Assembly: GCF_024666525.1 (NCBI RefSeq)
Contig: NZ_CP088294.1
Location: 4,030,001 to 4,094,000 of the forward strand
Reading direction: 5' to 3'
DNA from: Pseudomonas sp. J452
Lineage (GTDB): Bacteria > Pseudomonadota > Gammaproteobacteria > Pseudomonadales > Pseudomonadaceae
DNA length: 64,000 nucleotides
The translations under genes and the position numbers were made by a program. The notes beneath the pieces were generated by a model, which worked only from the letters and a program-made list of their open reading frames with translations, ran no database searches and was not told the origin of the DNA. Shown here piece after piece: positions 1-64,000 of the stretch (position 1 is the first letter of the stretch; each line of letters begins with the position of its first letter).

Positions 1-97
1 CAAGCGCAACGCGTGTTTTGGTATCCATGGCCGGGGAGGTGTCTCGCTCCATTGCTGCGAATATCCGGTCAAGAGTGACATCAGGAAGTTTGCTCAT
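1..97 (-). CDS. Hypothetical protein, N-terminal part only
   Basis: The minus strand opens at an ATG at 97 behind a GAGG ribosome-binding site and stays open to the window edge, giving 32 residues that begin MSKLPDVTLDRIFAAMERD. The gene runs out of the window, so its length is unknown. I do not recognise the family. Together with the small genes to its right it belongs to the lower-GC accessory DNA that ends near 3236. Confidence 0.5.
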   Translation of the reverse strand, partial: MSKLPDVTLDRIFAAMERDTSPAMDTKTRVAL

Positions 98-418
98 ATA
101 CACCTCGTCCACTGTAGAAAATCCCCATCCTGCGCAGTAACCGTAACAACAGAGAACACATAACGCAAAGGTGACCATTATTAGTCATACAACTTTCAAG
201 ACACCCGACAACACAATACCCGGTCACCCAGGAATGCCCCGTCAATTTCCATATAAATAATTATTGAAATATTGTCATCGCGACTAACGAACTTCGAAAC
301 ACCTCAAAAAAACCATTAAACCGAGGCACAAAAAAACCGCCATCAGGCGGTTTCTCTGTTCGTCAGCGCAGCCTCTTCTACAGGTTGGTAACCGACGCAA
401 TGACGTGGCTTCTTAGAG
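98..418. other. AT-rich intergenic stretch
   Basis: About 320 bases without a supportable gene. Composition is clearly more AT-rich than the core chromosome to the right. It should contain the promoter of the gene leaving the window at base 1 and holds the terminator at 334-353. Confidence 0.5.
334..353 (-). terminator. Rho-independent terminator for the small-gene pair
   Basis: Perfect 8-bp stem (AAACCGCC / GGCGGTTT) with an ATCA loop. Read on the minus strand the stem is followed by a run of T, so it ends transcription of the genes at 419-864. Confidence 0.75.
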
Positions 419-610
419 TCAATGATGCTCAGACTTACGCAGTGTCCCAGGGGCAAAGCGGGATTCGTACTCAAGCGAGTCGGTGACCTGACGTTCGATG
501 TCGTCGAACAGCGGTGCTAGCGAAGGTGTAGTCGCTCGGTGGAGCTCGAGGAACTTGAGCAGTTCCAAAGCGGTTTCCGTCTGCATCTCGAGATCACAGT
601 AAACGGCCAT
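419..610 (-). CDS. Small hypothetical protein (63 aa)
   Basis: Small acidic protein with no recognised domain, signal peptide or membrane segment. The ATG at 610 lies two bases after the stop of the upstream gene (613-864) and follows a GGGG/AGGA stretch, so the two are probably co-transcribed and translationally coupled. A terminator lies 65 bases downstream. Base composition and surroundings suggest acquired DNA. Function unknown. Confidence 0.45.
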   Translation of the reverse strand: MAVYCDLEMQTETALELLKFLELHRATTPSLAPLFDDIERQVTDSLEYESRFAPGTLRKSEHH

Positions 611-612
611 TC

Positions 613-864
613 CTATCCCCCTGTGCTAGTCCGCTTGCCTCTCAGATACTCGGCCTGAAGCAACAACATCTTTGCTCCCTGGATTACACCCTTCCTCTTC
701 AGCGCAACCAACAGCCGTTCAACCTCATCAAACTCGACATCGTCGCCCGAAAGATTCGTAAGCACCTGCGCCAAGCGGCCATACACATCCCCTTGAGGCG
801 TCACGCCGTGCTCTGCCGCGAGCGCTCGTACATACTCTTCGACGTCTCTCTTCTCGCCAGTCAT
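613..864 (-). CDS. Small hypothetical protein (83 aa)
   Basis: First gene of a two-gene unit with 419-610. The start at 864 was chosen because GAGGGG stands five bases before it; an in-frame ATG at 912 has no such site and would reach into the divergent promoter region. The protein is predicted to be soluble and largely helical, with alternating charged and leucine-rich segments. I do not recognise a family. It is divergent, across 65 bases, from the CcdA-like gene at 930, so the two promoters share one short region. Confidence 0.5.
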   Translation of the reverse strand: MTGEKRDVEEYVRALAAEHGVTPQGDVYGRLAQVLTNLSGDDVEFDEVERLLVALKRKGVIQGAKMLLLQAEYLRGKRTSTGG

Positions 865-929
865 CGCAGCCCCTCGGGAGATGTTCCCGGGTATCATCAC
901 AGTGATCGTCAACCGAGGATAGATCCCCG

Positions 930-1169
930 ATGACCTACAAAACGGGTGCGCCCAACCAGAACGTGCACCTCATAGTGAGCGGAGACCTACTTGGTAGAAC
1001 CAGCGAAGCAGGCATCAACCTTTCCCTCACTCTGGAGCAGGCGTTGGTTCAGGCCATCCAGGTTAGACGGGGCGAGATTTGGTTGGCTGAGAACCGAGAA
1101 ACGCTCGTGGGGTACAACAAGCACACAGATGAGCACGGCGTGTTTAGCGATGGATTCCGCTGCTTCTGA
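930..1169 (+). CDS. CcdA-family antitoxin homologue, orphan
   Basis: Seventy-nine residues with the layout of CcdA antitoxins: a short N-terminal ribbon-helix-helix part (VHLIVSGDLL, then GINLSLTLEQAL) and a C-terminal toxin-binding tail (WLAENRETLVGYN followed by HGVFSDGFRCF). In CcdA families the tail neutralises CcdB, a gyrase poison encoded just downstream. Here no CcdB follows: the next gene is nadE on the opposite strand, ending at 1249. The tail is complete, so this looks like a solitary antitoxin gene, possibly an anti-addiction factor or a relic. Family assignment is from sequence resemblance; activity is unknown. Confidence 0.65.
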   Translation: MTYKTGAPNQNVHLIVSGDLLGRTSEAGINLSLTLEQALVQAIQVRRGEIWLAENRETLVGYNKHTDEHGVFSDGFRCF

Positions 1170-1202
1170 CAGCGCAGTGCACGCCTAGCGCACCAAAGAA
1201 AA

Positions 1203-1220
1203 GGGGCGCAACAGCGCCCC
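1203..1220 (-). terminator. Terminator of nadE
   Basis: Perfect 7-bp stem GGGGCGC / GCGCCCC with an AACA loop. Read on the minus strand it is followed by TTTTCTTT, so it ends nadE transcription; it may also stop readthrough from the CcdA-like gene. Confidence 0.75.
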
Positions 1221-1248
1221 TAGCATATTCAAGCAACTGGCTAAGCTA

Positions 1249-2880
1249 TTAGTCCCCAATGCTCCAGCCAGAAGTGATTGGGTAGCGACGGTCACGGCCA
1301 AAGCCACGCTCGGTCACCCGTGGGCCCACCGCAGCCTGGCGCCGTTTGTATTCATTCAGGTCGACTAAGCGAATCACCTTCCTCACAACCTCCTTGTCGA
1401 AGCCTTTCTCCGTGATGGCATCAGCAGACAAGTCCTGCTCGATGTACAGGCGAAGGATTTCATCAAGGACTGGGTATGGAGGCAGGGAATCCTCGTCCTT
1501 TTGATCAGGAGCGAGTTCAGCAGACGGTGGACGATCTATGACGCGTTGTGGAATGACATGGCCCAGGGTGTTGCGGTATTCGCAGAGTCGGAATACCAAG
1601 GTCTTGGGCACATCCTTCAGGACGTCGTAGCCACCCGCCATATCGCCGTACAAGGTCGCATATCCGACAGCCATTTCGCTCTTGTTGCCGGTGGTCAGGA
1701 CGAGATACCGCTTCTTGTTGGAGATCGCCATCAGCATAGTGCCGCGACACCGGGCCTGAAGGTTCTCCTCGGTAGTGTCCTTACCAAAACCTTCGAACAT
1801 TGGCGCAAGCGTGGTCAGGAACGCCTCTACCATGGACGCGATGGGCAGTACGCTGTACTTCACGCCCAGAATGTCGGCTTCTGCTTTCGCATCGTCCTGG
1901 CTCATCTGGGCAGTGTAGTGGTACGGCATCATCACGGCTTCAACGTTGTCTGCGCCCAAGGCATCCACAGCCACAGCAAGCACCAGCGCCGAATCGATAC
2001 CACCCGAAAGGCCCAGCACAACGCCTTTGAAGCCATTGCGGTGCACATAGTCCTTAACCCCAGCTACCAGCGCCTGGTATACGCTGGCTTCAAGGCTGAG
2101 GAGCTCAGTGGTCTGAGCTGGCACCGGCACCAATGCGCCTTCCTTGATCTCAAAGTCCGAGATAAAGAGTCCCTCTTCAAAAGCAGGGGCACGCTGAGTG
2201 ACCTTTCCGCCGCCATCCACCACAAAGCTATTGCCATCAAACACCAGCTCGTCTTGGCCACCAACCTGGTTGACGTAGACGATGGGGATGGAGCATTCGC
2301 TGGCGCGCTTCGCCAACAGTTCTTCACGCTCAGCCTGCTTACCACGATGGAAAGGCGAGGCGTTGAGGGTAAGCATGACCTGCGCACCGGCATCACAAGC
2401 CTGCTTGAGAGGCTCGGAGAACCAGATGTCCTCACAGATGGTGATGCCGACCGGCACGCCGAAGATGTTAACTACGCAGGGGCCGCTGCCCGGTTCAAAG
2501 TACCGTTTCTCATCGAAAACACGATAGTTGGGCAGGCGCTGTTTGTTGTAGCAGGCGAGTTCCTTGCCGTCCAAGATCACTGCACAGCTGTTGTAACGCG
2601 CGCCATGTTCGACCCAAGGGAAGCCGATTACAGTGACAATGCCTTGAACAGCGTCTTTGACATGCTGCAGCGCTTTTTCAATCCGGCTTTGCATGCTGGA
2701 GCGAAGGAGCAGATCCTCTGGTGGGTAACCGCAAAGGGTCAGCTCTGGAAAAACGATGACTTGGGCTTTTAGGTCGTCGCGAGCCTTATGGGCTGCTTCG
2801 ATGACCTTCTCAACGTTGCCGTATACATCCCCGACGCGGATGTTCAGCTGTGCCATTGCCACTCTCAAACGTTGCTCCAT
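1249..2880 (-). CDS. nadE: NAD(+) synthase, glutamine-dependent (two-domain)
   Basis: Makes NAD from nicotinate adenine dinucleotide, ATP and glutamine in the cytoplasm. The N-terminal nitrilase-type glutaminase (residues 1-260) shows the Glu-Lys-Cys triad in FPELTLCGYP (Glu46), NKQRLPNYR (Lys113) and ITICEDIWF (Cys149). The C-terminal synthetase has the P-loop SGGIDSAL at 292-299. The ATG at 2880 gives 543 aa, the usual family length, and follows GGAG at nine bases; an in-frame start at 2946 would add 22 unrelated residues. Pseudomonas normally relies on a shorter ammonia-dependent NadE; the remnant of that gene lies at 3237-3545. The neighbours and composition suggest this copy came with acquired DNA and now serves as the working enzyme. 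Confidence 0.93.
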   Translation of the reverse strand: MEQRLRVAMAQLNIRVGDVYGNVEKVIEAAHKARDDLKAQVIVFPELTLCGYPPEDLLLRSSMQSRIEKALQHVKDAVQGIVTVIGFPWVEHGARYNSCAVILDGKELACYNKQRLPNYRVFDEKRYFEPGSGPCVVNIFGVPVGITICEDIWFSEPLKQACDAGAQVMLTLNASPFHRGKQAEREELLAKRASECSIPIVYVNQVGGQDELVFDGNSFVVDGGGKVTQRAPAFEEGLFISDFEIKEGALVPVPAQTTELLSLEASVYQALVAGVKDYVHRNGFKGVVLGLSGGIDSALVLAVAVDALGADNVEAVMMPYHYTAQMSQDDAKAEADILGVKYSVLPIASMVEAFLTTLAPMFEGFGKDTTEENLQARCRGTMLMAISNKKRYLVLTTGNKSEMAVGYATLYGDMAGGYDVLKDVPKTLVFRLCEYRNTLGHVIPQRVIDRPPSAELAPDQKDEDSLPPYPVLDEILRLYIEQDLSADAITEKGFDKEVVRKVIRLVDLNEYKRRQAAVGPRVTERGFGRDRRYPITSGWSIGD

Positions 2881-3236
2881 GGTTTCTCCAGAAATGCCTA
2901 TATCGAGATCATCAAAATGCGACGCTGTCCTGACATCTGCGGTCAAGGAAGCACCATCTGAAGCTCCATGCTAAGCAAGGGGGGGTGCGGATTACTGCTA
3001 GCCATTGCGGCGCATCGAACCTAAGTCAGGACTGCCCGGAGGATCGCGGGCATCGTGCGAACTAGGACATTATGCCCTATCCAATCTCAGCTCCCTCTCC
3101 CGAAATAGGGTGGTGCTCTGGAAGGTGGGGCACTCCCAATGTTTCGTATTGGGCAGGAGCAAATTCTGCACAAGAGCAAAATCAGCCACTCACTCAGGCA
3201 ATGAGCTGGATTGGGCACTATTCTGGGGGGAGGAAG
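2881..3236. other. Junction between accessory DNA and chromosomal nadE remnant
   Basis: About 356 bases with no supportable gene on either strand. It carries the nadE (minus strand) promoter side and several short inverted repeats, for example CCCAAT / ATTGGG separated by seven bases near 3136-3156. Recognisable ammonia-dependent nadE coding sequence starts abruptly at about 3237, so the right end of the inserted DNA is placed there. No integrase gene or duplicated attachment site is visible inside the window. Confidence 0.5.
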
Positions 3237-3545
3237 GTAATGGGCTTCTTCACCAAGTTCGGCGACGGCGCCTGCGACCTCGCGCCGCTGTCCGGCCTGG
3301 TCAAGGGCCAGGTGCGGGCCATCGCCAAGCACCTCGGCGCCCCGGAAAACCTGGTGTTCAAGGTGCCGACGGCCGACCTGGAAGAACTGCGCCCAGGCAA
3401 GCCGGACGAGGAAGCCCATGGCGTCAGCTATGCCGAAATCGACGCTTTCCTGCATGGCCAGGCGGTCAGCGAGCACGCCTACGCCACCATCGTGCGCACC
3501 TACGACAACACCCGGCACAAGCGCGAGCTGCCCCTGGTACCTTGA
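3237..3545 (+). pseudogene. nadE: 3' remnant of ammonia-dependent NAD synthetase gene
   Basis: The reading frame [20 protein letters not shown] onward, ending HKRELPLVP, is the C-terminal third of the roughly 275-aa ammonia-dependent NadE of Pseudomonas (the motifs [20 protein letters not shown] and the HKRELP end are diagnostic). About the first 170 residues, including the SGGVDS ATP-binding loop, are missing, and upstream sequence in the same frame is unrelated. The product cannot be an active synthetase. An ATG lies at 3240 behind AGGAAGG, so a truncated peptide could still be made. The codon use is that of the core genome, unlike the DNA to its left. Confidence 0.88.
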
Positions 3546-3555
3546 TTGCATAAGT

Positions 3556-3575
3556 CGCGGGCTGAAATGCCCGCG
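3556..3575 (+). terminator. Hairpin after the nadE remnant
   Basis: CGCGGGC / GCCCGCG stem with a TGAAAT loop just behind the old nadE stop codon. There is no T-run, so it is at most a weak terminator or processing hairpin. Confidence 0.35.
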
Positions 3576-3636
3576 GCAGGCTACGCTTCCAGTGTCACGG
3601 CCGCGCAGGCCCGGCTACTTAAGGAAGGAAAGCCTC

Positions 3637-4740
3637 ATGTCGACCAATGCCACGCCAGATCAACTGCTCACCCGCACCCTGCTCGACACCCTGATCCGCG
3701 CGGGTCTGATCGCCGCCCTGGTGGTCGCCTGCTACCAAGTCTTCAGTCCCTTCCTCAGCCTGATGGTCTGGGCACTGATCCTCGCCGTCACCCTCTACCC
3801 ACTGCATGGCATGCTCAAACGCCGGCTCGGCGGCGGTGAGGGCCGCGCCGCAACCCTGCTGGTGCTGATTGCCGTCGCCATCCTGCTGGTACCCGCCTAC
3901 CTGCTCGGCGCCTCGCTGACCGAGTCCGTGCAGAGCGCCATCGGCGTGGTCAAGGAAGGCAACCTGCACCTGCCGGCACCACCCGACTCCGTGGCCCAGT
4001 GGCCACTGATCGGCAAGCCCCTACATGCCGTCTGGGCCCAGGCGGCCGCCGACATCAGCAGCGTGCTGCAGCAGATTGCCCCGCACGTCAAAGACACCGC
4101 GCTGGGGCTGCTGGGCAAGCTGGCCGGGGCCGGCCTCGGCCTGCTGGCCTTCATCGGCTCGCTGATCATCGCCGGCATCATCATGGCCTTCGGCGAGAGC
4201 GGCCACCACAGTGCCCAGCGCATCGCCTCGCGCATCGTCGACCCGAGCCGCAGCGACATGCTGGTCGAGCTGTGCACCGCCACCATCCGCGCAGTGGCCC
4301 AGGGGGTGATCGGTATTGCCTTCATCCAGATGATGCTGATCGCCGTCGCCTTCGTCCTCATGGGCGTGCCCGGCGCCGGCCTGCTGGCCCTGGCCGTCTT
4401 GCTGCTGGGGATCATGCAGTTGCCGGCCACCCTGATCACCGTGCCGGTGATCGCCTTCGTGTTCTTCAGCGAAGGCGTCAGCCTGCTCACGATCATCTTC
4501 GCCATCTACACCTTCGTCGCCGGCCTCGCCGACAACGTACTCAAACCGATGCTGCTGGGGCGTGGCGTGGATGTACCGATGCCGGTGGTGCTGATCGGTG
4601 CCTTGGGCGGCATGGTCAGCGGTGGCATCATCGGCCTGTTCATTGGCCCGGTCTTGCTGGCCGTGGGCTACAAGCTGTTCTGGCAGTGGGTCGAGACCCC
4701 GTCCTCCAGCAGCCTGGCCGGCTCGCAGGATGGCGAATAA
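3637..4740 (+). CDS. AI-2E family transporter (PerM/YdiK-like permease)
   Basis: A 367-aa inner-membrane protein with about eight hydrophobic segments: two near the N-terminus, one near 75-95, and a dense C-terminal block with the conserved run FVAGLADNVLKPMLLGRG. Family members export small molecules; the substrate cannot be read from sequence. The ATG at 3637 follows AAGGAAGGAA. It is the first gene of a tightly overlapped operon: its end overlaps the start of the outer-membrane factor by 11 bases. That pairing suggests it works with, or is at least expressed with, the tripartite efflux proteins downstream. Confidence 0.85.
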   Translation: MSTNATPDQLLTRTLLDTLIRAGLIAALVVACYQVFSPFLSLMVWALILAVTLYPLHGMLKRRLGGGEGRAATLLVLIAVAILLVPAYLLGASLTESVQSAIGVVKEGNLHLPAPPDSVAQWPLIGKPLHAVWAQAAADISSVLQQIAPHVKDTALGLLGKLAGAGLGLLAFIGSLIIAGIIMAFGESGHHSAQRIASRIVDPSRSDMLVELCTATIRAVAQGVIGIAFIQMMLIAVAFVLMGVPGAGLLALAVLLLGIMQLPATLITVPVIAFVFFSEGVSLLTIIFAIYTFVAGLADNVLKPMLLGRGVDVPMPVVLIGALGGMVSGGIIGLFIGPVLLAVGYKLFWQWVETPSSSSLAGSQDGE

Positions 4741-6298
4741 TCCAGGGCGCGCCTGGGCCTTGCTGGCCGCAGCCACCCTGGGTGGCTGCGTGCGCCTGGG
4801 CCCGGACTTCCAGTCGCCCCAACAGGACTGGATCGACCACTGGGACAGCACTGCCCTGGCAGCGGCCAGCGTGCAGCAACCGCAACCGGATCACCGCCAA
4901 TGGTGGGCGCAGCTCGAGGATCCGCTGCTCGACCGCCTGATCAGCGCAGCCGATGTGAACAACCCCAGCCTGCGCATCGCCGCCCTGCGCATCCTCGAGG
5001 CCCGCGCCCAACTCGGTATCGCCAGCAGCGGGCGCTACCCGCAGGTGCAGCAGGGCAGCGCCGACAGCCTCTACCTCGACCGCAACCAGTACGACGGCGC
5101 CCCGGAGCTGGACAGCAACGCCTGGCAATACAGCACCGGTTTCGCTGCAGGCTGGGAGCTGGACTTCTGGGGCCGCTACAGCCGCGCCATCGAGTCAGCC
5201 GACGCCAACTACTTCGCCGCCCAGGCCAACTACGAGGATGTCCTGGTGCTGCTGCGCGCCCAGGTGGCACAGACTTACTACGCCTTGCGCACCGCCGAAG
5301 CCCGTCTGGGCATCGCCCGCGATAATGCCAAGCTGCAAAAGCGCAGCCTGGACATCACCGAGCGCCTGTTCAACAGCGGCAACAGCGATGAACTCGACCT
5401 GCAACAGGCCAAGACCCAGTACCTGGCTACCCTGAGCAGCATCCCCGATCTGGAGACCCAGGTCGCCCAGACCCGCAATGCCCTGGCCGTGCTGGTTGGC
5501 CAGCCGCCGGGCAGCCTGCCCGAGTTGAACGCCGAGACCGCCCTGGTGCCGCTGGTCGATCAGGCCCTGCTCGCTGACGTGCCAGCCAACCTGCTGCTGC
5601 GCCGCCCGGACGTACGCGCTGCCGAATTGCTGGTGGCCGCTCAGTCGGCACTGATCGGCGTGGCCGAAGCCGATCTCTACCCCTCGATCAGCCTGCTCGG
5701 TAGCATCGGCTGGTCCGCCAGCAGCCTGGATGGCAGCCCGCAGACGGTCAGTCTCGGCGGTGGCCCCAGCCTGACCTGGAACCTGTTCGACCACGGCCGC
5801 CTGCGCAACAACGTGCGCGTGCAGGACGCCCGCCTGCAGCAACTGATCGAGGCCTATCAAGACCGCGTGCGCCAGGCCGCGCGCGAGGCCGACGATGCCG
5901 CCACCGGCCTGAGCAAGGCCCTGGAGCGCGAACGCATCCTGCGCGAAGCCTCATTCTCGGCCAAACGCTCGCTGACCCTGGCCAACGCCCAGTACCGCGA
6001 AGGCTATTCCGACTTCCAGCGCGTACTGGACGCCCAGCGCGCCCTGTTCGCCCAGCAGGACGGCTACCTGCTGGCACGCAGTGCCGCGCTGAGCAACCTG
6101 ATCAATCTCTATCGCGCCCTCGGTGGCGGCTGGTACACCAACCAGCCGCTACTCGACCAAGCCACCTACGAACAGATGAGCCAACGCACCGACTGGGGCG
6201 ACCTGCTCGACGAGCCACCCGCCCGCCCAGGCCAACACAGCATGCCCGACCAGCCCGCGAACACCCCGGAACCCGCCGCCCAGGCAGATACGCCATGA
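4730..6298 (+). CDS. Outer-membrane efflux lipoprotein, NodT/OprM family
   Basis: A 522-aa TolC-like exit channel for a tripartite pump. It has a lipoprotein signal with lipobox TLGGC (Cys20 predicted lipidated) and two outer-membrane-efflux repeats containing the usual coiled-coil and barrel segments (for example NLLLRRPDVRAAE and AYQDRVRQAAREADDA). Translation starts at the ATG at 4730 inside the end of the previous gene. The C-terminal tail after about residue 480 is proline-rich and not part of the barrel. It overlaps the next gene by ATGA. Closest functional guess is drug or aromatic-acid efflux. Confidence 0.9.
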   Translation: MANNPGRAWALLAAATLGGCVRLGPDFQSPQQDWIDHWDSTALAAASVQQPQPDHRQWWAQLEDPLLDRLISAADVNNPSLRIAALRILEARAQLGIASSGRYPQVQQGSADSLYLDRNQYDGAPELDSNAWQYSTGFAAGWELDFWGRYSRAIESADANYFAAQANYEDVLVLLRAQVAQTYYALRTAEARLGIARDNAKLQKRSLDITERLFNSGNSDELDLQQAKTQYLATLSSIPDLETQVAQTRNALAVLVGQPPGSLPELNAETALVPLVDQALLADVPANLLLRRPDVRAAELLVAAQSALIGVAEADLYPSISLLGSIGWSASSLDGSPQTVSLGGGPSLTWNLFDHGRLRNNVRVQDARLQQLIEAYQDRVRQAAREADDAATGLSKALERERILREASFSAKRSLTLANAQYREGYSDFQRVLDAQRALFAQQDGYLLARSAALSNLINLYRALGGGWYTNQPLLDQATYEQMSQRTDWGDLLDEPPARPGQHSMPDQPANTPEPAAQADTP

Positions 6299-7410
6299 CC
6301 GACAAACCCAAGAACGCTCCACCGGCCCCGGCCAAGAGCCAGGATCCCAGCCGCCGCGGCGTGCAGATCACCCTGGCGGTAATCGGCCTGACCCTGATCT
6401 GGTACCTGCTGGCCGACCGCTTCACCCCCTACACCCAACAGGCGCGGGTGCAGGCCTATGTGGTGCCCGTGGCAGCGGAGGTGGCCGGCCGCGTGAGCCG
6501 GGTGCTGGTGGAAAACAACCAGATGGTCAAAGCCGGCCAGGTGCTGTTCGAGATCAACCCCGAGCCCTACGAGATTGCCGTGGCCAAGGCCCGTGCCGAG
6601 CTGCAGAACATGCGTGGCCAGGTCGGCGCCAGCACCGCCGGCATCGACTCCGCCCAGGCCTCGCTGCGCGTCGCCGAGGCTGGCGAACTCGAGGCCAGCC
6701 AGGACCGCGCCCGCCTCGAACGGCTGTATCGCGATGACCCCGGCACCATCTCCCTGCGCCGCCTGGAAATCTCCCGGGCCAATCAGGCCAAGGCCAGCAG
6801 CCAGGTGGCCGCGGCCCGGGCCGAGGTGCAACGGGCCCGCGAAACCGAAGGTGGCAGCGGCGAGGACAACGCCCGTCTGCGCAGCGCCACTGCGGCACTG
6901 GAGCAGGCCGAACTGGACCTGAGCAAGACTCAGGTAAAAGCCGCCTCCACCGGGCTGATTACCGATCTGCGCATCGAAGTGGGCCAGTACGCCGGGGCCG
7001 GCAGCCCGCAGATGACCCTGATCGCCCTCAACGACCTGTGGATCAGCGCCGAGATGAGCGAGAACAACCTCGGCCATCTGCAGCCGGGCACACCAGTATC
7101 CATAGTCCTCGATGCCCGCCCCGGGCATGTCTACCGCGGACGCATACGCAGCATCGGCTACGGCATCAGCGTCGGCCAGGCACCGCCTCCCGGCAGCCTG
7201 CCGACCGTGGAGAACAACCGCGACTGGTTGCGTGCGGCGCAGCGCTTCCCAGTGATAGTCGAGCTCGAGGCCAACGAGCTGGGCGACTACCGCGGCCTGC
7301 GTGTCGGCGGTCAGGCCGAGGTGATGGCCTTCCCCAGCGAGGGCAACCCGCTCAACCTGCTCGGCCGCGCCTTTCTGCGCGTGATGAGCTGGCTGTCGTT
7401 CGCCTACTGA
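6295..7410 (+). CDS. HlyD/EmrA-type membrane fusion protein
   Basis: Periplasmic adaptor of 371 aa. One N-terminal transmembrane helix (about residues 22-42) is followed by a biotinyl-lipoyl-like domain (VAAEVAGRVSRVLVENNQMV), a long alpha-helical hairpin (about 95-215), the second lipoyl half, and a beta-barrel part. This architecture bridges an inner-membrane transporter to an outer-membrane factor. It starts within the stop of the outer-membrane gene (ATGA) and its own TGA overlaps the next ATG, so the operon is translationally coupled. Confidence 0.9.
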   Translation: MTDKPKNAPPAPAKSQDPSRRGVQITLAVIGLTLIWYLLADRFTPYTQQARVQAYVVPVAAEVAGRVSRVLVENNQMVKAGQVLFEINPEPYEIAVAKARAELQNMRGQVGASTAGIDSAQASLRVAEAGELEASQDRARLERLYRDDPGTISLRRLEISRANQAKASSQVAAARAEVQRARETEGGSGEDNARLRSATAALEQAELDLSKTQVKAASTGLITDLRIEVGQYAGAGSPQMTLIALNDLWISAEMSENNLGHLQPGTPVSIVLDARPGHVYRGRIRSIGYGISVGQAPPPGSLPTVENNRDWLRAAQRFPVIVELEANELGDYRGLRVGGQAEVMAFPSEGNPLNLLGRAFLRVMSWLSFAY

Positions 7411-8447
7411 TGGACATGCCCGTGGCCGACCCCCGCCCCCAGCGTGCCCTGCGCCTGGCCTGCGGCGTGGCCTTGGGCACAGCACTGGGCTTCGGCCTGG
7501 CGCTGCCGCTGCCCTTCCTCACGCCGATGCTGGTCCTGGTGCTGCTGGTATCGAACAACCAGCCACTGAGCGCCAAGGCCGGCCTGAGCCTGGCCCTGGT
7601 GATCACCCTGACCTGCGGCAGCGGTCTGCTGCTCAGCCCGCTACTGCGCCACTCGCCGGTCAGCGGCGTGCTGCTGGTGGCACTCGGCCTGTTCCTGATC
7701 TTTCGCTTCAGCCTGCGCGGCGGCAACAGCCTGCTCTCGACCTTGCAGGTGGTCGGTCTGACCATGATCTCTGCCGCCGGCACAGCCTCCCTGGCACTGG
7801 GCCAGACGGTGGTCGAGGCGCTGGTCAAGGCGGTGCTGCTGACCACCCTGTGCGTGGCCTTCAGCCACCTGCTGTTCCCCGAGCCACCCGGCCAGGCCGC
7901 AGCCGCCAAGCCCGCGCCCATGGCCAACGCACGCTCCGCCTGGATCGCCCTGCGCGCCATGCTGGTGGTGATGCCGGCCTGGCTGCTGGCGCTGATCGAT
8001 CCGGCCAGCTATATGCCGCTGGTGATGAAGTCGGTCAACCTCGGCCAGCAGGTCTGCAGCACCAATGCCCGCGACGCCGGCCGCGAGCTGCTCGGCTCGA
8101 CCCTGCTCGGTGGTGCACTGGCGATCGTTTTCTGGACGCTGCTGAGCATCCTGCCGCACCTGTGGCTGTTCTTTCTGCTGATGCTGCTGTTCGTCCTGCT
8201 TATGGCTCGCCGCCTGTATCGGCTGAGCACTACGCGCTTCGGCGCCAGCTTCTGGCTGAACACCTGTGCCACCCTGATCATCCTGCTCGGCCAGTCGGTA
8301 CAGGACAGCGCCTCCGGCAAGGATGTCCACACGGCCTTCGCCATCCGCATGGGCCTGTTCATCCTGGTCACCCTGTACGCCTGTGCGGCGGTCTACCTGA
8401 TCGACCTGCGCAGCAAAGGCCCAAACGAGGAAATCCCATGTTCATGA
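7410..8447 (+). CDS. DUF2955 inner-membrane protein (FUSC-like transporter partner)
   Basis: A 345-aa integral membrane protein with two blocks of about five hydrophobic helices separated by a short cytoplasmic stretch (about 160-180). This is the arrangement of DUF2955/FUSC-like proteins, which are commonly encoded beside HlyD adaptors and thought to be the inner-membrane component of aromatic-acid or drug exporters. No ATP-binding motif is present, so energy should come from the ion gradient. The ATG at 7410 lies inside the TGA of the HlyD gene. Substrate unknown. Confidence 0.75.
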   Translation: MDMPVADPRPQRALRLACGVALGTALGFGLALPLPFLTPMLVLVLLVSNNQPLSAKAGLSLALVITLTCGSGLLLSPLLRHSPVSGVLLVALGLFLIFRFSLRGGNSLLSTLQVVGLTMISAAGTASLALGQTVVEALVKAVLLTTLCVAFSHLLFPEPPGQAAAAKPAPMANARSAWIALRAMLVVMPAWLLALIDPASYMPLVMKSVNLGQQVCSTNARDAGRELLGSTLLGGALAIVFWTLLSILPHLWLFFLLMLLFVLLMARRLYRLSTTRFGASFWLNTCATLIILLGQSVQDSASGKDVHTAFAIRMGLFILVTLYACAAVYLIDLRSKGPNEEIPCS

Positions 8448-8875
8448 ATCTGTTGATCGGCCTGCCGGTGACCCTGCTGTGCCTGCTGTTGCAGGCCGTG
8501 GTGGTCGCCCTCAGCTTGCGCCGCTATGTCGAGTTCCGCCGCAACCTGCACACCCCCTCGCCAGGCAGCACCATCCTGATCCTGGGCCTGGTGATGCTGC
8601 TGATGCTGTTCGGCAACTTCCTGCAGATGGCCATCTGGGCCCAGTTGTTCGTCATGCTCGGCGAGTTCGAGAGCTTTACCCAGGCCCTGTATTTTTCCGG
8701 CGTGACCTTTTCCACCCTTGGTTACGGCGATCTGGTGCTGTCCAAGCCCCGGCAACTGCTGAGCGCCCTGGAGGCGGCCAACGGCATCTTGATGTTCGGC
8801 GTGTCCACCGCCGTGCTCACCGCCGCCCTGCATGATGTGATCAAGCACTACACCGAGAGAGCCAGTGACTCTTGA
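8438..8875 (+). CDS. Two-helix ion channel protein (potassium-channel pore family)
   Basis: A 145-aa membrane protein with an N-terminal helix pair and a pore module near residues 75-125 whose selectivity filter reads STLGYGDLV, as in potassium channels. There is no voltage-sensor block and no cytoplasmic RCK domain. It overlaps the end of the DUF2955 gene by ten bases, so it is the fifth member of the operon. A passive channel inside an efflux operon may balance charge or pH during export; that role is inference. Confidence 0.8.
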   Translation: MFMNLLIGLPVTLLCLLLQAVVVALSLRRYVEFRRNLHTPSPGSTILILGLVMLLMLFGNFLQMAIWAQLFVMLGEFESFTQALYFSGVTFSTLGYGDLVLSKPRQLLSALEAANGILMFGVSTAVLTAALHDVIKHYTERASDS

Positions 8876-8886
8876 GGCGGGGCGCC

Positions 8887-9432
8887 TCAGTCGGCAGCGA
8901 AGCCCAGACTGATGGACACCAGCACCTGCTGCTCGGGATCGTCGCCCAGGTGGTAGTCCGGCGCCGGGCCGTAGCCCAACCAGAGCTGTTGGCCGTTCTT
9001 GATCCGCACATCGGAACGCTCGTCGCCATCGCCCTCCAGCCCAGCGAGCAAAGCGCTCACCTGCGCGCGCGGCATGCCCAGGCGCAGCCGGTCATCGACC
9101 ACGAAGCCTTGCATGTCGGCCCTCGGCTCGACTTGCTGCAACCAGCCGAGGAACAGGTCTGAAGTGAACTGCTCCTGCTTCCAGCAGCGCACCTCGCGCA
9201 GCCTCTCACCCTCGAACGTCAGCAGCAGGGCATTGCCATAGAGCAGGCCGCGCCGGCCCTGGCGCAGCGGCAGTTCGGCCGTGGGCGGCCCCAGCCGCTC
9301 GACGAAAGCGGCCTTGGGTGCGCTGGGCGGCAGACCGAACACGGCCTTGCCGACATGCACCTGCAACTCGGCGCGAGCCACCCCGGCACCAGCCAACAGC
9401 AGCAGGATTGCCACCAGTTTCAGCATGTTCAT
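8887..9432 (-). CDS. Hypothetical periplasmic protein with signal peptide
   Basis: A 181-aa protein with a clear Sec signal (MNMLKLVAILLLLAGAG, cleavage near ARA-EL). The start at 9432 is preferred over the ATG at 9438, because GGAG abuts the latter but stands six bases before the former. The mature part is rich in charged beta-strand-like segments; I do not recognise a domain. The gene is convergent with the efflux operon (11 bases apart) and has no obvious partner. Confidence 0.7.
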   Translation of the reverse strand: MNMLKLVAILLLLAGAGVARAELQVHVGKAVFGLPPSAPKAAFVERLGPPTAELPLRQGRRGLLYGNALLLTFEGERLREVRCWKQEQFTSDLFLGWLQQVEPRADMQGFVVDDRLRLGMPRAQVSALLAGLEGDGDERSDVRIKNGQQLWLGYGPAPDYHLGDDPEQQVLVSISLGFAAD

Positions 9433-9474
9433 CGCCATCTCCTTTGACTGTAGTGTTTAAGCAGACACAAAAAA

Positions 9475-9493
9475 GCCGGGCTAAAGACCCGGC
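9475..9493 (-). terminator. Terminator of dcd
   Basis: GCCGGG / CCCGGC stem with a seven-base loop, followed on the minus strand by TTTTTTGTGT. Confidence 0.8.
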
Positions 9494-9514
9494 CTTTCTA
9501 TGCCACAAGCGTAA

Positions 9515-10081
9515 TCAGGTTTTCGGCAGCGTCACGCCGGTCTGGCCCTGGTACTTGCCGCCACGGTCGGCGTAAGACACTTCGCACTCTTCGTCGGACT
9601 GCAGGAACAGCATCTGCGCCACACCCTCGTTGGCGTAGATCTTCGCCGGCAGGGTGGTGGTGTTGGAGAACTCCAGGGTCACGTGGCCTTCCCACTCGGG
9701 CTCCAGCGGAGTGACGTTGACGATGATGCCGCAGCGCGCGTAGGTGCTCTTGCCCAGGCAGATGGTCAGCACATCACGCGGGATGCGGAAGTACTCGACG
9801 GTACGGGCCAGGGCGAAGGAATTCGGCGGGATGATGCACACCGGGCCTTTGACATCGACAAAGCTCTTCTCATCGAAGTTCTTCGGATCGACGGTGGCCG
9901 AGTGGATGTTGGTGAAGACCTTGAACTCGTCGGCGCAGCGTACGTCGTAGCCGTAGCTGGAGACCCCGTAGGAAATCAGGCGCTCGGCGCCTTCGGTGCG
10001 CACCTGGCGCTCGACAAAGGGCTCGATCATCCCGTGCTCCTGGGCCATGCGGCGAATCCACTTGTCCGATTTGATGCTCAT
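9515..10081 (-). CDS. dcd: dCTP deaminase
   Basis: Converts dCTP to dUTP and ammonia, the main source of dUMP for thymidylate synthesis in proteobacteria. The 188-aa length is that of the homotrimeric family. Diagnostic blocks are SSYGYDVRC near residue 41, the substrate loop KSTYARCGI (111-119), and [16 protein letters not shown] (123-138), whose last Glu is the expected catalytic residue. A terminator follows. In Pseudomonas it is normally next to apbC and metG, as here; an REP hairpin separates it from apbC. Confidence 0.95.
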
Positions 10082-10165
10082 GGCGGGCGTCCTGACTCAA
10101 GGTGTGGTGAAAAACTGAGCGCGCATCTTACCGGGAGGCAAGGCGCGCTTCAAAGGCCCCTCGTC

Positions 10166-10234
10166 TGTAGGAGCCAGCTTGCTGGCGATCAGTGCTCGGT
10201 AAGCCCTGGGATCGCCAGCAAGCTGGCTCCTACA
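10166..10234. repeat. REP hairpin (GGAGCCAGCTTGCTGGC type)
   Basis: Two inverted copies of TGTAGGAGCCAGCTTGCTGG-type sequence facing each other over about 20 bases. The same unit recurs at 11396 (half), 42749, 56790 (fragment) and 63932. This is the REP/REPIN class common in Pseudomonas, mobilised by RAYT transposases elsewhere in the genome. Confidence 0.85.
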
Positions 10235-10243
10235 AAAGCGGCA

Positions 10244-11338
10244 TCAATCGTCGCTGATCTCGATATTCGGCATCGCACTGGCCCCCAAGCCACTCTGGGC
10301 GATGCGCGCACCGACGCAGCGGGCCATTTCCTGGTAGATCATGGCGATCTGGCTTTCCGGGTCGGCGATGGTGGTCGGCTTGCCGCCGTCCGACTGCAGG
10401 CGAATAGCCATCGACAGCGGCAGCGAGGCCAACAGGTCGACGCCGTACTGGCTGGCCAGCTTCTCGCCACCACCTTCGCCGAACAGATGCTCGGCATGGC
10501 CGCAGTTGGAGCAGATATGCACGGCCATGTTCTCCACCACGCCGAGCACCGGGATATTGACCTTGCGGAACATCTCCACGCCCTTTTTGGCATCCAGCAG
10601 AGCCAAGTCCTGCGGGGTGGTGACGATCACCGCGCCGGCCACCGGTACCTTCTGCGCCAGGGTCAGCTGGATGTCGCCGGTGCCCGGCGGCATATCCACC
10701 ACCAGGTAGTCGAGATTGTCCCAGGCGGTCTGGGTGATCAGCTGCAGCAGCGCGCCGGAGACCATCGGCCCGCGCCATACCACCGGAGTGTTCTCATCGG
10801 TGAGGAAGGCCATCGACATGACCTGCACACCGTGGGCTTCCAGCGGCACGAAGAACTTCTCGTCGCGCACCTTCGGCCGAGTGCCTTCGGCGATGCCGAA
10901 CATGATGCCCTGACTCGGGCCGTAGATATCCGCGTCGAGGATGCCAACCCGCGCACCTTCGCGGGCCAGGGCCAGGGCCAGGTTGGCCGCGGTGGTCGAC
11001 TTGCCCACCCCGCCCTTGCCGGAAGCCACGGCGATGATGTTCTTCACATTGGCCAGCGCCGGCACCTGGGCCTGCGCCTTGTGCGCCTCGATCACGCAGT
11101 CGACCTCGACCTTGGCGCTATCGATGCCTTCGACCCCTTCCAGAGCCATCTGCAGCATCTGCGCCCAGCCGCTCTTGAACAGCCCGGCGGCGTAACCCAG
11201 CTGCAGGCGTACCTGGACCTTGCCGCCGTCGATAGCGACATCGCGCAGGCAGCCGGCGCTGACCGGATCTTGATTGAGGTTGGGGTCGGTGAACTGGCGC
11301 AGGGTCGCTTCGACCACTTGGCGGGTAACGGCGCTCAT
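10244..11338 (-). CDS. apbC: Iron-sulfur cluster carrier protein ApbC/Mrp
   Basis: P-loop ATPase that binds and hands over [4Fe-4S] clusters in the cytoplasm. The 364-aa chain has an N-terminal MIP18/DUF59 domain (1-85), a deviant Walker A SGKGGVGKST at 106-115, the switch region PPGTGD near 217-222, and the cluster-binding pair Cys276/Cys279 in HICSNCGH. Length and order are standard for the Mrp/NBP35 family. It is divergent from metG, as in many gamma-proteobacteria. Confidence 0.93.
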   Translation of the reverse strand: MSAVTRQVVEATLRQFTDPNLNQDPVSAGCLRDVAIDGGKVQVRLQLGYAAGLFKSGWAQMLQMALEGVEGIDSAKVEVDCVIEAHKAQAQVPALANVKNIIAVASGKGGVGKSTTAANLALALAREGARVGILDADIYGPSQGIMFGIAEGTRPKVRDEKFFVPLEAHGVQVMSMAFLTDENTPVVWRGPMVSGALLQLITQTAWDNLDYLVVDMPPGTGDIQLTLAQKVPVAGAVIVTTPQDLALLDAKKGVEMFRKVNIPVLGVVENMAVHICSNCGHAEHLFGEGGGEKLASQYGVDLLASLPLSMAIRLQSDGGKPTTIADPESQIAMIYQEMARCVGARIAQSGLGASAMPNIEISDD

Positions 11339-11395
11339 GGGGCAACTCCGAAAGGCTGAGCAAAACAGGCCGGCATCTTACCCCAGCAAGGCTGT

Positions 11396-11419
11396 TGTAG
11401 GAGCCAGCTTGCTGGCGAT
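11396..11419. repeat. Half REP unit
   Basis: A single arm of the 10166-type REP sequence, without its inverted partner, in the apbC-metG divergent region. Confidence 0.75.
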
Positions 11420-11533
11420 GCTTCTGCACTGCCTGCGCTCGTCCCTACCGCTGAAGGCCGCCACGGGTGAAAAAAAACCGCCGCGCCTATATAGTTGCCG
11501 GCTTCCCTCGTAACACCAGTGCAGCCGATCATC

Positions 11534-13576
11534 ATGTCCGAAGCCCGCAAGATTCTCGTTACCAGCGCCCTGCCCTACGCCAACGGCTCGATTCACCTTG
11601 GCCACATGCTCGAATACATCCAGACCGACATGTGGGTGCGCTTCCAGAAACTGCGTGGCAACCAATGCATCTACGTCTGCGCCGACGACGCCCACGGCTC
11701 GGCGATCATGCTGCGCGCCGAGAAGGAAGGCATCACTCCGGAACAGCTGATCGCCAACGTACAGGCCGAGCACAGCGCCGACTTCGCCGACTTCCTGGTC
11801 GACTTCGACAACTTCCACTCGACCCACGCCGAAGAAAACCGCGAGCTGGCCACCAGCATCTACCTCAAGCTGCGTGACGCCGGGCATATCGCCACCCGTT
11901 CGGTGACCCAGTACTTCGACCCCGAGAAGGGCATGTTCCTCGCCGACCGTTTCATCAAGGGCACCTGCCCGAAATGCGCGGCCGAGGACCAGTACGGCGA
12001 CAACTGCGAGAAATGTGGCGCCACCTACGAGCCGACCGAGCTGAAGAACCCGCGTTCGGCCATCTCTGGCGCCGTGCCGGTGCTGCGCGACTCCAAACAC
12101 TTCTTCTTCAAGCTGCCCGACTTCGAGGCCATGCTGAAGACCTGGACCCGCAGCGGCACCCTGCAGGACGCCGTCGCCAACAAGATCGCCGAATGGCTGG
12201 ATGGCGGCCTGCAGGAGTGGGACATCAGCCGTGACGCGCCCTACTTCGGCTTCGAGATCCCCGACGAGCCGGGTAAATACTTCTACGTCTGGCTGGATGC
12301 GCCGATCGGCTACATGGCCAGCTTCAAGAACCTCTGCAGCAAACGCCCGGAGCTGGACTTCGACGCGTTCTGGAACAAGGACTCGACGGCCGAGCTGTAT
12401 CACTTCATCGGCAAGGACATCGTCAACTTCCACGCCCTGTTCTGGCCGGCCATGCTCGAAGGCGCCGGCTACCGCAAGCCGACCGCAGTCAACGTGCACG
12501 GTTACCTGACGGTGAACGGGCAGAAGATGTCCAAGTCGCGCGGCACCTTTATCAAGGCGCGTACCTACCTGGATCACCTGAATCCGGAATACCTGCGCTA
12601 CTACTACGCCAGCAAGCTGGGCCGCGGCGTCGACGACCTTGACCTGAACCTGGAAGACTTCGTGCAGAAGGTCAACTCGGACCTGGTCGGCAAGGTGGTC
12701 AACATCGCCAGCCGCTGCGCCGGCTTCATCCACAAGGGCAACGCCGGCGTGCTGGTCGATGCCAACCCCGAGCCGGAACTGTGGGCCGCCTTCCAGGCTG
12801 CCGCGCCGAGCATCGCCGACGCCTATGAAGCCCGCGATTTCTCCCGCGCCATGCGCGAGATCATGGCCCTGGCCGACCGCGCCAACGCCTGGATCGCCGA
12901 CAAGGCGCCGTGGGCGCTGAACAAGGTCGAAGGCAAGCAGGCCGAGGTGCAGGAAATCTGCGCCCTGGGCGTCAACCTGTTCCGCCAGTTGGTGATCCTG
13001 CTCAAGCCGGTATTGCCGAAGCTGGCCGCCGACGCCGAGGCCTTCCTCAACGTCGCCCCGCTGAGCTGGAGCGATCTGGGCACACCGCTGGCCAACCACC
13101 AGCTGAACCCATTCAACCCGCTGCTGACCCGCATCGAACCAGCGAAGATCGAAGCCATGACCGCCGCCTCCAAGGAAGACCTCGCCTCTACCGAAGCCCC
13201 GGCCGCACCCTCCGGCAACGGTGAACTGGCGAAAGACCCGCTGGCTGCCGAGATCGCCTTCGACGCCTTCGCCGCCGTCGACCTGCGCATCGCCCTGATC
13301 GAGAAGTGCGAGTTCGTCGAAGGCGCCGACAAGCTGCTGCGCCTGACCCTGGATATCGGCGATGAGAAGCGCAACGTGTTCAGCGGCATCAAGAGCGCCT
13401 ACCCGGACCCAAGCAAGCTGGAAGGCCGCCTGACCCTATACGTGGCCAACCTGGCCGCACGCAAGATGAAGTTCGGCATCAGCGAAGGCATGGTCCTGGC
13501 CGCCGGACCGGGTGGCGAAGAAATCTACCTGCTCAGCCCGGACAGCGGCGCCAAGCCGGGGCAGCGGGTCAAGTAA
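11534..13576 (+). CDS. metG: Methionyl-tRNA synthetase
   Basis: Charges initiator and elongator tRNA-Met. The 680-aa protein has the class I HIGH signature as SIHLGHM (residues 19-25), four zinc-ligand-type cysteines in TCPKC and NCEKCG (from Cys145), KMSKS at 331-335, and a C-terminal EMAP/Trbp111-type tRNA-binding domain (about 575-680) that supports dimerisation. The ATG at 11534 matches the usual start [18 protein letters not shown]; an in-frame ATG at 11495 would add 13 residues without support. A TATATA-like -10 element precedes the gene near 11490. Confidence 0.97.
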
Positions 13577-13631
13577 AGGAAAATCGCGTTGCCACCGAGA
13601 GCAGTGGCAACGCAATTAGTCAGCTTCCGGC

Positions 13632-14165
13632 CTAAGAGCAGGTACCGGTGTTGGTTGTATTCACACTGGTCCGCCCCATGGTGGAGACCGTCACCACGCG
13701 TTCCTGCGTGCCCACTGACGGGCTTGCCCGGCATACCGTTGCCGAGATTCCAGGCCCCAGGCCATTGGCTGCAAAAGTCAGGCTGGTTGCAGCAGAATTC
13801 ACAAGATAGCCCGTGTTGACTGCCGGCCAGGCATGCACGACCACGTCGTCACCGCCACCCAGGGCTGCATCCGGCCCTAGACTAACCACCAACCACCCCT
13901 GCTCCCAGCTACCGGATGTCGTGCAGCTCACACCATCCGCAGACATGCACAAGCGCACCTGACCATTGCGCTTGAGCGCCTCGCTACGCGCCAAACGAGC
14001 CGCAGCAGCAAAATCATTGGAGTAGGTGCGCAAGCGGCTACCCAGGATAAAGCTGTCGAACGCCGGCAAGGCAATGGTTGCCAATATGCCCAGGATTGCC
14101 ATCGCAATCAGTAGCTCCACCAAGGTAAAGCCACTGCTGCGCTTCAGAGCGGACCAGATACTCAT
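13632..14165 (-). CDS. fimT: Minor pseudopilin, GspH/FimT family (FimU/FimT-like)
   Basis: Type IV pilus minor pilin of 177 aa. A type III signal is cleaved at SSG-FTLVELLIAMAILGI, with Glu at +5 of the mature form, followed by the hydrophobic stalk. A C-terminal pair of cysteines could form the disulfide loop (SCTTSG and GTCS). The start at 14165 has AGGAG seven bases upstream. It is the last gene of a six-gene operon and starts 11 bases after pilY1. Whether it corresponds to FimU or FimT of P. aeruginosa cannot be decided by eye. Confidence 0.85.
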   Translation of the reverse strand: MSIWSALKRSSGFTLVELLIAMAILGILATIALPAFDSFILGSRLRTYSNDFAAAARLARSEALKRNGQVRLCMSADGVSCTTSGSWEQGWLVVSLGPDAALGGGDDVVVHAWPAVNTGYLVNSAATSLTFAANGLGPGISATVCRASPSVGTQERVVTVSTMGRTSVNTTNTGTCS

Positions 14166-14175
14166 CTGCATGCTC

Positions 14176-17100
14176 CTAGTGCTCGATGTTCCAGTACACC
14201 CGCGACGTCGGCTGAGTCAGCGACGGCGGTGTAACCGGTGGACTACCTTCCAGCGGAGAATCCGGATTGGCGCCAATCACGAAGGGCACGGTCGTGCCAT
14301 CGTCCAGGGTCACCATACCGGCCACTGGCGAAGGCGGCAGACCATCACCCGCGAGATCCGCGAAGCGAATGCCATCTGGCCCCTCTGCATCCTCGTAGCC
14401 GATGTTGTAGACCCGCGACTCACCCAGACTCGAACAGGTTCCTGGCGTCGCCACGGCCGGCTGGTGGGTACTGAAGGTCACCAACCCGAACACGGTAATG
14501 GCCGAGGTCACCACCTGCTCGGTAGAGGTCATGCCCAGATACCAGCCCTTTTTAGCAGCCAGATCCGTAGCAGAGGGCGTAGCGTCCGTCAGGATTGGCA
14601 GAAGCGAGTCCCGGCAGATCACTGCACTGCCACAGGTGCCACTTTCCGAGGTCAGCCAGGTCGCATCGGCAGGCTGATCCTTAACCATGAAGAAGTAATT
14701 GCTCACGCTGGCGGCACCGGTATAGCTGAGCAGCGGTTTTTCACGATCGCCACTGCCCATCAGCACCAGATAACCACCAGCATCGGATACCACATCCGGA
14801 GCGAACATGAACTTGCGATTATTCGTGCAGCTGGCCGTGTCATTGCAGCCCAGCGAGGCCAGCTTGGTCATCGACCAGGATGCTGGCGCCAGGTTGCCAA
14901 TGGTGATGCGATACAGGTTACCGCCCAGGTCTACGGCGTAGGCGTAGATCGCCTTGCCGGAGCTGTCCGGCACCACGGTGACATCGGCAATCACCCCACG
15001 GTCGGTGGTGAAGGTCTGCAGCAGGGCACCGCTATCGGCATCCAGCACATAGATCTTGTTGCCCTTGTTGGATGATGTGCAGGTATTGGGATCGCCATCC
15101 TCACAAGTGTCGTAGCCACCGCCCATGATCAGCATGTTGCTGGCACCCGCACCATAACCAGCAGACTTGAGTGCTTTCGGCGAAGACCAGGTCTGGCCGA
15201 TGCCACTGAAACCGGTGGTACAGCCGGTATCATCGACAGTTCCGCTAGTCGGGAAATTACTCGGGCAGCCTTTCTTCCACTTCAGGCTCGGCGCGACCGG
15301 GTTGGTCACATCGAAGGCATACAGCACACGCCCGCCACGGCGCATGGTGGCGTACAGCCAGGCACTGCTGCTTTCCCTGATCGCCGTTACCGGGCCATCG
15401 AAGCCATAGGGCTTGGGTAATGGCGCCGGGCTGGTGATAGTGGTACCCGCGAAGCTGACGCTGACCGTGTTGTCGTACAGGCGCTTGATGCTGCTGTAGA
15501 ACTCCGGCGCCATAAATGACCAGATCTCGCGGCCCGCGGCATAGCCGCTAAAACTGCTATCCCGATCGCCATTCACCGCACGTAGCAGGCCATCGTTGCC
15601 ACCGTAGAACACCACTACATCGGGGCTGGCATCGGTGCCGTAGTTGATCGCCACCGGCCGTGAATGCACCACATCGCCGTGTGCAGAGGCGCGGATATCG
15701 GTGGTGATCGGACTTCCGCCACCATCCAGATTGCCATTCTCGTTTTGCAAGTCCTGACCCAGCGCCCAGTTAATCAGGCTGGTTCTTTCCGTGGTACTCG
15801 AAGCACCCAGAAGAGCCTGGGTAATGGCACTGTTGGCATCATTGAAGGTAGTCAATGAAGTACAGGAGGCGAAGGTCGGCGAGCAGGTATTGACCGTGCG
15901 CGCCGAGCCCTGTCGCAGGCTATAGGCCTGGGCGCCCTTCTCGACGATATTGCCGTCCGGATAGTTGGAGCTAGCCAGGGTAGCCGCGTCAGGCAGGCCC
16001 GCGCCCCCCAGGCACTCGCCGCGCGGTGAGAAGCCCCAGTAATTATCGGTCGTATTGGGTGTCCAGAAACTACGGGCGCACTCCAGGATAAAACCGGTAC
16101 CGGAGTTGATCGCACTGTTGCTGTTGGCATCCAGCAGCCTCAGATCGGTATTGACCAAGCCCAGCTTGTACTGCTTGAGGTTGCCCAGCCAGCGCGGCAT
16201 ACCATCGGCGTCCGGGCGGAACATGCCTACATACACCTGGTTGAGGTAAGTACCCTGGGTATTGACGCTGACCGGCAAGCTGACCGAGGCAAACACGCTG
16301 TTGACCGACTGGATCTCGGAGAAGATGGAAGTCAAGGCATCGGCGATCTGCGTACCACTGCTGCTGACGCTAAAATATTTGCCGCTGCTGACCCGCGCCA
16401 CGCTCTGCAACAACGCGGTCCAACCGGGACCCTGGCCAGTGGTGATCTTGTCGATGTCGACGGTGTAGCTGGTAATGCCCAGGCTGCTCTTCTTCATGAA
16501 GCGCGACCACTCGTCAGCCACGTTGTCCTGTGAACCACTGGGTGAAATGGCGATGGCGGTGGTCGCCCCACCCGCAGCAGCCAGCGCAGCGGTAGCCTGA
16601 TTGATGTCCGAGGTGTTGTCCTGCGCCGCACCGTTGCTGATATAGATGATGAAGTTCTTGGCGCAGCCGGTCACGATCGGGTTGTTGTACGTGGTGGAGG
16701 TCTTGCTTGCCAGGGCATTGCCCGCCAGCGCATAGATGGCATTGGATTGTGCGGTGCCGCTGACGTTACCGGTGTAGTCGGTCTTGACCTTGTTGTTACC
16801 GGCATGCGGGGTGCCGGCGGAGAAATACAGATATGCCTCCTCCATCGCCTTGCTGATCTTGCCGCCGTTGGACTTGTCACCATTCTTGTTGAGGCTGCCG
16901 ACCAGATCCTGGAACTTCAACTTGTTGGCCGCCGAAAAGGTACGGATTGCCGCACGCACATAGGCACCGTCATTGCCCGAGTTACCGGCGCCAGTCTCGG
17001 TAAACAGCATCAGGCCGATACGGAACTTGTCGGCAGGCAGGGCATTGACCACCGACGTCAATGCCGCCATCTCGTTGGTAAAGGGCGTGTTCCAATTCGC

Positions 17101-17244
17101 CGTGTTGTCCAGAATGATCAGCACATTGGGCGCATCGGCACCTGACGGCGGATTCGCAACGAACAGATCGATATCTTCGGCCAGCGCCGAGGTACCCGCC
17201 CCGAGACTTGCGAGGAGTAGCACCCAACCGAATATGGACTTCAT
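14176..17244 (-). CDS. pilY1: PilY1-like type IV pilus tip adhesin
   Basis: A 1022-aa secreted protein. The Sec signal peptide (MKSIFGWVLLLASLGAG) shows that the start is the ATG at 17244. The N-terminal half is a von Willebrand A-like domain (about 35-330) in which the metal-site motif reads LDNTANW rather than DxSxS. The C-terminal half is a PilY1 beta-propeller with blocks such as VVFYGGNDGLLRAVNGD and KGNKIYVLDADSG, and a possible calcium loop near EDGDPNTC. PilY1 proteins cap the pilus with minor pilins, control retraction and mediate adhesion. It sits between pilX and the FimT-like gene. Confidence 0.9.
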   Translation of the reverse strand: MKSIFGWVLLLASLGAGTSALAEDIDLFVANPPSGADAPNVLIILDNTANWNTPFTNEMAALTSVVNALPADKFRIGLMLFTETGAGNSGNDGAYVRAAIRTFSAANKLKFQDLVGSLNKNGDKSNGGKISKAMEEAYLYFSAGTPHAGNNKVKTDYTGNVSGTAQSNAIYALAGNALASKTSTTYNNPIVTGCAKNFIIYISNGAAQDNTSDINQATAALAAAGGATTAIAISPSGSQDNVADEWSRFMKKSSLGITSYTVDIDKITTGQGPGWTALLQSVARVSSGKYFSVSSSGTQIADALTSIFSEIQSVNSVFASVSLPVSVNTQGTYLNQVYVGMFRPDADGMPRWLGNLKQYKLGLVNTDLRLLDANSNSAINSGTGFILECARSFWTPNTTDNYWGFSPRGECLGGAGLPDAATLASSNYPDGNIVEKGAQAYSLRQGSARTVNTCSPTFASCTSLTTFNDANSAITQALLGASSTTERTSLINWALGQDLQNENGNLDGGGSPITTDIRASAHGDVVHSRPVAINYGTDASPDVVVFYGGNDGLLRAVNGDRDSSFSGYAAGREIWSFMAPEFYSSIKRLYDNTVSVSFAGTTITSPAPLPKPYGFDGPVTAIRESSSAWLYATMRRGGRVLYAFDVTNPVAPSLKWKKGCPSNFPTSGTVDDTGCTTGFSGIGQTWSSPKALKSAGYGAGASNMLIMGGGYDTCEDGDPNTCTSSNKGNKIYVLDADSGALLQTFTTDRGVIADVTVVPDSSGKAIYAYAVDLGGNLYRITIGNLAPASWSMTKLASLGCNDTASCTNNRKFMFAPDVVSDAGGYLVLMGSGDREKPLLSYTGAASVSNYFFMVKDQPADATWLTSESGTCGSAVICRDSLLPILTDATPSATDLAAKKGWYLGMTSTEQVVTSAITVFGLVTFSTHQPAVATPGTCSSLGESRVYNIGYEDAEGPDGIRFADLAGDGLPPSPVAGMVTLDDGTTVPFVIGANPDSPLEGSPPVTPPSLTQPTSRVYWNIEH

Positions 17245-17269
17245 GGCCAATACCTCGTACCAAAACGCA

Positions 17270-17752
17270 TTAATCAGGACACAGGATTTGCTTTTGTGAA
17301 TCACTGAGCAGCACCCGTACACCCGAGCGCACTTGCACCGCAGCCCCGGTAACTGGGTCATCCACATTCGCCTGCATGGCGAAAACGGTATTCCAGGTGT
17401 TGCTGGAAATCCCGATCAGGGTCACGCTGCTGGGAGCGGCGCTGGTCGCCATGGTGGCGCGCGCGCAAACCGGCTCAGAGACCGCAACCTGGTACTCGCT
17501 GACGTTGTCCCGGTTGATATCGACGGCCACGGTCTGGGCTTGCGGGGATGTGGTAAACGCCGAGCCAATCACCTGTTCCAGAGCCGTGTCCGCTGCGGCA
17601 ACCGCCTCGCTACGCCACTGTTGGTTGCTGACCGCATCCAAGCTGCCTGAACTCAAGGTAAAGGCACTGGCCACCAGCAGGGTTACCAGCAGCAACATCA
17701 CCAGGCCGACAACCAGAACCACGCCCTGTTGCGCACGCTGCAAGGTTTTCAT
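17270..17752 (-). CDS. pilX: Minor pilin PilX-like
   Basis: A 160-aa protein that begins MKTLQRAQQG-VVLVVGLVML. This looks like a prepilin-peptidase site but lacks Glu at +5, which several PilX/GspK-type tip pilins also lack. A hydrophobic helix covers 10-34 and the rest is a PilX-type globular domain with cysteines near 98 and the C-terminus. It overlaps pilW by four bases and precedes pilY1 by 25, consistent with assembly of one tip complex. Confidence 0.82.
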   Translation of the reverse strand: MKTLQRAQQGVVLVVGLVMLLLVTLLVASAFTLSSGSLDAVSNQQWRSEAVAAADTALEQVIGSAFTTSPQAQTVAVDINRDNVSEYQVAVSEPVCARATMATSAAPSSVTLIGISSNTWNTVFAMQANVDDPVTGAAVQVRSGVRVLLSDSQKQILCPD

Positions 17753-18870
17753 GGCGTTTCCCTCCGGCCGGAGACATTGGTGAGGCGCACACTGGTCGTG
17801 TAGACATGGCGCTTGAAGCCATCGCTGAAGGGGCCGAACTCGGCATCACTGTCGCCTGGATCACCAACGAAGTAAGTCTTGTCGGAGGTGTAGCCCTGGG
17901 TTTCATTCAGGGTCCTGACCAGCAGGTAGGCCTTGACCATGACCGTATTGATCTGGTCCGCCTGGGTGCAGGGTGTGGCTGAACGGCACAGGGCATCGGC
18001 TGCCCCGTCGCCGCGATTGGTCGGCGAGGTACGTATTTCCGTATTGGCCCAGGCCACGGGATCGGTGAGCACCACCGCCAGGCCCGCATCGCTGACCTGA
18101 TCAACGCCCAGCTCGAAGCGCATGGCTTCGACCCCTTCGATCAGGGCCACCGCCGGTTGCTGAACCCCAGCCGAGAAGCTGGAACGCATCAACGTGGGGA
18201 TGCCATCTCCCGGCGTGGTCGAGTAAGTGCGCAGGTAATAGATGTTGTTCACCCACTGCCGACGTTCAACCAGGGTGCTGCAGTCCCGCTCAGTCAGCGT
18301 GCCGCCTGCCCCCAGTTCGATGGAATAGCGGGCTGCATCACTGTTGCATTGCGAAGCCTGGAAGTAAGCATCTGCCCCATTGAGTGCCGCACAGTTGGCC
18401 GCACCCGGTACGCAGGTCTGTGCATAGCGCACAACCAGTACATCGCTATCGGCCACGCGGTCGGGTAACTGGGTCGTGCACCCCGTCGGCACATCGTCGA
18501 AGAGCTGTACGGCCATGCCCAGCCGGTTAACCTTTTCGGTGGCTGTCCAACTGGTAAATGCCAGGCAAGGATCTGGCTCAACCGTCGGGTAATCGGTCGG
18601 TGCAGCGGAGAAGGTGAAGTCATCGAACTCGGGCACAAAACCGTTCCAGAAGCCGGCGTGCAGCAAGTCCTCACGCAGTACCTGGATGGCCATGCCACCG
18701 GCCTCTATCTGCTGATTGACCCGGGCCATGTCCTGATGACTGCGACTGAGGTCGAGGTACAGCTTCAGGGTCGCGCCCATCAGCAACAAGCCGATGGCCA
18801 TCGCCACCAACAGTTCGATCAGACCGAAGCCTCTGGATTGCGGCCTGGCCGCCAGCATCAGGCTGCTCAT
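17749..18870 (-). CDS. pilW: Minor pilin PilW-like
   Basis: A 373-aa pseudopilin with cleavage motif SRG-FGLIELLVAMAIGLLLMG and Glu at +5. The large globular domain is rich in cysteines, as is usual for PilW. The start at 18870 overlaps the pilV stop as ATGA; upstream in-frame codons would run into pilV. With PilV, PilX, PilE and PilY1 it should form the priming complex at the pilus tip in the inner membrane and periplasm. Confidence 0.87.
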   Translation of the reverse strand: MSSLMLAARPQSRGFGLIELLVAMAIGLLLMGATLKLYLDLSRSHQDMARVNQQIEAGGMAIQVLREDLLHAGFWNGFVPEFDDFTFSAAPTDYPTVEPDPCLAFTSWTATEKVNRLGMAVQLFDDVPTGCTTQLPDRVADSDVLVVRYAQTCVPGAANCAALNGADAYFQASQCNSDAARYSIELGAGGTLTERDCSTLVERRQWVNNIYYLRTYSTTPGDGIPTLMRSSFSAGVQQPAVALIEGVEAMRFELGVDQVSDAGLAVVLTDPVAWANTEIRTSPTNRGDGAADALCRSATPCTQADQINTVMVKAYLLVRTLNETQGYTSDKTYFVGDPGDSDAEFGPFSDGFKRHVYTTSVRLTNVSGRRETP

Positions 18871-19424
18871 AGGGTTGCCACCCGCACGACAGTGGTAACT
18901 ACGCGGCGGCACAGATCACCAGTACATTCGCTGCCCGCCAGGTTGTAGCTGTTGGCCGCACAGGCAGCGCCACTCGGGGGTGCCGTCAATGCGCCAAGCC
19001 CCTGCCATGCCACAGTAATCAGGTATTGTCCCGAGCCCAGCGATTCGACGCAGCCGCGGCCGCCCAGCATGGCGCCGACATTGCCCGTCGTGTCCGTTTC
19101 CGCCGCGCCCTGCAGCGCGTTGCACCACTCTGCACGGTCGCGTTCGAGCTGCGTCGTCACCGCGGTCGGACAGGTCATGCCAGCCCCTAAAGGGCTGGTC
19201 GGGCCGGTGACATAACTGGCCGCCTGATTGCGATTTGCCGCCAGCCGACTGGCCATGTCCTGCAACAGAATCAGTGCCTGGGTACGCTGATAAACCTCGG
19301 CCTCCGACTGCTGCAAGCGCGCCTGCATGCCCATGATGCCGAGCATGCCCACCGCCAGAATGACCAGGGTGACCAGCACCTCGATCAGGCTGATACCGCA
19401 TTCCTTACGTCTAATGGTCATCAT
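18867..19424 (-). CDS. pilV: Minor pilin PilV-like
   Basis: A pseudopilin with the motif KECG-ISLIEVLVTLVILAVG, Glu at +5 and a typical PilV continuation (GMLGIMGMQARLQQSE). The exact start is uncertain: ATG codons at 19436, 19424 and 19421 are all in frame. 19424 is listed because it gives a normal short leader and clears the pilE stop at 19430. About 185 aa. Overlaps pilW by ATGA. Confidence 0.85.
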   Translation of the reverse strand: MMTIRRKECGISLIEVLVTLVILAVGMLGIMGMQARLQQSEAEVYQRTQALILLQDMASRLAANRNQAASYVTGPTSPLGAGMTCPTAVTTQLERDRAEWCNALQGAAETDTTGNVGAMLGGRGCVESLGSGQYLITVAWQGLGALTAPPSGAACAANSYNLAGSECTGDLCRRVVTTVVRVATL

Positions 19425-19429
19425 GAGGA

Positions 19430-19822
19430 TCACCATTTATCCGCAGGGGATTTGACGCCAGCGCTAGTCAGCGTGAGATCACCATCGGCCGCCTGCGAGC
19501 CAATGGCAGTAAAGGTAATGACGAAGGTAGGTAGAGTGCCGCTGCCAACCGTAATGGCGTAGCTGTAGCGAAAACTGAGGTCAGCCGGCAGCGCATACCC
19601 GGAAGCTTCCAGGTCGGTCTTGCTGATATAGGCGCGATTGGCGAGGAGAAACTGCTTCTGCCGATTGGCAATATCCATCATTTCCGCCTGGGCGGCCGCG
19701 CGATTGCTGCGCACGATGTACTGCTGATAGTTGGGGAGAGCGATGGCCGCCAGGACGCCGATGATCATGATGACGATCATCAGTTCGATAAGGCTAAAGC
19801 CACGTACCTGCTGGGATTCCAA
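19430..19822 (-). CDS. pilE: Minor pilin PilE-like
   Basis: First gene of the minor pilin operon. The 130-aa pseudopilin has signal MESQQVRG-FSLIELMIVIMIIG, Glu at +5, and the conserved PilE continuation LPNYQQYIVRSNRAAAQAEM. The start is a TTG at 19822 with GGAG nine bases upstream; no ATG fits. In P. aeruginosa pilE is the last gene of fimU-pilVWXY1Y2E, so the order here differs. Confidence 0.87.
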   Translation of the reverse strand: MESQQVRGFSLIELMIVIMIIGVLAAIALPNYQQYIVRSNRAAAQAEMMDIANRQKQFLLANRAYISKTDLEASGYALPADLSFRYSYAITVGSGTLPTFVITFTAIGSQAADGDLTLTSAGVKSPADKW

Positions 19823-19846
19823 TTCTGGCCACTCCTGCGAACTTCG

Positions 19847-19862
19847 AATGCGCTAGCGCATT
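19847..19862. promoter_or_regulatory. 16-bp perfect palindrome before pilE
   Basis: AATGCGCTAGCGCATT, centred about 33 bases before the pilE start codon. It could be an operator for the pilin operon; no regulator can be named. Confidence 0.35.
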
Positions 19863-20095
19863 TGCTGGAGGCCTTCCTTAGCGATGTTGTTTTACAGCCC
19901 ATCATTCCGTCGAATTTGAGCTTAGTTACAGCAATTGGCCAGCACACCCTCATACCGACAAATGGTATACCGATTGGAAAGGCGGGCGAATTTCACCCCT
20001 GAGCGGTAGTTCACGCCGCTCATTGCGACGGCAGAAGCTCTTCCCGATAATAGGCACCCTTTTCCTCCGGCCTTTCTGCCCGCAACGGTAACTCG

Positions 20096-20680
20096 ATGAC
20101 CGAACTCGCCTTGATCATGGTCAGTGCCATCCTGGTCAACAACTTCGTGCTGGTGCAGTTCCTCGGCCTGTGCCCGTTCATGGGCGTATCGAAGAAGATC
20201 GAGACCGCCATCGGCCTATCGCTGGCCACCACCTTCGTCCTCACCCTGGCCGCCATGTGCAGCTACCTGGTCCAGGAATACGTGCTGGAGCCGCTGGGCC
20301 TGGAGTTTTTGCGCACCATCAGCTTCATCCTGGTGATCGCCGTGGTGGTGCAGTTCACCGAGATGGTGGTGAACAAGACCAGTCCCCTGCTCTACCGCGT
20401 GCTCGGCATCTTTCTGCCGCTGATCACCACCAACTGCATCGTCCTCGGCGTGGCCCTGGTCAATGCCAACAAGGCCGAGTTCACCTTTATTACCGCCACC
20501 GCCAACGGCTTTGCCGCCGGCCTGGGCTTCTCCCTGGTGCTGGTGCTGTTCGCCGCCATGCGTGAGCGCATCGCCATCGCCGATGTGCCGCAGTCCTTTC
20601 AGGGAGCCGCCATCGGCATGATCACCGCCGGGCTGATGTCGCTGGCGTTCATGGGCTTTGCCGGGCTAATCAAGCTATGA
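20096..20680 (+). CDS. rsxA: Electron transport complex subunit RsxA/RnfA
   Basis: Integral membrane subunit (194 aa, six helices) of the ion-pumping Rnf/Rsx complex, which couples ferredoxin/NADH electron transfer to a membrane gradient and in E. coli helps keep SoxR reduced. Conserved loops [12 protein letters not shown] and [12 protein letters not shown] carry the cysteines that coordinate the membrane iron centre shared with subunit E. First gene of rsxABCDGE-nth; its stop overlaps rsxB. The ribosome-binding site is weak. Confidence 0.95.
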
Positions 20681-21252
20681 GCCTGGTGCTGATCGCCGTG
20701 CTCGCCCTGCTTGCGCTGTGCCTGGTGTGCGGCGCGATTCTTGGTTATGCCGCCGTGCGCTTCAAGGTCGAGGGCGACCCAATCGCCGAGCAGATCAACG
20801 CCCTGCTGCCGCAGACCCAGTGCGGCCAGTGCGGCTACCCCGGCTGCAAGCCTTACGCCGAGGCGATTGCCGGTGGCGACAAGATCAACAAGTGCCCGCC
20901 CGGCGGCGAGGCGACGATCCAGGCCCTGGCCGACCTGCTGGATGTCGAGCCCGAGCCGCTGGACGCCGTCGAAGGCGAGAAGCCGCAGATGGTCGCCTTT
21001 ATCCGCGAAGCCGAGTGCATCGGCTGCACCAAGTGCATCCAGGCCTGCCCGGTGGATGCCATCGTCGGTGCGGCCAAGCAGATGCACACGGTGATCGTCA
21101 GCGAATGCACCGGCTGTGACCTCTGCGTCGAGCCCTGCCCGGTCGACTGCATCGACATGATCCCGCTCGGCAGCACCGTGCAGACCTGGAAATGGCAGCT
21201 ACCGCTGGCCCCCGGCCAATTGATCGCCAGCGACCGGGAGCACGCCGCATGA
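20677..21252 (+). CDS. rsxB: Electron transport complex subunit RsxB/RnfB
   Basis: A 191-aa iron-sulfur subunit with an N-terminal membrane anchor (1-25). A four-cysteine cluster block ([18 protein letters not shown], about 47-64) is followed by two ferredoxin-type [4Fe-4S] motifs, [12 protein letters not shown] and [12 protein letters not shown]. It passes electrons between RnfC and the membrane subunits. Overlaps rsxA and rsxC by four bases each. Confidence 0.95.
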
Positions 21253-23912
21253 CTGCTTTGATCGACCACGCCCAGCAGATCTGGGACATCCCCGGCGGCA
21301 TCCACCCGCCGGAGCAGAAAACCCTCTCCAACCGCACGCCGATCCAGCCGGCGCCACTGCCCAGGCGCCTGATCCTGCCGCTGGGCCAGCATATCGGCGC
21401 CGCCGCCGAGCCCTGCGTGGCGGTGGGCGAGTACGTGCTCAAGGGCCAGAAGATCGCCGAGGCCAACGGTTTCGTCAGCGCCGCCCTGCACGCACCAACT
21501 TCCGGCACCGTCAGTTTCGTCGGCGCACAGCCCTACCCGCATGTCTCCGGTATGCCGGCAGCAGCCATCGTCATCGACAGCGACGGCCTGGAACAGTGGA
21601 CCGACCTGCAGCCCTGCCCGGACTACCGGCACATGGAAGCCGCCGAGCTGCTGGAGAAGATTCGCCAGGCCGGCATCAACGGCCTGGGCGGCGCCGGCTT
21701 CCCCACGGCGGTCAAGCTTACCGCGCGGCCGACGCAGAAGATTCACACGCTGCTCATCAACGGCACCGAGTGCGAGCCGTACATCACCGCCGACGATGTG
21801 CTGATGCGCGAACGCGCTGCCGAGCTGATCTCCGGCATCGACATCTTGGTGCAGCTGATCCAGCCGGATCAGGTGCTGATCGGCATCGAGGACAACAAGC
21901 CCGAGGCTATCACCGCCGTGCGCGCCGCCCTGGCCGAGCGCAGCTACCGGCTCAAGGTGTTCCCCACCAAGTACCCGTCCGGTGGCGAGAAGCAGCTGAT
22001 CCAGATCCTCACTGGTGTGGAAGTGCCCAGTGGTGGGCTGCCGGCCGATATCGGCATGCTCTGCCAGAACGTCGGCACCTGCGTCGCCATCCATGACGCC
22101 ATCGTGCTGGGCAAGCCGCTGATCTCGCGCATCACTACTCTGACCGGCGAGGCGCTGAGCCGCCCCGGCAACGTCGAGGCGCTGCTCGGCACGCCGGTGG
22201 GCGAGTTGCTCGACTTCGCCGGGCTGGACAAAGCCAAGCTCAATCGCCTGGTGATGGGCGGGCCGATGATGGGTTTCAGCCTGCCCGACCTAAGCGTGCC
22301 GCTGATCAAGACCAGCAACTGCCTGCTGGCCTCGACCAGCGCCGAGCTGCCCGCCCCGCCACCCGCCATGCCCTGCATCCGCTGTGGCGAATGTGCCGAA
22401 GCCTGCCCGGCCAGCCTGCTGCCGCAACAGCTGCACTTCTTCGCCCTCGGCCAGCAGCACGAACAGCTCAAGGCACATAACCTGTTCGACTGCATCGAGT
22501 GCGGCGCCTGTGCCTATGTCTGCCCGTCGAGCATTCCGCTGGTGCAGTACTACCGCGCGGCCAAGGCCGACATCCGCGACCTGGAACAGAAGCAGCAGAA
22601 GGCCGAGCACTCCAAGCAACGCTTCGAACTGCGCCAGGAGCGCCTGCGCCGCGAGGAGGAACGCAAGGAAGCCGAACGCCTGGCCCGCGCAGAGCGTGCC
22701 GCCAAGGCCAAGGCGGCCCAGGCCGAAGCTGCCAGCGCCGCGCCGGTTGCCGCCGCACCTGCCGCCGACGACCAGCTCAAGCGCCTGAAGATCGAAGCCA
22801 GCATGGCCCAGGTCGCCCTGAAGAAGGCCGAGAAGCAGCTGGCCAGCCACGACACCCCAGAGCTGCAGGCCCAGGTCAGCAGCCTGCGCGCCGCCGCCGA
22901 AGCCGCGCAGAAAGCCCTGGAGGCCGCCCAACCCAGCGCCCCGCCAGTTACAGCCGCGCCGCCGGCTGACGAAGCGCTGAAGAAGGCCAAGATCGAAGCC
23001 GCCATGCTCAAGGCCCAGCTGCGCAAGCTGGAGAAACTGGAAAGCCCCACGACCGAACAGCAGGCCGAGCTGGCACAGGCCCGCCAGCAGCTGGCCGCCG
23101 CCGAGCAAGCCCTGGAAAGCCTGCAAAACGCAGCGCCGGCCCCAGCCACCAAACCGGCCGGCGACGATGCGCTGAAAAAAGCCAAGATCGAAGCCGCCAT
23201 GCTCAAGGCCCAGCTGCGCAAGCTGGAGAAGCTGGAAAGCCCCACGGCCGAACAGCAGAGCGAACTGGCACAGGCTCGCCAGCAACTGGCCGCCGCCGAG
23301 CAGACCGTGGAAAGCCTGCAAAGCGCAGCGCCGGCTCCCGCCGCCAAACCGGCCGGCGACGAAGTGCTGAAGAAAGCCAAGATCGAAGCCGCCATGCTCA
23401 AGGCTCAGCTGCGCAAGCTGGAGAAGCTGGAAAGCCCCACGGCCGAACAGCAAGCCGAGCTAGAACAGGCCCGCCAGCAGCTGGCTGCCGCCGAGCAAAC
23501 CGTGGAAAGCCTGCAAAGCGCAGCGCCGGCTCCAGCGACCAAACCGGCCGGAGACGAGGCGCTGAAAAAGGCCAAGATCGATCTGGCGATGAAACGCGCC
23601 GAACTGAAGAAGGCAGAAAAGGCCGCCGCCGGCGAAGCCGAGCTGGCGACCCTACGTGCCGCCCTGACCGCCGCCGAACAGGCCTTGCATGCCGCCGAGG
23701 CTGTCTCGAACAAGCCAGCTCCCGAGCTGGTGCGTACCGACAAGGCTCCGATTGATGAAGCCTTGCGCGCCCTGAAGACCGAACTCGCCTTCGCCCGCGC
23801 CGACCTGCGCAAGCTGGAACGCGATGAGCAGGCCGCCAGCGAGGCACTCGATGCCGCCCGCGCGCGCCTGACCGCCGCCGAGCAGAAACTGGTGGAGCAA
23901 CAGAACCCGTAG
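21249..23912 (+). CDS. rsxC: Electron transport complex subunit RsxC/RnfC with repeat-extended C-terminus
   Basis: The NADH/FMN-binding subunit, 887 aa. Residues 1-445 form the conserved core: Rossmann-like NADH site ([13 protein letters not shown]), SLBB region, and two [4Fe-4S] motifs ([12 protein letters not shown] and [12 protein letters not shown]). From about residue 455 the protein is an Ala/Lys/Glu-rich coiled coil containing tandem repeats of 65 residues each, and it ends with a charged helix. E. coli RsxC has a similar but shorter tail (about 740 aa in total). The ATG at 21249 overlaps the rsxB stop. The TAG stop lies at the edge of an REP sequence. Confidence 0.94.
22965..23744 (+). 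repeat. 195-bp tandem repeats inside rsxC
   Basis: Units begin at about 22965, 23160, 23355 and 23550, exactly 195 bp (65 codons) apart. Each starts [20 protein letters not shown] or close to it. The first three are nearly identical; the fourth diverges after about 12 residues. A more distant copy precedes them from about 22770. Unit number probably varies between strains. Confidence 0.9.
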
Positions 23913-24058
23913 CCCGGATGCAATCCGGGGCAGGCCACGCGATGCCATCAATGACCTGCACGGCCCGAAAACAAGATAACGCCCCTCTCACGTAATTCGC
24001 AGAGGGCCAGGATTAACCGAACGATCTGCGGATCACCCCCGGATTGCATCCGGGCTAC
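23909..24058. repeat. REP pair (AGCCCGGATGCAATCCGGG type) between rsxC and rsxD
   Basis: Two arms of the same 20-22 bp sequence in inverted orientation at 23909-23930 and 24037-24058. The rsxC stop codon TAG is part of the left arm. The same unit recurs at 61859-61909, with a fragment near 52091. The insertion opens a 196-base gap in an otherwise overlapping operon. Confidence 0.85.
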
Positions 24059-24108
24059 AGAACAGCGCTGCGTCGCCCAATGGCTGCGCAACCAGACACG
24101 GAGCATCA

Positions 24109-25140
24109 ATGGCCCTGCCCCGCATCACCTCGCCCCACGCCAAGGGCAGCAATCGCACCCAGAGCGTCATGCTGTTGGTGGCCGCCGCCTGCGCGCCCGG
24201 CGCCCTGGCCCTGACCTGGCTGTTCGGCATCGGCACCCTGGTCAACCTGGTCTGGGCCAGCGTCGTCGCCCTGGCCGTTGAAGCGGCGATCCTGGCCGCG
24301 CGCCAGCGCCCCGTCGCCTTCTTCCTCAAGGATGGCAGCGCCCTGGTCACCGCCGTGCTGCTGGCCCTGGCCCTGCCGCCTTATGCGCCCTGGTGGCTGA
24401 CCCTGGTCGCGGTCGGCTTCGCCATCGTGTTCGGCAAGCAGCTGTATGGCGGCCTCGGCCAGAACCCGTTCAACCCGGCAATGATCGGCTACGTGGTGGT
24501 GCTGATTTCCTTCCCCATCGACATGACCAGCTGGCCCAAGCCGCACACGGTGGGCGCCTGGGACGGCATCCAGCAGATCTTCGGCCTCGCCGCCCTGCCC
24601 GACGGCTGGAGCCAGGCCACCGCCCTGGACAGCCTGAAGGTCAACAAGAGCCTGACCATGGACGAGCTGTGGGCGCAGAACCCGGCCTTCGGCGAGTTCG
24701 GCGGCAAGGCGGTGGAATGGGTCAACCTGGCCTTCCTGCTCGGCGGCCTGTTCCTCATCTACAAGAAAGTCATCAGCTGGCACGCGCCGCTGGGCATGCT
24801 CGGCGCACTGTTCGTCATCAGCCTGCTGTGCTGGAACGGTTCCGGCTCGGACTCCAACGGCTCGCCGCTATTCCACCTGCTGACCGGCGCGACCATGCTC
24901 GGCGCCTTCTTCATCGTCACCGACCCGGTGTCCGGCGCCACCAGCAACCTGGGACGAATCCTCTTCGGCGCAGGCACAGGCGTGCTGGTCTATATCATCC
25001 GCACCTGGGGCGGCTACCCGGATGGCGTGGCCTTCGCCGTGCTGCTGATGAACCTCTGCGCCCCGACCATCGACTACTACACCCGCCCGCGCACCTACGG
25101 CCATCGCAAGCCGGAGCGCGGCTTCAAACTGGGGGAATGA
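24109..25140 (+). CDS. rsxD: Electron transport complex subunit RsxD/RnfD
   Basis: Inner-membrane subunit of 343 aa with about ten helices. The flavinylation motif VSGATSN (Thr expected to carry covalent FMN) lies near residue 279. It ends two bases before rsxG. The spacing from rsxC is enlarged by REP DNA, so translation must initiate independently. Confidence 0.94.
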
Positions 25141-25141
25141 C

Positions 25142-25798
25142 ATGGCCCTGCCGGAAATTTCCCGTTCGATGCTGAAGAACAGCCTGGTGCTCGGCCTGTT
25201 CGCCGTGGTCACCGTCGGCGTGGTGGCGATCACCCAGCAAGGCACCGCCACGCGCATCGCCGCCGCCGAGCGCGAAGCCAAGGCCCAGGCGCTGGCGCAG
25301 ATCCTCCCCGCCGGCAGCTATGACAACCACCTGCTGGACCAGCCGCGCCAGGTGTTCGACCCGCTGCTCGGCAACAAGACGCCGACCCCGGCCTACCTGG
25401 CCACCCTCCAGGGCGAGCCGGCGGCGGTGATCCTCCAGGCCACCGCGCCGGACGGCTACAGCGGCAGCATCTTCCTCCTGGTCGGCATCCTCGCCGATGG
25501 CCGCCTGGCTGGCGTGCGCGTGGTCGGGCACAAGGAAACCCCCGGCCTGGGCGACAAGATCGAGCTGGCCAAGAGCCCGTGGATCAACAGCTTCGTCGGC
25601 CAGTCGCTGCAAGCGCCGGACGCCGCAGGCTGGGCGGTGAAGAAAGACGGCGGCCAGTTCGACCAGTTCGCCGGCGCCACCATCACCCCACGCGCGGTGG
25701 TCAAGGCGGTGCACAAGGCGCTGCAATACTTCGACAAGCATCGGGACGAACTGCTGGCACCTGTGTCCAGCCAGAGCGGGGAAAACGACAATGGCTAG
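25142..25798 (+). CDS. rsxG: Electron transport complex subunit RsxG/RnfG
   Basis: A 218-aa subunit with one N-terminal membrane helix and a periplasmic FMN-binding domain. The covalent FMN site is FAGATITP near residue 180, with conserved [13 protein letters not shown] upstream of it. Electrons flow through the flavins of D and G. Overlaps rsxE by eight bases. Confidence 0.94.
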
Positions 25799-26501
25799 TT
25801 ACCGCGAAATCGCCGTCAACGGCCTGTGGAAAAACAACCCGGGCCTGGTCCAGCTGCTCGGCCTGTGCCCGCTGCTGGGGGTGAGTAACTCGGTGGTCAA
25901 CGCCCTCGGCATGGCCATCGCCACCGCCCTGGTGCTGGCCTGCTCGAACGCTGCCGTGGCACTGATCCGCGGCGCGGTGACCGATGCCGTGCGCCTGCCG
26001 GTGTTCGTCATGATCATCGCCGCGCTGACCACCTGCATCGAGCTGCTGATGCAAGCCTTCACCTACGAGCTGTACCAGATCCTCGGCATCTTCATCCCGC
26101 TGATCACCACCAACTGCATCATCCTCGGCCGCGCCGAGGCCTTCGCGGCGAAGAACAGCGTCGGCCACGCCGCCTTCGACGGCCTGCTGATGGGCACCGG
26201 CTTCGGCCTGGTGCTGCTGGCCATCGGCGCAGTGCGCGAGCTGCTCGGCACCGGCGCACTGCTGGCCAACATGCACCTGCTGTTCGGCCCGCTGGCCGCC
26301 AACTGGCAGCTGGTGCTGTTCGCCGACTACCAGGGCTTCCTGCTGGCCATCCTGCCGCCGGGTGCATTCCTCGTCCTCGGCCTGCTGATCGCCCTGAAGA
26401 ACCGCATCGATGCCGTGGTCGCCGAGCGTGCCAAGGCTGCTCTGCCGGAAGCGGCGCCCGCCGCCAGCCGCCGCGTGCGGGTTACCGGAGTGATCGAGTG
26501 A
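25791..26501 (+). CDS. rsxE: Electron transport complex subunit RsxE/RnfE
   Basis: Membrane subunit of 236 aa, homologous to RsxA but in opposite topology. It carries the paired cysteine loops [12 protein letters not shown] and [15 protein letters not shown], and has six helices plus a short cytoplasmic tail. Ends overlapping nth by four bases. Confidence 0.94.
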
Positions 26502-27136
26502 ACGCCGCCAAACGCTACGAGATCTTCCGCCGGCTGCACGAAGACAACCCCGAGCCGAAAACCGAACTGGCCTACAGCACGCCTTTCGAGCTGCTGATTG
26601 CGGTAATTCTCTCCGCCCAGGCCACCGACGTCGGGGTGAACAAGGCCACGGCCAGGCTGTACCCGGTGGCCAACACCCCGGAAGCGATCTACGCCCTGGG
26701 CTATGACGGCCTGTGCGATTACATCAAGACCATCGGCCTGTACCCGAGCAAGGCGAAGAACGTCATCGAGACCTGCCGCATCCTGGTGGAAAAGCACAAC
26801 AGCCAGGTGCCGGACAACCGCGAAGACCTCGAAGCGCTGCCCGGCGTCGGCCGCAAGACCGCCAACGTGGTGCTCAACACGGCCTTCCGCCAGTTGGCCA
26901 TGGCCGTGGACACGCACATCTTCCGCGTCAGCAACCGCACCGGCATCGCGCCGGGCAAAAACGTGCTGGAAGTGGAGAAGAAACTGCTCAAGTTCGTGCC
27001 CAAGGACTTCCTCCTCGATTCGCACCACTGGCTGATCCTGCATGGCCGCTATGTCTGCCAGGCGCGCAAGCCGCGTTGTGGCAGCTGCCGCATCGAGGAC
27101 CTGTGCGAATACAAGGCAAAAACCTCCGACGATTGA
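26498..27136 (+). CDS. nth: Endonuclease III
   Basis: DNA glycosylase/AP lyase removing oxidised pyrimidines. The 212-aa length is standard. It has the helix-hairpin-helix [13 protein letters not shown] with the catalytic Lys, then [11 protein letters not shown] with the catalytic Asp, and the C-terminal [4Fe-4S] loop C-x6-C-x2-C-x5-C ([17 protein letters not shown]). Starts GTG inside the rsxE stop; the rsx-nth linkage is the same as in E. coli. Confidence 0.96.
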
Positions 27137-27243
27137 GCGCCTATTGATTAATCCAATACGTCGATTGAAAAAATCTTTTTTACCCTGCCCCGCTTTGCCG
27201 CTATAAGGTCGCCAACATCGCCCCCTGAGTTGGAGTGAACCTG

Positions 27244-27429
27244 ATGAGCACGGACAAAGAAGAACTCGTACTCGACGATGACTTTGTCGCCGAAGAGGCC
27301 GAAGAAACCACCGAACGTCCGGTGGTGGAAGTCGCCAAGACCAATCTGGCCAAACGCCGGGTCATCGACAACTACCTGGAAGAGCGACGCCTGCAGAAAC
27401 AGCTCGGCGACTATGACTTCGATCTCTGA
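27244..27429 (+). CDS. Small acidic protein, PA3496 family
   Basis: Sixty-one residues. The N-terminal half is strongly acidic (LVLDDDFVAEEAEE) and the C-terminal half has a basic helix (LAKRRVIDNYLEERRLQKQL). The start at 27244 has GGAG eight bases before it; the in-frame GTG at 27235 overlaps that site. Genes of this kind follow nth in Pseudomonas (PA3496 in P. aeruginosa, annotated as a putative envelope-integrity family). No signal peptide is visible, so that name should be treated with caution. Confidence 0.8.
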   Translation: MSTDKEELVLDDDFVAEEAEETTERPVVEVAKTNLAKRRVIDNYLEERRLQKQLGDYDFDL

Positions 27430-27437
27430 AGGTCAAA

Positions 27438-27473
27438 CATGAAAAAGCCCCGCAAGTGCGGGGCTTTTTCATG
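27438..27473. terminator. Bidirectional terminator
   Basis: A 17-bp stem built on AAAAAGCCCCGCA / TGCGGGGCTTTTT with a two-base loop, A-tract on one side and T-tract on the other. It serves both the PA3496-type gene and the convergent GGDEF gene. Confidence 0.9.
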
Positions 27474-27486
27474 TGAGCGAGAAAGC

Positions 27487-28557
27487 TCAGCTGGCGACCT
27501 GCAGGCCTCGCCGCGCACACTTGTTGGCATACATGGCTGCGTCCGCCTGGGTCAGCAAGTTATCCAGCCCAGCGCCGGGACTCAGCGAGGACTCGGCAAC
27601 CCCGAGGCTGACCGACAACTGCCGCCCCGTTTGCCGCTGAAAGGCCTTAAGCGCCGCCGCCAGTCGCTGCAGAACTTCCTCGCTGCTGACATAGTCACTG
27701 GTCAATACCACGAACTCGTCACCGCCCAGTCGCGCCAATACATCGGTACTGCGAAACACCGAGCGCAACACCTGCGCCGCATCGATCAACATGACATCGC
27801 CGGCGGCATGGCCATAGCGATCGTTGGTCTGTTTAAGGTAATCCAGATCGGCGTACAGCAGCAGGCAACGACTACGCCGGCGCTGGGCCGCTTCCAACTC
27901 GCGCTCGGCCAGCAGGAGAAAGCCGCGACGGTTATGCAGCCCGGTCAGCTCGTCGGTCAACGACAGCTGGCGCACCTCGGCCGCCATCCGCTCACGCTCA
28001 CGCACTTCGGCGTGCAGACGCCTGTTGGCTTCAGCCAGCTGCGCAGTGCGCTCTTCCACGCGCCGTTCCAGTTCGGCATAGACCTGCACATTCTCCATGG
28101 CTATCGATATGGAGTCAGCCAAGGCCTGCAGCAATTCGACCTGCTCCGCTGTTGCCCGGTAGCCACTGGCCCAATAGGCACCAATGGCACCAATCGGCTC
28201 GAGGGTACGGATAGGCACCATCACCAGGCTCTTGACGAAGGTCGGCCGATAAGCTGCGTGGGGTATGCGCTCATCCTGGTAGATATCAGGAATCACGGTG
28301 GCCTGGCGATTGAGCATGACCCAGCCACTGATGCATGCGCTCATGGGAAAGCGCTGCCCCTTCCACAGCGGCGAGATGGCGTCCTCGTCACGATAGAAAC
28401 AGCGATCGCCATCACGCAACACGAATGTAGCGCCATCGGCACCACTCAGCTCGCGTGCAGCATGGCGGACGATCTCCGCCACGCTGTCCACATCCCTTGC
28501 CATCGACAGCTCCTGCACCACCCGGATCAGATGTAGAGCATGGTTGTCAGCGGCCAT
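27487..28557 (-). CDS. GAF-GGDEF diguanylate cyclase
   Basis: Predicted to make cyclic di-GMP. A GAF sensor domain (about 15-155) is followed by a coiled coil (about 158-198) and a GGDEF domain (about 200-356). The active-site motif GGDEF is intact in LARLGGDEFVVL, and RSTD sits five residues before it as the product-inhibition site RxxD. No transmembrane segment, so a cytoplasmic signal is expected. Start at 28557 behind GAGG. Monocistronic and convergent with nth's neighbour; a palindrome at 28596 may be its operator. Confidence 0.9.
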   Translation of the reverse strand: MAADNHALHLIRVVQELSMARDVDSVAEIVRHAARELSGADGATFVLRDGDRCFYRDEDAISPLWKGQRFPMSACISGWVMLNRQATVIPDIYQDERIPHAAYRPTFVKSLVMVPIRTLEPIGAIGAYWASGYRATAEQVELLQALADSISIAMENVQVYAELERRVEERTAQLAEANRRLHAEVRERERMAAEVRQLSLTDELTGLHNRRGFLLLAERELEAAQRRRSRCLLLYADLDYLKQTNDRYGHAAGDVMLIDAAQVLRSVFRSTDVLARLGGDEFVVLTSDYVSSEEVLQRLAAALKAFQRQTGRQLSVSLGVAESSLSPGAGLDNLLTQADAAMYANKCARRGLQVAS

Positions 28558-28595
28558 GGCACACCTCGTTGAAACTACTGAAATGACTACCTTCC

Positions 28596-28615
28596 TTGTA
28601 AGCGATTACTTACAA
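28596..28615. promoter_or_regulatory. Palindrome upstream of the GGDEF gene
   Basis: TTGTAAG / CTTACAA separated by six bases, 40-60 bases before the GGDEF start. There is no T-run on either side, which argues against a terminator and for a protein-binding site. Confidence 0.35.
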
Positions 28616-28629
28616 AAGCATAGCAGCAA

Positions 28630-29022
28630 TCAATCGCTGCGTTTGGCCGACAACAGCTCGATCTTGTAGCCATCCGGGTCTTCGACAAAGGCCAGAATGC
28701 TGGTGCCGTGCTTCATCGGCCCCGGCTCACGGGTGATCTTGCCGCCACGCGAACGGATGTCCTCGCAGGCCTTGTACACATCAGCCACTTCCAGGGCGAT
28801 ATGGCCGTAGCCGGTGCCCAGCTCGTAGCTGTCCACGCCCCAGTTGTAGGTCAGCTCGATCACGCTGTTGTGCGCCTCGTCGCCATAGCCGACAAACGCC
28901 AGGGTGAACTGGCCGTCCGGGTAATCCTTGCGGCGCAGCAGAGTCATGCCCAGCACTTCGGTGTAGAAGGCGATGGACTTGTCCATGTCGCCGACGCGCA
29001 GCATGGTATGCAGCAGTCTCAT
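28630..29022 (-). CDS. gloA: Lactoylglutathione lyase (glyoxalase I)
   Basis: Converts the methylglyoxal-glutathione hemithioacetal to S-lactoylglutathione. The 130-aa protein matches the short, nickel-type bacterial enzymes. Metal ligands are expected in LLHTMLRV (His5), the Glu of [19 protein letters not shown] and YKIELL. The start at 29022 follows AGGAG at eight bases. Gene order gloA-argG-motY-pyrC matches P. aeruginosa PA3524-3527. Confidence 0.94.
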
Positions 29023-29070
29023 TGAATATCTCCTCTTCGCAGCCCGTTGCTCAGGCCCTTGAATGCAAAA

Positions 29071-29089
29071 CCCCGGCTCGTGGCCGGGG
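29071..29089 (-). terminator. Terminator of argG
   Basis: CCCCGGC / GCCGGGG stem with a five-base loop. On the minus strand it is followed by TTTTGC. Confidence 0.75.
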
Positions 29090-29113
29090 TCCTGTGGCTT
29101 GCCTGGCAGCTTA

Positions 29114-30331
<1,218 letters not shown>

Positions 30332-30437
30332 GCCAATCAACTCCACGGGGTTGTACGGAAAACCCGCGATTCTACCGGCCGCGACCGGCGATTTACAGGG
30401 GCGCGACAGGCACTGGCGACAAAGCGACAGATTTATT

Positions 30438-30480
30438 TAGGGTCTGCTCCTGTTTCGCAGCAGCCGCAACGCAGCCAGGC
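30438..30480. repeat. Fragment of the mobile repeat found at 44320
   Basis: TAGGGTCTGCTCCTGTTTCG (30438-30457), followed by a short stretch ending GCAACGCAGCC, resembles the terminus of the element at 44320-44589 (which starts TAGGGTCTGTTCCCGTTTCG). Only one end is present, so this is probably a decayed copy between argG and motY. Confidence 0.55.
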
Positions 30481-30484
30481 GACC

Positions 30485-31426
30485 TCAGGAAGTGGCCGCA
30501 GGCTCGGCTGGCGGGCTAGGTTCCGCCGGCGCTGGAGCCGCCTCTTCAGCAGGCTCGGCGACCGGCTCGCGGGACAGGGTCATGGTCACCCGGCGGTTCT
30601 TCGCCCGGTTGCTTTCGCTGCTGTTCGGCACCAGCGGGTAACGTTCGCCGTGGAAGCGCACGACGATCTGCTCGGCCGGCACGCCATTGGCCTTGAGGTA
30701 CTCCTCCACGGCAATCGCCCTACGGCGCGAGGTATCGCGGTTGGTCAGGCGGTTACCGCTGTTGTCGGAGTGACCATCCAGCTCGATGCGATTGACACTG
30801 GGGTCGGCCTGGAGAAAGCCGAGGATGATCTCCAGCTTGGCCCGCCCCAGGTCATCGAGCACCGCACCGCCACCGGGGAAGCCGATCTGCGCCTTGCGAA
30901 TCTGGTCGAAATTGACCGGCAGCAGGCCGGCGGTGCACTTGAGGTAGTCGTTGTAGGCCTGGTTGAACTTGACCGGCAGCAGGCGCACATCGAGGCTGTC
31001 GCCGCCCGTGGTGGTGCGGTGCTTGACCAGCGGGCTGCGGCCTTCCATCAAGCCAGTGAGCAGGCGCCCGGCCTGCTCCTGGGAACTGTTGAACGGCACT
31101 TCGCCGGCCACCACGCTGACCGGACCGAGGTTGATATCGCCGCGCCCCGGTTGCCAGGGCGCAGCCGCAGCCAGCAAGGTGGCCGAGCCTGCTCCCAGCC
31201 AGCGCTCGCGGGTCTTCAGGCGGAATGTTGCCTGCTCGCCAGCGCGGCGGACGAACTCGCCAGTGCCAAAATCCGCGATCGACTGCGACAGCCGGCATTC
31301 GAACTTGTCGCCCTCGACTTTCCACTCCACCTTTTCCATGCGCGTCTGGAAAGTGATGGCCGCAGCAGGCTGGCCCAAGGATAGGCAGGCCAGCACGCTC
31401 AGCAGGGTCAGATAGGGTTGGCGCAC
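30485..31426 (-). CDS. motY: Flagellar motor protein MotY (OmpA-family)
   Basis: Periplasmic T-ring protein that helps anchor polar flagellar stators. Residues 1-25 are a signal peptide (SVLACLSLGQPAAA). The N-terminal MotY domain runs to about 190 and an OmpA-like peptidoglycan-binding domain follows (IELDGHSDNSGNRLTNRDTS, then NRAKNRRVTM). An alanine/proline tail ends it. The start is uncertain: the GTG at 31426, with GGAG six bases upstream, is used here; an ATG at 31453 would add nine residues. It lies beside argG and divergent from pyrC, as in P. aeruginosa. Confidence 0.88.
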   Translation of the reverse strand: MRQPYLTLLSVLACLSLGQPAAAITFQTRMEKVEWKVEGDKFECRLSQSIADFGTGEFVRRAGEQATFRLKTRERWLGAGSATLLAAAAPWQPGRGDINLGPVSVVAGEVPFNSSQEQAGRLLTGLMEGRSPLVKHRTTTGGDSLDVRLLPVKFNQAYNDYLKCTAGLLPVNFDQIRKAQIGFPGGGAVLDDLGRAKLEIILGFLQADPSVNRIELDGHSDNSGNRLTNRDTSRRRAIAVEEYLKANGVPAEQIVVRFHGERYPLVPNSSESNRAKNRRVTMTLSREPVAEPAEEAAPAPAEPSPPAEPAATS

Positions 31427-31554
31427 GACAGGCTCCACACGGAGAAACGGCATTCCCCTGAAGTATCGGTCAGCCTCGGGAAAACTTGATAGCCGTGCCG
31501 GCGAAGAGCATTTCCGGTAGCATGCCAGCACGTTTTACCCGCCTGGAAACCTCC

Positions 31555-32601
31555 ATGTCCGACCGCATTACCCTGCTGCGCCCTGACGATTGGCACATTC
31601 ACCTGCGCGACGGCGCTGTACTGCCGCACACCGTTGCCGACGTGGCGCGCACCTTTGCCCGCGCCATCATCATGCCCAACCTGGTACCCCCGGTACGCAA
31701 CACCGCCGAGGCCGATGGCTACCGCCAGCGCATCCTCGCCGCCCGCCCCGCCGGCAGCCAGTTCCAGCCCTTGATGGTGCTCTACCTCACCGACAACACT
31801 TCAGCCGAAGACGTGCGCAGCGCCAAAGCCAGTGGCTTCGTGCATGCCGCCAAGCTCTACCCGGCCGGTGCCACCACCAACTCCGATTCCGGCGTAACCA
31901 GCATCGACAAGATCTTCCCGGCGCTGGAAGCCATGGCCGAAGTCGGCCTGCCGCTGCTGGTGCATGGCGAAGTGACCCGTGCCGAGGTCGACGTGTTCGA
32001 CCGCGAAAAGCGCTTCATCGATGAGCACCTGGTGCGCGTGGTCGAGCGCTTCCCCAGCCTGAAAGTCGTCTTCGAGCACATCACCACCAGCGACGCCGTG
32101 CAGTTCGTCAACGCAGCGTCGAGCAAGGTCGGCGCGACTATCACCGCCCACCACCTGCTGTACAACCGCAACCACATGCTGGTCGGCGGCATCCGTCCGC
32201 ACTTCTATTGCCTGCCGATTCTCAAGCGCAATACCCATCAGGAAGCCCTGCTGGATGCCGCCACCAGCGGCAGCGCCAAGTTCTTCCTCGGCACCGACTC
32301 GGCGCCGCACGCCAAGCATGCCAAGGAAGCCGCCTGCGGCTGTGCCGGCTGCTACACCGCCTACGCCGCCATCGAGCTGTATGCCGAGGCCTTCGAGCAG
32401 CGCAACGCGCTGGACAAGCTGGAGGGCTTCGCCAGCCACTTCGGCCCCGACTTCTACAACCTGCCGCGCAACACCGACCGCATCACCCTGGTGCGTGAAG
32501 AGTGGACCGCCCCGGCCAGCCTGCCGCTGGGCGAGCAAACCGTAATCCCCCTGCGCGCCGGTGAGAACCTGCGCTGGCGCCTGCTGGAGAACCCCGCGTG
32601 A
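31555..32601 (+). CDS. pyrC: Dihydroorotase
   Basis: Cyclises carbamoyl aspartate in pyrimidine synthesis. The 348-aa class II enzyme starts [20 protein letters not shown], whose HIHLRDG holds two metal-binding histidines. The carboxylated lysine is expected in [14 protein letters not shown], further histidines in LVHGEV and VFEHIT, and the catalytic Asp in LGTDSAPH. Four bases overlap rnt, which starts GTG. Confidence 0.96.
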
Positions 32602-33272
32602 GCGAAGAACATTTCGACGACGAACTCGACGGCAGCCTGCCCTCAGGCCCGCGCCACCCGATGGCGGCGCGCTTTCGCGGCTACCTGCCGGTAGTGGTGG
32701 ATGTCGAGACCGGCGGCTTCAACTGTGCCACCGACGCCCTCTTGGAGATCGCTGCGACCACCATCGCCATGGATGAAGGTGGTTTCGTCTATCCGGACCA
32801 CACCCACTTCTTCCGCATCGAGCCGTTCGCCGGCGCCAACATCGAGCAGGCGGCGCTGGAGTTCACCGGCATCAAGCTGGACCACCCGCTGCGCATGGCG
32901 GTGAGCGAAGAGCACGCGCTGGGTGAAATCTTCAAGGGCCTGCGCAAGTCGATCAAGGCCAATGGCTGCAAGCGCGCCATCCTGGTCGGCCACAACAGCA
33001 GCTTCGACCTCGGCTTCCTGAATGCCGCCGTGGCCCGTTGCGAGATCAAGCGCAACCCGTTCCACCCCTTCTCCAGCTTCGACACCGCCACCCTGGCTGG
33101 CCTCGCCTACGGCCAGACCGTGCTGGCCAAGGCCTGCCAGACTGCCGGCATAGCCTTCGACGGCAAGGAAGCGCACTCCGCGCGCTACGACACCGAGAAG
33201 ACGGCCGAGCTGTTCTGCGGCATCGTCAACCGCTGGAAGGAAATGGGCGGCTGGGACGAATTCGACCACTAA
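32598..33272 (+). CDS. rnt: Ribonuclease T
   Basis: DEDDh exoribonuclease that trims tRNA CCA ends and matures 5S/23S rRNA 3' ends. 224 aa, with motif [10 protein letters not shown] (Asp35, Glu37), motif [12 protein letters not shown], and motif [13 protein letters not shown]. Translationally coupled to pyrC (GTG within the overlap). A terminator follows. Confidence 0.95.
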
Positions 33273-33296
33273 TCCCGTGCAGCCACAAAAGCAAAA

Positions 33297-33312
33297 CCCG
33301 GCCCAGGCCGGG
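33297..33312 (+). terminator. Terminator of pyrC-rnt
   Basis: CCCGGC / GCCGGG stem, CCAG loop, then TTTTTT; flanked by AAAA on the left. Confidence 0.9.
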
Positions 33313-33405
33313 TTTTTTGTGCCTATTGCAAAGCTGGATTAAAGGTTCGCAGCACTCCAACCCTGGTCGGCATCGATCAGACGGGAAAAGCTAACGCAAA
33401 GTTTT

Positions 33406-33424
33406 GACAAGCATTCTCATTAAC
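33406..33424 (+). promoter_or_regulatory. Probable Fur box before bfd
   Basis: GACAAGCATTCTCATTAAC matches 13 of 19 positions of the Fur consensus and lies about 50 bases before bfd. A second CATTCTCAT stands at 33451. Iron-repressed bfd expression is well known in Pseudomonas. Confidence 0.65.
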
Positions 33425-33471
33425 ATTAGTATCCCCTGCCAACAGCAACCCATTCTCATCCGAGCCTGCCC

Positions 33472-33690
33472 ATGTACGTTTGCCTCTGCCAAGGTGTTAC
33501 CGACGGTCAAATCCGCGATGCCATCTATGAAGGCTGCTGCAGCTACCGCGACGTTCGCGAAACCCTGGGCGTTGCCAGCCAGTGCGGCAAATGTGCCTGC
33601 CTGGCCAAGCAGGTGGTGCGCGAGACCCTGAGCGAAGTGCAGAGCAGCCAGGCTGGCCTCGCCTACCCGGCCAGCTTCGTCGCCGCCTGA
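33472..33690 (+). CDS. bfd: Bacterioferritin-associated ferredoxin
   Basis: Seventy-two-residue [2Fe-2S] protein that reduces bacterioferritin to release stored iron. The four ligands are Cys4 and Cys6 (MYVCLCQGVTD) and Cys38 and Cys41 (SQCGKCACLAK), with the conserved CQGVTDGQIR start. It stands alone between a Fur-like box and a strong terminator. No bacterioferritin gene is adjacent. Confidence 0.94.
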   Translation: MYVCLCQGVTDGQIRDAIYEGCCSYRDVRETLGVASQCGKCACLAKQVVRETLSEVQSSQAGLAYPASFVAA

Positions 33691-33712
33691 GTCCTTGCTC
33701 CCGGTCAAACAA

Positions 33713-33730
33713 AGGATGCTTCGGCATCCT
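33713..33730 (+). terminator. Terminator of bfd
   Basis: AGGATGC / GCATCCT stem closed by a TTCG tetraloop and followed by TTTTTATT. Confidence 0.9.
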
Positions 33731-33828
33731 TTTTTATTGCCTCCACTTGCAGCCAGCATTGCTCAGCCAGTAGCGTAAAGCCCGAGCCGTTATTGCGGTT
33801 TTACTGCTGACACACTGGGAGTTGTTCG

Positions 33829-34038
33829 ATGAAACACTGGATTCTGATTCTGTTCTGCGCAGTTGGCCTGGCTGGTTGCTCCAGCGAATACATCATCACC
33901 ACCACCGACGGACAGATGCTCACCAGCGATGGCAAACCGGAACTGGACCGCGACACCGGCATGCTCGAATTCGAAGACAGCGAAGGCCGCAAGCAGCAGA
34001 TTCCGCAGGATCATGTGAAGCAGATGATGGAACGTTAA
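33829..34038 (+). CDS. YgdI/YgdR-type small lipoprotein
   Basis: A 69-aa precursor with lipobox GLAGC (Cys17 lipidated) and the YgdI/YgdR (DUF903) core YIITTTDGQMLTSDGKPELD followed by a charged beta-strand region and a QQIPQDHVKQM end. Function of the family is unknown; members are abundant outer-membrane lipoproteins. A mobile repeat begins immediately after its stop codon. Confidence 0.88.
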   Translation: MKHWILILFCAVGLAGCSSEYIITTTDGQMLTSDGKPELDRDTGMLEFEDSEGRKQQIPQDHVKQMMER

Positions 34039-34317
34039 GAACCTGCCTACGATCTCTTGATCGTCGGCCATGCTGCGTTGCAACGCAGTAACAGCCGCAG
34101 GTTGGTCAATTGGGCTCGGAAAGCCGCTTGCGGCTAACGCGCTTCAGCGCGGCCCGAAGGGCGAGTGCAACGAGTACTGCTCATTTACAACTCGTAAACT
34201 CCGCGCCCTCGCCCAATTGATTCGCTGGCGCTTACCCTTCGGGCCAGCCTGCGGCTGTTACTCCCGGTGGTCGTTGCGCCTTGCCTGGCTCTAGCTCAAA
34301 AGATCTTAGGCAGCTTC
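34039..34317. mobile_element. Structured mobile repeat, copy A (279 bp, non-coding)
   Basis: Ends are imperfect inverted repeats (19 of 22 match; left starts GAACCTGCCTACGATCTC). Nested inside are perfect inverted pairs GTAACAGCCGCAGG at 34088-34101 / 34248-34261 and CAATTGGGC at 34107-34115 / 34211-34219. The apex at 34183-34199, read on the minus strand, is GTTTACGAGTTGTAAAT. No coding potential. The apex resembles the inner hairpins of the elements at 44320, 52146 and 57749. It begins at the base after the upstream stop codon. Confidence 0.75.
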
Positions 34318-34340
34318 TACCCCACCCCACTGCCCCACCA

Positions 34341-34360
34341 AACCCCGCTCCGGCGGGGTT
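34341..34360 (+). terminator. Terminator downstream of copy A
   Basis: AACCCCGC / GCGGGGTT stem with a TCCG loop, followed by TTGTTTTT. It isolates the nasS promoter from upstream transcription. Confidence 0.85.
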
Positions 34361-34383
34361 TTGTTTTTCTGCCGCGCTACTGC

Positions 34384-34399
34384 TGGCATATCGCTTGCT
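34384..34399 (+). promoter_or_regulatory. Sigma-54 promoter of nasS
   Basis: TGGCATATCGCTTGCT: GG and GC are separated by ten bases as in the -24/-12 consensus. It lies directly before the attenuator leader, which fits nitrogen control of the nasS-nasT unit. Confidence 0.75.
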
Positions 34400-34421
34400 A
34401 GAACGAAACCAGCAGAACTTT

Positions 34422-34501
34422 CTCCAACGGCGGAGTCAGTTCATAGACAATGGCGTCGTTTCTGGTTACCACCCCGTGGTAGCTGGGGCGACGCCTTTTT
34501 T
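34422..34501 (+). promoter_or_regulatory. ANTAR-type attenuator leader before nasS
   Basis: Two hairpins with six-base loops: CTCC-AACGGC-GGAG (34422-34435) and GAC-AATGGC-GTC (34446-34457). Both loops have A at position 1 and G at position 4, the signature recognised by ANTAR antiterminators. The second overlaps the left arm of a terminator (GGCGTCG 34452-34458 / CGACGCC 34489-34495, then six T). Binding of NasT should hold the second hairpin and prevent termination. The second hairpin has only a three-pair stem, so it is weak. Confidence 0.75.
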
Positions 34502-34523
34502 GTTCAACGGCGGAACAACGTAC

Positions 34524-35738
34524 ATGAGCGAAATCGAAAGCACCCGTAACGACAGCCTGGCCTGGGTCGCAGGCTCCGATGCACCGGAAAAGAGCGTGCT
34601 GGATCTGGGCTTCATGGCCCTGACCGACTCCGCCTCGCTGATCGTCGCAGCCACTCAGGGCTTCGCCCAGCCTTATGGATTGACCCTCAACCTGCAGCGC
34701 CAGGCCTCCTGGGCCACCCTGCGCGACAAGCTGCTGTCCGGCGAACTGGACGCCGCTCAGGCGCTGTACGGCCAGGTCTACGGCATTCACCTGGGCCTCA
34801 GCGGCCCGGCCACCGACATGGCCATCCTCATGGGCCTGTGCCAGAACGGCCAGGCGATCAACCTCTCCGAACCGCTCAAGCAGGCCGGCGTGACCAGTGC
34901 CGAGGCGCTGGCTACACGCGTGCGTCAAAGCGGTGCAAAACTGACCTTCGCCCAGACCTTCCCCACCGGCACCCATGCCATGTGGCTGAACTACTGGCTC
35001 GCCAGCCAGGGCATCCACCCCCTGGAAGACGTCAACAGCGTGGTGGTGCCGCCTTCGCAAATGGTCACCCACCTCAAGGCGTCGCGTATCGATGGCTTCT
35101 GTGCCGGCGGCCCCTGGGGCGCCCTGGCCGTGGACGAAGACCAGGGCTTCACCCTGGCCACCAGCCAGATGATCTGGGCCAACCACCCGGAAAAAGTGCT
35201 AGGCGTCACCCGTGAGTTCGTCGAGCAGTACCCCAACACCGCCCGCGCCCTGACCATGGCGGTCCTGGAAGCCAGCCGTTTCATCGATGAGAATGAAGAG
35301 AACAAACGCAGCACCGCGCAACTGATCAGCAGCAGCGAATACGTCGACGCGCCGCTGTCGGCCATCGAGCCGCGCTTCCTTGGCCAGTATCAAGACGGTC
35401 TAGGTCATGCCTGGCTGGACGCCCATCCGCTGCGTTTCTTCGCCGAAGGTGAAGTGACCATGCCCTGGCTGTCCGATGGCATGTGGTTCATGACCCAGTT
35501 CCGCCGCTGGGGCCTGCTCAAGGACGACCCGGACTACCTGGGTGTCGCCCGACAGATCCACCAGCTCGATCTCTACCGCCAGGCTGCCGAAGCGCTGGGC
35601 ATCGCCGTACCCAACAACCCGATGCGCAGGGCCACGCTGCTCGATGGCAAGGTCTGGGATGGCAGCGATCCGGCCGCCTACGCCAGCAGCTTTGCCATTC
35701 ACGCGCGCAGCGGCCTTGCCGCGCCCATCGCCCTGTAA
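34524..35738 (+). CDS. nasS: Nitrate/nitrite-sensing protein NasS (NrtA-like, cytoplasmic)
   Basis: 404 aa and similar along its length to the periplasmic NrtA at 40581 (for example AGSDAPEKSVLDLGFMALTD against AGSDAPEKAVLNIGFIPLTD), but without an export signal. That is the mark of NasS, which binds nitrate or nitrite in the cytoplasm and otherwise sequesters NasT. The ATG at 34524 follows the leader terminator; upstream in-frame codons belong to that leader. nasT follows after 21 bases. Leader and promoter suggest the pair regulates its own synthesis. Confidence 0.88.
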   Translation: MSEIESTRNDSLAWVAGSDAPEKSVLDLGFMALTDSASLIVAATQGFAQPYGLTLNLQRQASWATLRDKLLSGELDAAQALYGQVYGIHLGLSGPATDMAILMGLCQNGQAINLSEPLKQAGVTSAEALATRVRQSGAKLTFAQTFPTGTHAMWLNYWLASQGIHPLEDVNSVVVPPSQMVTHLKASRIDGFCAGGPWGALAVDEDQGFTLATSQMIWANHPEKVLGVTREFVEQYPNTARALTMAVLEASRFIDENEENKRSTAQLISSSEYVDAPLSAIEPRFLGQYQDGLGHAWLDAHPLRFFAEGEVTMPWLSDGMWFMTQFRRWGLLKDDPDYLGVARQIHQLDLYRQAAEALGIAVPNNPMRRATLLDGKVWDGSDPAAYASSFAIHARSGLAAPIAL

Positions 35739-35759
35739 CACTGCGAGACGAACGCCAAC

Positions 35760-36338
35760 ATGCTACGAATTCTGCTGATCAACGACACCCCGAAGAAGGT
35801 CGGACGCCTGAAGAGCGCACTGATCGAGGCGGGCTTCGAGGTCATCGACGAGTCGGGGCTGACCATCGACCTGCCCGAGCGCGTCGAGGCCGTACGCCCC
35901 GACGTGGTACTGATCGATACCGAGTCTCCCGGCCGCGACGTGATGGAACAGGTGGTTCTCGTCACCCGCGACCAGCCACGCCCGATCGTCATGTTCACCG
36001 ACGAGCACGACCCCAGCGTGATGCGCCAGGCCATCCAGTCCGGCGTCAGCGCCTACATCGTCGAAGGCATCCATGCCCAGCGCCTGCAACCGATCCTCGA
36101 CGTGGCCATGGCCCGCTTCGAGAGCGACCAGGCCCTGCGCGCGCAACTGGTGGCGCGTGACGAGCAACTGGCCGAACGCAAGCGCATCGAACTGGCCAAG
36201 GGCCTGCTGATGAAGATGAAGAGCTGCAACGAGGAAGACGCCTACACCCTGATGCGTCGCCAGGCCATGAGCCGTCAGCAGAAGCTGATCCAGGTGGCCG
36301 AACAGATCATCGCCATGCACGATATGCTGGGTAACTGA
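35760..36338 (+). CDS. nasT: ANTAR-domain antiterminator NasT
   Basis: 192 aa: a receiver-like domain (1-120) and a C-terminal ANTAR RNA-binding domain (about 130-190: IELAKGLLMKMKSCNEEDAY, then LMRRQAMSRQQKLIQVAEQI). The receiver retains an Asp in VVLIDTES, but the acidic pocket reads LINDT and the conserved Lys region reads VEGI, so phosphorylation is unlikely. Control is instead through NasS binding. Its RNA targets are visible in the leaders at 34422 and 40467. Confidence 0.92.
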   Translation: MLRILLINDTPKKVGRLKSALIEAGFEVIDESGLTIDLPERVEAVRPDVVLIDTESPGRDVMEQVVLVTRDQPRPIVMFTDEHDPSVMRQAIQSGVSAYIVEGIHAQRLQPILDVAMARFESDQALRAQLVARDEQLAERKRIELAKGLLMKMKSCNEEDAYTLMRRQAMSRQQKLIQVAEQIIAMHDMLGN

Positions 36339-36517
36339 CTCAAGCAGCGGCGCCCGGCCCACGGGCGCCATAACTGTACCGGTCAATCTTGCCCTGTTAC
36401 CCCATCCGTACCGAAGCAGCCGTCAACTGTACGGCTCACTTCCCCTAACTGTGTATCTGCGCTGGCAAGCCGCGACTGGCTAAGGTGAAGGCATCCCCGC
36501 CCACCGCCGAGAACGCC

Positions 36518-37882
36518 ATGCCCACCAGCCACGAAGAACGCCAGCTACTGGCCGAAGCGGATCGCCGCGCCCTCGACTATTTCGATGGCATCGACAACCG
36601 TCCGGTCTTCCCCTCGCCCGCCGCCATCGCTGCCCTGAAGGCCTTCGAGCAGCAGCTGCCCGAACAGGGCCTGAATGATCAGGAGGTGCTGCGCCAGCTG
36701 GACGAAATCGGCTCACCGGCCACCGTGGCCAGCAACGGCCCGCGCTACTTCGGCTTCGTCATCGGCGCCACCCTGCCCGCTGCCGCCGCCGCAGAACGCA
36801 TGGTGCTGGCCTGGGACCAGTGCGCTTCCTCCTTCGACAATGCCCCGGTCGCCGATGTGCTGGAGCGCACCGCCGGACGCTGGGTGCTGGAAGCCCTCGA
36901 CCTGCCCCGCAGCAGCGCCGTCGGTTTCGGCACCAGCGCCACCGCCTGCACCCTGGCCAGCCTGTCGGCCGCCCGCCGCGCGCTGCTGGCGCGCAAGGGC
37001 TGGGACTTCGATGGCGATGGCCTGATCGGTGCTCCGGAAGTGCGCGTAGTGGTCTCCGCCACTTGCCATATCACGGTGAAGAAGGCCCTGCGCATCCTCG
37101 GCTTCGGCATGAACCGGCTGATCGTCGCCCCCACCGACGCCCAGGGCCGCATCGACCCGGCGCAGCTGCCGGCCCTGGATGACCTGAGCATCCTCTGCCT
37201 GCAGGCCGGTGAGGTGAACACCGGCGAATTCGACCCCTTCGCCGAGCTGATCCCGCGGGCCAAAGCCGCCGGCGCCTGGGTGCATGTGGACGGCGCCTTC
37301 GGCCTGTGGGCCCGCGCCTCTTCATCCGCCCAGCTGAGCGCCGGCGTGGAACTGGCCGACAGCTGGACCTGCGACGGTCACAAGTGGCTGAATACCCCCT
37401 ACGACGGCGCCATGGCCATCTGCCGCGATGCCGACGCCCTGGCCACGGCGATGAACAGCGACGCCGCCTATGCCAGTGCGAGTAAGGACGCGCAGAAAAA
37501 CCTGACCCTGGAGTTCTCCCGTCGCGCCCGCGGCGTGCCGATCTGGGCAGCCCTGGCCAGCCTCGGCCGCGATGGCTTGCGCGCGCTGATCGACCGGCAT
37601 ATCCGCCAGGCCAGCCAGCTAGCCGAACGCCTGCGCGATGCCGGCTACCCCGTGCTCAACCGCGTGGTACTCAATCAGGTGCTGGTACGCGGCGATAGCG
37701 ACGCGCAGACCGTGGCCATCCGCGAGGCGGCGCAGGCCAGCGGCGAGGTCTGGTTCGGCCCGACGATTTGGCAAGGCCGCCCGGCCTTTCGCCTCAGCGT
37801 CTCGTCATGGCGCACCACCGATGCCGATATCGAGCTGCTGGCCGACCTGCTGCTGCGCCTGAAGCGGCAGATTCCGGTGTGA
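36518..37882 (+). CDS. PLP-dependent group II amino-acid decarboxylase
   Basis: A 454-aa fold-type I enzyme of the glutamate/aromatic/diaminobutyrate decarboxylase group. The cofactor lysine is in CDGHKWLNTPYDG, with the Asp that contacts the pyridine nitrogen in WVHVDGAFGLWA. Substrate cannot be assigned safely; tyrosine, aspartate or diaminobutyrate decarboxylases all fit. The ATG at 36518 is preferred; a GTG at 36485 in frame would add 11 residues. Monocistronic, in an unexplained position between nasST and alaC. Confidence 0.8.
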   Translation: MPTSHEERQLLAEADRRALDYFDGIDNRPVFPSPAAIAALKAFEQQLPEQGLNDQEVLRQLDEIGSPATVASNGPRYFGFVIGATLPAAAAAERMVLAWDQCASSFDNAPVADVLERTAGRWVLEALDLPRSSAVGFGTSATACTLASLSAARRALLARKGWDFDGDGLIGAPEVRVVVSATCHITVKKALRILGFGMNRLIVAPTDAQGRIDPAQLPALDDLSILCLQAGEVNTGEFDPFAELIPRAKAAGAWVHVDGAFGLWARASSSAQLSAGVELADSWTCDGHKWLNTPYDGAMAICRDADALATAMNSDAAYASASKDAQKNLTLEFSRRARGVPIWAALASLGRDGLRALIDRHIRQASQLAERLRDAGYPVLNRVVLNQVLVRGDSDAQTVAIREAAQASGEVWFGPTIWQGRPAFRLSVSSWRTTDADIELLADLLLRLKRQIPV

Positions 37883-38002
37883 ACACCTGCGCTGCCAGGG
37901 GGCTCGACAAAGCCCCGCCGCAGCGCTTATCTTCGCCGCCTGGCCAGCACACTGGCCAACGTCGCTCGGACGGTTCCGGGCGCTTACGTCTTCGAGGAAA
38001 GC

Positions 38003-39240
38003 ATGGCTGAACAAGCTAAGCGCCGTTTTGCGCGCATCGATCGTCTCCCCCCTACGTTTTCAACATCACCGCCGAACTGAAGATGGCCGCCCGCCGCCGC
38101 GGCGAGGACATCATCGACTTCAGCATGGGCAACCCCGATGGCGCCACGCCGCCGCATATCGTCGAGAAACTGGTGCAGGTCGCCCAGCGCGATGACACCC
38201 ACGGCTACTCCACATCCCGTGGCATTCCGCGCCTGCGCCGCGCCATCTCGCGCTGGTACAAGGACCGCTACGACGTCGAGATCGACCCGGAAAGCGAAGC
38301 CATCGTCACCATCGGTTCCAAGGAAGGCCTGGCGCACCTGATGCTGGCTACCCTGGATCATGGCGACACCGTGCTGGTGCCCAACCCCAGCTACCCGATT
38401 CATATCTACGGCGCGGTGATCGCCGGCGCCCAGGTGCGTTCGGTACCACTAGTGCCCGGCGTGGACTTCTTCGCCGAGTTGGAGCGGGCGATTCGCGAGT
38501 CGATCCCCAAGCCGAAGATGATGATTCTCGGCTTCCCCTCCAACCCCACCGCGCAGTGCGTGGAGCTGGACTTCTTCGAGCGCGTGGTGGCCCTGGCCAA
38601 GCAGTACGACGTGCTGGTGATCCACGATCTGGCCTACGCCGACATCGTCTACGACGGCTGGAAGGCCCCGTCGATCATGCAGGTAGAAGGTGCCAAGGAC
38701 ATCGCCGTGGAGTTCTTCACCCTGTCCAAGAGCTACAACATGGCCGGCTGGCGCATCGGCTTTATGGTCGGCAATCCGGAGCTGGTCAGCGCTCTGGCGC
38801 GGATCAAAAGCTATCACGACTACGGCACCTTCACCCCGCTGCAGGTGGCGGCCATTGCCGCACTGGAAGGCGACCAGCAGTGCGTGCGCGATATCGCCGA
38901 GCAGTACCGCCAGCGCCGCAACATGCTGGTCAAGGGCCTGCACGAAGCTGGCTGGATGGTGGAGAACCCTAAGGCCTCGATGTACATCTGGGCCAAGATC
39001 CCCGAGCCCTATGCCCATCTCGGCTCGCTGGAATTCGCCAAGAAGCTCCTGCTCGAAGCCAAGGTCTGCGTTTCACCGGGTATCGGCTTCGGCGACTACG
39101 GCGACGACCATGTGCGCTTCGCCCTGATCGAGAATCAGGACCGCACCCGCCAGGCCATCCGCGGGATCAAGGCGATGTTCCGCGCCGATGGCCTGGTGCA
39201 GGCACCCGCCAGCAAATCGCGCAGCAAGGCTGATAGCTGA
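38003..39240 (+). pseudogene. alaC: Alanine transaminase AlaC with an apparent -1 frameshift
   Basis: The ATG at 38003 (after GAGGAAAGC) opens RRFARIDRLPP as in AlaC, but at the six-C run 38047-38052 the frame slips: YVFNITAELKMAARRRG continues in the next frame and reads to 39240. Seven C would restore a normal protein of about 412 aa. The rest is an intact glutamate-pyruvate aminotransferase with the PLP lysine in TLSKSYNMAGWRIGF. Either this is a homopolymer sequencing error or a real inactivation; restart at the ATG at 38083 would give 385 aa lacking the first 27 residues. Confidence 0.85.
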
Positions 39241-39297
39241 GTTAGCAACCGGTAATGCTGGCGAGTGTGCTGCACGCACCCGAGCAAGCGTGAGCAA

Positions 39298-39331
39298 CGA
39301 GGCCCCGACAGAGCAATCTGTCGGGGCCTCG
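39298..39331. terminator. Strong hairpin between alaC and a convergent lipoprotein gene
   Basis: A 15-bp perfect stem (CGAGGCCCCGACAGA and its complement) with a GCAA loop. There is little T-run, but its position between converging genes supports a shared terminator. Confidence 0.7.
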
Positions 39332-39336
39332 TCGTT

Positions 39337-39723
39337 TCAGCTGGAGTAATCCAGCGCCGTCCAGGCCCGGCTGAGGCCGTTGCCGATCATGCAGTCCGGG
39401 CGTGCCAGTTGCTCATTGCCGCTCGGTGCCAGGCGGGTGATCTCGCCGAAGTCGTCGCGTTCGGTGAGCCACTGCAGCTTGCCGCAGTTGGCCGTCTCGA
39501 TCACATAGCTGGCGGCGATGCTGGAATGCTGGCCGGGCAGCTTGACCACATCGAGTACCCGCCCCGCTTCCTCGACCCGCTTGCCATCGGAAACCAGCAC
39601 CGCCCAGGCGGCGCCGTCCTCGATTACCAGATAGGCGCCATTGGCCTTGGGCTGTTCCAGTTGTGGCTGCGCGCAGCCGGCCAGCAGGGCCAATAGCAGA
39701 AGTGTCATCAGCTTGTGGTGCAT
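39337..39723 (-). CDS. Hypothetical lipoprotein
   Basis: A 128-aa precursor with signal MTLLLLALLAGC (lipobox LLAGC). The start at 39723 lies ten bases after GAGGAG. The mature part has no recognised domain but contains two cysteines (TANCGKL and RPDCMIG) that could pair. Function unknown. Confidence 0.7.
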   Translation of the reverse strand: MHHKLMTLLLLALLAGCAQPQLEQPKANGAYLVIEDGAAWAVLVSDGKRVEEAGRVLDVVKLPGQHSSIAASYVIETANCGKLQWLTERDDFGEITRLAPSGNEQLARPDCMIGNGLSRAWTALDYSS

Positions 39724-39882
39724 ATAAGCGGCTCCTCTCTCGGTTGATCCCCTGCGGGGCTGATCCGTAGTGCGTGAGCCCACTATTATCGAATACTGTT
39801 TATTTGTACAGTACTTTCTATTACCCTATCCCCACCGCACACCCAGCACCGCGCCACAGGTGCATAGCAGAGGATCGCCACC

Positions 39883-40209
39883 ATGCAGGACGTACTGCTG
39901 CTGAAGAAAAAAGTGAACCAGATGCCGCTGGAGAGCGTCCGCGCCATGGTCGAGGAACTGCACCTGGAGGGCCTGGTGACCGGCAGCAAGACCCCGTTCA
40001 CGCGTGTGCACTTCAACACCTGCTTTGCCGAGATCGAAGCCTTGCTGCAACGCGCCGGCTATCACCGCCAACTGGACGTGGTCGGCTACCAGGGCCAGGC
40101 CTATGCCCTGTTCGACCCGACACGCTGGGAGGCAGTGGAAGTCCTGCGTTGGCTGCGCGATTACGTCGAAGCGCTCGCCAGCCAGCCGTTGGCGACCCTG
40201 CGCAGCTAG
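39883..40209 (+). CDS. Hypothetical cytoplasmic protein (108 aa)
   Basis: Begins MQDVLLLKKKVNQMPLESV and has a balanced, mainly helical composition with a central strand-rich part (LDVVGYQGQAYALFD). No signal, membrane segment or familiar motif. Codon usage is that of the core genome. It lies alone between two unrelated units. I do not recognise a family. Confidence 0.6.
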   Translation: MQDVLLLKKKVNQMPLESVRAMVEELHLEGLVTGSKTPFTRVHFNTCFAEIEALLQRAGYHRQLDVVGYQGQAYALFDPTRWEAVEVLRWLRDYVEALASQPLATLRS

Positions 40210-40423
40210 CGCGCACGCCGAACCAAAAGCGCACACGACAGCGCTCCCCAGCACCGCCGTGACTCGCGAAGCAGCCACAACAGCCATCTGCCGACACTCC
40301 GCTCAGCGTTTTTCGTAAATCCCCGCAACGCCTCTAACCAATTGATTAAGTTGCACTATTTCAACACCTGCCGAGCCTGTTGAGGCGCTTGGCGGGAACA
40401 TCGCGCCTGCACCCAATGAAAGC

Positions 40424-40439
40424 TGGCAAGCCCCTTGCA
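40424..40439 (+). promoter_or_regulatory. Sigma-54 promoter of nrtABD
   Basis: TGGCAAGCCCCTTGCA fits the -24/-12 consensus with GG and GC ten bases apart, directly upstream of the attenuator leader. It matches the arrangement before nasS. Confidence 0.8.
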
Positions 40440-40466
40440 ATACCTCCAGCAGATTCCTGCGCAGCA

Positions 40467-40555
40467 CACCAACGGCGGTGGGCCGCGGATCACGGACAAC
40501 GGCGTCCGCCAGAGCACCCTCTCCCATCGGGCTCCTCTGGCGTACGCCGTTTTTG
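40467..40555 (+). promoter_or_regulatory. ANTAR-type attenuator leader before nrtA
   Basis: Hairpin 1 is CACC-AACGGC-GGTG (40467-40480); hairpin 2 is CGGAC-AACGGC-GTCCG (40493-40508). Both loops are the hexamer AACGGC with A1 and G4. Hairpin 2 shares bases with the left arm of a long terminator (40498-40514 pairing with CTCTGGCG and ACGCCGTT near 40535-40551, followed by TTTTG). NasT should bind the hairpins and allow readthrough into nrtA when nitrate or nitrite is present. Confidence 0.85.
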
Positions 40556-40580
40556 TTTGCCCATGAAAAAGGAAAACTCC

Positions 40581-41864
40581 ATGAGTGATCGTGATTCCAA
40601 AGACCCGGTTAACAACAACCGCCGTAACTTCCTCAAGCAGTCCATCGCCATCGCCGGCACCGTCGGCGGCATTGCCGCCCTCGGCCTGTCCGCCCCAGGC
40701 TTCCTGCGCAGCGCGGCCTATGCCGCCGGCTCCGATGCCCCGGAAAAAGCCGTACTGAATATCGGCTTCATCCCGCTGACCGACTGCGCCTCGGTGGTGG
40801 TCGCCGCCACTCAGGGCTTCGCCGCCAAATACGGCCTGACCATCAACCCGAGCAAGGAAGCCTCCTGGGCCGGTGTACGCGACAAGCTGAACACCGGCGA
40901 ACTGGATGCCTCCCACGTGCTGTACGGCATGATGTACGGCTCGCAGCTGGGCCTGGCCGGGCCGCAAAAGGACATGGCCGTACTCATGGGCCTGAACCAG
41001 AACGGCCAGGCCATCACCCTGTCCAAGCAGCTCAAGGAAGCCGGCGTCACCACCGGTGAACAACTGGCCGCACACATCAAGAAAGGCGGCAACCCGCTGA
41101 CCTTCGCCCAGACCTTCCCCACCGGCACCCACGCCATGTGGCTGTACTACTGGTTGGCGAACTACGGCATCAACCCCTTCACCGACGTGAAGACCATCAC
41201 CGTGCCGCCACCGCAGATGGTCGCCAACATGCGCGTCGGCAACATGGACGGTTTCTGCGTCGGTGAGCCGTGGGGCGCCCGTGCGGTGTTCGACAAGATC
41301 GGCTTCACCGCCACCACCACCCAGCAGATCTGGGCCGACCACCCGGAAAAAGTCCTCGGCTGCTCCCGCGAATTTGTCGAGCAGAACCCCAACACCGCTC
41401 GCGCCCTGGTCATGGCCATCCTCGACGCCAGCCGCTTCATCGACGCCAGCGAAGCGAACAAGAAGGCCACCGCCAAGCTCATCTCCGGCAAGGCCTACGT
41501 CAACGCGCCGACCGAAGTCATCGAACAGCGCTTCCTCGGCAACTACGAGGACGGCTTGGGCAACAGCTGGCAGGACAAGAACCCGATGGCCTTCTGCAAG
41601 AACGGCAGCGTGAACTTCCCCTACCACTCCGACGGCATGTGGTTCCTCACCCAGTTCAAGCGCTGGGGCCTGATCAAGGATGACCCGGACTACGCCGCCG
41701 TGGCTGCCGGTATCAACCAGACCAAGATCTACAGCGAAGCCGCCAGCGCCCTGGGCCTGGCCGTGCCGAGCAGTGTGATGCGCTCCAGCACCCTGATCGA
41801 CGGCAAGGTGTGGGACGGTTCCAACCCGGCCGCCTACGCCAATTCCTTCGCGATTAAAGCCTGA
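40581..41864 (+). CDS. nrtA: Nitrate ABC transporter substrate-binding protein (NrtA/CmpA family)
   Basis: A 427-aa periplasmic nitrate-binding protein. The N-terminus carries a twin-arginine signal (NNRRNFLKQS, then a hydrophobic stretch ending AYAAG), so it is exported folded by Tat. The mature part keeps the CmpA/NrtA core (LTDCASVVVAATQGFAAKYG, TFPTGTHAMWLYYWLA, DGFCVGEPWGA). The start at 40581 follows AAGGA; an ATG at 40563 in frame is less likely. Paralogue of nasS. Regulated by a sigma-54 promoter and attenuator. Confidence 0.92.
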   Translation: MSDRDSKDPVNNNRRNFLKQSIAIAGTVGGIAALGLSAPGFLRSAAYAAGSDAPEKAVLNIGFIPLTDCASVVVAATQGFAAKYGLTINPSKEASWAGVRDKLNTGELDASHVLYGMMYGSQLGLAGPQKDMAVLMGLNQNGQAITLSKQLKEAGVTTGEQLAAHIKKGGNPLTFAQTFPTGTHAMWLYYWLANYGINPFTDVKTITVPPPQMVANMRVGNMDGFCVGEPWGARAVFDKIGFTATTTQQIWADHPEKVLGCSREFVEQNPNTARALVMAILDASRFIDASEANKKATAKLISGKAYVNAPTEVIEQRFLGNYEDGLGNSWQDKNPMAFCKNGSVNFPYHSDGMWFLTQFKRWGLIKDDPDYAAVAAGINQTKIYSEAASALGLAVPSSVMRSSTLIDGKVWDGSNPAAYANSFAIKA

Positions 41865-41881
41865 TTTTCGGAGGCACTTAG

Positions 41882-42739
41882 ATGAACGCTCCAGTGAAAA
41901 CACCACTGACAATGGCCACCCCGGTTGCCCCCAGCAGCACTCCGCGCCGGGCCCTGCCTGGCGCGGAGGCCTTCACCAACCTGATCAAGGCAGTTATTCC
42001 GCCGTTGCTCGGCATTGCCCTGTTCATCGGCGTCTGGGCCCTGATCGCAACCCGCAGCGAAGGTCTGCCGGGCCCCTTGTCGACCTGGTATTCGGCACTG
42101 GAGCTGTTCGCCGATCCGTTCTATGACAACGGCCCGAACGACATGGGCATCGGCTGGAACATCCTGCATTCCCTTGGCCGTGTCGGTCTGGGCTTCGGCC
42201 TGGCGGCGCTGATCGGTATTCCGCTCGGCTTCGCCATCGGCCGCTTTGCCTTCCTCGGCAGCATGCTCTCGCCCATCATCAGCCTGCTGCGTCCGGTTTC
42301 GCCGCTGGCCTGGCTGCCGATCGGCCTGCTGGTGTTCGAAGCTGCCGGTCCGGCGTCGATCTGGGTGATCTTCATCAGCTCGATCTGGCCGATCATTCTC
42401 AACACGGCCGCCGGCGTCGCCAGCGTGCCGCAGGACTACCTCAACGTGGCCCGCGTGCTCAAACTGTCGGAGTTCAAGGTGCTCACCCGCATCCTCTTCC
42501 CTGCCGTGCTGCCGCACCTGATGACCGGCATCCGCCTGGCCATCGGCGTGGCCTGGCTGGTGATCGTCGCCGCAGAGATGCTCACCGGCGGCACCGGCCT
42601 GGGCTTCTGGGTGTGGGACGAGTGGAACAACCTCAACGTCGAACACATCCTCATCGCCATCATCATCGTCGGCCTGGTCGGCCTGGCCCTGGAGCAAGCC
42701 CTGCTCCTGCTGGCCAAGCGCTTCGACTACGCCAGCTAA
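41882..42739 (+). CDS. nrtB: Nitrate ABC transporter permease
   Basis: A 285-aa inner-membrane permease of the NrtB/SsuC type with about six helices. The cytoplasmic coupling loop is seen in VARVLKLSEFKVLTRILFPAVLPHLMTGIR. Starts 17 bases after nrtA behind a GGAGG site. An REP hairpin separates it from the ATPase gene. Confidence 0.92.
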   Translation: MNAPVKTPLTMATPVAPSSTPRRALPGAEAFTNLIKAVIPPLLGIALFIGVWALIATRSEGLPGPLSTWYSALELFADPFYDNGPNDMGIGWNILHSLGRVGLGFGLAALIGIPLGFAIGRFAFLGSMLSPIISLLRPVSPLAWLPIGLLVFEAAGPASIWVIFISSIWPIILNTAAGVASVPQDYLNVARVLKLSEFKVLTRILFPAVLPHLMTGIRLAIGVAWLVIVAAEMLTGGTGLGFWVWDEWNNLNVEHILIAIIIVGLVGLALEQALLLLAKRFDYAS

Positions 42740-42748
42740 TCAATTTCC

Positions 42749-42820
42749 GTAGGAGCCAGCTTGCTGGCGATCCACTGCAGCATCGAGTAGCTGATGATCG
42801 CCAGCAAGCTGGCTCCTACA
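42749..42820. repeat. REP hairpin inside the nrt operon
   Basis: Inverted pair of the GTAGGAGCCAGCTTGCTGGC unit between nrtB and nrtD. It would form a stable hairpin in the mRNA and could lower or protect expression of parts of the operon. Confidence 0.85.
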
Positions 42821-42839
42821 CCAGACAGGAGAGTTCGCC

Positions 42840-43631
42840 ATGGACAAGTTCGTCGAGCTGACCAGCGTCAGCAAACACTTCGATACCAAGAAAGGCCGCT
42901 TCCAGGCGCTCAGTGACGTCAACCTGAGCATCGCCAAGGGCGAGTTCGTCTCGCTGATCGGCCACTCCGGCTGCGGCAAATCCACCGTGCTCAACCTGAT
43001 CGCCGGCCTGCTGGAAGCCAGCGAGGGCGGGCTGATCTGCAACGGCCGCGAGATCGACGGCCCCGGCCCGGAGCGCGGCGTGGTGTTCCAGAACCACAGC
43101 CTGCTGCCCTGGATGACCTGCTTCGGCAACGTCTACCTGGCGGTGGAAAAAGTCTTCGCCGGCAAGGAAAGCAAAGCCCAGCTGAAGGCGCGCACCGAAG
43201 CGGCCCTGGCCATGGTTGGCCTCAGCCACGCCACCTACAAGCACCCCAACGAGATATCCGGCGGCATGAAACAGCGCGTCGGCATCGCCCGCGCCCTGGC
43301 CATGGAGCCCAAGGTACTGCTGATGGACGAGCCGTTCGGTGCACTGGACGCCCTGACCCGCGCCCACCTGCAGGACGAACTGCTGCGCATCGTCGGCGAG
43401 ACCCACAGCACCGTGGTGATGGTCACTCATGACGTCGACGAAGCCGTACTGCTCTCGGACCGCATCGTGATGATGACCAACGGTCCGGCGGCGACCATCG
43501 GCGATATCGTCAAGGTCGACCTGCAGCGTCCGCGCAACCGCCTGGCCCTGGCCAACGACAGCCAGTACCACGCGTACCGTACGGCGGTGCTGGAGTTCCT
43601 CTACCAGCGCCAGCAGCGCCCCGCCGCCTAG
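42840..43631 (+). CDS. nrtD: Nitrate ABC transporter ATP-binding protein
   Basis: A 263-aa single-domain ABC ATPase. Walker [10 protein letters not shown] at 41-49, signature [15 protein letters not shown] near 138-152, Walker [13 protein letters not shown] near 158-169, and the H-loop MVTHDVDEA. No NrtA-like extension, so it corresponds to NrtD rather than NrtC. Energises uptake with NrtA and NrtB. A terminator follows; no nitrate reductase gene is adjacent. Confidence 0.92.
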
Positions 43632-43654
43632 TTTTCCGGCCTGCCGGCCCCCTC

Positions 43655-43681
43655 GAAAGCCCGACCTCGTGTCGGGCTTTC
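43655..43681 (+). terminator. Terminator of nrtABD
   Basis: GAAAGCCCGAC / GTCGGGCTTTC stem with a CTCGT loop, then TTTT. Confidence 0.9.
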
Positions 43682-43714
43682 TTTTGCCCGCCATAACCCC
43701 AGGGAATCACCGCC

Positions 43715-43780
43715 ATGAGCACTGACGCTTTTACATCGCCGGCGCCTGCCCCTAACCTCGGCGTTAACAAAAACAACTGA
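43715..43780 (+). CDS. Possible 21-residue leader ORF
   Basis: ATG to TGA reading MSTDAFTSPAPAPNLGVNKN-N, ending nine bases before the MAPEG gene. AGGGAATC stands about ten bases before the ATG. It may be a chance frame or a short coupled leader; there is no further support. Confidence 0.2.
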   Translation: MSTDAFTSPAPAPNLGVNKNN

Positions 43781-43789
43781 GGAAAACCC

Positions 43790-44161
43790 ATGCCCTACAG
43801 CGTCTATGTCGCCGCGATCCTGTCCCTGTTGCTGATCGGCCTGTCACTCAACATCACCCGTCTACGCATGCGCCACCAGATCGCCTTTGGCGAGGGCGGC
43901 AAGAGCGATCTGCTCAAGGCCGTGCGCGCCCATGGCAACAGCCTGGAACAGTCGGTGCTGTTCATCGTCCTGCTCTACCTGGGCGAAACCAGCGGGCAGA
44001 TCAGCCCGGCGCTGACCGCGGCCCTCGGCTTCGCCTTCATCATGCTGCGCCTGCTCTACTGCACCGGTCTGTTCGCCCGCCTGCTCCTGCTGCGCCAGGC
44101 CAGCCATGGCCTGACCGTGCTGGTACAACTGGCCGTCAGCGTGCTCCTGTTGCTGCCGTAA
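43790..44161 (+). CDS. MAPEG-family membrane protein
   Basis: A 123-aa protein with four hydrophobic helices, of the membrane-associated eicosanoid/glutathione-metabolism superfamily. The family motif RAxxNxxE appears as RAHGNSLEQS (about residues 46-55). Bacterial members are probable glutathione-dependent transferases or peroxidases of unknown substrate. Starts behind GAGGAAAA. Its stop overlaps the next (broken) gene as TAATG. Confidence 0.85.
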   Translation: MPYSVYVAAILSLLLIGLSLNITRLRMRHQIAFGEGGKSDLLKAVRAHGNSLEQSVLFIVLLYLGETSGQISPALTAALGFAFIMLRLLYCTGLFARLLLLRQASHGLTVLVQLAVSVLLLLP

Positions 44162-44889
44162 TGAGCAGCGACGAACAGAAGATCGCCCTCTACCGTCGGG
44201 TCAACGGCTTCACCGGCCCGCTGGCGCGCAGCGCCTGGCACTGGCGCACGCGCTGGCTGGCGCGCCTGCTGGCGAGCTTCATCTGGCACAAGAATCGTGG
44301 TCGACCGCAGCAAGGCACCCTAGGGTCTGTTCCCGTTTCGTTCACGGCCGCGACGGAGCCTGTTTTTGCGCGGGGCTAGGCGCGAGACGCGAGGTTTGGT
44401 CGTCCAAATGAGCCGTCGAGTAACGACGTCCCGCGCAAAAACAGGCCCGTCCCTGCGGGTTGCGCGCAAAATCGCGCCATGCGTCGTTGCGGGACTTGGC
44501 AAGGGAATGCCATTGCCTGCGTCCCACGCCTAGCCTGGCGCGATTTTGCGCAGCAACGCGGTTCGCGAACGAAGCGGGAACAGACCCTAACCATCGCCGA
44601 AGAATGGCGCCGCCTGTTCGGCCTGCCGCAGTTTTGGCACATCCAGCGCCTGGAGGACGACACTGCCTACTGCGAGATCCGCTTCCCCTGCGCGCTGGAA
44701 GGCAGCGGTGACGTGGCCGCCTGCCAGCGCCTGATGGAGTACGACCGTGCCTTGCTGAAGAAAATCGGCGGGCAGCTGGTGGTGCTGCAATCGCGCGCCG
44801 ACCCGCAGGTGCGCGGCGGCTGCCAGGTGGCCATCCGCCGGATCGATGACCTACGCAGCGACCTGATCCCGGCGCGCCTGCTCGACTGA
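44161..44889 (+). pseudogene. Unknown gene interrupted by a mobile repeat
   Basis: The first part (44161-44319) encodes MSSDEQKIALYRRVNGFTG onward and ends RPQQGT; after the element the same frame resumes IAEEWRRLFGLPQFWHIQRL and ends ARLLD at 44889. Removing the 273 bases between the two ACC trinucleotides at 44317 and 44590 restores an open frame of about 151 codons. As it stands, a TAG at 44377 within the element ends translation after 72 residues. I do not recognise the protein; it is soluble-looking with an amphipathic N-terminus and was probably co-translated with the MAPEG gene. Confidence 0.8.
44320..44589. mobile_element. Structured mobile repeat, copy B, inserted in a gene
   Basis: Non-coding, about 270 bp, bounded by 23-bp inverted repeats with one mismatch (left starts TAGGGTCTGTTCCCG), flanked by a possible 3-bp target duplication ACC. 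Two internal long stems: 44358-44374 with 44430-44446 (17 bp perfect) and 44464-44479 with 44536-44551 (16 bp perfect). Within the first, a small hairpin GTTTGGTCGTCCAAAT (44394-44409) and GAGTAAC (44418-44424). Homologous in loops to copy C at 57749, whose stems have different sequences but still pair. Confidence 0.85.
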
Positions 44890-44962
44890 GCGGGCTTGCC
44901 CGCGCCCCACACAGCGGAGAAGATGGCGCCGGCAGCCCTGCCAGGGAAATGGAGCCACTTAC

Positions 44963-45880
44963 GTGCGCCTGGAAATGAAACACCTGCGCCTGGTGCGCAG
45001 CATCAGCCAGACCGGCAACCTGACCCGCGCCGCCGAGGCGCTGTTCATCTCGCAACCGGCGCTGAGCAAGCAACTGGCCGAACTGGAAGAACGCCTGGGC
45101 CTGGCGCTGTTCCAGCGTACGCAGAAGGCCATGCTGCCGACCGAGGCCGGCCTAGCCTTCGATGACCACGCCCAGCGCATCCTCGGCGACGTGGCGGTGC
45201 TGGAGGAGCATCTGGCGCGCTTTGCCCGTGGCGACTCCGGACGCCTGCGCCTGGCCATCGACCGCATGCACCTGAGCGACTGGCTGGCGAGCTTCCTACA
45301 AGAATTCCGCCGCCGCTTCCCGCAGATCGAGGTGCAGGTCAAACAGGTGCCCAACCTGCTCGACAGCCTGCTAGCCCACGACTGCGATATCGCCATCCTC
45401 GGCGAAACCAGCGCGGCCAGCGGAGTCGACTGGCTGGCACTCAACCGTGACGAGATAGTCGCCATCCTGCCGCCGGCCCATCCGCTGGGCGCCAAGCCCT
45501 GGCTGGAAGCCAGCGACCTGACTGGGGTCGACCTGCTTTATCACTTCAAGCTGGAGCAGTCCTTGCTCTACCGTCGCTACCTGCACCCGCAGCGCATTGA
45601 GCTGGGCTCGCTGCAGCATATCCAGGACATCGCCACGATCATCGCCCTGGTGCGCGCCGGCCTGGGCATCAGCCTGCTGCCCCGGCGCCAGTTACAGGGC
45701 GACGAGAGTGGCCTGCTGGTCAGGCCAGTGGGCACCGGCGGCATGGCCTTCCGCTGGCAGGCCGCAGTGGCCAGCGACGAACGCCGGCCCTTCGTGCAGG
45801 GCGCGCTGCAGTTGCTGCAGGCGCAGCTGTATCAATCCGCCAATCTCACTACACCGGCAGTTGCCCCAGCCAGCCCTTGA
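44963..45880 (+). CDS. LysR-family transcriptional regulator (MetR-like)
   Basis: A 305-aa DNA-binding regulator. The winged helix-turn-helix occupies residues 5-65 (NLTRAAEALFISQPALSKQLAELEE region) and a periplasmic-binding-like effector domain follows (about 92-295). The opening MRLEMKHLRLVRSISQTGN resembles MetR. GTG start at 44963 with GGAG nine bases upstream; an ATG at 44975 is the alternative. Its end overlaps the convergent hydrolase gene by 32 bases. Target genes are not obvious. Confidence 0.85.
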   Translation: MRLEMKHLRLVRSISQTGNLTRAAEALFISQPALSKQLAELEERLGLALFQRTQKAMLPTEAGLAFDDHAQRILGDVAVLEEHLARFARGDSGRLRLAIDRMHLSDWLASFLQEFRRRFPQIEVQVKQVPNLLDSLLAHDCDIAILGETSAASGVDWLALNRDEIVAILPPAHPLGAKPWLEASDLTGVDLLYHFKLEQSLLYRRYLHPQRIELGSLQHIQDIATIIALVRAGLGISLLPRRQLQGDESGLLVRPVGTGGMAFRWQAAVASDERRPFVQGALQLLQAQLYQSANLTTPAVAPASP

Positions 45881-46682
45881 TGCTGGCCACCACGCCCTGC
45901 GGCGCCTTCAGCCAAGCGCTGTGCGGGTTCTCATGGGGCGGGCGCGGTGACGCCAGCTGCTCGATACGCGGCTCGGCCTGAATCAGCTCGGCCAGGCCCC
46001 GGGTCGAGGCCAGCGGGGCGAAGTTGTCGTCAGCGATCTGGATATACAGCGAATTGACCCGACTGTGGCTGGCTGGCGCCAGTGACAGGCCGAGATGGCG
46101 ATAGTTGCCACTGAACGCCACCCGCCCCCAGTCGCGCATCAGCCGCCGCGGCTCATGGCCGCCGAAGCCGATGCGCTTGCCCGGCAGGTGGCCCAGCGTA
46201 CTGGCCAGCAGGTTGCACAGCAGTGCCACGCTGGGTGTGAGCAACCGCCCCAAACCTGTCCAGTGGCGGTAGTGGATATTACCGCAGGCCACGCCCACCA
46301 CTGGCACCCGACTGGCCGGATTGGCCGCGGCATACAAAGTGGCGATATGCCCACCGAGGCTATGCCCCAGCAGCACCGGCTGGGTCTCGGGAAAATGCCG
46401 CTGGGCCACCAGCAGCAACTTGGGCAGGAACTCCTCGACCAGTTGCCGGTAGCCGTAATTGAAGCGCCAGCCAGGCCGCGGCAGGCTTTCCCCCTGCCCC
46501 GGCCAGTCGGTAGTCAGCACGTTGTAGCCGGCACCCACCAGCACCTGGGCCAGCATCGCGTATTTGCGTGCCGTGACCCCAAGGGCCGGCAGGACGATCA
46601 CCGTGCGCTGGGCCTGCCGCGCGGGATAACAGGTGACCGGGCAGGTGAACTGGCTGTTGGAAAACTGCAGGGCATCGACCAT
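45849..46682 (-). CDS. Alpha/beta hydrolase
   Basis: A 277-aa soluble hydrolase. The nucleophile elbow is LLGHSLGGHIA (Ser about 110), an oxyanion region follows VLPALGVTARKY, and a late catalytic His is expected in PPHENPHSAW. The start at 46682 has AGGAGA seven bases before it. Substrate unknown; the fold covers esterases, lipases and thioesterases. Confidence 0.85.
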   Translation of the reverse strand: MVDALQFSNSQFTCPVTCYPARQAQRTVIVLPALGVTARKYAMLAQVLVGAGYNVLTTDWPGQGESLPRPGWRFNYGYRQLVEEFLPKLLLVAQRHFPETQPVLLGHSLGGHIATLYAAANPASRVPVVGVACGNIHYRHWTGLGRLLTPSVALLCNLLASTLGHLPGKRIGFGGHEPRRLMRDWGRVAFSGNYRHLGLSLAPASHSRVNSLYIQIADDNFAPLASTRGLAELIQAEPRIEQLASPRPPHENPHSAWLKAPQGVVASIKGWLGQLPV

Positions 46683-46804
46683 GTCGCCTTCTCCTGAATA
46701 CTGTTGGGCGGCTCTGGGCGAATCTAGAGCAACTGCTCTAGCAACTCCAGCACAATCCATGCGGCAACAGCCCAGCACGCGAAGCCAAATCGCAGGCAAA
46801 AAAA

Positions 46805-46819
46805 GCCGCGAAACGCGGC
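46805..46819 (-). terminator. Terminator of the 46847-47059 gene
   Basis: GCCGCG / CGCGGC stem with an AAA loop; on the minus strand it is followed by TTTTTTTGCC. Confidence 0.75.
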
Positions 46820-46846
46820 AGAGAAACAAGCACAGCAACTACTTAA

Positions 46847-47059
46847 CTACGAAACATGTTCCACCTTCTGTGTGACAGCCTCATGACCGTCACTCGATGA
46901 AGTGCCCCCCTCAAGTGGCAACGGATGTGGCGCGCTGAGCCGCTGCTGCAGGCGCTCGACGAACTGGCCGGCCTCCTGATGCGAAGAAAAAGGCACCACA
47001 CACAGACCAAGCCGGACGACCCAGCCACGCTCGGCGACTTCGCTCATGCTGATATCCAT
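46847..47059 (-). CDS. Small hypothetical protein (70 aa)
   Basis: Begins MDISMSEVAERGWVVRLGLC. The start at 47059 is chosen because a G-rich (GGGGGGA) site precedes it; an in-frame upstream start at 47092 is possible. Predicted as a beta-alpha fold with no signal peptide. Monocistronic with its own terminator. Family not recognised. Confidence 0.5.
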   Translation of the reverse strand: MDISMSEVAERGWVVRLGLCVVPFSSHQEAGQFVERLQQRLSAPHPLPLEGGTSSSDGHEAVTQKVEHVS

Positions 47060-47205
47060 AGTTGAATCCCCCCTCAGTGAAGATGACGGCAATGCGAGAT
47101 TAGGCCGCCAAGGTGATAGTTCAAAGCCTGATTTGTTCTAAGCCTATGCACCCAGGTAATGAGCAAAAAACAGGCACGCAGCGCTCTGCAATGCACCTTT
47201 TCAGC

Positions 47206-48120
47206 TCACGCACTGAGCCGCTCACGCAGGCGGCCGAGCATGCCCAGCAGGCTGCCGACCCGCTCCCGTTCGGGCTGCTCGCGCGGCACCTCGGCCAGAC
47301 GCGTGACCACCTGCTGCGGCTGTGCGCGATAGATCAGCGCCTGTTCGGCAGCGGCACGCAGGCCCTTGTCGAACAGGCCGCGGCGGATCGGCTTGGGCAG
47401 GTAGCGAAAGATCTGCGCCTCGTTGATCAGCTTGAGTAGCGCCTGGGTATCGCAGAACGGCGTCACCACCAGGCTGAGCAACTTGGGATGGGCCTGGGCC
47501 AGGCTCTTGAGCAGCGGCGCAGTATCTTCACCGGCCAGGCGCAGGTCGCTGACCAGCAGATCGACCCGCTCGCTGTTGAGTACCTGTAGCGCCTCGCTCA
47601 GGCTGGCGGCGCGCAGCAGACGGTGGCCACCGGTCATGCAGAAGGCGCCTACACAGTCGAAGGTTTCCTCGGCGTCATCCAGCAGCAGCACGTTCAAGCC
47701 CTGCGGCGCGCTTGGCAATGTGGCACGCGCCGGCAGCTGTTGCTGACTCTGGGCAATCTGTGCGGCCTGGCGCAGGGTGAAGGCCATCTCCTGCGGGTCC
47801 CAGGGCTTGGTCAGGTAGCGAAAGATGCCGCCATCGTTCAACGCCTCAATCGCCGCCTCCAGGTCGGAATAGCCGGTGAGCAGGATGCGCATGGCGTCCG
47901 GCTGCAGCTCACGGGCCTGGGCCAGCAGCTCGGCGCCGCTCATCTGCGGCATGCGCTGGTCGCTGACGATCACCTGCACCTGCTCATGGCGCAGGCGTTC
48001 CAGGGCGCGGCGCGGATCGCTCTCGGTGAGCACCTCGTAGTCGCGGCGAAACTGCAGGGCCAGGCTGCGCAGGATGCGCTCCTCGTCGTCGACGAAAAGG
48101 ATGCGAATCGGTTGGCTCAT
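47206..48120 (-). CDS. Response regulator with two receiver domains
   Basis: A 304-aa protein with tandem receivers and no DNA-binding domain. The first (5-120) is canonical: DDEE pocket, phospho-Asp in VIVSDQRMP, Thr in ILLTGYSD, Lys in RYLTKPW. The second (about 140-260) keeps LLLDDAEE, LLVSDLRLAG and RYLPKPI. It begins three bases after the histidine kinase gene, so it is the cognate partner. Output is likely by protein interaction. Confidence 0.88.
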   Translation of the reverse strand: MSQPIRILFVDDEERILRSLALQFRRDYEVLTESDPRRALERLRHEQVQVIVSDQRMPQMSGAELLAQARELQPDAMRILLTGYSDLEAAIEALNDGGIFRYLTKPWDPQEMAFTLRQAAQIAQSQQQLPARATLPSAPQGLNVLLLDDAEETFDCVGAFCMTGGHRLLRAASLSEALQVLNSERVDLLVSDLRLAGEDTAPLLKSLAQAHPKLLSLVVTPFCDTQALLKLINEAQIFRYLPKPIRRGLFDKGLRAAAEQALIYRAQPQQVVTRLAEVPREQPERERVGSLLGMLGRLRERLSA

Positions 48121-48123
48121 GGG

Positions 48124-49428
48124 TCATGCGCTCCGTTGCAGGGCAGCCGCCTGGCTGCACGGCAGGCTGATAAGGAAGCGCGTGCCGCGCCCCGGCTCGG
48201 ATACCACGCGGATGCTGCCACCGTGGTCCTGGATGATCTTGAAGCTGATCGACAGGCCCAGGCCGGTGCCCTGGCCGACCGGTTTGGTGGTGAAGAACGG
48301 ATCGAAGATGCGCTTGAGCACCTCGGGCGGCATACCGCGGCCGTTGTCCTGCACGGAAATCAGCACCTGCTGCGCCTGCGCCCAGCTCTTCACCTGGATG
48401 CAGCCGAAGCCGTCCATGGCCTGGGCCGCGTTGTTCAGCAGGTTGAGCAGCACCTGGTTGATCTGCGAGGGCGCGCAGGCAATGCGCGGCAGCTCGCCGA
48501 GCTGCTGCTGCACCTCGGCCTTGTCCTTGATGTTGTTGCGGGCGATCAGCAGGGCGCTGCGGATGCAGTCATTGAGATCGACCTCCTCGCTCATGGCGCG
48601 GTCCAGGCGGGCGAAATCCTTGAGGCCGACCACCAGTTCGCCGATCTGCTGCAGGCCATAGGTGGTGTCGTCGAACAGCTGCGCGAGGTCATCGGCCAGC
48701 AGCTCCGGGGCGGCCAGCTCGCGGGCGCGGGCGGCATCAGCGAAGGCCGCCGCCAGCTGCACCTCGTCACAGCCTGGGTCGCTCAGGCAGTCGCCGAGTC
48801 GGGCCTGGGCTGCGGCCAGTTCCAGCAGCGGGCTGGTCAGTTCGTGCAGCAGCTGCACATTGTTCTTCACATAGCCCAGCGGGGTGTTCAGCTCGTGGGC
48901 CACGCCGGCGACCATCTGCCCCAGCGAGGCCATCTTTTCCGACTGCACCAGCTGCGCCTGGGACTCCTTGAGGTCGATCAGCGCCTTGCGCAGCACCCGG
49001 TTGCGTTGCGCCACCCGGCTTTCCATGGCCTTGAGCAGGTCGAGCACGGTGCCCAGGCCGCGATACCGGCCTTGTTCATCGATCAGGATGAAGTCGTCGC
49101 GGATCGGCGACTGCAGCTGCGCGGTGATCTGCCGCGCCGCCTCCTCCAGGCTGGTGTGCAGGCTGACCACCAGCGGTGCCGGGTTCATCACCTCGCTTAC
49201 CGGCTTGCGCCCCCACAGGTCGCGGCCGAAGCGCTGCATGAAGATGTCCTGCAGGGTCGAGCGACTGACCAGGCCCAGGGGCAGGCCCTGCTCATCCACC
49301 ACCGGCAGCGAGAGGAAGGCCTGGTGCTCGGGCATCAGCAACTGGTCGGCCACATCACTGATGCTGATCGTGGCGAGCAAGGGAGAAATCGGCCGCAGCA
49401 AGTGCGTCAGGGCGGGAACAACATCCAT
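48124..49428 (-). CDS. CBS-domain sensor histidine kinase
   Basis: A 434-aa cytoplasmic kinase. Two CBS motifs (about 15-140, with LVSRSTLQDIF and VSEVMNPAPLVVSLHTS) precede a coiled coil and the H-box GVAHELNTPLGYVKNNV (His about 182). The ATPase domain has N-box NQVLLNLLNNAAQAM, G1 QDNGRGMPP, F-box FDPFFTTKP and G2 GTGLGLSISF. CBS pairs usually bind adenosyl ligands. No transmembrane segment. Divergent from eutB across 275 bases. Confidence 0.9.
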   Translation of the reverse strand: MDVVPALTHLLRPISPLLATISISDVADQLLMPEHQAFLSLPVVDEQGLPLGLVSRSTLQDIFMQRFGRDLWGRKPVSEVMNPAPLVVSLHTSLEEAARQITAQLQSPIRDDFILIDEQGRYRGLGTVLDLLKAMESRVAQRNRVLRKALIDLKESQAQLVQSEKMASLGQMVAGVAHELNTPLGYVKNNVQLLHELTSPLLELAAAQARLGDCLSDPGCDEVQLAAAFADAARARELAAPELLADDLAQLFDDTTYGLQQIGELVVGLKDFARLDRAMSEEVDLNDCIRSALLIARNNIKDKAEVQQQLGELPRIACAPSQINQVLLNLLNNAAQAMDGFGCIQVKSWAQAQQVLISVQDNGRGMPPEVLKRIFDPFFTTKPVGQGTGLGLSISFKIIQDHGGSIRVVSEPGRGTRFLISLPCSQAAALQRSA

Positions 49429-49703
49429 GGAGCGAATCCCGAACAGTACGAATGGCCGGCATTGAAACAGCGCCAGGTTGCTGGCGTGTGACAGCCGTCA
49501 CTACGGGTCGGGTCTCACCGCTCGGACAGGGGTCGCGAACGCACTGCGGCCCCCCCTGCTGCACCACAATGCATCATCGCCCGAGCACTGCCTGACAACG
49601 TTATGCTAGCCAGGCCCTGCACCACGCCTGGCCGCGCCGAACCGGCGAACTGGCATGCGCACTGCAGGCTCCACAGCACGTCATTCGCCACCGGGAAGCT
49701 CCC

Positions 49704-51098
49704 ATGCCCTACCAGACCACCGTCGGCAGCCAGGTCTATCGCTTCGGCGACCTCAAGACCCTGCTGGCAAAGGCCAGCCCGGCGCGCTCCGGCGACTACC
49801 TGGCCGGCCTCGCCGCCGCCACCTACGAAGAACGCATGGCGGCCAAGCTGGCCCTGGCCGATGTGCCGCTGAAAACCTTCCTCAATGAGGCGCTGATTCC
49901 CTACGAGCAGGACGAAGTCACCCGCCTGATCATCGACCGCCACGACGCGCGCGCCTTCGCCCCGATCAGCCACCTCACCGTCGGCGACCTGCGCGACTGG
50001 TTGCTGCTCGACTCCACCGACAGCGCCACCCTGAGTGCCGTGGCCATGGGTCTGACCCCGGAGATGGTCGCTGCGACGAGCAAGCTGATGCGCAACCAGG
50101 ACCTGATCCTGGTGGCCAGGAAGTGCCGGGTGATCACCCGTTTTCGCAACACCATCGGCCTGCCCGGCCACCTCTCGGTGCGCCTGCAGCCCAACCACCC
50201 GACTGACGATGTACGCGGCATCGCCGCCAGCCTGCTCGACGGCCTGCTGTATGGCTCCGGCGACGCCACCGTCGGCATCAACCCGGCCAGCGATTCGCTG
50301 CCGACCCTGATGCGCCTGTGGCAGATGATGGACGAGGTGCGCCAGCACTTCGACATCCCCATGCAGAGCTGCGTGCTCACCCACGTCACCACGCAGATCC
50401 AGGCCATCGAGGCCGGCGCGCCGATCGACCTGGTGTTCCAGTCGATCGCCGGCAGCGAGAAGACCAACGCCAGCTTCGGCGTGTCGCTGGCCATCCTCAA
50501 GGAAGCCCACGAGGCGGCGCTGAGCCTCAAACGCGGAACAATCGGCGACAATCTGATGTACTTCGAGACCGGCCAGGGCAGCGCGCTGTCGGCCGGCGGC
50601 CACCATGGCGTCGACCAGCAGACCTGCGAGACCCGCGCCTATGCAGTAGCCCGCGAGTTCAAGCCACTGCTGGTCAATACCGTGGTCGGTTTCATCGGCC
50701 CGGAGTATCTGTACGACGGCAAACAGATCATCCGCGCCGGCCTGGAAGACCACTTCTGCGCCAAGCTGCTCGGCCTGCCGATGGGCTGCGACGTGTGCTA
50801 CACCAACCATGCCGAAGCCGACCAGGATGACATGGACAGCCTGCTGACCCTGCTCGGCGCGGCCGGCCTCAGCTTCATCATGGGCATCCCCGGCGCCGAC
50901 GACATCATGCTCAACTACCAGAGCACCTCGTTCCACGACGCGCTGTACCTGCGCTCGGTGCTGGGCCTCAAGCGCGCCCCGGAATTCGATGCCTGGCTGA
51001 CGCGCATGGCGATCACCGAGCCTTGCGGCGCGCTGCGCGAGATCGGCCGTGGCCACCACCTGCTCAAACAACTGCCCTTCGTTTCAGGAGCCGCCTGA
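49704..51098 (+). CDS. eutB: Ethanolamine ammonia-lyase large subunit
   Basis: Adenosylcobalamin-dependent enzyme converting ethanolamine to acetaldehyde and ammonia. 464 aa, a TIM-barrel protein with family blocks RVITRFRNTIGLPG, DATVGINPASDSLP and GCDVCYTNHAEADQDDMD. The stop TGA overlaps the eutC ATG. No microcompartment or reactivase genes are adjacent, in line with the minimal eutBC arrangement of Pseudomonas. Confidence 0.95.
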   Translation: MPYQTTVGSQVYRFGDLKTLLAKASPARSGDYLAGLAAATYEERMAAKLALADVPLKTFLNEALIPYEQDEVTRLIIDRHDARAFAPISHLTVGDLRDWLLLDSTDSATLSAVAMGLTPEMVAATSKLMRNQDLILVARKCRVITRFRNTIGLPGHLSVRLQPNHPTDDVRGIAASLLDGLLYGSGDATVGINPASDSLPTLMRLWQMMDEVRQHFDIPMQSCVLTHVTTQIQAIEAGAPIDLVFQSIAGSEKTNASFGVSLAILKEAHEAALSLKRGTIGDNLMYFETGQGSALSAGGHHGVDQQTCETRAYAVAREFKPLLVNTVVGFIGPEYLYDGKQIIRAGLEDHFCAKLLGLPMGCDVCYTNHAEADQDDMDSLLTLLGAAGLSFIMGIPGADDIMLNYQSTSFHDALYLRSVLGLKRAPEFDAWLTRMAITEPCGALREIGRGHHLLKQLPFVSGAA

Positions 51099-51859
51099 TG
51101 AGCGATAAGGACCTGACCCAACACAACCCCTGGGACGAACTGCGCGCACACACCTCGGCGCGCATCGCCCTGGGCCGGGTCGGCTGCAGCCTGCCGACCC
51201 GCGAAGTGCTCAAGTTCGGCCTGGCCCACGCCCAGGCCCGCGACGCCGTGCACCGCCCACTGGATTTCGCCGAACTCAAACAGCAGCTGCGCCACGCCGG
51301 CTTCCGCAGCCTGCAGGTACACAGCAGCGCCGCCGACCGGCAGACCTACCTGCTGCGCCCGGACTACGGCCGTCACCTCAGCGAGGAATGCCGCGTGCGC
51401 CTGCTGCACGAGCTGGCCGCACCGGAACTGGCCATCGTCCTCGCCGATGGCCTGTCCTCGGTGGCCATCCAGCGCCATGCCCTGCCCCTGCTCGAGCTGT
51501 TTCGCGAGCGCTTCGATACCGACTGGGCCAACACCCCGGTGGTGCTGGCCGAACAGGGCCGCGTGGCGATCGGCGATGGTATCGGCGAGGCCCTGCGTGC
51601 GCGCCTGGTCATCGTACTGATCGGCGAACGGCCTGGACTGAGCTCTCCGGACAGCCTGGGCATCTACCTCACCTATCAGCCCGGCGTGGGCAAGATGGAC
51701 AGCCAGCGCAACTGCATCTCCAATGTGCGCCCCGAGGGCCTGCCCTATGCCCTGGCCGCGCACAAACTGGAGTTCCTCGCCCGCCAGGCCCTGCGCCTGC
51801 AACTGTCCGGAGTCGAGCTGAAAGACGACAGCAGCCTGCTCAGTGTGCTGGGCAACTGA
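51098..51859 (+). CDS. eutC: Ethanolamine ammonia-lyase small subunit
   Basis: A 253-aa light chain that completes the cobalamin site with EutB. Conserved stretches are NPWDELRAHTSARIALGRVG, VLADGLSSVAIQRHA, and MDSQRNCISNVRPEGLPY. Starts within the eutB stop codon (TGATG) after AGGAG. Confidence 0.95.
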   Translation: MSDKDLTQHNPWDELRAHTSARIALGRVGCSLPTREVLKFGLAHAQARDAVHRPLDFAELKQQLRHAGFRSLQVHSSAADRQTYLLRPDYGRHLSEECRVRLLHELAAPELAIVLADGLSSVAIQRHALPLLELFRERFDTDWANTPVVLAEQGRVAIGDGIGEALRARLVIVLIGERPGLSSPDSLGIYLTYQPGVGKMDSQRNCISNVRPEGLPYALAAHKLEFLARQALRLQLSGVELKDDSSLLSVLGN

Positions 51860-51910
51860 CAGGTCTGGCGTACGAGGTTATGGTGGGGCTGTAACGGAAG
51901 GAGAAACCTA

Positions 51911-52078
51911 ATGCCCTGGTACGCCTGGTTAATCATGATCCTCGCCCTTGGCTCGATCCTCGGCAGCCTGATGCTGTTGCGCGACAGCGCCCGCAAGCTG
52001 CCGCTCAGCGAAGAACAGCTCAAGCGCATTCATGAGCGCAATGCCGAACAGGATGCCAAGGACGCCGCGAGCCGCTGA
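51911..52078 (+). CDS. DUF2897-family small membrane protein (55 aa)
   Basis: ATG at 51911 behind AAGGAG; reads MPWYAWLIMILALGSILG, a single membrane helix, then a charged cytoplasmic tail with KLPLSEEQLKRIHERNAEQD. Same length and layout as the DUF2897 proteins of Pseudomonas. Function unknown. It follows eutC by 51 bases and may be read from the same transcript. Confidence 0.8.
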   Translation: MPWYAWLIMILALGSILGSLMLLRDSARKLPLSEEQLKRIHERNAEQDAKDAASR

Positions 52079-52145
52079 GCCCCTGCCACAGATTCCATCC
52101 GGGCTACGTCACAGGGATGGCGCATGCCGCTGCACCTGACCTGCT

Positions 52146-52274
52146 GCTAGCAGGCTGTTGAAAAACTACCTGCGTTGCCATCGCGGCGTTAAAAACAGGC
52201 TCAAAATGCTCATTTACAGCGCGTAAACTGCGCTTTTTCGCCTGTTTTTGCCTTGCGCTGGCTGCCCTGCTAGC
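52146..52274. mobile_element. Structured mobile repeat, copy D (129 bp)
   Basis: Short member with ends GCTAGCAGG / CCTGCTAGC. One long stem pairs AAAAACAGGC (52191-52200) with GCCTGTTTTT (52240-52249). The apex 52212-52228, read on the minus strand, is GTTTACGCGCTGTAAAT, close to that of copy A. Sequences of this kind (CAACAGCCTGCTAG ends) are widespread in Pseudomonas. Confidence 0.75.
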
Positions 52275-52435
52275 GGTGATTGCCCTCACCCTGATTGCAG
52301 CCGAAATGGCCGCAGGGCTTGGGGCTATGACCGGCAGTCCACTACAGCGGGCGCCTGAGCCTGGCCATCGCCCTGCACGGCGCGGTCAATCTGTTGCACT
52401 GGTTGCTGTTGAGCTACCCACTACGCGAGGTCTGA
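52275..52435 (+). pseudogene. Decayed 3' end of a membrane-protein gene
   Basis: Two frames carry membrane-like peptides: LAVIALTLIAAEMAAGLG at the left, and after a shift RLSLAIALHGAVNLLHWLLL ending at TGA 52435. The second resembles the last motif of CPBP-type membrane proteases (His and Asn in HxxxN), but the fragment is too short for certainty. Copy D lies immediately upstream and may mark the break. Confidence 0.3.
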
Positions 52436-53206
52436 CGGCAATTCCGTAAGGACTGAATATCCGTTCCAGCTGGCCGTTCTCACGCAGCAGCTGCATCAGC
52501 TCACGGAAGCGCTCGGCACTGATCGGCGCCTCAGGGCGCAGAATCACATAGTGACGGTAGACCTGATCCACCCATTCCGAGACCAGCAACTGTGACCTCT
52601 GCTCAGGGTTGTCGCGCAGGTAGGCGCCGAGCCAGGAGCGGGTGATGGGCGCCACGTCGACACGCCCGCGCAAGACCATATTGAGGTTGCTTTCGTGGGA
52701 GTAGGTCACCTGTGCCTGGAAGTTTTCGGCCAGCCACAGCGGGTCGTTGTTGAAGCCGGCAAACCCATAGTGATAGCCGTTGAACAAGGCCATGCGCTTG
52801 TCCATCAGGTTGTCGAAATAGGCTTGGCTACGCCCTGGCAGGGCGCGGGCCACGAAAATCTCGGCATCTTCCAGGCCCATGTCGATGCGCGTACCGGCGA
52901 TGCCCTGCCATTGCCAGTCCGGATTTTCGAAGATGGCCAGGTCGATACGACCCTGCTGGAGGTCATTGAAACGGCGATTGAGCGAAGTCGGCCGCAGGAC
53001 GAACTGGTAGTCGCCCTGAACCTGGTTGAGCGCAGCGACCAATTCGACCAGCAATCCTTGCGGCACGCCGGTTTCGGGTTTGATCACATAGGGGGGAAGT
53101 GGACGGCGGCGACCTGTACTTTTTGTGCAGCGATAACGACATTACTGCCCAGTAGCAGGCAGACCACAAGCCCGACAAAGCAGAATCCCTGTCGCACAAA
53201 ATCCAT
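52386..53206 (-). pseudogene. Periplasmic solute-binding protein (SBP_bac_3-like) with a frameshift
   Basis: The ATG at 53206 opens a signal peptide (FVGLVVCLLLGSN) and mature start QKVQVAAVHFPP, then the frame breaks at the six-G run 53091-53096 (six C on the coding strand). The next frame continues YVIKPETGVPQGLLVELVAA to the stop at 52386. Seven C would give about 273 aa. The neighbouring paralogue reads HFPPYVSKPE with CCT CCT at this point, confirming the expected frame. Family members bind amino acids or serve as orphan sensors; no permease genes are near. Confidence 0.8.
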
Positions 53207-53253
53207 GTTGCCCCCACCGACAACTTAACTATTGCCGAGACTAGCCCAGTGCT

Positions 53254-54105
53254 TCACAGCTGCATAGGGTTGGCCTGTTCATGTTCTTCGCCCGTCGTAG
53301 GGCGCAGGTAGTAACGCGCCAGCAGCGCCGGCAGCTGGCCACTGTTCTGCAGCCCTTCGAGCAAGCGCGCCAAGGCATCAGGCCCGAGCGGGCCGCCACG
53401 GCGCAACAAGGCCTGATGGTGATAAACCTGATCGGCGCGCTCGGACACCAGCAACTGCTGGCTTTGCAGCGGCTGGCTCTGCTGGTAGAGGCGCAGGTAG
53501 GAGCGCGGCACCACGCTGAGTTCGGCCCGCCCATGCAGCAGCATGAGCAGGTTGCTGTCATGGGAATAGGTCAGCACGGCCTTGAAGGTACGGGTGAGGT
53601 AGTCCTGGTCGGCATTGAACCCGGCAAAACCATAGTGATAGCCGTTGTAGAGGGCCATCCGCTTGCCCTTGAGGTTATTGAAGTAGTCCTGCCCGCGGCC
53701 AGGTTCGGCACGGGCGACGTAGACCTCGGCATCGCTGACATGCAGGTCGAGCTTGTCCAGCTCGATATCCTGCCAGCCCCAGTCCGGCGACTCGAAGAGA
53801 ATCAGGTCGTAACGCGCCTGGGTGAAGTCCCGATAGCGTCGGGTGACCGAAGTCGGCACCAGCGTGAAGCGATAATCCTGCTGCACCGCATTGAACTGCG
53901 CCAGCAGCTCGGGTAACAGCCCGCCAGGCTGCTCGCTCTCCGGTTTGCTCACATAAGGAGGGAAATGGTAGGCGCCGACCCGCACCAACTCTGCCGCCAT
54001 GGCCAGCGGTTGCAGGCAGAGGCCCAGCGAGATCAACAACAGCCTGACAATCGAATGCAAGGCAAGGCACCTCGGCCAAGATGGAAGCAGGAAGGAACGC
54101 GTCAC
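53254..54105 (-). CDS. Periplasmic solute-binding protein (SBP_bac_3-like)
   Basis: A 283-aa protein with a long signal region (RLLLISLGLCLQPLAMAAE) and a bilobal amino-acid-binding-type domain. Tandem paralogue of 52386-53206, 47 bases upstream; shared blocks include MALYNGYHYGFAGFN and YSHDSNLLMLLHGRA. GTG start at 54105. No ABC permease or ATPase genes accompany the pair, so a sensory or accessory role is possible. Confidence 0.8.
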   Translation of the reverse strand: MTRSFLLPSWPRCLALHSIVRLLLISLGLCLQPLAMAAELVRVGAYHFPPYVSKPESEQPGGLLPELLAQFNAVQQDYRFTLVPTSVTRRYRDFTQARYDLILFESPDWGWQDIELDKLDLHVSDAEVYVARAEPGRGQDYFNNLKGKRMALYNGYHYGFAGFNADQDYLTRTFKAVLTYSHDSNLLMLLHGRAELSVVPRSYLRLYQQSQPLQSQQLLVSERADQVYHHQALLRRGGPLGPDALARLLEGLQNSGQLPALLARYYLRPTTGEEHEQANPMQL

Positions 54106-54171
54106 TTCGTCCGGACATCCCTGATCCAGTCACCGGTCGCTGACCAGCACCTGCAGCTTAGCCTATCTCGC

Positions 54172-54795
54172 TCAGGCTTCCTTGATCACCAGTTGCAAGG
54201 CCTCTTCGGCCAGCTGATCGAGGCTCATCTTGCCGTCCGGGCGGAACCAGGTGGTGGTCCAGCTCAGCGCGCCGGTGAGGAAGCGCCGCAGGATGAACGG
54301 ATCGCCCTTGACGTAGCCGGCCGCGCGCGCCTCGCCGAGTACGTCCAGCCATATCTGCTCGTAGGTGTCGCGCAGGGCGAGGATGTGCGCGCGGCCCTCG
54401 TCCGACAGCGAGCGCCATTCATACACCAGCACGCCCATGGCCTCGCCAGTGCCGCCCATGATCGACTGCAGTTCGCAGCGGATCAGCGCCAGCACACGCT
54501 CGCGCAGATCGCTGGCATCGGCCAGGGCGGCGTGCATCAGCGCGGTGTTGTAGCGCACCGTTTCCTCCATCACCGAGCGGAGGATTTCGTCCTTGCTCTT
54601 GAAGTGGTGAAAGATGCTGCCGGACTGAATACCCACCGCGCCGGCCAGGTCACGCACCGTGGTGCGCTCGTAGCCCTTGCTGCGGAACAGGTGGGCGGCG
54701 GTCTGCAGCAGCTTGCCACGGGCGCTTTCCGGGTCGGTCACCTGGCCGCTGGCCACCAGTTGCTGCATCACGGCGCGAGCCTTGTGATCGTCCAA
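54172..54795 (-). CDS. atuR: TetR-family repressor of the atu cluster (AtuR)
   Basis: TetR-type regulator with the helix-turn-helix at about residues 42-62 of the listed form (TTVRDLAGAVGIQSGSIFHH) and a C-terminal ligand domain (TGALSWTTTWFRPDGKMSLD). Divergent from atuA, as in P. aeruginosa, where AtuR represses terpene-catabolic genes. The start is uncertain: the TTG at 54795 has GGAG eight bases upstream; an ATG at 54768 and a TTG at 54837 are also in frame. Two identical inverted sites in the intergenic region are likely operators. Confidence 0.85.
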   Translation of the reverse strand: MDDHKARAVMQQLVASGQVTDPESARGKLLQTAAHLFRSKGYERTTVRDLAGAVGIQSGSIFHHFKSKDEILRSVMEETVRYNTALMHAALADASDLRERVLALIRCELQSIMGGTGEAMGVLVYEWRSLSDEGRAHILALRDTYEQIWLDVLGEARAAGYVKGDPFILRRFLTGALSWTTTWFRPDGKMSLDQLAEEALQLVIKEA

Positions 54796-54886
54796 ACGCG
54801 TTTCTCCGGCTAAAACAGGAAGGCAGGGTTGTGACAACCTGCAGGGATAAGGGCTTTATGGACGAAATTTACGGCTCCCCGGCCAC

Positions 54887-54902
54887 CCAAGCAAGCGCTT
54901 GG
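54887..54902. promoter_or_regulatory. AtuR operator candidate 1
   Basis: CCAAGCAAGCGCTTGG, containing the palindrome CAAGCGCTTG. It is the exact reverse complement of the site at 54931. Confidence 0.7.
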
Positions 54903-54930
54903 CTGAAAAGTTACCGACAATGCTTTTCAA

Positions 54931-54946
54931 CCAAGCGCTTGCTTGG
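54931..54946. promoter_or_regulatory. AtuR operator candidate 2
   Basis: CCAAGCGCTTGCTTGG, 44 bases from site 1 (start to start), i.e. about four helical turns and on the same face. It lies 44 bases before the atuA start, overlapping the expected promoter. Confidence 0.7.
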
Positions 54947-54989
54947 TAATGTCTCTCCCATCTTCTGGCGTCGATGGAAATACCTATAA

Positions 54990-56777
54990 ATGAGCAAGAC
55001 CATCCGCATTGGCTGCGCCTCCGCCTTCTGGGGCGACACCTCTACCGCTGCCGCCCAGCTGGTGCGCGGCACCGAGCTGGACTACCTGGTGTTCGACTAC
55101 CTGGCCGAAGTGACCATGTCGATCATGGCCGGGGCGCGGATGAAGAAGCCGGACGAAGGCTACGCCACCGACTTCGTCGAAGTGCTCGCCCCACTGCTCG
55201 GCGAGATCGCCGCGAAGAACATCCGCGTGATCAGCAACGCCGGCGGGGTCAACCCCAGCGCCTGCGCCGCGGCCCTGAGCGCCGCCTGCGCCAAGGCCGG
55301 GGTCGAGCTGAAGATTGCCGTACTGCACGGCGACAACCTGCAACCCAAGCTCGGCGAACTGGCCAAGGCCGGCACCGTGGAGATGTTCACGGGCGCCGCG
55401 CTGCCGCCGATGTGCGTGTCGGTCAACGCCTACCTCGGAGCGCCCGGCATAGTCGAAGCGCTGAAACTCGGTGCCGATATCGTCATCACCGGCCGCGTGG
55501 TCGACAGCGCCGTGGTCAGCGCGGCCCTGGTGCACGAGTTCGCTTGGGGCTGGAACGACTATGACAAGCTGGCCCAGGCCGCCCTGGCTGGGCACATCAT
55601 CGAATGCGGCGCGCAGTGCACCGGCGGCAACTTCACCGACTGGCGCGACGTACCGGACTACGAACACATCGGCTTCCCGGTGGTGGAAGTCGCCGCCGAC
55701 GGCAGCTTCGTGGTCAGCAAGCCGCAAGGCACTGGCGGCCTGATCTCCACCCTGTCGGTCGGCGAGCAGATGCTCTACGAGATCGGCGACCCGCGCGCCT
55801 ATTACCTGCCCGATGTGGTCTGCGACTTCACCCAGGTCGAACTGACCCAGGTCGGCGCCAACCGCGTCGAGCTGAAAGGCGCCCGCGGCCTGCCGCCTTC
55901 CGATCAGTACAAGGTCAGCGCCACCCATCCGGACGGTTTCCGCTGCACCGCCAGCTGCCTGCTCGCCGGCATCGACGCGGTGGCCAAGGCCGAGCGGGTC
56001 AGCCAGGCAATCATCGGCAAGACCGAAGAGATGTTCGCCGCGCGCGGCTGGGGCCCGTACAAGGAAGTCTGCATCGAACTGCTCGGCTCCGAAGCCACAT
56101 ATGGCCCGCGCGGCCAGCGCCGCGACACCCGCGAAGTGGTGGTCAAGATCGGCGTACGCCATGCCAAGAAGGAAGCCCTGATCCTGTTCTCCCGCGAGAT
56201 CGCCCAGGCCGCCACCGGCATGGCGCCCGGCCTGACCGGCATAGTCGGCGGGCGCCCGACCGTGTACCCGGTGATCCGCCTGTTCAGCTTCCTGGTCGAC
56301 AAGAGCGCCTGCAGCCTGGAAGTGGAACTCGATGGCCAGCGCAGCCCGCTCGCCCTGCCCCAGCTGGATGCCTTCAGCCCGACGCAGATCGCCGCCGAAG
56401 TCGCCGTGCCGACCACCAGCGATCAGGCCGACAGCACAGTGCCGCTGGTCAAGCTGGCCGTGGCGCGCTCCGGCGACAAGGGCAACCACAGCAATATCGG
56501 CGTAATGGCCAGAAAGCCCGAATATCTGGCCTGGATCGCGGCTGCACTGAGTGAAGGTGCCGTGGCCGAATGGATGCAGCATGTGCTCGACGGCCAGACC
56601 GGCAAGGTCAGCCGCTGGTACCTGCCGGGCAGCCACAGCCTCAACTTCCTGCTGGAGAACGCCCTGGGCGGCGGCGGCGTGGCCAGCCTGCGCATCGACC
56701 CGCAAGGCAAGGCCTTCGCCCAGCAGTTGCTGGAATTCCCGGTGCCCGTGCCCAGCGCATTGGCCAAGACTTTGTAG
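54990..56777 (+). CDS. atuA: Acyclic terpene utilisation protein AtuA (DUF1446)
   Basis: A 595-aa cytoplasmic protein of the AtuA family: an N-terminal DUF1446 domain ([20 protein letters not shown], then [13 protein letters not shown]) and a C-terminal AtuA-like domain (about 490-590: [20 protein letters not shown]). It is required for citronellol/geraniol growth in P. aeruginosa, but its reaction is not established. First gene of the cluster, behind the AtuR operators. Confidence 0.93.
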
Positions 56778-56789
56778 GGCGGATGACGC

Positions 56790-56804
56790 AGCTGGCTCCT
56801 ACAT
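56790..56804. repeat. REP fragment after atuA
   Basis: CAGCTGGCTCCTACA, the end of the 10166-type REP unit, without an intact partner. Confidence 0.6.
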
Positions 56805-56871
56805 CAGACAAACAAATCAGGCATCCCGCCGCTGGCGGCACCCAAGCAGATAGAGCCGAAGGACAACAACA

Positions 56872-57747
56872 ATGAGCTACGACTCGGTATTCAAACCTGA
56901 TCTGTTCAGCGGCCAGACCATCCTGGTCACCGGCGGCGGCAGCGGCATCGGCCGCTGCACCGCCCACGAGCTGGCGGCCCTCGGCGCCCATGTGGTGCTG
57001 GTCGGGCGCAAGGCCGACAAGCTGGAAAAGACCGCTGGCGAGATCCGCGAAGACGGCGGTAGCGTCAGCTTCCAGGTTTGCGATATCCGCGATGAAGAAC
57101 AGGTCAAGGCCATGATCGCAGCGGTGATCGCCGAGCGCGGACCGATCCATCACCTGGTCAATAACGCCGGCGGCCAGTACCCCTCGCCACTCGCCTCGAT
57201 CAACCAGAAAGGCTTCGAGACCGTGGTACGCACCAACCTGGTGGGCGGCTTCCTGGTCGCCCGCGAGGTGTTCAACCAGAGCATGAGCAAGACCGGCGGC
57301 AGCATCGTCAACATGCTCGCCGACATGTGGGGCGGCATGCCCGGCATGGGCCACTCCGGCGCCGCCCGTGCCGGCATGGAGAACTTCACCAAGACCGCCG
57401 CCGTCGAGTGGGGCCATGCCGGGGTGCGGGTCAACGCCGTGGCCCCGGGCTGGGTCGCCTCCAGCGGCATGGACACCTACGAAGGCGCGTTCAAGGCGGT
57501 GATCCCCACCCTGCGCGAACACGTTCCGCTCAAGCGCATCGGCACCGAGTCGGAAGTCTCGGCAGCCATCGTCTTCCTGCTGTCGCCGGGCGCCGCCTTT
57601 ATCAGCGGCAACACGGTGCGCATCGACGGCGCCGCCAGCCAGGGCAGCCGCGCCTTCCCGCTGTTCAAGGCCAAGCCGGGGCAGAGTCAGAGCTACAACG
57701 GCTTCCACCGGGCCTATCTGCCCGATGTACTGAAGGATCAGGAGTAG
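56872..57747 (+). CDS. atuB: SDR-family oxidoreductase AtuB
   Basis: A 291-aa short-chain dehydrogenase-type protein. The cofactor motif TGGGSGIGR (about 22-30) and NNAGG are present. The usual catalytic YxxxK is not visible; the corresponding stretch reads HSGAARAGMENFTK. Position between atuA and atuC matches atuB of P. aeruginosa, which was proposed to act on citronellol, citronellal or their derivatives. Starts 94 bases after atuA. Confidence 0.88.
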   Translation: MSYDSVFKPDLFSGQTILVTGGGSGIGRCTAHELAALGAHVVLVGRKADKLEKTAGEIREDGGSVSFQVCDIRDEEQVKAMIAAVIAERGPIHHLVNNAGGQYPSPLASINQKGFETVVRTNLVGGFLVAREVFNQSMSKTGGSIVNMLADMWGGMPGMGHSGAARAGMENFTKTAAVEWGHAGVRVNAVAPGWVASSGMDTYEGAFKAVIPTLREHVPLKRIGTESEVSAAIVFLLSPGAAFISGNTVRIDGAASQGSRAFPLFKAKPGQSQSYNGFHRAYLPDVLKDQE

Positions 57748-57748
57748 T

Positions 57749-58014
57749 GAGTCTCCCTCTTGGATAAATCACGCATGCGCCGGCGGCCATTTTACCGCAT
57801 GGCAAGGCGCGAGGAGAGAAGTTTGGTCATTCCAAATAAACGACGAGTAACGCAGCCATGCGGAAAAATGGCCCCGTCCCTCCGGGTTGCGCTCGAAAGC
57901 GCGCCAGCCGGCGTTGCGGGATTTGCCAAGGGCGAACCATTGGCTGCATCCCGCGTCTTGCCTGGCGCACTTTCGAGCAGCAACGCAAGTGTGATTTATC
58001 CAAGAGGGAGACTC
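57749..58014. mobile_element. Structured mobile repeat, copy C, between atuB and atuC
   Basis: Non-coding, 266 bp, with perfect 24-bp inverted ends (left GAGTCTCCCTCTTGG and onward, right the exact complement at 57991-58014). Two internal long stems: 57785-57802 with 57856-57873 (17 of 18 pair) and 57891-57907 with 57962-57978 (16 of 17). Apex hairpin GTTTGGTCATTCCAAAT at 57821-57837 and GAGTAAC at 57845-57851. Loops match copy B; stems and ends do not, yet remain paired. The right end supplies GGGAG, the ribosome-binding site of atuC. Confidence 0.85.
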
Positions 58015-58016
58015 TG

Positions 58017-59633
58017 ATGCCGGTGATCCAATCCGAACTCGACGTCCACGGCGACAGCTTCGCGCAGAACCGCGAGGCCATGCTGGCAACCATCGCCGGC
58101 TTCCGCGACGTCGAACAGAAGGTCCTCGACAAAGCCTTCGAGGCCAAGCCCAAGTTCATCAAGCGCGGCCAGCTGCTGCCGCGCGAGCGCATCAACCTGC
58201 TGCTCGATTCCGGCGCGCCGTTCCTCGAACTGGCCTCGCTGGCCGGTTACAAGCTGCACGACGACAAGGACGGCACCCAGGCCGGCGGCGGCATCATCGC
58301 CGGCATCGGCTACGTGGCTGGCGTGCGCTGCCTGGTGATCGCCAACAACAGCGCGATCAAGGGCGGCACCATCTCGCCCACCGGACTGAAGAAATCCCTG
58401 CGCCTGCAGCAGATCGCCGTGGAAAACAAACTGCCGGTGATCACCCTGGCCGAGAGCGGCGGCGCCAACCTCAACTACGCCGCCGACATCTTCGTCGAGG
58501 GCGCCCGTGGCTTCGCCAACCAGGCGCGCATGTCGGCCATGGGCCTGCCGCAGATCACCGTGGTGCACGGTTCCAGCACCGCCGGCGGGGCCTATCAGCC
58601 CGGCCTGTCGGACTACGTGGTGGTGGTGCGCGGCAAGGCCAAGCTGTTCCTCGCCGGTCCGCCGCTGCTGAAAGCCGCCACCGGTGAAGTGGCCACCGAC
58701 GAGGAACTGGGCGGCGCCGAGATGCACGCCCAGGTCGCCGGCACCGCCGAATACCTGGCCGAGAACGACGCCGACGGCGTGCGCATCGCCCGTGAAATCG
58801 CCGGCCTGCTGCCGTGGAACGCGCAACTACCGGCACGCCCGGCCAAGACTTACAGCGAGCCGCTGTACCCGGCCGAAGAGCTGCTCGGCATCGTCCCGGC
58901 CGACGCCAAGAAGCCCTACGACGTGCGCGAGATCATCGCCCGCATCGCCGATGGCTCGGCCTTCCTCGACTTCAAGAACGAGTTCGACAGCCAGACCGTC
59001 TGCGGCCACCTGGCCATCGAAGGCCAGCCCTGCGGCTTTATCGGCAACAACGGGCCGATCACCCCGAGAGGGGCTGCGAAAGCGGCGCAATTTATCCAGC
59101 TGTGCGAGCAGAGCAACACGCCGATCCTGTTCTTCCACAACACCACCGGCTTCATGGTCGGCACCGAGTCCGAGCAGAACGGTGTGATCAAGCACGGCTC
59201 CAAGCTGATCCAGGCCGTGGCCAACTGCACGGTGCCGAAGCTGACCATCGTCGTTGGCGGCTCCTATGGCGCCGGCAACTACGCCATGTGCGGCCGCGGC
59301 CTCGACCCGCGCTTCATCTTCGCCTGGCCCAACAGCAAGACCGCCGTCATGGGCGGTGCCCAGGCCGGCAAGGTGCTGCGCATCGTCACCGAGGACAAGC
59401 ACCTCAAGGCAGGCAACCCAGCCGACCCGAAGATGCTCGACATGCTGGAAATGGCCACCGCGCAGAAGCTCGACAGCCAGTCCACCGCGCTGTACGGCAC
59501 CGCCAGCCTGTGGGACGACGGCCTGATCGACCCACGTGACACGCGCAAGCTGCTCGGCTTCCTGCTGGATATCTGCGCAGAAACCGCAGTCCGCCCCCTC
59601 AAATCCAACTCGTTCGGCGTCGCCCGCCTGTAA
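58017..59633 (+). CDS. atuC: Geranyl-CoA carboxylase beta (carboxyltransferase) subunit AtuC
   Basis: A 538-aa biotin-dependent carboxyltransferase. Both crotonase-like halves are present (N-terminal with NNSAIKGGTISPTGLKKS and AESGGANL; C-terminal with FHNTTGFMVG and SYGAGNYAMCGR). Methylcrotonyl-CoA carboxylase beta (LiuB) is close in sequence; the atuA/atuB/atuD context makes the geranyl-CoA enzyme the better call. The start at 58017 is three bases after the mobile repeat; upstream in-frame codons lie inside that element. Confidence 0.9.
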   Translation: MPVIQSELDVHGDSFAQNREAMLATIAGFRDVEQKVLDKAFEAKPKFIKRGQLLPRERINLLLDSGAPFLELASLAGYKLHDDKDGTQAGGGIIAGIGYVAGVRCLVIANNSAIKGGTISPTGLKKSLRLQQIAVENKLPVITLAESGGANLNYAADIFVEGARGFANQARMSAMGLPQITVVHGSSTAGGAYQPGLSDYVVVVRGKAKLFLAGPPLLKAATGEVATDEELGGAEMHAQVAGTAEYLAENDADGVRIAREIAGLLPWNAQLPARPAKTYSEPLYPAEELLGIVPADAKKPYDVREIIARIADGSAFLDFKNEFDSQTVCGHLAIEGQPCGFIGNNGPITPRGAAKAAQFIQLCEQSNTPILFFHNTTGFMVGTESEQNGVIKHGSKLIQAVANCTVPKLTIVVGGSYGAGNYAMCGRGLDPRFIFAWPNSKTAVMGGAQAGKVLRIVTEDKHLKAGNPADPKMLDMLEMATAQKLDSQSTALYGTASLWDDGLIDPRDTRKLLGFLLDICAETAVRPLKSNSFGVARL

Positions 59634-59653
59634 CCCTTCGGAGAACAATAAAA

Positions 59654-60814
59654 ATGATCTTTACCCAGGAACACGAAGAGCTTCGCCGCACCGTCCGCAA
59701 CTTCGTCGACAAGGAAATCAACCCGCACGTTGACGAGTGGGAAAAGGCCGGCGGCTTCCCCATGCACGATATCTTCAAGAAAGCCGGCGACCTCGGCCTG
59801 CTGGGTATCTCCAAGCCGGAAAAATTCGGCGGCATGGGCCTCGACTACAGCTACTCGGTGGTCGCCGCCGAAGAGTTCGGCACCATCCACTGCGGCGGTA
59901 TCCCCATGGCCATCGGCGTGCAGACCGACATGTGCACCCCGGCCCTGGCCCGCTTCGGCTCCGATGAGCTGCGCGAGGAGTTCCTCCGCCCCGCCATCGC
60001 CGGCGACATGGTCGGCTGCATCGGCGTCTCCGAAGTCGGCGCCGGCTCCGACGTGGCCGGCCTGAAAACCACCGCACGCAAGGACGGCGACGACTACGTG
60101 ATCAACGGCGCGAAGATGTGGATCACCAACTCGCCGTCTGCCGATTTCATCTGCCTGCTGGCCAACACCAGCGACGACAAGCCCCACGTCAACAAGTCGC
60201 TGATCGTGGTGCCGATGAACACCCCGGGCATCAGCCTCAGCCCGCACCTGGACAAGCTCGGTATGCGCAGCTCGGAGACCGCCCAGGTGTTCTTCGACAA
60301 CGTGCGCGTGCCGCAACGCAATCGCATCGGCCACGAAGGCGCCGGTTTCATGATGCAGATGCTGCAGTTCCAGGAAGAGCGCATGTTCGGCGCGGCCAAC
60401 ATGATCAAGGGCCTGGAGTACTGCGTCGACAGCACCATCGAGTACTGCAAACAGCGCCACACCTTCGGCCAGCCGCTGATCGACAACCAGGTCATCCACT
60501 TCCGCATGGCCGAGCTGCAGACCGAGATCGAAGCCCTGCGCGCCCTCGTCTATCACGCCACCGAGCTGTACGTGAAGGGCCGCGACGTGACCAAGCTGGC
60601 GTCGATGGCCAAGCTCAAGGCCGGCCGCCTGGGCCGTGAAGTCACCGACAGCTGCCTGCAGTACTGGGGCGGCATGGGCTTCATGTGGGACAACCCCGTT
60701 TCCCGTGCGTATCGCGATGTGCGCCTGGTCTCCATCGGCGGCGGCGCCGACGAAATCATGCTGGGCATCATCTGCAAACTGATGGGCACCCTGCCGGGTA
60801 AAAAGAAAGGCTGA
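59654..60814 (+). CDS. atuD: Citronellyl-CoA dehydrogenase AtuD
   Basis: A 386-aa acyl-CoA dehydrogenase. FAD and substrate motifs are GCIGVSEVGAGSDVAG and KMWITNSPSADF; the C-terminal block is YRDVRLVSIGGGADEIM. In the pathway it oxidises citronellyl-CoA to geranyl-CoA, the substrate of AtuC/AtuF. Follows atuC by 20 bases with a GGAG site. Confidence 0.9.
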   Translation: MIFTQEHEELRRTVRNFVDKEINPHVDEWEKAGGFPMHDIFKKAGDLGLLGISKPEKFGGMGLDYSYSVVAAEEFGTIHCGGIPMAIGVQTDMCTPALARFGSDELREEFLRPAIAGDMVGCIGVSEVGAGSDVAGLKTTARKDGDDYVINGAKMWITNSPSADFICLLANTSDDKPHVNKSLIVVPMNTPGISLSPHLDKLGMRSSETAQVFFDNVRVPQRNRIGHEGAGFMMQMLQFQEERMFGAANMIKGLEYCVDSTIEYCKQRHTFGQPLIDNQVIHFRMAELQTEIEALRALVYHATELYVKGRDVTKLASMAKLKAGRLGREVTDSCLQYWGGMGFMWDNPVSRAYRDVRLVSIGGGADEIMLGIICKLMGTLPGKKKG

Positions 60815-60825
60815 GGCTGTCGATG

Positions 60826-60920
60826 GTTCCCACGCTCTGCGTGGGAACCCCTGACGGGACGCTCCGCGTCCCAGCGGCGCAGAGCACCGCACAGCGCATT
60901 CCCACGCAGAGCATGGGAAC
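60826..60920. repeat. GTTCCCACGC-type palindromic repeat between atuD and atuE
   Basis: Outer arms GTTCCCACGCTCTGCGTGG and its inverted copy at 60899-60920 enclose a hairpin GGGACGC / GCGTCCC. Elements of this type are scattered through Pseudomonas genomes. Non-coding. Confidence 0.75.
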
Positions 60921-60938
60921 GATCACGAGGAGCCTGTA

Positions 60939-61736
60939 ATGGCTGAACTACCGAATACGCAAACCCTGCTACTGGAGCTGGCTGATGGCGTGCTCTACGT
61001 CACCCTCAACCGCCCGGACAGCCGCAACGCCATGAGCCTGGCGATGGTCGAGGAACTGCGCGCCGTGCTGCGTGCAGTACGCGGCGACCAGGCCGTGCGC
61101 GCCCTGGTGCTACGCGGCGCCGCAGGCCACTTCTGCGCCGGCGGCGATATCAAGGACATGGCCGGTGCGCGTGCCAAAGGTGGCGACGCCTACCGCGAGC
61201 TGAACCGCGCCTTCGGCAGCCTGCTGGAGGAAGCCCAGTACGCGCCACAGGTGCTGGTCGCCGTGCTGGAAGGCGCGGTGCTCGGCGGCGGCTTCGGCCT
61301 GGCCTGCGTCTCCGATATCGCCATCGCCCACCAGGACGCCAAGTTCGGCCTGCCGGAAACCAGCCTGGGCATTCTGCCGGCGCAGATCGCGCCGTTCGTG
61401 GTCAAGCGCATCGGCCTGACCCAGGCCCGTCGCCTGGCCCTCACCGCCTCGCGCTTCGACGGCGCAGAAGCGCTGCGCCTGGGTCTGGTGCACTTCAGCG
61501 AGGCCGACGACCAGGCCGTGGTCGACCGCCTCGCCGAATGCTTGCAGCAGGTACGCCAATGCGCTCCCGGCGCCAACGCGGCGACCAAGGCGCTGCTGCT
61601 GGCCACCGAGACGGAAAACCTCGGCAGCCTGCTCGACCACGCCGCCGGCCAGTTCGCCGAAGCGGTGCTGGGTGGCGAAGGCGTGGAGGGCACCATGGCG
61701 TTCATGCAGAAACGCAAGCCGAAGTGGGCGCAATGA
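60939..61736 (+). CDS. atuE: Isohexenylglutaconyl-CoA hydratase AtuE
   Basis: A 265-aa crotonase-fold enzyme. The oxyanion motifs are FCAGGDIKDM (about 67-76) and EGAVLGGGFGLACVSD (about 111-126). It hydrates the carboxylated product of AtuC/AtuF to 3-hydroxy-3-isohexenylglutaryl-CoA in the citronellol pathway. Starts behind GAGGAG. Confidence 0.9.
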   Translation: MAELPNTQTLLLELADGVLYVTLNRPDSRNAMSLAMVEELRAVLRAVRGDQAVRALVLRGAAGHFCAGGDIKDMAGARAKGGDAYRELNRAFGSLLEEAQYAPQVLVAVLEGAVLGGGFGLACVSDIAIAHQDAKFGLPETSLGILPAQIAPFVVKRIGLTQARRLALTASRFDGAEALRLGLVHFSEADDQAVVDRLAECLQQVRQCAPGANAATKALLLATETENLGSLLDHAAGQFAEAVLGGEGVEGTMAFMQKRKPKWAQ

Positions 61737-61759
61737 TTCAAGCAAGCCCAGTACTGACC

Positions 61760-61850
61760 CCCCCTCTCCCATTCATGGGAGAAGGGCTGGGGGAGAGGGC
61801 GTGTTGCCTGCCCCCTCTCCCTAGCCCTCTCCCCGAGGGGAGAGGGAACC
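61760..61850. repeat. CCCTCTCCC-type palindromic repeat after atuE
   Basis: Alternating CCCCCTCTCCC and GGGGAGAGGG blocks that can fold into two hairpins. Non-coding; common repeat type in Pseudomonas and Xanthomonas. Confidence 0.6.
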
Positions 61851-61858
61851 GATTGAAG

Positions 61859-61909
61859 TAGCCCGGATGCAATCCGGGAACCGACACCCCGGATTGCATC
61901 CGGGCTACG
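61859..61909. repeat. REP hairpin (AGCCCGGATGCAATCCGGG type) before atuF
   Basis: Inverted pair of the same unit that flanks the rsxC-rsxD gap at 23909-24058, here only ten bases apart. Confidence 0.85.
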
Positions 61910-61927
61910 ACTAGCAGGAGCACAACG

Positions 61928-63916
<1,989 letters not shown>

Positions 63917-63931
63917 CCTGCGAACTTACCC

Positions 63932-63991
63932 TGTAGGAGCCAGCTTGCTGGCGATCTGGCCCCGCTGATCGCCAGCAAGCTGGCTCCTACA
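63932..63991. repeat. REP hairpin after atuF
   Basis: Inverted pair of the TGTAGGAGCCAGCTTGCTGG unit, 15 bases after the atuF stop, as at 10166 and 42749. Confidence 0.85.
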
Positions 63992-64000
63992 AATGATGCC

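Follow-up and report, generated by a model that had tools for sequence, protein, structure and literature searches.

The stretch of DNA analysed here (the window; 64,000 nucleotides) carries, close to its left edge, a complete gene for a two-domain NAD synthetase, which we call nadE2, and, ~360 bases from it, the 3′ remnant of a host ammonia-dependent nadE gene (Table 1). The open frame of nadE2 spans window 1249–2946 when extended to a TTG codon; the start common to its relatives gives the shorter gene listed in the table. NadE2 scored 791.6 bits against NCBIfam NF010588 (cut-off 479) and fuses a CN_hydrolase (PF00795) glutaminase domain to a NAD_synthase (PF02540) domain, the composition that defines a glutamine-dependent enzyme; its best solved relative is 5kha (E 2e-182). 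Window 3240–3545 encodes only the C-terminal 101 residues of ammonia-dependent NadE, covering positions 156–264 of the 266 in NF001979 with 153.6 bits against a cut-off of 250, and the ATP-loop part of this gene is absent from the window. The profile matches thus bear out the initial annotation, which had described a complete two-domain NAD synthetase on the minus strand beside a nadE reduced to its C-terminal part without the ATP loop. Its view that the two enzymes are unrelated does not hold, since both have the NAD_synthase domain PF02540 and NadE2 represents another subfamily with an added glutaminase domain. G+C content is 52–57% over window 1–3000 versus 63–69% over 3001–14000, and the small ORF 930–1169 has a 42% relative inside the nadE element of P. 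cichorii (G369).

Table 1 Features at the nadE junction and the distant 5′ remnant (positions in the window unless marked as genome positions)
Feature	Position	Strand	Basis or remark
Right-hand cargo, small hypothetical genes	1–1248	.	Low G+C; ORF 930–1169; element goes on to the left of the window
nadE2, glutamine-dependent NAD synthetase, 543 aa	1249–2880	-	Start common to relatives; NF010588
nadE2 leader region up to the right end of the element, presumed own promoter	2881–3235	-	85–87% alignment with relatives
Right terminus of the element (C′)	3217–3235	.	Imperfect inverted repeat of the left terminus (starts at genome 3242900)
Six-base crossover footprint GGTAAT	3236–3241	+	GGTGAT at the left border
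3′ remnant of host ammonia-dependent nadE	3242–3545 (frame read from 3240)	+	NF001979 match; contiguous with the 5′ remnant in G012
5′ remnant of host nadE	genome 3242901–3243463, outside the window	-	Start is the first ATG of the frame

One nadE gene in two distant pieces

A PF02540 search of the single-contig 4.86-Mb genome returned five places: the two-domain gene, the nadE 3′ piece, a nadE 5′ piece (genome 3242900–3243343, minus strand) and two short matches of 35.9 and 26.5 bits (family cut-off 21), which cover 77 and 67 positions within frames of 533 and 387 aa. Comparable short matches were present in all four relatives searched. No intact ammonia-dependent nadE was found in this search of the whole genome, where the initial annotation had asked for a second copy. 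The break between the 5′ and 3′ pieces falls at a single codon, number 188 of the open frame if the first ATG is taken as codon 1, among the codons for a conserved 13-residue stretch of ammonia-dependent NadE. In the SE-free relative G012, whose nadE is intact, the genome sequence on the 5′ side and the window sequence on the 3′ side align contiguously (2755–5956 and 5952–6265), which indicates that a single gene was split. The 5′ part comes after pncB in this genome and in all six other element-bearing hosts, and, among 14 intact nadE loci examined, pncB precedes nadE in eight, the other six having no pncB within their short flanks. Beyond the 3′ remnant, ~5.9 kb (window 3550–9460) is absent from this place in G012, whose alignment picks up again at window 9461; we take the genes of this segment to be transporter- and efflux-like.

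The two pieces lie 790 kb apart and on opposite strands. An identical 1,233-bp IS3-family block, encoding a 92- plus 293-aa IS3-type transposase, occurs in opposite orientation at genome 3234886–3236118 and 3986459–3987691. The first block is 6,782 bp inside the left end of the element that interrupts nadE and the second is 45,544 bp from its right end, which gives an element of 53,559 bp if the parts are joined at the block. Relatives of four small genes on the right side of the second block occur in other nadE elements; one gene to its left has a 30% relative in the element of G057, which is the wrong side and a misfit with an inversion. Proof through IS target duplications was attempted and failed, as no clear duplication was found around the four IS copies in any pairing. 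An IS-mediated inversion of ~750 kb is nonetheless the most likely cause of the separation of the two element ends, and the element would then continue left of the window to the IS copy ending at genome 3987691. At another copy of the same IS3-family element (L123, 3907–6209), two tyrosine-recombinase-looking genes stand in tandem and may be a RIT-type element interrupted by the IS.

Elements inserted at one nadE codon

After the nadE 5′ part come four genes encoding proteins of 454, 828, 709 and 141 aa, in the intA-tfp-intB-srap layout reported for SEs (PMC10214605). The 454- and 828-aa proteins match the phage integrase family, and the 709-aa protein falls just below the cut-off (26.7 versus 27.1 bits). 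The initial annotation had proposed to look left of the window for the nadE 5′ part and an integrase; both exist, but 790 kb away and on the other strand. We searched 398 genomes of the genus, this one included, with IntA (E ≤ 1e-20) and obtained matches in 26. In five of them (this genome, G057, G087, G323 and G369), which share at least 59% IntA identity, intA is preceded by a nadE fragment that breaks off at the same codon; such a fragment was absent before intA at all other 22 IntA-matched loci. A scan of genome contigs from 84,980 species identified four nadE-element loci, in P. fluorescens HK44, Pseudomonas sp. S31, G087 and G369. Seven elements in different Pseudomonas therefore break nadE at the same codon, with both borders read in every case, and the two-gene junction that the initial annotation proposed to survey recurs in six other Pseudomonas. 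In all seven, nadE2 lies near the right border (attR), at the far end of the element, the two ends of G087 being on different contigs, and searches of the seven genomes turned up no intact ammonia-dependent nadE.

The elements vary in length (HK44, 21,311 bp; G369, 31,616 bp; G323, 33,389 bp; G057, 41,412 bp; S31, 42,624 bp; G087, split over contigs), and the cargo between their ends is largely different, with several genes beside nadE2 in common among G057, S31 and HK44. The hosts G057 and G323 are 98% alike in PncB and only 61% alike in IntA, indicating that each element was inserted independently at this site. A tblastn search of 72,556 plasmid records found no nadE element; Tfp matched two records (E ≤ 1e-5), IntB four (E ≤ 1) and NadE2 37 (E ≤ 1e-50), the last all below 60% identity. 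The cargo of the element in the window genome includes two defence-like genes, one for a type IIG-like restriction-methylation protein of 1,647 aa and one for a TIR-domain protein (L014, 2153–7096 and 11094–11867). The same element also contains a mutagenesis gene set with an SOS-response-associated peptidase gene (L013, 590–6510), presumably an imuB-dnaE2-like DNA damage mutagenesis set.

The element begins with TTCTACCCCCC and finishes with GGGGGGAGGAA, flanked by GGTGAT on the left and GGTAAT on the right. Its inverted-repeat ends pair at 11 of 19 bases, and those of five others (G087 not included) at 11–14 of 19. The attL 6-mers fit nadE in all seven elements, and attL and attR 6-mers differ by one base in this genome, G057, HK44 and G087, by two in G369 and by three in G323 and S31; such differences are allowed by the SE rule, as reported, that the 6 bp of the target stand at attL and those of the donor at attR. 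Gene order and sizes are alike in all six elements checked, as are 4-bp overlaps at tfp/intB and intB/srap, and an intA/tfp overlap is present in G323 and G369 alone, the other four having a gap of 198–651 bp. With motifs read by eye in six elements, the first and third proteins retain GxRxxE- and RH-type motifs, and in the second (Tfp) N replaces the first Arg and S the His; an LGH and a Tyr are still present there. Stops flagged in the G087 IntA were dismissed, as they precede the conserved start.

Gene order and sizes, 4-bp overlaps, a motif-deficient second protein, inverted-repeat ends and a 6-bp footprint are features shared with SEs. One known SE, SE-Pda04Ya311 on pAQU1, has proteins of 545, 614, 671 and 161 aa in the same order as the nadE element. 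The Tfp, IntB and Srap profiles found no significant similarity to the proteins of this SE, in a single-sequence comparison run without a positive control, and the IntA profile gave a weak recombinase-type alignment (E 0.06). We therefore call the element SE-like, as it has SE anatomy but no significant protein similarity to the one SE compared.

We put a probability of roughly 90% on the reading that an SE-like element inserted in nadE, destroyed it and supplied the isofunctional nadE2, and that an IS inversion most likely split the element later. The initial annotation had likewise proposed an incoming element that landed in nadE and brought a replacement, an idea supported by the 5′ part with integrases beside it, by the failure to find a second intact nadE and by the recurrent junction. 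The element, with recombination genes at its left and nadE2 at its right, would insert by site-specific recombination over a 6-bp spacer; the insertion would fall in the codons for the conserved stretch of the host ammonia-dependent nadE and destroy it, and the cell would survive on the element-borne enzyme, whose gene brings its own leader. IS3-family copies in inverted orientation, one of them inside the element, would later have recombined, inverting ~750 kb and carrying the recombinase end and the nadE 5′ part to 3.24 Mb.

The strongest competing explanation, which we regard as unlikely though worth weighing, accepts the replacement but assigns the element to the GInts or an unnamed group that excises cleanly and restores nadE. 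Besides the lack of significant similarity to the one SE compared, the element sizes of 21–54 kb are nearer to the reported GInt median of 34.9 kb than to the SE median of 15.7 kb (PMC10214605), and some GInts are reported to produce an empty site. Against this, the protein lacking the first Arg is the second gene product in all six nadE elements, like the SE Tfp, whereas in GInts as described it is GinC, the third of three (PMC5385486, PMC10214605), and GInts are reported to have 10–11-nt direct repeats, in contrast to the inverted repeats with differing 6-mers outside them seen here. SEs leave no empty site, as reported (PMC10214605, PMC9345347); if the SE-like element moves or once moved in the same way, its insertion would be a permanent exchange and not a safeguard against loss by excision.

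NadE2 and the two NAD synthetase types of the genus

The segment of the window from ~1199 to 3466–3546 aligns at 85–87% with G057, HK44 and S31; a search upstream of nadE2 found no sigma-70-like promoter match. The dN/dS of nadE2 is 0.019–0.045 in the ten pairs of the five closest copies (dS is mostly saturated in more distant pairs), so that nadE2 is under purifying selection. Across the seven elements, NadE2 identity correlates with that of IntA (r 0.88) and Tfp (r 0.91; 21 non-independent pairs each) and IntB (r 0.93; 15 non-independent pairs), versus r -0.01 for the host PncB (21 non-independent pairs). The divergence of nadE2 thus co-varies with the recombinases and not with the host, and the gene is part of the element. 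In several bacteria NAD synthetase is reported to be essential, and it has been pursued as an antibiotic target (PMC3376133). No sign of a NadV-type bypass was detected, pncB being the only NAPRTase-family gene in the genome. NadE2 is probably the working NAD synthetase of the cell, and its loss would probably be lethal; the cell now seems to depend on the element. The "addiction device" that the initial annotation saw in this arrangement is plausible as a consequence of carrying the replacement.

Alternatively, both nadE halves could still be made and assemble as a working split enzyme, with nadE2 as passenger cargo. Both remnants keep open frames and show no visible decay, their dN relative to pncB being similar to that of intact control pairs, a pattern that fits recent insertions and is uninformative on function. 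This explanation is nevertheless improbable: the conserved synthetase domain is itself interrupted, 790 kb separate the halves in this genome, strong purifying selection acts on nadE2, which all seven elements carry, and when the matter was tested in the parallel tmk case, the island-borne enzyme was reported to be the one that mattered (PMC10653934).

We also examined how the two enzyme types are distributed in the genus. Two-domain NadE occurs (E ≤ 1e-60) in 25 of the 398 genomes, namely five with elements and 20 others. Among these 20, ammonia-dependent nadE is absent in 12 (E ≤ 1e-15), intact in seven and partial in one (G123), and all six chosen genomes without two-domain NadE have an intact ammonia-dependent nadE; either type thus seems able to serve alone. 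The native two-domain genes are 43–77% identical to the nadE2 of the window. At the two native loci read (L070 and L074) they adjoin the same kind of gene, which we take to be bamD-like, and lie outside any element, with no sign there that the native gene is a remnant of an old one. One further genome (G017; L097, L108) has two intact ammonia-dependent nadE genes. That the host had such a native glutamine-dependent nadE, which made its ammonia-dependent nadE dispensable, and that the element and nadE2 came together by chance, is very improbable despite those 12 genomes, as the element-borne copies are 83–98% alike, are located within the element and vary together with its recombinases, and none of the seven nadE elements is without nadE2.

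Self-sparing of nadE2 was rejected as a special adaptation. Its site differs from attB at 9–11 of 20 bases (best site within the gene, 6–7 mismatches), and three native two-domain nadE genes, with 8–9 differences and a best site of 7 mismatches, also lack a target-like site; self-sparing moreover fails in thyA, given the 78% identity of the broken and carried genes in G351.

Related elements in thyA and DUF808 genes, and known systems

The other large IntA group, found in 19 genomes (L020–L038, L041), is inserted in thyA. In 19/19, a PF00303 search recovered two thyA fragments, the 5′ one beside intA and the 3′ one, which in six genomes is on another contig than intA, together with a full-length ThyA. 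The full-length thyA begins ~2.6 kb beyond tfp in each of the 19; for G375 and G387 it lies on the contig where tfp ends. The carried and broken ThyA are 37% identical in G264 and G080, 54% in G078 and 78% in G351 (four of the 19 genomes). Five nadE-element genomes of the sample and G010 each have a single thyA. In G292 (L178/L027, C155 ~24401–25673), two thyA 5′ fragments stand in tandem before intA; these and the closely similar broken thyA of G351 look as if one swap may have followed another. On a 603-kb P. putida plasmid (L165; NZ_CP061724.1, 58041–90278), which is one of the two plasmid Tfp matches, a four-gene block of the same kind is followed by a gene annotated as thymidylate synthase and then by chromate/arsenic genes, and the plasmid is a possible vehicle for thyA elements. 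A third group (G106 = L173, G272 = L160) interrupts a DUF808 gene. In G106, a full-length DUF808 copy lies within ~250 bases of the 3′ fragment, with intA on a different contig, and in G272 both fragments were seen and a full-length copy was not found. A Tfp profile applied to the same 398 genomes recovered the same 26, plus four weak matches (G278, G085, G291 and G241; E 1e-11 to 8e-11). Counting five nadE genomes, 19 thyA genomes and G106, a full-length version of the broken gene is present in 25 of 26.

We lean slightly towards a broader reading, in which SE-like elements may be dedicated core-gene swappers: each lineage would target a highly conserved stretch of one housekeeping gene and permanently carry another version of it in its backbone, every insertion would replace a core enzyme, the element would become non-deletable, and serial swaps would displace core metabolic genes across Pseudomonas. 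The carried gene stands beside attR in the nadE group and right after the recombinases in the thyA group. If this reading is correct, ammonia-dependent NAD synthetase is being replaced by the glutamine-dependent enzyme and one thymidylate synthase type by another, through a repeatable route for essential-enzyme replacement without a lethal intermediate, which is a long-standing question. It would also explain how large genomic islands enter essential genes and are retained, and it offers a simple search signature, namely a core gene interrupted at a constant codon in a genome that also has another, full-length copy. The constancy of the carried gene (7/7 for nadE, 19/19 for thyA), compared with isolated published cases, suggests a strategy rather than accidents. 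The type of NAD synthetase, a reported antibiotic target (PMC3376133), can evidently switch through one insertion.

Several systems in print resemble the nadE element. SE-6283 (Tn6283) and its Vibrio relatives in bcp are described as having a terminal block of three recombinase-type genes and one small gene, and a 6-bp footprint, and as inserting into a housekeeping gene of which they carry a homologue (PMC5991714, PMC9345347). They differ in that an E. coli bcp deletion reportedly grew, making bcp dispensable there, and in that the carried and broken Bcp are 54.8% identical; in the nadE element, the target is NAD synthetase and the carried enzyme is of another subfamily with another nitrogen donor. 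The authors suggested compensation and likened the bcp case to the V. cholerae recA element (PMC5991714, PMC9345347). That element, RME, is an island in recA reported to carry a divergent recA and an integrase at opposite ends and to be bounded by inverted repeats; it differs in its 9-bp repeats, its phage integrase and XerS, its target and its circular excision (PMC4405046). In the same genus, a 65-kb island in Pseudomonas putida KT2440 splits the essential tmk, and its last gene, encoding the dNMPK PP_1964, was shown experimentally to supply the function; the case was called a first example, and it differs in its target and its phage-T4-related enzyme (PMC10653934).

Neither nadE nor thyA appears in the main texts of four reports (PMC10214605, PMC9345347, PMC5385486, PMC11064530), and the main text of another (PMC5991714) contains none of nadE, thyA, "NAD synth" and "thymidylate"; the supplements of all five may list insertion sites. 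A literature search confined to main texts likewise found no paper on nadE or thyA elements of this kind. Precedents are thus in print for bcp, recA and tmk, and the nadE and thyA cases appear to be new to the literature found. The initial annotation had compared the locus with SXT-type elements in prfC, in which insertion into an important gene is likewise made harmless. SXT gives the interrupted gene itself a new 5′ end, whereas the nadE element supplies a whole different gene; nearer parallels are SE-6283 in bcp, the recA element of V. cholerae and the tmk island of KT2440.
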